Of a stretch of 9,296 nucleotides of DNA, positions 1 through 9,296 are shown in pieces. Source of the DNA: Oscillospiraceae bacterium (GTDB lineage Bacteria; Bacillota_A; Clostridia; Oscillospirales; WRJC01); assembly GCA_009785015.1 (NCBI GenBank), contig WQXD01000134.1, positions 1-9,296 on the forward strand, in the 5' to 3' direction. Position 1 is the first letter of the stretch; each line of letters starts with the position of its first letter. The notes below the pieces were generated by a model. It did not search any database. It was not told where the DNA came from and worked only from the letters and a program-made list of their open reading frames with translations. The position numbers and the translations under genes were made by a program.

Positions 1-1
1 G

Positions 2-2047
2 ACGGTTCTGGAGGAGGCGGTCAAAAGCGGCCGCTATGCGGGGCTGTACTGGTCCGCGTCGAATCAGGTGCACAGGGAAAATATGCTGGATTATGCATCG
101 TCATTGGACCCCGCTTATTTTCCCGTCAACAGTTTTCAATTGGAGATAGACGGTCAGTCGCTGCATAACAATTGGAATTTCATAGAAAACAAAAACACAA
201 CCGACCCCGACGGGCATATCGTTTCAATCACGGCCCTTGAACACGCCCTGCGCCCGGTAAAAGTGAACGTATGCACAAAATTGGACGGCACATCGTTTTT
301 ATCGCGCTGGCTCGAAATAACAAACACGGGCGGCAGAGTTGCCGCTTTGTCTAAGGTGTCGCCGTTTTGCGGGATACTTTGGAAAAATGATTTTTTCGCG
401 TGGGATCATCACGAGACTTCGCTGTCCAAGCATAAAAACGTCGAGGCGCCTTTCTCGGTCGCGTATATAGACGCCTATCAGCCCTCCGAAGAATTCAATC
501 TGAAATGGGTCGATATTTTATCGCCCGAATATGTGTTTGCCAATCACACAAAAAAAATGTACGGGGCGCCGTACTATATCGCGAAAAACAACATAAGCGG
601 AGAGAGTTTTGTCATTGCTCTGGCATGGTCGGCCGGATTTGAGACAAAATTTTTATACGACAGGGTCAATAAAGTGTTTTCGTTTGAAACGGGCCCCTGG
701 GGGAAATCCCCATTGCGGGTAATCGCTCCGGGGGAGACCGTGACGTCGCCCGCCGTGCATATCGGGCCTTCGCATTTCGGAACCGATGAAACGGCTCAGG
801 AATGGCTCGCGCATCTGAGAGCTTCGGTGATACCCCAGCGGAAAAACAAAAAACGCGCTTACACGATCGGCGCGCGCGTGGTGGAGGAGCCGGGCGACTG
901 GATACTGCGGGAGATAGATATAGCGCACCAGATGGGTATAGAAGCCTTCATGGTCGACGCGGGCTGGTACGGGGAGCCGTTTGCCGACTGGGGCAAACAC
1001 AGGGGCGACTGGTTCGAGGGGAGGTCATTTCTGCCCGAGGGCGGACTTGCGGGCATCCGCGACTACTGCCACGACAGAGATATGATGTTCGGGCTCTGGA
1101 TGGAGCCTGAGGCGATTGCCCCGGAATCAAAGATATATAAAGAACACCCGGAATACAAAGCCGAGGGAAACGCGTGGGAAATGAATCTGTCAAACCCCGA
1201 AGCGGCCAAATACGTCACCGACTGCATCAAAGACGTCATACTGAACAAAAAATTGGACTTTTTCAAAACCGACTACAATTTAAATCCGCCGGAGGGAGTA
1301 TCGACGGCAAAAGACGGTTATACCGAAAATAACGCGTGGCGTCACTTTGAAATATTATACGGGGTATACGACGAAGTGAGGCGGCAGAACCCTGATATCG
1401 CGATGGAATGCTGCGCGGGCGGCGGCGGCAGAACCGACCTCGGCATGATGAGCCGCTTCGACTACTGCTGCGAGTCCGATTTCAGCCAGATGCCGCTCTC
1501 CATACGACGCATAAACGCCATGACCCTGTTTTTGCCCCCCGAGGCCATCGTCTATTACCACAATCACATCATGCACGCCCACCAGCTCGCAGATATCGAA
1601 ACGCACCTGCGCGTGACGCTGTTCGCCATTCCGATCTATGTGGGTTTCGGCGCGCAGAACGCGGACCAGAACAGCATATATTTCGAGAAGTCGCGCGAAT
1701 ATATAGAGCTCGCCAAAGGTTTCTGCCGCCCGGTCATGGAGGATGGCGCGCTTGTCTATCACCACACGCCGTATATCGGCATGGCCGCGCCGGCTCCCTT
1801 TTGCGTGCTCGAGTACGGGGCCAAAGACAAATCCAGGGGCTACTGCGGCGTATTCAAGCTCGATTCCGGCGCGGGCACGTATAATCTGCGCCTTAAAGGC
1901 ATTGACCCGGGCAAAAGCTACGAAGTGACTTTGAAAAACAGCGGCGCGGCCGCTGTGGTAAACGGGTTTGAGCTTGCGAACACGGGAATCAATATAACCC
2001 TCGAAAGCATCAATACGTCCGAATTGATATTGTATAAAGTAAAGTGA
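2..2047 (+). CDS. GH36 alpha-galactosidase (5'-partial)
   Basis: Retaining glycoside hydrolase of family GH36 that removes terminal alpha-galactosyl residues from oligosaccharides, probably in the cytoplasm. The reading frame is open to the left window edge, so the GTG at 68 is only the first start-like codon inside the window and the true start lies upstream. Numbering from the codon at position 2, the (beta/alpha)8 barrel shows DAGWYG at about 319, MEPE at about 367, the nucleophile motif KTDYN (Asp424), the glycine-rich CAGGGGR (471-477) and the acid/base region CCESDF (Asp493). An N-terminal beta-sandwich (for example RWLEITNTG) and a short C-terminal beta domain ending SELILYKVK flank it. 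The acid/base region differs from the usual WTSDNTD form, so the substrate may differ from raffinose or melibiose. It is followed after 7 nt by the UroD-like gene. The family call is firm; substrate specificity is inferred. Confidence 0.9.
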   Translation, partial: TVLEEAVKSGRYAGLYWSASNQVHRENMLDYASSLDPAYFPVNSFQLEIDGQSLHNNWNFIENKNTTDPDGHIVSITALEHALRPVKVNVCTKLDGTSFLSRWLEITNTGGRVAALSKVSPFCGILWKNDFFAWDHHETSLSKHKNVEAPFSVAYIDAYQPSEEFNLKWVDILSPEYVFANHTKKMYGAPYYIAKNNISGESFVIALAWSAGFETKFLYDRVNKVFSFETGPWGKSPLRVIAPGETVTSPAVHIGPSHFGTDETAQEWLAHLRASVIPQRKNKKRAYTIGARVVEEPGDWILREIDIAHQMGIEAFMVDAGWYGEPFADWGKHRGDWFEGRSFLPEGGLAGIRDYCHDRDMMFGLWMEPEAIAPESKIYKEHPEYKAEGNAWEMNLSNPEAAKYVTDCIKDVILNKKLDFFKTDYNLNPPEGVSTAKDGYTENNAWRHFEILYGVYDEVRRQNPDIAMECCAGGGGRTDLGMMSRFDYCCESDFSQMPLSIRRINAMTLFLPPEAIVYYHNHIMHAHQLADIETHLRVTLFAIPIYVGFGAQNADQNSIYFEKSREYIELAKGFCRPVMEDGALVYHHTPYIGMAAPAPFCVLEYGAKDKSRGYCGVFKLDSGAGTYNLRLKGIDPGKSYEVTLKNSGAAAVVNGFELANTGINITLESINTSELILYKVK

Positions 2048-2050
2048 GGT
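2046..2050 (+). promoter_or_regulatory. Ribosome binding site of the UroD-like gene, overlapping the GH36 stop
   Basis: GAGGT overlaps the last bases of the upstream TGA stop codon. It sits 4 nt before the ATG at 2055 and 7 nt before the next in-frame ATG at 2058, so the second ATG may be the real start. The overlap with the stop codon suggests coupled translation of the two genes. Confidence 0.6.
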
Positions 2051-2054
2051 AAAT

Positions 2055-3206
2055 ATGATGGCAATGACGCAAAGAGAGCGTTTTCTCAAAACAGCCGGTT
2101 TCGGCAATCCCGACAGGGCTTTTCTCTGCGCGCCCTGGGGTTGGGGCGAAACCTGGGAACGGTGGGTGAAAGAAGGCCTGTCGACCGATAATGTATGCGA
2201 ATATTTCGGAACGGACGCCGAACGCTGTGTTCCGCTGACGGTCCAGGGGCCATACGGGCCTCATCTGGCCCCGCCGTTTGAAGTCAAGCTGATATCCGAA
2301 ACCGACGACTATATCATAGAACGCGACGGCGAAGGCAATACTGTAAAAGTGTTCAAAAACGACCGTTACCGCTCTATGCCGCAATGGTTGAAATATCCCA
2401 TGGCGACCCGGGAGGATTGGGAAAACGAAATCAAACCGAGGCTCGACGCAAAGACGCCCGGCCGGCGTCCGGCGGAAGCCGACTGGCGTCCGTTTGCCGA
2501 GGGAACCAAAAACCGCGATTACGCATTGGGGATCTGGTGCGGCTCTTTATACGGCTGGCCCCGCAGTTTCATGGGCGTTGAAAACATGTCCTACATGATT
2601 TACGACGACCCGGCGCTTGTCCATGAAATGTGCGAGCATATCGCGGATTTTATCATTGAACTGATAACGCCGGTACTGCGGGAAGTAGAGCTCGATTTCG
2701 CGTTTATCTGGGAGGATATGGCGGGAAAAAGCGGTCCGTTGTGCTCTCCCGGCACATACCGGGAATTTATGGCGGGCCCGCTCAAACGCATCGTCGCAAT
2801 GCTTCATAAGTACAATGTGCGTAACATTATCGTAGACAGCGACGGAAACAATGATGTGCTGATTCCCGTATGGCTTGAATGCGGCGTAAACGGTTTGCGA
2901 CCGTTTGAAATCGCGGCGAACTGCGACCCGGTCAAAACGCGGAGAATATACGGCAAAGAGCTCATTATTCAAGGCGGAATAGACAAACGCGCGCTTGCCT
3001 TGGAAAAAGAGGACATCGACCGCGAAGTTTTGTCGAAAGTGCCGTGGCTGTGCATGCAGGGAGGATTTTTTCCGCAGGTCGACCATCTCACGCCGCCCGA
3101 TGTTTCGCTGGAAAATATCACTTACTACTCAAAACTTCTGCGCGCCGTGACGGAAGACCCCGAACACTATCTGTGGGAAGCTGAAAAACGTGGATTCTGG
3201 CAATGA
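2055..3206 (+). CDS. Uroporphyrinogen decarboxylase superfamily protein, divergent, role unknown
   Basis: A 383-residue soluble protein of the UroD superfamily, a TIM-barrel fold that includes heme-pathway UroD and the corrinoid methyltransferases of the MtaA/CmuA type. Recognisable features are WEDMA at 219-223 followed by a GPLCSP stretch, VDSDGN at 260-265, the later PFEIAANCDP block, QGGIDKR, and a C-terminal QGG...DHLTPPDV block at 335-350. Where MtaA-type enzymes have a zinc-binding His-x-Cys pair, this protein has VDSDGN, so it probably does not bind zinc that way. No corrinoid protein or heme gene is nearby, so true UroD activity is unlikely. Divergent members of this superfamily occur in sugar-utilisation clusters of gut Clostridia without a settled function. 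It lies between a glycosidase and a sugar-binding protein, which suggests a role in metabolising the same substrate. Start may be 2055, 2058 or 2064. Confidence 0.85.
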   Translation: MMAMTQRERFLKTAGFGNPDRAFLCAPWGWGETWERWVKEGLSTDNVCEYFGTDAERCVPLTVQGPYGPHLAPPFEVKLISETDDYIIERDGEGNTVKVFKNDRYRSMPQWLKYPMATREDWENEIKPRLDAKTPGRRPAEADWRPFAEGTKNRDYALGIWCGSLYGWPRSFMGVENMSYMIYDDPALVHEMCEHIADFIIELITPVLREVELDFAFIWEDMAGKSGPLCSPGTYREFMAGPLKRIVAMLHKYNVRNIIVDSDGNNDVLIPVWLECGVNGLRPFEIAANCDPVKTRRIYGKELIIQGGIDKRALALEKEDIDREVLSKVPWLCMQGGFFPQVDHLTPPDVSLENITYYSKLLRAVTEDPEHYLWEAEKRGFWQ

Positions 3207-3236
3207 ATATAAGTGTAAGGGGATAATTTTTAATTT

Positions 3237-4733
3237 ATGAAACATGTGATAAAAATAATATTGATAATATGCGGGTTGTCGCTTTTGATATCCTGCCAAA
3301 ACAACGGCAATGAAAACAAACGGCAGACAAACGACGACCTAAGCGAGACAATCGAAGAAAAACCGGCGGGCAAAGACAAACTGTTTCATGACAACGTGCC
3401 AAAGCTCGATTTTGAAGGATATGAATACAGGGTATTGATCGGGGAAGTCCCCAGTATCGCGGGTTCGTTTGTCAGCAAAATATATCCGGAAGAGCAGGTC
3501 GGCGAGGTGTTATACGACGCTTTGTATATGCGCAACAAAAAAATCGAAGAGCGTTTTAATATAAGCTTCAAAGGGAACACGGTGAGCCTTTTCGACTTGT
3601 ATACGACGATAAAAAAAGAAGTTTCGGCGGGTGCGGACGCGTATGATATGTATATGCAGATAGACCGCGACGCGTATTCGGCTTCGGCCGAACATCTGAT
3701 AACGCCGATAAGCGATCTGCCGTATATCGACCTTACGCAGCCCTATTGGTGCCAGCTTCCAAATCGGCAGTTATCAGTGGGCGGAAAACTGTATGTGGCG
3801 TTCAGCGACGAAATGCTGTCATTTTTCGAGGCGACCCTTGTGACATATTTCAATAAAAGGCAAGTCGCCGAAATGGAGCTTGAAAACCTGTACGAAGCGG
3901 TCAGAGCGGGAACCTGGACACATGACAAACTTTATACATACGCCAAGACGGCAATAAAAGACCTCGACGGCGACAACACAATGACGGATGCCGACAATTG
4001 GGGCATATCGAGCGACGCGGATCTCATATATCAATGTTTCTGGACGTCATCGGGGAAAAACATGGTTGACAAAGACAAGGGCGACATACCGTATTTTGCG
4101 GTTCCGGGCAACGACGTATTTTTTGATATAGGCGACATGCTCATTTCCCAATTCAAGTCCGTGAACGGTATATACATGGAAGGAATGCTTTCCGGCAACC
4201 TCCCGCATTACGGCGGCGCCGGAAGGGACGCGAGGGCGGCCTTCTTCAAAGACGGCAAAAGCCTGTTCAATGTGGGGTTCATAACGGAAATGGTGCTGTT
4301 CAGGGATATGTCCGACGATTTCGGCATAATACCGTTTCCGAAATACAAAGCCGATCAGCCGCAGTACTATACGCGGGTATGCGGAGGTTTTCCTTATGTG
4401 ATACCGATCACGAACCCGCGGTGTGAAATAGCCGGCGCGGTCATGGAGGCGATGGCGTGCGAAACGCGCAACACAGTCATTCCGGCGTATTACGAATCGT
4501 CGCTTAAAACTAAATATTCCCGCGATACGGATACAGCCGAAATGCTCGATCTCATTTATGAGACAAGGGTATATGATCTGGGCGATACGATATGGTACGA
4601 CCCGATAAGAATAGTCTACACAAGTGTGCTCGGCAGCGCCAACAACACATTGGCGTCCGTCACCGAAAAAAACGCCGACAAATTCAACAAAGTCATACGG
4701 GAAACAGTTGATAAAATTCTGGAAAATAGGTAA
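3237..4733 (+). CDS. ABC transporter extracellular solute-binding lipoprotein (sugar type)
   Basis: A 498-residue membrane-anchored solute-binding protein expected to capture oligosaccharides outside the cell for an ABC importer. The N-terminus is a lipoprotein signal: a basic start, a hydrophobic stretch and the lipobox LISC with Cys20 as the lipidated residue, followed by a polar Asn/Glu/Lys-rich linker to about residue 50. The mature part shows the family pattern of a DALYMRNKKIEERF segment, as in many clostridial and Paenibacillus sugar-binding proteins. DLDGDNTMTDADNWG at 242-256 resembles the calcium-binding loop often seen in carbohydrate-binding members. The SD-like AAGGGG at 3217-3222 is 14 nt from the ATG, longer than usual, but no better start is seen. 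Permease genes do not follow; a GC-rich hairpin begins at the base after the stop codon. The ligand is inferred only from the adjacent GH36 gene. Confidence 0.88.
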   Translation: MKHVIKIILIICGLSLLISCQNNGNENKRQTNDDLSETIEEKPAGKDKLFHDNVPKLDFEGYEYRVLIGEVPSIAGSFVSKIYPEEQVGEVLYDALYMRNKKIEERFNISFKGNTVSLFDLYTTIKKEVSAGADAYDMYMQIDRDAYSASAEHLITPISDLPYIDLTQPYWCQLPNRQLSVGGKLYVAFSDEMLSFFEATLVTYFNKRQVAEMELENLYEAVRAGTWTHDKLYTYAKTAIKDLDGDNTMTDADNWGISSDADLIYQCFWTSSGKNMVDKDKGDIPYFAVPGNDVFFDIGDMLISQFKSVNGIYMEGMLSGNLPHYGGAGRDARAAFFKDGKSLFNVGFITEMVLFRDMSDDFGIIPFPKYKADQPQYYTRVCGGFPYVIPITNPRCEIAGAVMEAMACETRNTVIPAYYESSLKTKYSRDTDTAEMLDLIYETRVYDLGDTIWYDPIRIVYTSVLGSANNTLASVTEKNADKFNKVIRETVDKILENR

Positions 4734-4755
4734 GGGCGGCCCTGTGCGGTCGCCC
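4734..4755 (+). other. GC-rich stem-loop directly after the solute-binding protein gene
   Basis: GGGCGGCC (4734-4741) can pair with GGTCGCCC (4748-4755) over 8 bp, with one G-T pair and a 6-nt loop. It begins immediately after the TAA stop. No T-run follows, so it is not a classical intrinsic terminator. It may still slow polymerase or protect the mRNA 3' end, and it resembles the short GC-rich palindromes scattered between genes in many Clostridia. Confidence 0.5.
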
Positions 4756-4798
4756 GGTTCCCGCGTTGATGAACAAGGTAACATTGTACTGTTTTTCT

Positions 4799-4827
4799 CG
4801 TCATTGCGAGCGAAGCGAAACAATCCA
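4799..4827 (+). repeat. Dispersed-repeat copy 1 (direct copy outside the inverted pair)
   Basis: This 29-bp unit starting CGTCATTGCGAGCGAAGCGA and ending CAATCCA matches the unit at 4831-4859 at 26 of 29 positions in the same orientation, with a 32-bp period. It matches the reverse complement of 5173-5201 at 28 of 29 positions. It belongs to a type of repeat I recognise from many bacterial genomes, where its six-frame translations (such as HCEQSEAIQ or FASLAMT) produce spurious ORFs. Confidence 0.85.
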
Positions 4828-4861
4828 TTCCGTCATTGCGAGCAGAGCGAAGCAATCCAGT
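4824..4861 (+). repeat. Left arm of 38-bp inverted repeat flanking the GIY-YIG gene (copy 2)
   Basis: Pairs base for base with 5171-5208 at 36 of 38 positions; the only mismatches are the adjacent bases 4844-4845 (AG here, GA in the other copies). The first bases overlap the end of repeat copy 1. The arm stops one base short of the SD site of the GIY-YIG gene. Each unit also carries a small internal palindrome, ATTGC...GCAAT. Confidence 0.93.
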
Positions 4862-4862
4862 A

Positions 4863-4868
4863 AAGGAG
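4863..4868 (+). promoter_or_regulatory. Ribosome binding site that fixes the GIY-YIG start
   Basis: AAGGAG lies 9 nt before the ATG at 4878 and supports that start. The upstream in-frame TTG at 4836 is inside the repeat arm, has no such site, and would add 14 residues encoded mostly by repeat sequence. Confidence 0.85.
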
Positions 4869-4877
4869 CAGATAACG

Positions 4878-5171
4878 ATGAATACAAAACAAGGTTACGT
4901 ATACATTCTATTCAACAAGAGAAATGGCACATTGTATACAGGCGTCACTACAAATCTAACAAAACGTGTGTACGAGCATAAGAATAAATTGGCAGAAGGG
5001 TTTACAAGTAAATATGCAGTTGATAAACTCGGCTATTATGAAGCGCATAGTTTGATTACGGCAGCTATTGAGCGTGAAAAGCAGATAAAAGGCGGTTCGA
5101 GAAAGAAAAAGTTGGAATTGATTGAGAGCATGAATCCTGAATGGAACGATCTATATGAATCTATTATTTAA
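4878..5171 (+). CDS. Small GIY-YIG nuclease family protein (URI-type single domain)
   Basis: A 97-residue stand-alone GIY-YIG domain of the COG2827/YhbQ-like group of predicted endonucleases. The two signature strands are YVY (7-9) and YTG (20-22, Thr replacing the usual Ile). The catalytic arginine is Arg30 in TKRVYEHK, with His34 beside it, and the metal-binding glutamate is Glu67 in REKQIK. The tail NPEWNDLY (86-93) is typical of the group. The length is complete for a single-domain member and all expected active-site residues are present, so it should be active. It has no separate DNA-binding domain. The basic stretch SRKKK (74-78) may help bind nucleic acid. GC is about 35% by hand count, well below the flanking genes. 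Its stop codon touches the right repeat arm. DNA cleavage follows from the family; the target and any role in moving the repeats are inferred. Confidence 0.93.
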   Translation: MNTKQGYVYILFNKRNGTLYTGVTTNLTKRVYEHKNKLAEGFTSKYAVDKLGYYEAHSLITAAIEREKQIKGGSRKKKLELIESMNPEWNDLYESII

Positions 5172-5208
5172 CTGGATTGCTTCGCTTCGCTCGCAATGAC
5201 GGAATGGA
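5171..5208 (-). repeat. Right arm of 38-bp inverted repeat flanking the GIY-YIG gene (copy 3)
   Basis: Reverse complement of 4824-4861 with two mismatches. It begins at the last base of the GIY-YIG stop codon. Its core matches copy 1 even better (28 of 29 positions), so the left arm carries the private change at 4844-4845. The remaining gap to the lipoprotein gene (5209-5322) is AT-rich and shows only weak, interrupted palindromes. Confidence 0.93.
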
Positions 5209-5322
5209 AGTGTTACAACAGATTTGTATATGACCGGTAAAATATCGAAAAAGAGCCGAATATTATCAATGTTATGATTAAATCTCAATGCGCCGGAGAT
5301 GGTGTAACATGATAAAGACATA

Positions 5323-5775
5323 TCATTGAATATATGTTAAGATTATTTCCTCCCCCGAACGGTCAACCGAAAATGATACATCGTCATTCGGCGTTATAGT
5401 CAAGTAATCGCCGTCATATCCTCGAAAAAAAATCCAATAGCCTAAATTGTTACCGTACCCCCATATACTGCAAACGACTTTGTCATCTTTGACGAAGATA
5501 AGCTGTGTTTGCGATTCATTGTATGTCTCCTTTATATCTCCGCTGGAAACACCAATTATTTTTTCAATGTTTTCCTTTGGTGTGTTTGGCGTAAATGTAT
5601 AAGCAATGTCCCACTCGAAAGCGGCGAGTTCATTTAAGCTTATAATGTCATCGCTTGTCGCCTTGACAGCTTCGGAAAATACGGCGTTGTTGTCCTCGAC
5701 TGTTGACGAAATATTGCACCCTGAAAGGCACAGTAAAAAAAGGATGAAGCAGCCGATTATACTTGCCTTTTTCAT
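5323..5775 (-). CDS. Small lipoprotein of unknown function
   Basis: A 150-residue predicted lipoprotein. The N-terminus has two lysines, a hydrophobic stretch and the lipobox LSGC with Cys20, so the mature protein should be anchored on the outer face of the membrane. The rest is acidic and polar with a Gly/Tyr/Phe-rich segment (about residues 105-122, including WGYGNNLGYW), suggesting a small beta-rich domain. Similar small clostridial lipoproteins exist, but I recognise no function. The ATG at 5775 is preceded by GGAG (5784-5787 on this strand) with 8 nt spacing. It starts 13 nt after the stop of the GH127-like gene and is probably its operon partner. No clear terminator follows the stop codon. 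Confidence 0.8.
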   Translation of the reverse strand: MKKASIIGCFILFLLCLSGCNISSTVEDNNAVFSEAVKATSDDIISLNELAAFEWDIAYTFTPNTPKENIEKIIGVSSGDIKETYNESQTQLIFVKDDKVVCSIWGYGNNLGYWIFFRGYDGDYLTITPNDDVSFSVDRSGEEIILTYIQ

Positions 5776-5783
5776 TTTTCAGG

Positions 5784-5787
5784 CTCC
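5784..5787 (-). promoter_or_regulatory. Ribosome binding site of the lipoprotein gene
   Basis: GGAG on the minus strand lies 8 nt before the ATG at 5775 and one base after the TAA stop (5789-5791) of the preceding GH127-like gene. This fixes the start and fits co-transcription. Confidence 0.65.
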
Positions 5788-5788
5788 A

Positions 5789-7573
5789 TTAACTCCACAA
5801 ATCATATTCCGGCAGTATGCGCGGTGTTTTGTGAAACAGCGGAATTTTGCCTTCGCCTGCCGCGGGACGGCAGCCTGTCACGCTGTTCCCGAGCCAGTCA
5901 AATTCCACCTTCAAATCCGGGGCGCTGACCGGCCATACCTGCGATACATGAGTAAATGTTACGAGAGGCCATATCATGCGGATGACATCTCCCTCTTTGG
6001 CCTCTATTGCGGCATATGGGGCTCCCGTTTCCCATGAAATTTCGGATTTTACGCCGTTTATTTCAAGTCCTGCGTCTTTTTTGTCAACCCAATGAGGCAC
6101 GCGTATATATACTTTTCCGGTTACAGCGGGAACAACTTCCGCTCCCCCGCAGCCCGGAAACAAAGATCTGATTTCGCATAATTCATTTTTCAGGGAAAAA
6201 GGCATATGTATATATAATCCGCCGGATAAGAATCCGTTTTCACCCTCCATCACGGCGGCGGCGCGGTATGTCGTATAGATAGCGCGCATCCCCTCGGGGG
6301 CGCAGCACCCGAAAATACAAAACCCGGAAACTCCCCCGAGAAGCTCGTTTTCATAGTCGTTTATACCCGAACCGCCTATTATCGCGCCCTGAATACGCTT
6401 TAACAACTCTATCTGCCCATCCAATTCTTCTGGCGTTCTGTCCCCGTGAACCCTGCGGTAATACGCCTCCATCTCGGGCGTCAGGATAAACTGCAGATTG
6501 ACTATATAATTCCTGAAAAAGCGTTCGGCGTAATCGAAATATTCGGGATAACCGGCGCGGCCTAAAATAGCCGCCACGGAAATCATATCGGATACCGCGC
6601 AGGTTTCGCAGCAGTTGTCAGGCAGGGCGGGAAACCAGCCCGTGCCGGTGCCGCGGCTCATCATCCAATCAAAACTGCGTTTCGCGAATTCGATATACTT
6701 TTTTTCGCCTGTGGCAAGGCCGAGCTCGGCTATGCCCCATACGCAGTGCATCGTCGCGTGCGAATGGCCGATATTTCCGGCAGGATCAACAAATGAGCCG
6801 TCGCTGCAAAAAACCATGCTTTTGGGGAGACGGCTTTCCATGATGCCTTTGGCGGCGGCTCTGGCAAATTCAAGCGCGCTTGAATCGCCGGTTATCTTGT
6901 AGTAGTCCAAAATCGGCCCGACTGCGGGAGCGTGGTGCGTATTCCAGTAATTTCCGGCATTGGCGTTATCCCTGTCGACCGGTCCCATGCCGTTGGGGGC
7001 ATAGCAGAAATCAACGCCTTTTTCGTCTTTGCCCCATACAAACAGTTCTCTCAGCCCGGCCATGATTTTTGTTGCGAGCTCGAGCCGCTTAATATTTTTG
7101 CTCCGCCTGTAATCCTCGCACAGCGAGCGCAGGATTTTCAAAGTTCCCCATACATGAATGATATTGTCTTGTTCGCTGTAAACCGCATCCGGCAAATCCT
7201 CCCTGTAGCAGCCTCCGTGCGCGATGGCACGTCCTTTGCCGTCTATATAGCTTCTCATGCGTTCGTGATATTTTTCTTCAATATCGCCGGCAAAATCGCC
7301 GCCGGCTATATCGCGCATGTAAAACCATTCCCAATCCATGCGCGCGTCGGTATCGCAGTTGACAATCGGGTCGTCGCCTTCCCGCACGGAGGGGAACCGC
7401 AGCGGAAATACCTGAAATACCGGCTGATAATCATGCTCCGGTTTGGGGGAACGGGACAAATAATTCATAGCCCACGCGGCCATTTTTTTGAGGCTGATAT
7501 CACCGCAGCGCGATATGCCTTCAGCCTTGTATTTTATGCCGGTTATTTCGCCGTTGATACCCGATATTTGCAT
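5789..7573 (-). CDS. GH127-like glycosidase (putative beta-L-arabinofuranosidase superfamily), copy A
   Basis: A 594-residue soluble protein without a signal peptide, so probably cytoplasmic. It has an N-terminal (alpha/alpha)-barrel-like region, including GNYWNTHHAPAVGP and TMHCVWGIAELGLATG, then a C-terminal beta-sandwich part (GGLYIHMPFS, VYIRVPHWV). The thiol-zinc signature of GH127 is visible as Glu323-Thr-Cys325 and Cys423-Cys424 in GCCAPEGMRAIY. In the Bifidobacterium enzyme HypBA1 these correspond to Glu338, Cys340, the nucleophile Cys417 and Cys418. The acid/base glutamate expected about 16 residues before the first zinc ligand is not evident; that stretch reads RGTGTGWFPALP. It may therefore be a distinct subfamily with another substrate or acid. 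It is clearly homologous to the next gene upstream (7601-9296). The start is supported by GGGAGG at 7583-7588, 9 nt from the ATG. Confidence 0.78.
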   Translation of the reverse strand: MQISGINGEITGIKYKAEGISRCGDISLKKMAAWAMNYLSRSPKPEHDYQPVFQVFPLRFPSVREGDDPIVNCDTDARMDWEWFYMRDIAGGDFAGDIEEKYHERMRSYIDGKGRAIAHGGCYREDLPDAVYSEQDNIIHVWGTLKILRSLCEDYRRSKNIKRLELATKIMAGLRELFVWGKDEKGVDFCYAPNGMGPVDRDNANAGNYWNTHHAPAVGPILDYYKITGDSSALEFARAAAKGIMESRLPKSMVFCSDGSFVDPAGNIGHSHATMHCVWGIAELGLATGEKKYIEFAKRSFDWMMSRGTGTGWFPALPDNCCETCAVSDMISVAAILGRAGYPEYFDYAERFFRNYIVNLQFILTPEMEAYYRRVHGDRTPEELDGQIELLKRIQGAIIGGSGINDYENELLGGVSGFCIFGCCAPEGMRAIYTTYRAAAVMEGENGFLSGGLYIHMPFSLKNELCEIRSLFPGCGGAEVVPAVTGKVYIRVPHWVDKKDAGLEINGVKSEISWETGAPYAAIEAKEGDVIRMIWPLVTFTHVSQVWPVSAPDLKVEFDWLGNSVTGCRPAAGEGKIPLFHKTPRILPEYDLWS

Positions 7574-7582
7574 TTTTATTTT

Positions 7583-7588
7583 CCTCCC
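7583..7588 (-). promoter_or_regulatory. Strong ribosome binding site of GH127-like copy A
   Basis: GGGAGG on the minus strand, 9 nt before the ATG at 7573, inside the 27-nt gap between the two glycosidase genes. There is no room for a promoter or terminator, so the genes are likely co-transcribed. Confidence 0.75.
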
Positions 7589-7600
7589 AAAATCAATAAA

Positions 7601-9296
7601 TCAATATACCGTACCGCCGTAAAGCGGAAGAAATTCGCCCTCCGGTTCCACGCCGACCACAGTGCCCCCCACCCAATGGTAACGGTATTTGGCCGCCGGC
7701 TGCCCGTGCGGCTGCACGCTCACGCTCTGCCAAAATTCGGCGAGCGGGTATGTGACCGCGAGGCAGTCGCCTGCCCTGACGCCGCCGAAGGCCACATAGG
7801 CGTTTGACGCGCCGCCCCAGCGTACAGCCGTCGCCTCGCCGTTTACATACGCGGCGACGTTCTCTTTTTGCGTCCACGCCGGAACGCGGATGTAATACGC
7901 GCCCTCTTTTTTGGCGGTGACGTCAAGGCGCCCCTCTTCCGGCAGGCCCGAAACGACCCCTGCCTCCGGTGTTTCGACTGAATACGGCAGGTTTATATAT
8001 ACGCCGCCGCCGGTGTTCTGCACGGCGTACTTCCACGCGTAGTATATAGCCCGCATGCCCTCGGGCGGACAGCAGCCCATCATGTCGAAGAACATGTTCC
8101 TGTTTTCCGGTTCCATGTCCACCCGGCCGAAATGGTTCATCTCTTTCGGCAGATAAAAGACCTTGGAATTGGGCGACAGAGCGGAGATATACCCGCCCTC
8201 CATTCCGCGCAGAAACGCCAAAGCTCCCTCTATCGCGCCGCTCTCCGCGTTTTTGTGGATTTCACGGTATGCCGCTTCGAATTCGGGCGTGAGCTCGAAC
8301 AGCGCGGGGGCGAAATAGTTGCGCATTGACCGGTCGATGCGGTCGAACAGGTTTGTATATCCCGACAGCGCCAGCCACAGTTCGACCTCCAGCATATCGG
8401 CGTTCAGGCAGGTTTCGGAATGGTTGCTGTGTTCGTTTAAGTCGCGTATTTCGGGCAGCCAGCCCGTGTCCAAGGCCCATAAGCGGTAAAAATCGTAAAT
8501 CTCCCTGACCCATTCGGTGTACCGGGCGTTGCCGGTCATATACGCGAATTGCGCCATGCCGCGCACGTCGTGCAACTGCAAATGGTTGTGACCGTTTATC
8601 CCGCCGTCTTCGCGGTGAAGGTGGTGGGGCGTCTTGTCCGATACGAAACCTTCGGCAAGCTCCGTCAGCAAGAGAAAACATTCCGGGTCCGCGGTGATAT
8701 TGTAATATTCGCACAGAGAGCTCATGACCGGCGGATAATGCCCCTGATAACCGCCTATGGATTTATGGTTTTCGACATCAAAACAAAGCCCGCCGTCGGG
8801 AAAATACGCGTAACCGTTTTCACGCGCCGCGCAGTCCGCAATCCCCAAAAACAAAACCCGCATGACGTCAAGGCTGTCCGTCTGGCCGTCGATATAGCGG
8901 TCGCATTCGCTCTGCAGCAGCTTGCCCGTGGACCACAGCGAGGGATGGTCTTCATCGCCGGGTATGCCCGTGCAGTAGCCCTTGTTCCAGCACATTCCGC
9001 CGAAATCGCCGCCGGTATGTATATATGAGACAAGCCGCTTGTGCACCGCTTCCTGTTCGGCCCTGCCATCTTCCGACGGATATATCCGGCGCATCATATT
9101 GAAAGCTATATCGTTGCGGTTTTCGGTATCTCCTATGGATATGGGGTCGGTATAGAGCGGATGGGTTTTTATGTCCGGCCGGTGCGGCCAAGGTCCCAGC
9201 GGCGTGAAAGAGAACCGGCATTCATAGCCGTTTTCGGGGTCGGGGTTGTTTTTGAGATAGTTCAGCGCTTTTTGCGCCATCAGCGCGAAATCCACC
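7601..9296 (-). CDS. GH127-like glycosidase, copy B (5'-partial)
   Basis: At least 564 residues of a second GH127-like enzyme, open to the right window edge. The GTG at 9295 is just the last codon in view. Alignment by eye of its first visible residues (ALMAQKALNYL) with residues 29-39 of copy A suggests roughly 25-30 residues are missing. Numbering from the codon at 9295, the zinc-thiol signature is Glu294-Thr-Cys296 in NHSETC and Cys408-Cys409 in GCCPPEGMRAIYYAW. The beta-rich C-terminal part contains GGGVYINLPYS and YYIRVPAWTQ. Upstream of the first zinc ligand it reads TGWLPEIRDLNEHSNHSE, where a glutamate might serve as the acid/base, unlike in copy A. GC content appears higher than in copy A. 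The expected reaction is release of beta-L-arabinofuranose or a related sugar by a cysteine nucleophile; substrate is not proven. Confidence 0.78.
   Translation of the reverse strand, partial: VDFALMAQKALNYLKNNPDPENGYECRFSFTPLGPWPHRPDIKTHPLYTDPISIGDTENRNDIAFNMMRRIYPSEDGRAEQEAVHKRLVSYIHTGGDFGGMCWNKGYCTGIPGDEDHPSLWSTGKLLQSECDRYIDGQTDSLDVMRVLFLGIADCAARENGYAYFPDGGLCFDVENHKSIGGYQGHYPPVMSSLCEYYNITADPECFLLLTELAEGFVSDKTPHHLHREDGGINGHNHLQLHDVRGMAQFAYMTGNARYTEWVREIYDFYRLWALDTGWLPEIRDLNEHSNHSETCLNADMLEVELWLALSGYTNLFDRIDRSMRNYFAPALFELTPEFEAAYREIHKNAESGAIEGALAFLRGMEGGYISALSPNSKVFYLPKEMNHFGRVDMEPENRNMFFDMMGCCPPEGMRAIYYAWKYAVQNTGGGVYINLPYSVETPEAGVVSGLPEEGRLDVTAKKEGAYYIRVPAWTQKENVAAYVNGEATAVRWGGASNAYVAFGGVRAGDCLAVTYPLAEFWQSVSVQPHGQPAAKYRYHWVGGTVVGVEPEGEFLPLYGGTVY

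Follow-up and report, generated by a model that had tools for sequence, protein, structure and literature searches.

The DNA analysed here, referred to below as the window, is a stretch of 9,296 nucleotides from an Oscillospiraceae bacterium. Two sets of genes converge within it, and a small gene for a GIY-YIG nuclease lies in the gap between them. The + strand set comprises a GH36-type glycosidase, a URO-D/MtaA-like protein and an ORF that appears lipoprotein-like by eye; the - strand set comprises another ORF that looks lipoprotein-like by eye, a GH127-like ORF whose Pfam match is below threshold, and an ORF that matches no family. Two adjacent - strand ORFs, at 5789-7573 and 7601-9295, share short direct repeats with a spacing of about 1.8 kb and are possibly divergent tandem paralogues of the GH127 type. 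The features in and around the nuclease gene are as follows.

4799..4827, + strand: extra CGTC-tagged REP upstream, in direct orientation relative to the left arm, 90% identical to the left arm and 97% complementary to the right arm
4824..4830, no strand: outer 7 bp, TCCATTC, pairing with 5202-5208; a possible palindromic target, or chance
4831..4860, + strand: left REP arm, CGTCATTGCGAG..GCAATCCAG; putative left end of a mobile unit, with boundaries taken from relatives
4862..4868, + strand: ribosome-binding site, AAAGGAG, read by eye
4878..5171, + strand: GIY-YIG nuclease gene (Ssn-like), 97 aa, with stop codon TAA at 5169-5171
5172..5201, - strand: right REP arm, inverse copy; putative right end of the mobile unit
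5202..5208, no strand: outer 7 bp, GAATGGA, pairing with 4824-4830

The window protein matches the Pfam GIY-YIG family (PF01541, E 9.9e-16) and no other Pfam family. In an alignment with 25 close homologues, E67 never varies and R30 hardly does, in agreement with an earlier reading of this DNA from the sequence alone (the sequence-only reading), which held that the catalytic Arg30 and Glu67 are kept. The AlphaFold model (mean pLDDT 81.6) is a bare GIY-YIG domain, for which the nearest solved folds are UPF0213 (1zg2, 32% identity; the YhbQ type) and Slx1, with only UPF0213 at E < 0.001; a search of solved structures at a loose threshold returned chance matches, at E 0.2-2, to unrelated proteins including toxins. 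Domain searches in Pfam and NCBIfam found no recognisable transposase, and no HUH tyrosine transposase, in the window protein, and the NCBIfam group I intron endonuclease matches it only below the cut-off. GIY-YIG homing endonucleases of the I-TevI type share the catalytic domain and the idea of spread by cutting, but the window element has no separate DNA-binding domain, lies at an intergenic site and has repeats at its ends. We rejected a homing endonuclease on these grounds, the gene being intergenic, 97 aa long and of one domain, without intron or intein.

The sequence-only reading had placed this gene inside a near-perfect inverted repeat of 38 bp with almost no slack, and a recount by hand gives the same result: 36 of the 38 positions pair between the arms (4824-4861 and 5171-5208), the left arm directly abuts the ribosome-binding site, and the right arm starts within the stop codon, at its last base. 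A repeat search extends the pairing to 50 nt at 86%, and no other inverted repeat in the window is as long. Next in length (29 nt, 97%) comes the right arm paired with the extra upstream REP; among inverted repeats unrelated to these, none exceeds 25 nt (84%, arms 2 kb apart). The 38-bp repeat is real, but it does not stand as a single arm: it is composed of a 30-bp CGTC-tagged REP and 7 bp outside the REP whose pairing is rare in relatives, and a second REP lies upstream. The layout of the arm, CGTC-ATTGCGAG...GCAAT-CCAG, fits the CGTC-tagged REP superfamily as set out by Di Nocera et al. (PMC3733652), with which it shares the CGTC tag, A/T at the first stem positions, the CCA tail and, in relatives, dimers in opposite orientation. 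The superfamily ends are an unpaired CGTC or TGTC/CCTC and a CCA-like tail; the window has CGTC..CCAG, and its relatives have CGTC or TGTC. The stem appears to differ: superfamily members have stems of 8-9 bp with loops of 4-5 bases, whereas the window REP has ATTGC/GCAAT (5 bp) and a 2-bp inner stem across an internal loop. The window hairpins are weak alone, with stability not above that of shuffles, and REP loops in relatives have many different lengths. Searches of the window detected no Rfam family at the gathering score and no tRNA.

Across 60 loci including the window, the flanks just outside the arms pair slightly more than expected, with a mean score of 3.14 versus 2.35 (sd 0.15) for mismatched flanks. 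Palindromic outer flanks are clear in the window (TCCATTC/GAATGGA) and at locus L036, and are also seen in several units of the relative G118. This slight excess hints that insertion may occur at the centres of palindromes, which remains a lead only, because scores of at least 6 occur in only 5 of the 60 loci, window included, and three of these (L069, L072 and L076) are similar Bacteroidia loci.

Our search for homologues scored 7,998 candidates, of which the best 120 were listed, at 73-89% identity. A profile made from the window protein and 25 of the listed homologues found 113 loci, taking one genome per species, and we analysed the best 80. These 80 have 65-85% identity and come from Bacillota, Melainabacteria, Bacteroidota, Spirochaetota, Elusimicrobiota, Pseudomonadota, candidate phyla and others. 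In most of the flanks examined there is a REP upstream of the gene and an inverse copy at or after the stop codon. The sequence-only reading had proposed checking whether homologues carry the repeat, and they usually do: allowing one substitution per 10-base arm core, both arms are present at 60 of the 80 relatives, one arm at 13 and neither at 7. By comparison, the 875 other ORFs of at least 100 aa at the same loci have both arms in 3 cases, one in 73 and neither in 799. With a stricter two-part REP definition and a 100-bp limit, both arms flank 50 of the 80 relatives versus 0 of the 875 other ORFs, and with the two-part definition random intervals of the same length have both arms in 8 of 36,614 draws. 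As in insertion sequences, terminal inverted repeats surround the gene. These comparisons establish, at the level of sequence, a systematic link between nuclease gene and repeats across phyla.

We considered whether the inverted repeat arose by chance or serves as a transcription terminator, its apparent spread reflecting misbinned metagenome contigs, given that MAG contigs, some of them short, make up most of the 80 loci and that the protein tree is poorly resolved. This is very improbable: other ORFs on the same contigs are almost never so flanked, and the same architecture occurs in a Pelotomaculum isolate genome and in complete plasmids of Azospirillum, Shinella and others. We rejected a chance or terminator origin of the repeat in view of its association with the same gene in distant bacteria. 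In the tree of the 80 proteins and the window protein, phylum labels require 23 changes; the labels are clustered, with groups broken up. The tree is based on 96 columns and leaves 47 of its 74 inner branches open, and the names of some MAGs may be wrong, so it supports cross-phylum transfer in general terms only. Two variants of the locus were seen among the relatives. At L005 (10001-10708), the unit is duplicated head to tail, giving two equal-scoring nuclease genes 426 bp apart. At L011 / L143 (Pelotomaculum), the nuclease frame continues through the right REP because there is no stop codon before it, and several other long-frame matches suggest likewise.

Several more distant homologues carry other repeats. 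A tblastn search of a plasmid collection, which includes large replicons and some chromosomes, matched 34 records at up to 65% identity, and we compared upstream with downstream flanks in ten of them, assuming no motif. An inverted flank pair clearly above shuffles was found in 6 of the 10: Neisseria gonorrhoeae (ATTCCCGC..GCGGGAATGACG, dRS3-like), Aeromonas caviae (CGTCATTCCCGCG..), Shinella (CGTCATCCTCGGG..), Azospirillum (CGTCATCCCCGCG..), Novosphingobium (CGTCGCCCCG..) and Sinorhizobium meliloti (CCTCATCCCTGTG.., with a CCTC variant of the tag). The other four, from Planktothrix (borderline), Rhizobium, Spirosoma and Photobacterium, showed no clear flanking pair. The CGTC-1 repeats of Neisseria are dRS3, according to PMC3733652. 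A single nuclease family thus seems to be partnered by several members of one repeat superfamily, which differ from each other in stem sequence. By contrast, UPF0213-like relatives in Bacillota, distant from the window protein, are without a flanking REP; 1 of 23 has a repeat, which is unrelated, and two more loci gave no tblastn match. The closest annotated plasmid homologue (65%), on Planktothrix agardhii plasmid p1 (L223, 1498-1782), lies inside a defence cluster, with an MmeI-type restriction enzyme on one side and DISARM drmA on the other. We also considered the gene as phage or plasmid cargo. Viral contigs gave 3 distant matches at 35% identity and phage records gave 2; from these matches and the 34 in the plasmid collection, we see no sign of a phage vehicle, and rejected this candidate.

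The Neisseria gonorrhoeae homologue, with 49% identity over 97 residues, is presumably Ssn, a site-specific nuclease for single-stranded DNA of the GIY-YIG superfamily. Ssn reportedly recognises a repeat present in hundreds of copies, and many homologues are said to have other specificities. The Neisseria enzyme modulates natural transformation. The sequence-only reading knew of no described element of this kind, a claim that our results do not support: the Neisseria homologue has dRS3-type arms, and Ssn is probably the closest studied relative. Like Ssn, the window protein is a small GIY-YIG domain of about 100 aa, and both genes lie between an inverted pair of a genomic repeat. If this identity is right, the kind of enzyme and its link to a repeat are thus already known. 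The two differ in the repeat, which is ATTGCGAG..GCAAT in the window and ATTCCC..GGGAAT in Neisseria, and in that units of the window type appear from comparison to move with their repeats, whereas no such claim is known for Ssn. Two things from the sequence comparison may be new here, namely that the repeats belong to the CGTC REP superfamily, and that the nuclease and its arms very probably form a mobile unit with non-autonomous derivatives. A literature search, which did not cover the Ssn paper, found nothing joining GIY-YIG with CGTC REPs, and GIY-YIG is not mentioned in those papers citing PMC3733652 that were searched.

Evidence for mobility comes from the ends of the units and from empty sites. 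Among 52 pairs of loci that share a block at least 80% identical, the block ends at most 7 bp from REP tags on both sides in 23 (hand count); the remaining 29 include vertically shared loci (L072/L074 and L042/L044), units lacking one arm, and blocks that reach into the flank. Six Gastranaerophilales-type units are all 427 bp long, one of them (L031) in a contig binned as Acinetobacter, and six Clostridia-type units are 381-394 bp. The flanks of the twelve checked units are unrelated for up to 2 kb per side, save for one 250-bp stretch, common to L023 and L039 (from one bin) on one side, and short matches of 31-101 bp.

In Azospirillum lipoferum 4B, plasmid AZO_p3 (L227, 1339-1950) carries a unit with REP dimers on both sides between sufB and sufC, genes of the iron-sulphur assembly cluster. 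The unit is missing from four relatives (A. ramasamyi, A. oryzae, strain B510 and A. argentinense) with flanks 82-97% identical, and neither a CGTCATCC nor a GGATCCAG core occurs in their four empty gaps when up to one substitution is allowed. A Shinella unit has no counterpart in two relatives (80-83% identity), and one relative at 94% has it; the gaps of the two relatives contain no REP core save one single-substitution match. Of the 11 other genomes in the genus of G016, 10 match the sequence adjoining the unit, and six intergenic gaps that we read have no unit and no REP core but for one partial match with two substitutions. Pelotomaculum terephthalicicum is the sole genome of 25 in its family with a close homologue (74%), nine other genomes of the family having only relatives at 32-37% identity. 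The sole exact REP match among those 25 genomes adjoins this homologue, and its other arm has a loop longer than the exact pattern permits. For the window itself, a search for an empty site matched 4 of 150 genomes from the family of G001, the home of the nearest relative (L001); G001 matched over the gene only, and the other three over short stretches. We found no excess of target-site duplication, the terminal direct match having a mean of 1.35 versus 1.29 (sd 0.11) for mismatched flanks at 60 loci.

Comparison of these loci shows units with sharp ends that were, as far as sequence can tell, gained jointly at sites empty in sister species. The nuclease gene and its REP arms thus very probably form a mobile unit, as the sequence-only reading had suggested on the strength of the window alone; the ends at REP tags in unrelated flanks speak for it. 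That reading had also named two things that, taken together, would speak against mobility: strains without the gene lacking any trace of the repeat at the locus, and vertical inheritance of the gene. The first is what we see, with empty sites that have no clear REP. The second is not, as gene and repeats are patchy and appear together.

Alternatively, the host may harbour the nuclease as a resident, Ssn-like gene whose product acts through the REP on recombination or DNA uptake, with homologous recombination between REPs moving the gene and its arms, without self-driven spread. The role of the Neisseria enzyme in transformation would fit such a gene, as would the vertical inheritance in some relatives seen at the shared loci mentioned above. 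The dRS3 repeats are described as recombination hotspots in PMC10745880. Recombination between REPs requires a REP at the target, however, and the empty sites examined are without a clear one; moreover, there is no second exact REP match in the Pelotomaculum genome. Copy numbers bear on this explanation too. We counted protein matches and REP matches using 48 and 47 of the 80 loci, respectively, in 47 genomes. Every one of the 47 has only 1-6 matches to the nuclease protein, as expected for a resident gene. Nonetheless, the REP dimers and deletion derivatives described below resemble passengers mobilised in trans, and on balance we regard a resident gene moved by recombination as unlikely.

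High copy number is a mark of CGTC-tagged REPs; among the relatives, an exact REP match is found in 38 of the 47 gene-bearing genomes, in 1 to 1023 copies, and is lacking in G001 (the seed genome) and eight others; a reversed control pattern gave none. The highest count is from G007 (the genome of L007, a Spirochaetaceae MAG), with 1023 exact REPs in about 3.3 Mb versus a single nuclease match, a very heavy load of repeats. Among 299 Bacillota drawn across the phylum, G001 included, none has the exact REP. A homologue at E < 1e-25 is present in 5 of the same genomes, and any match in 94; hence, close homologues without the exact REP exist. All of the five but G001 have 60-64% identity and are without a flanking inverted repeat. 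For the 38 genomes in the genus of G023, gene and REP are both present in 16, the gene only in 2, the REP only in 9 and neither in 11 (Fisher P = 0.006); the absences are soft, because many of these genomes are MAGs.

Where REPs are numerous, many are arranged as dimers. G016 has 109 exact REP matches, including 33 inverted pairs about 87 bp apart (hand count), and the 19 pairs examined are REP dimers of 111-115 bp. Searching G016 with the unit gave many short dimer matches to the unit ends, for example 54 bp at 96%. G118 has one full-length nuclease gene and twelve partial matches, with deletion derivatives that share breakpoints across contigs (80|255 of 427 in four, 95|230 in two). These derivatives sit within composite repeat clusters, and duplication of the clusters may explain part of the G118 copies. 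At L241, L246 and L247 of the same genome, dense arrays of REPs and derivatives are nested in other palindromes: CCTGACTTCC[unit]GGAAGTCAGG and GCAAACAAAGTGG[unit]CCACTTTGTTTGC. As in REPIN/RAYT systems, REP dimers are thus present as apparent non-autonomous copies in the relatives G016 and G118. The comparison with REP/RAYT elements made in the sequence-only reading was apt: both have a small gene between REPs, non-autonomous REP dimers, and few genes with sometimes many repeats per genome. The enzymes differ, RAYTs being tyrosine (HUH) transposases that bind GTAG REPs and the window enzyme a GIY-YIG nuclease.

The whole unit might instead be a passenger whose REP pair is mobilised in trans by some other enzyme, for instance an IS200/IS605-type transposase, the nuclease gene being a chance capture or retained for a different role. 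According to PMC3733652, RAYTs are thought to move the REPs of the GTAG superfamily. The captured gene, however, belongs to the same family in distant phyla, and according to the same paper CGTC-tagged REPs were apparently without a dedicated transposase as of 2013: transposases flanked by CGTC REPs had been sought, with only a few fortuitous associations found, and no partner enzyme is named there. We consider a captured nuclease improbable.

We therefore favour, with some confidence, the view that positions 4831-5201 of the window are a mobile unit of 371 bp with one GIY-YIG nuclease gene, in which inverted CGTC-tagged REPs would be the ends and the likely recognition sites; we are similarly inclined to see it as the GIY-YIG counterpart of a REP/RAYT element. 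The REP is probably the target of the nuclease. That the nuclease itself drives the spread of the unit is a more finely balanced proposition. The enzyme would bind the REP, probably in single-stranded or hairpin form, at a replication fork or on incoming DNA, and would nick or cut it, as the Ssn analogy suggests. Repair or template-switch copying might then, we speculate, set the unit at new sites, and REP-only derivatives, served in trans, would be copied to new sites also. We know of no GIY-YIG enzyme that joins strands. Since the same package of gene and repeats is found at unrelated sites in distant bacteria, we suggest that this enzyme is the missing partner of CGTC REPs. In general form, CGTC-tagged REPs may or may not, with neither outcome clearly ahead, be dispersed by dedicated Ssn-like GIY-YIG nucleases, such that a gene between REPs would be autonomous, dimers and deletion derivatives would be passengers, and cut-and-copy across phyla would proceed via single-stranded or hairpin DNA without a transposase.

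Of the two large REP superfamilies, the CGTC-tagged one had no known mobilising gene in 2013, according to PMC3733652. Finding a GIY-YIG partner systematically beside these repeats, along with sharp ends to the units, sites that are empty in relatives and non-autonomous derivatives, turns this question into a direct assay: does the 97-residue protein cut the 30-base repeat, and does the unit then move? If so, the unit would rank as a very small autonomous element (about 370-430 bp) that spreads its repeat by a new route, and a predicted recognition sequence would accompany every nuclease.
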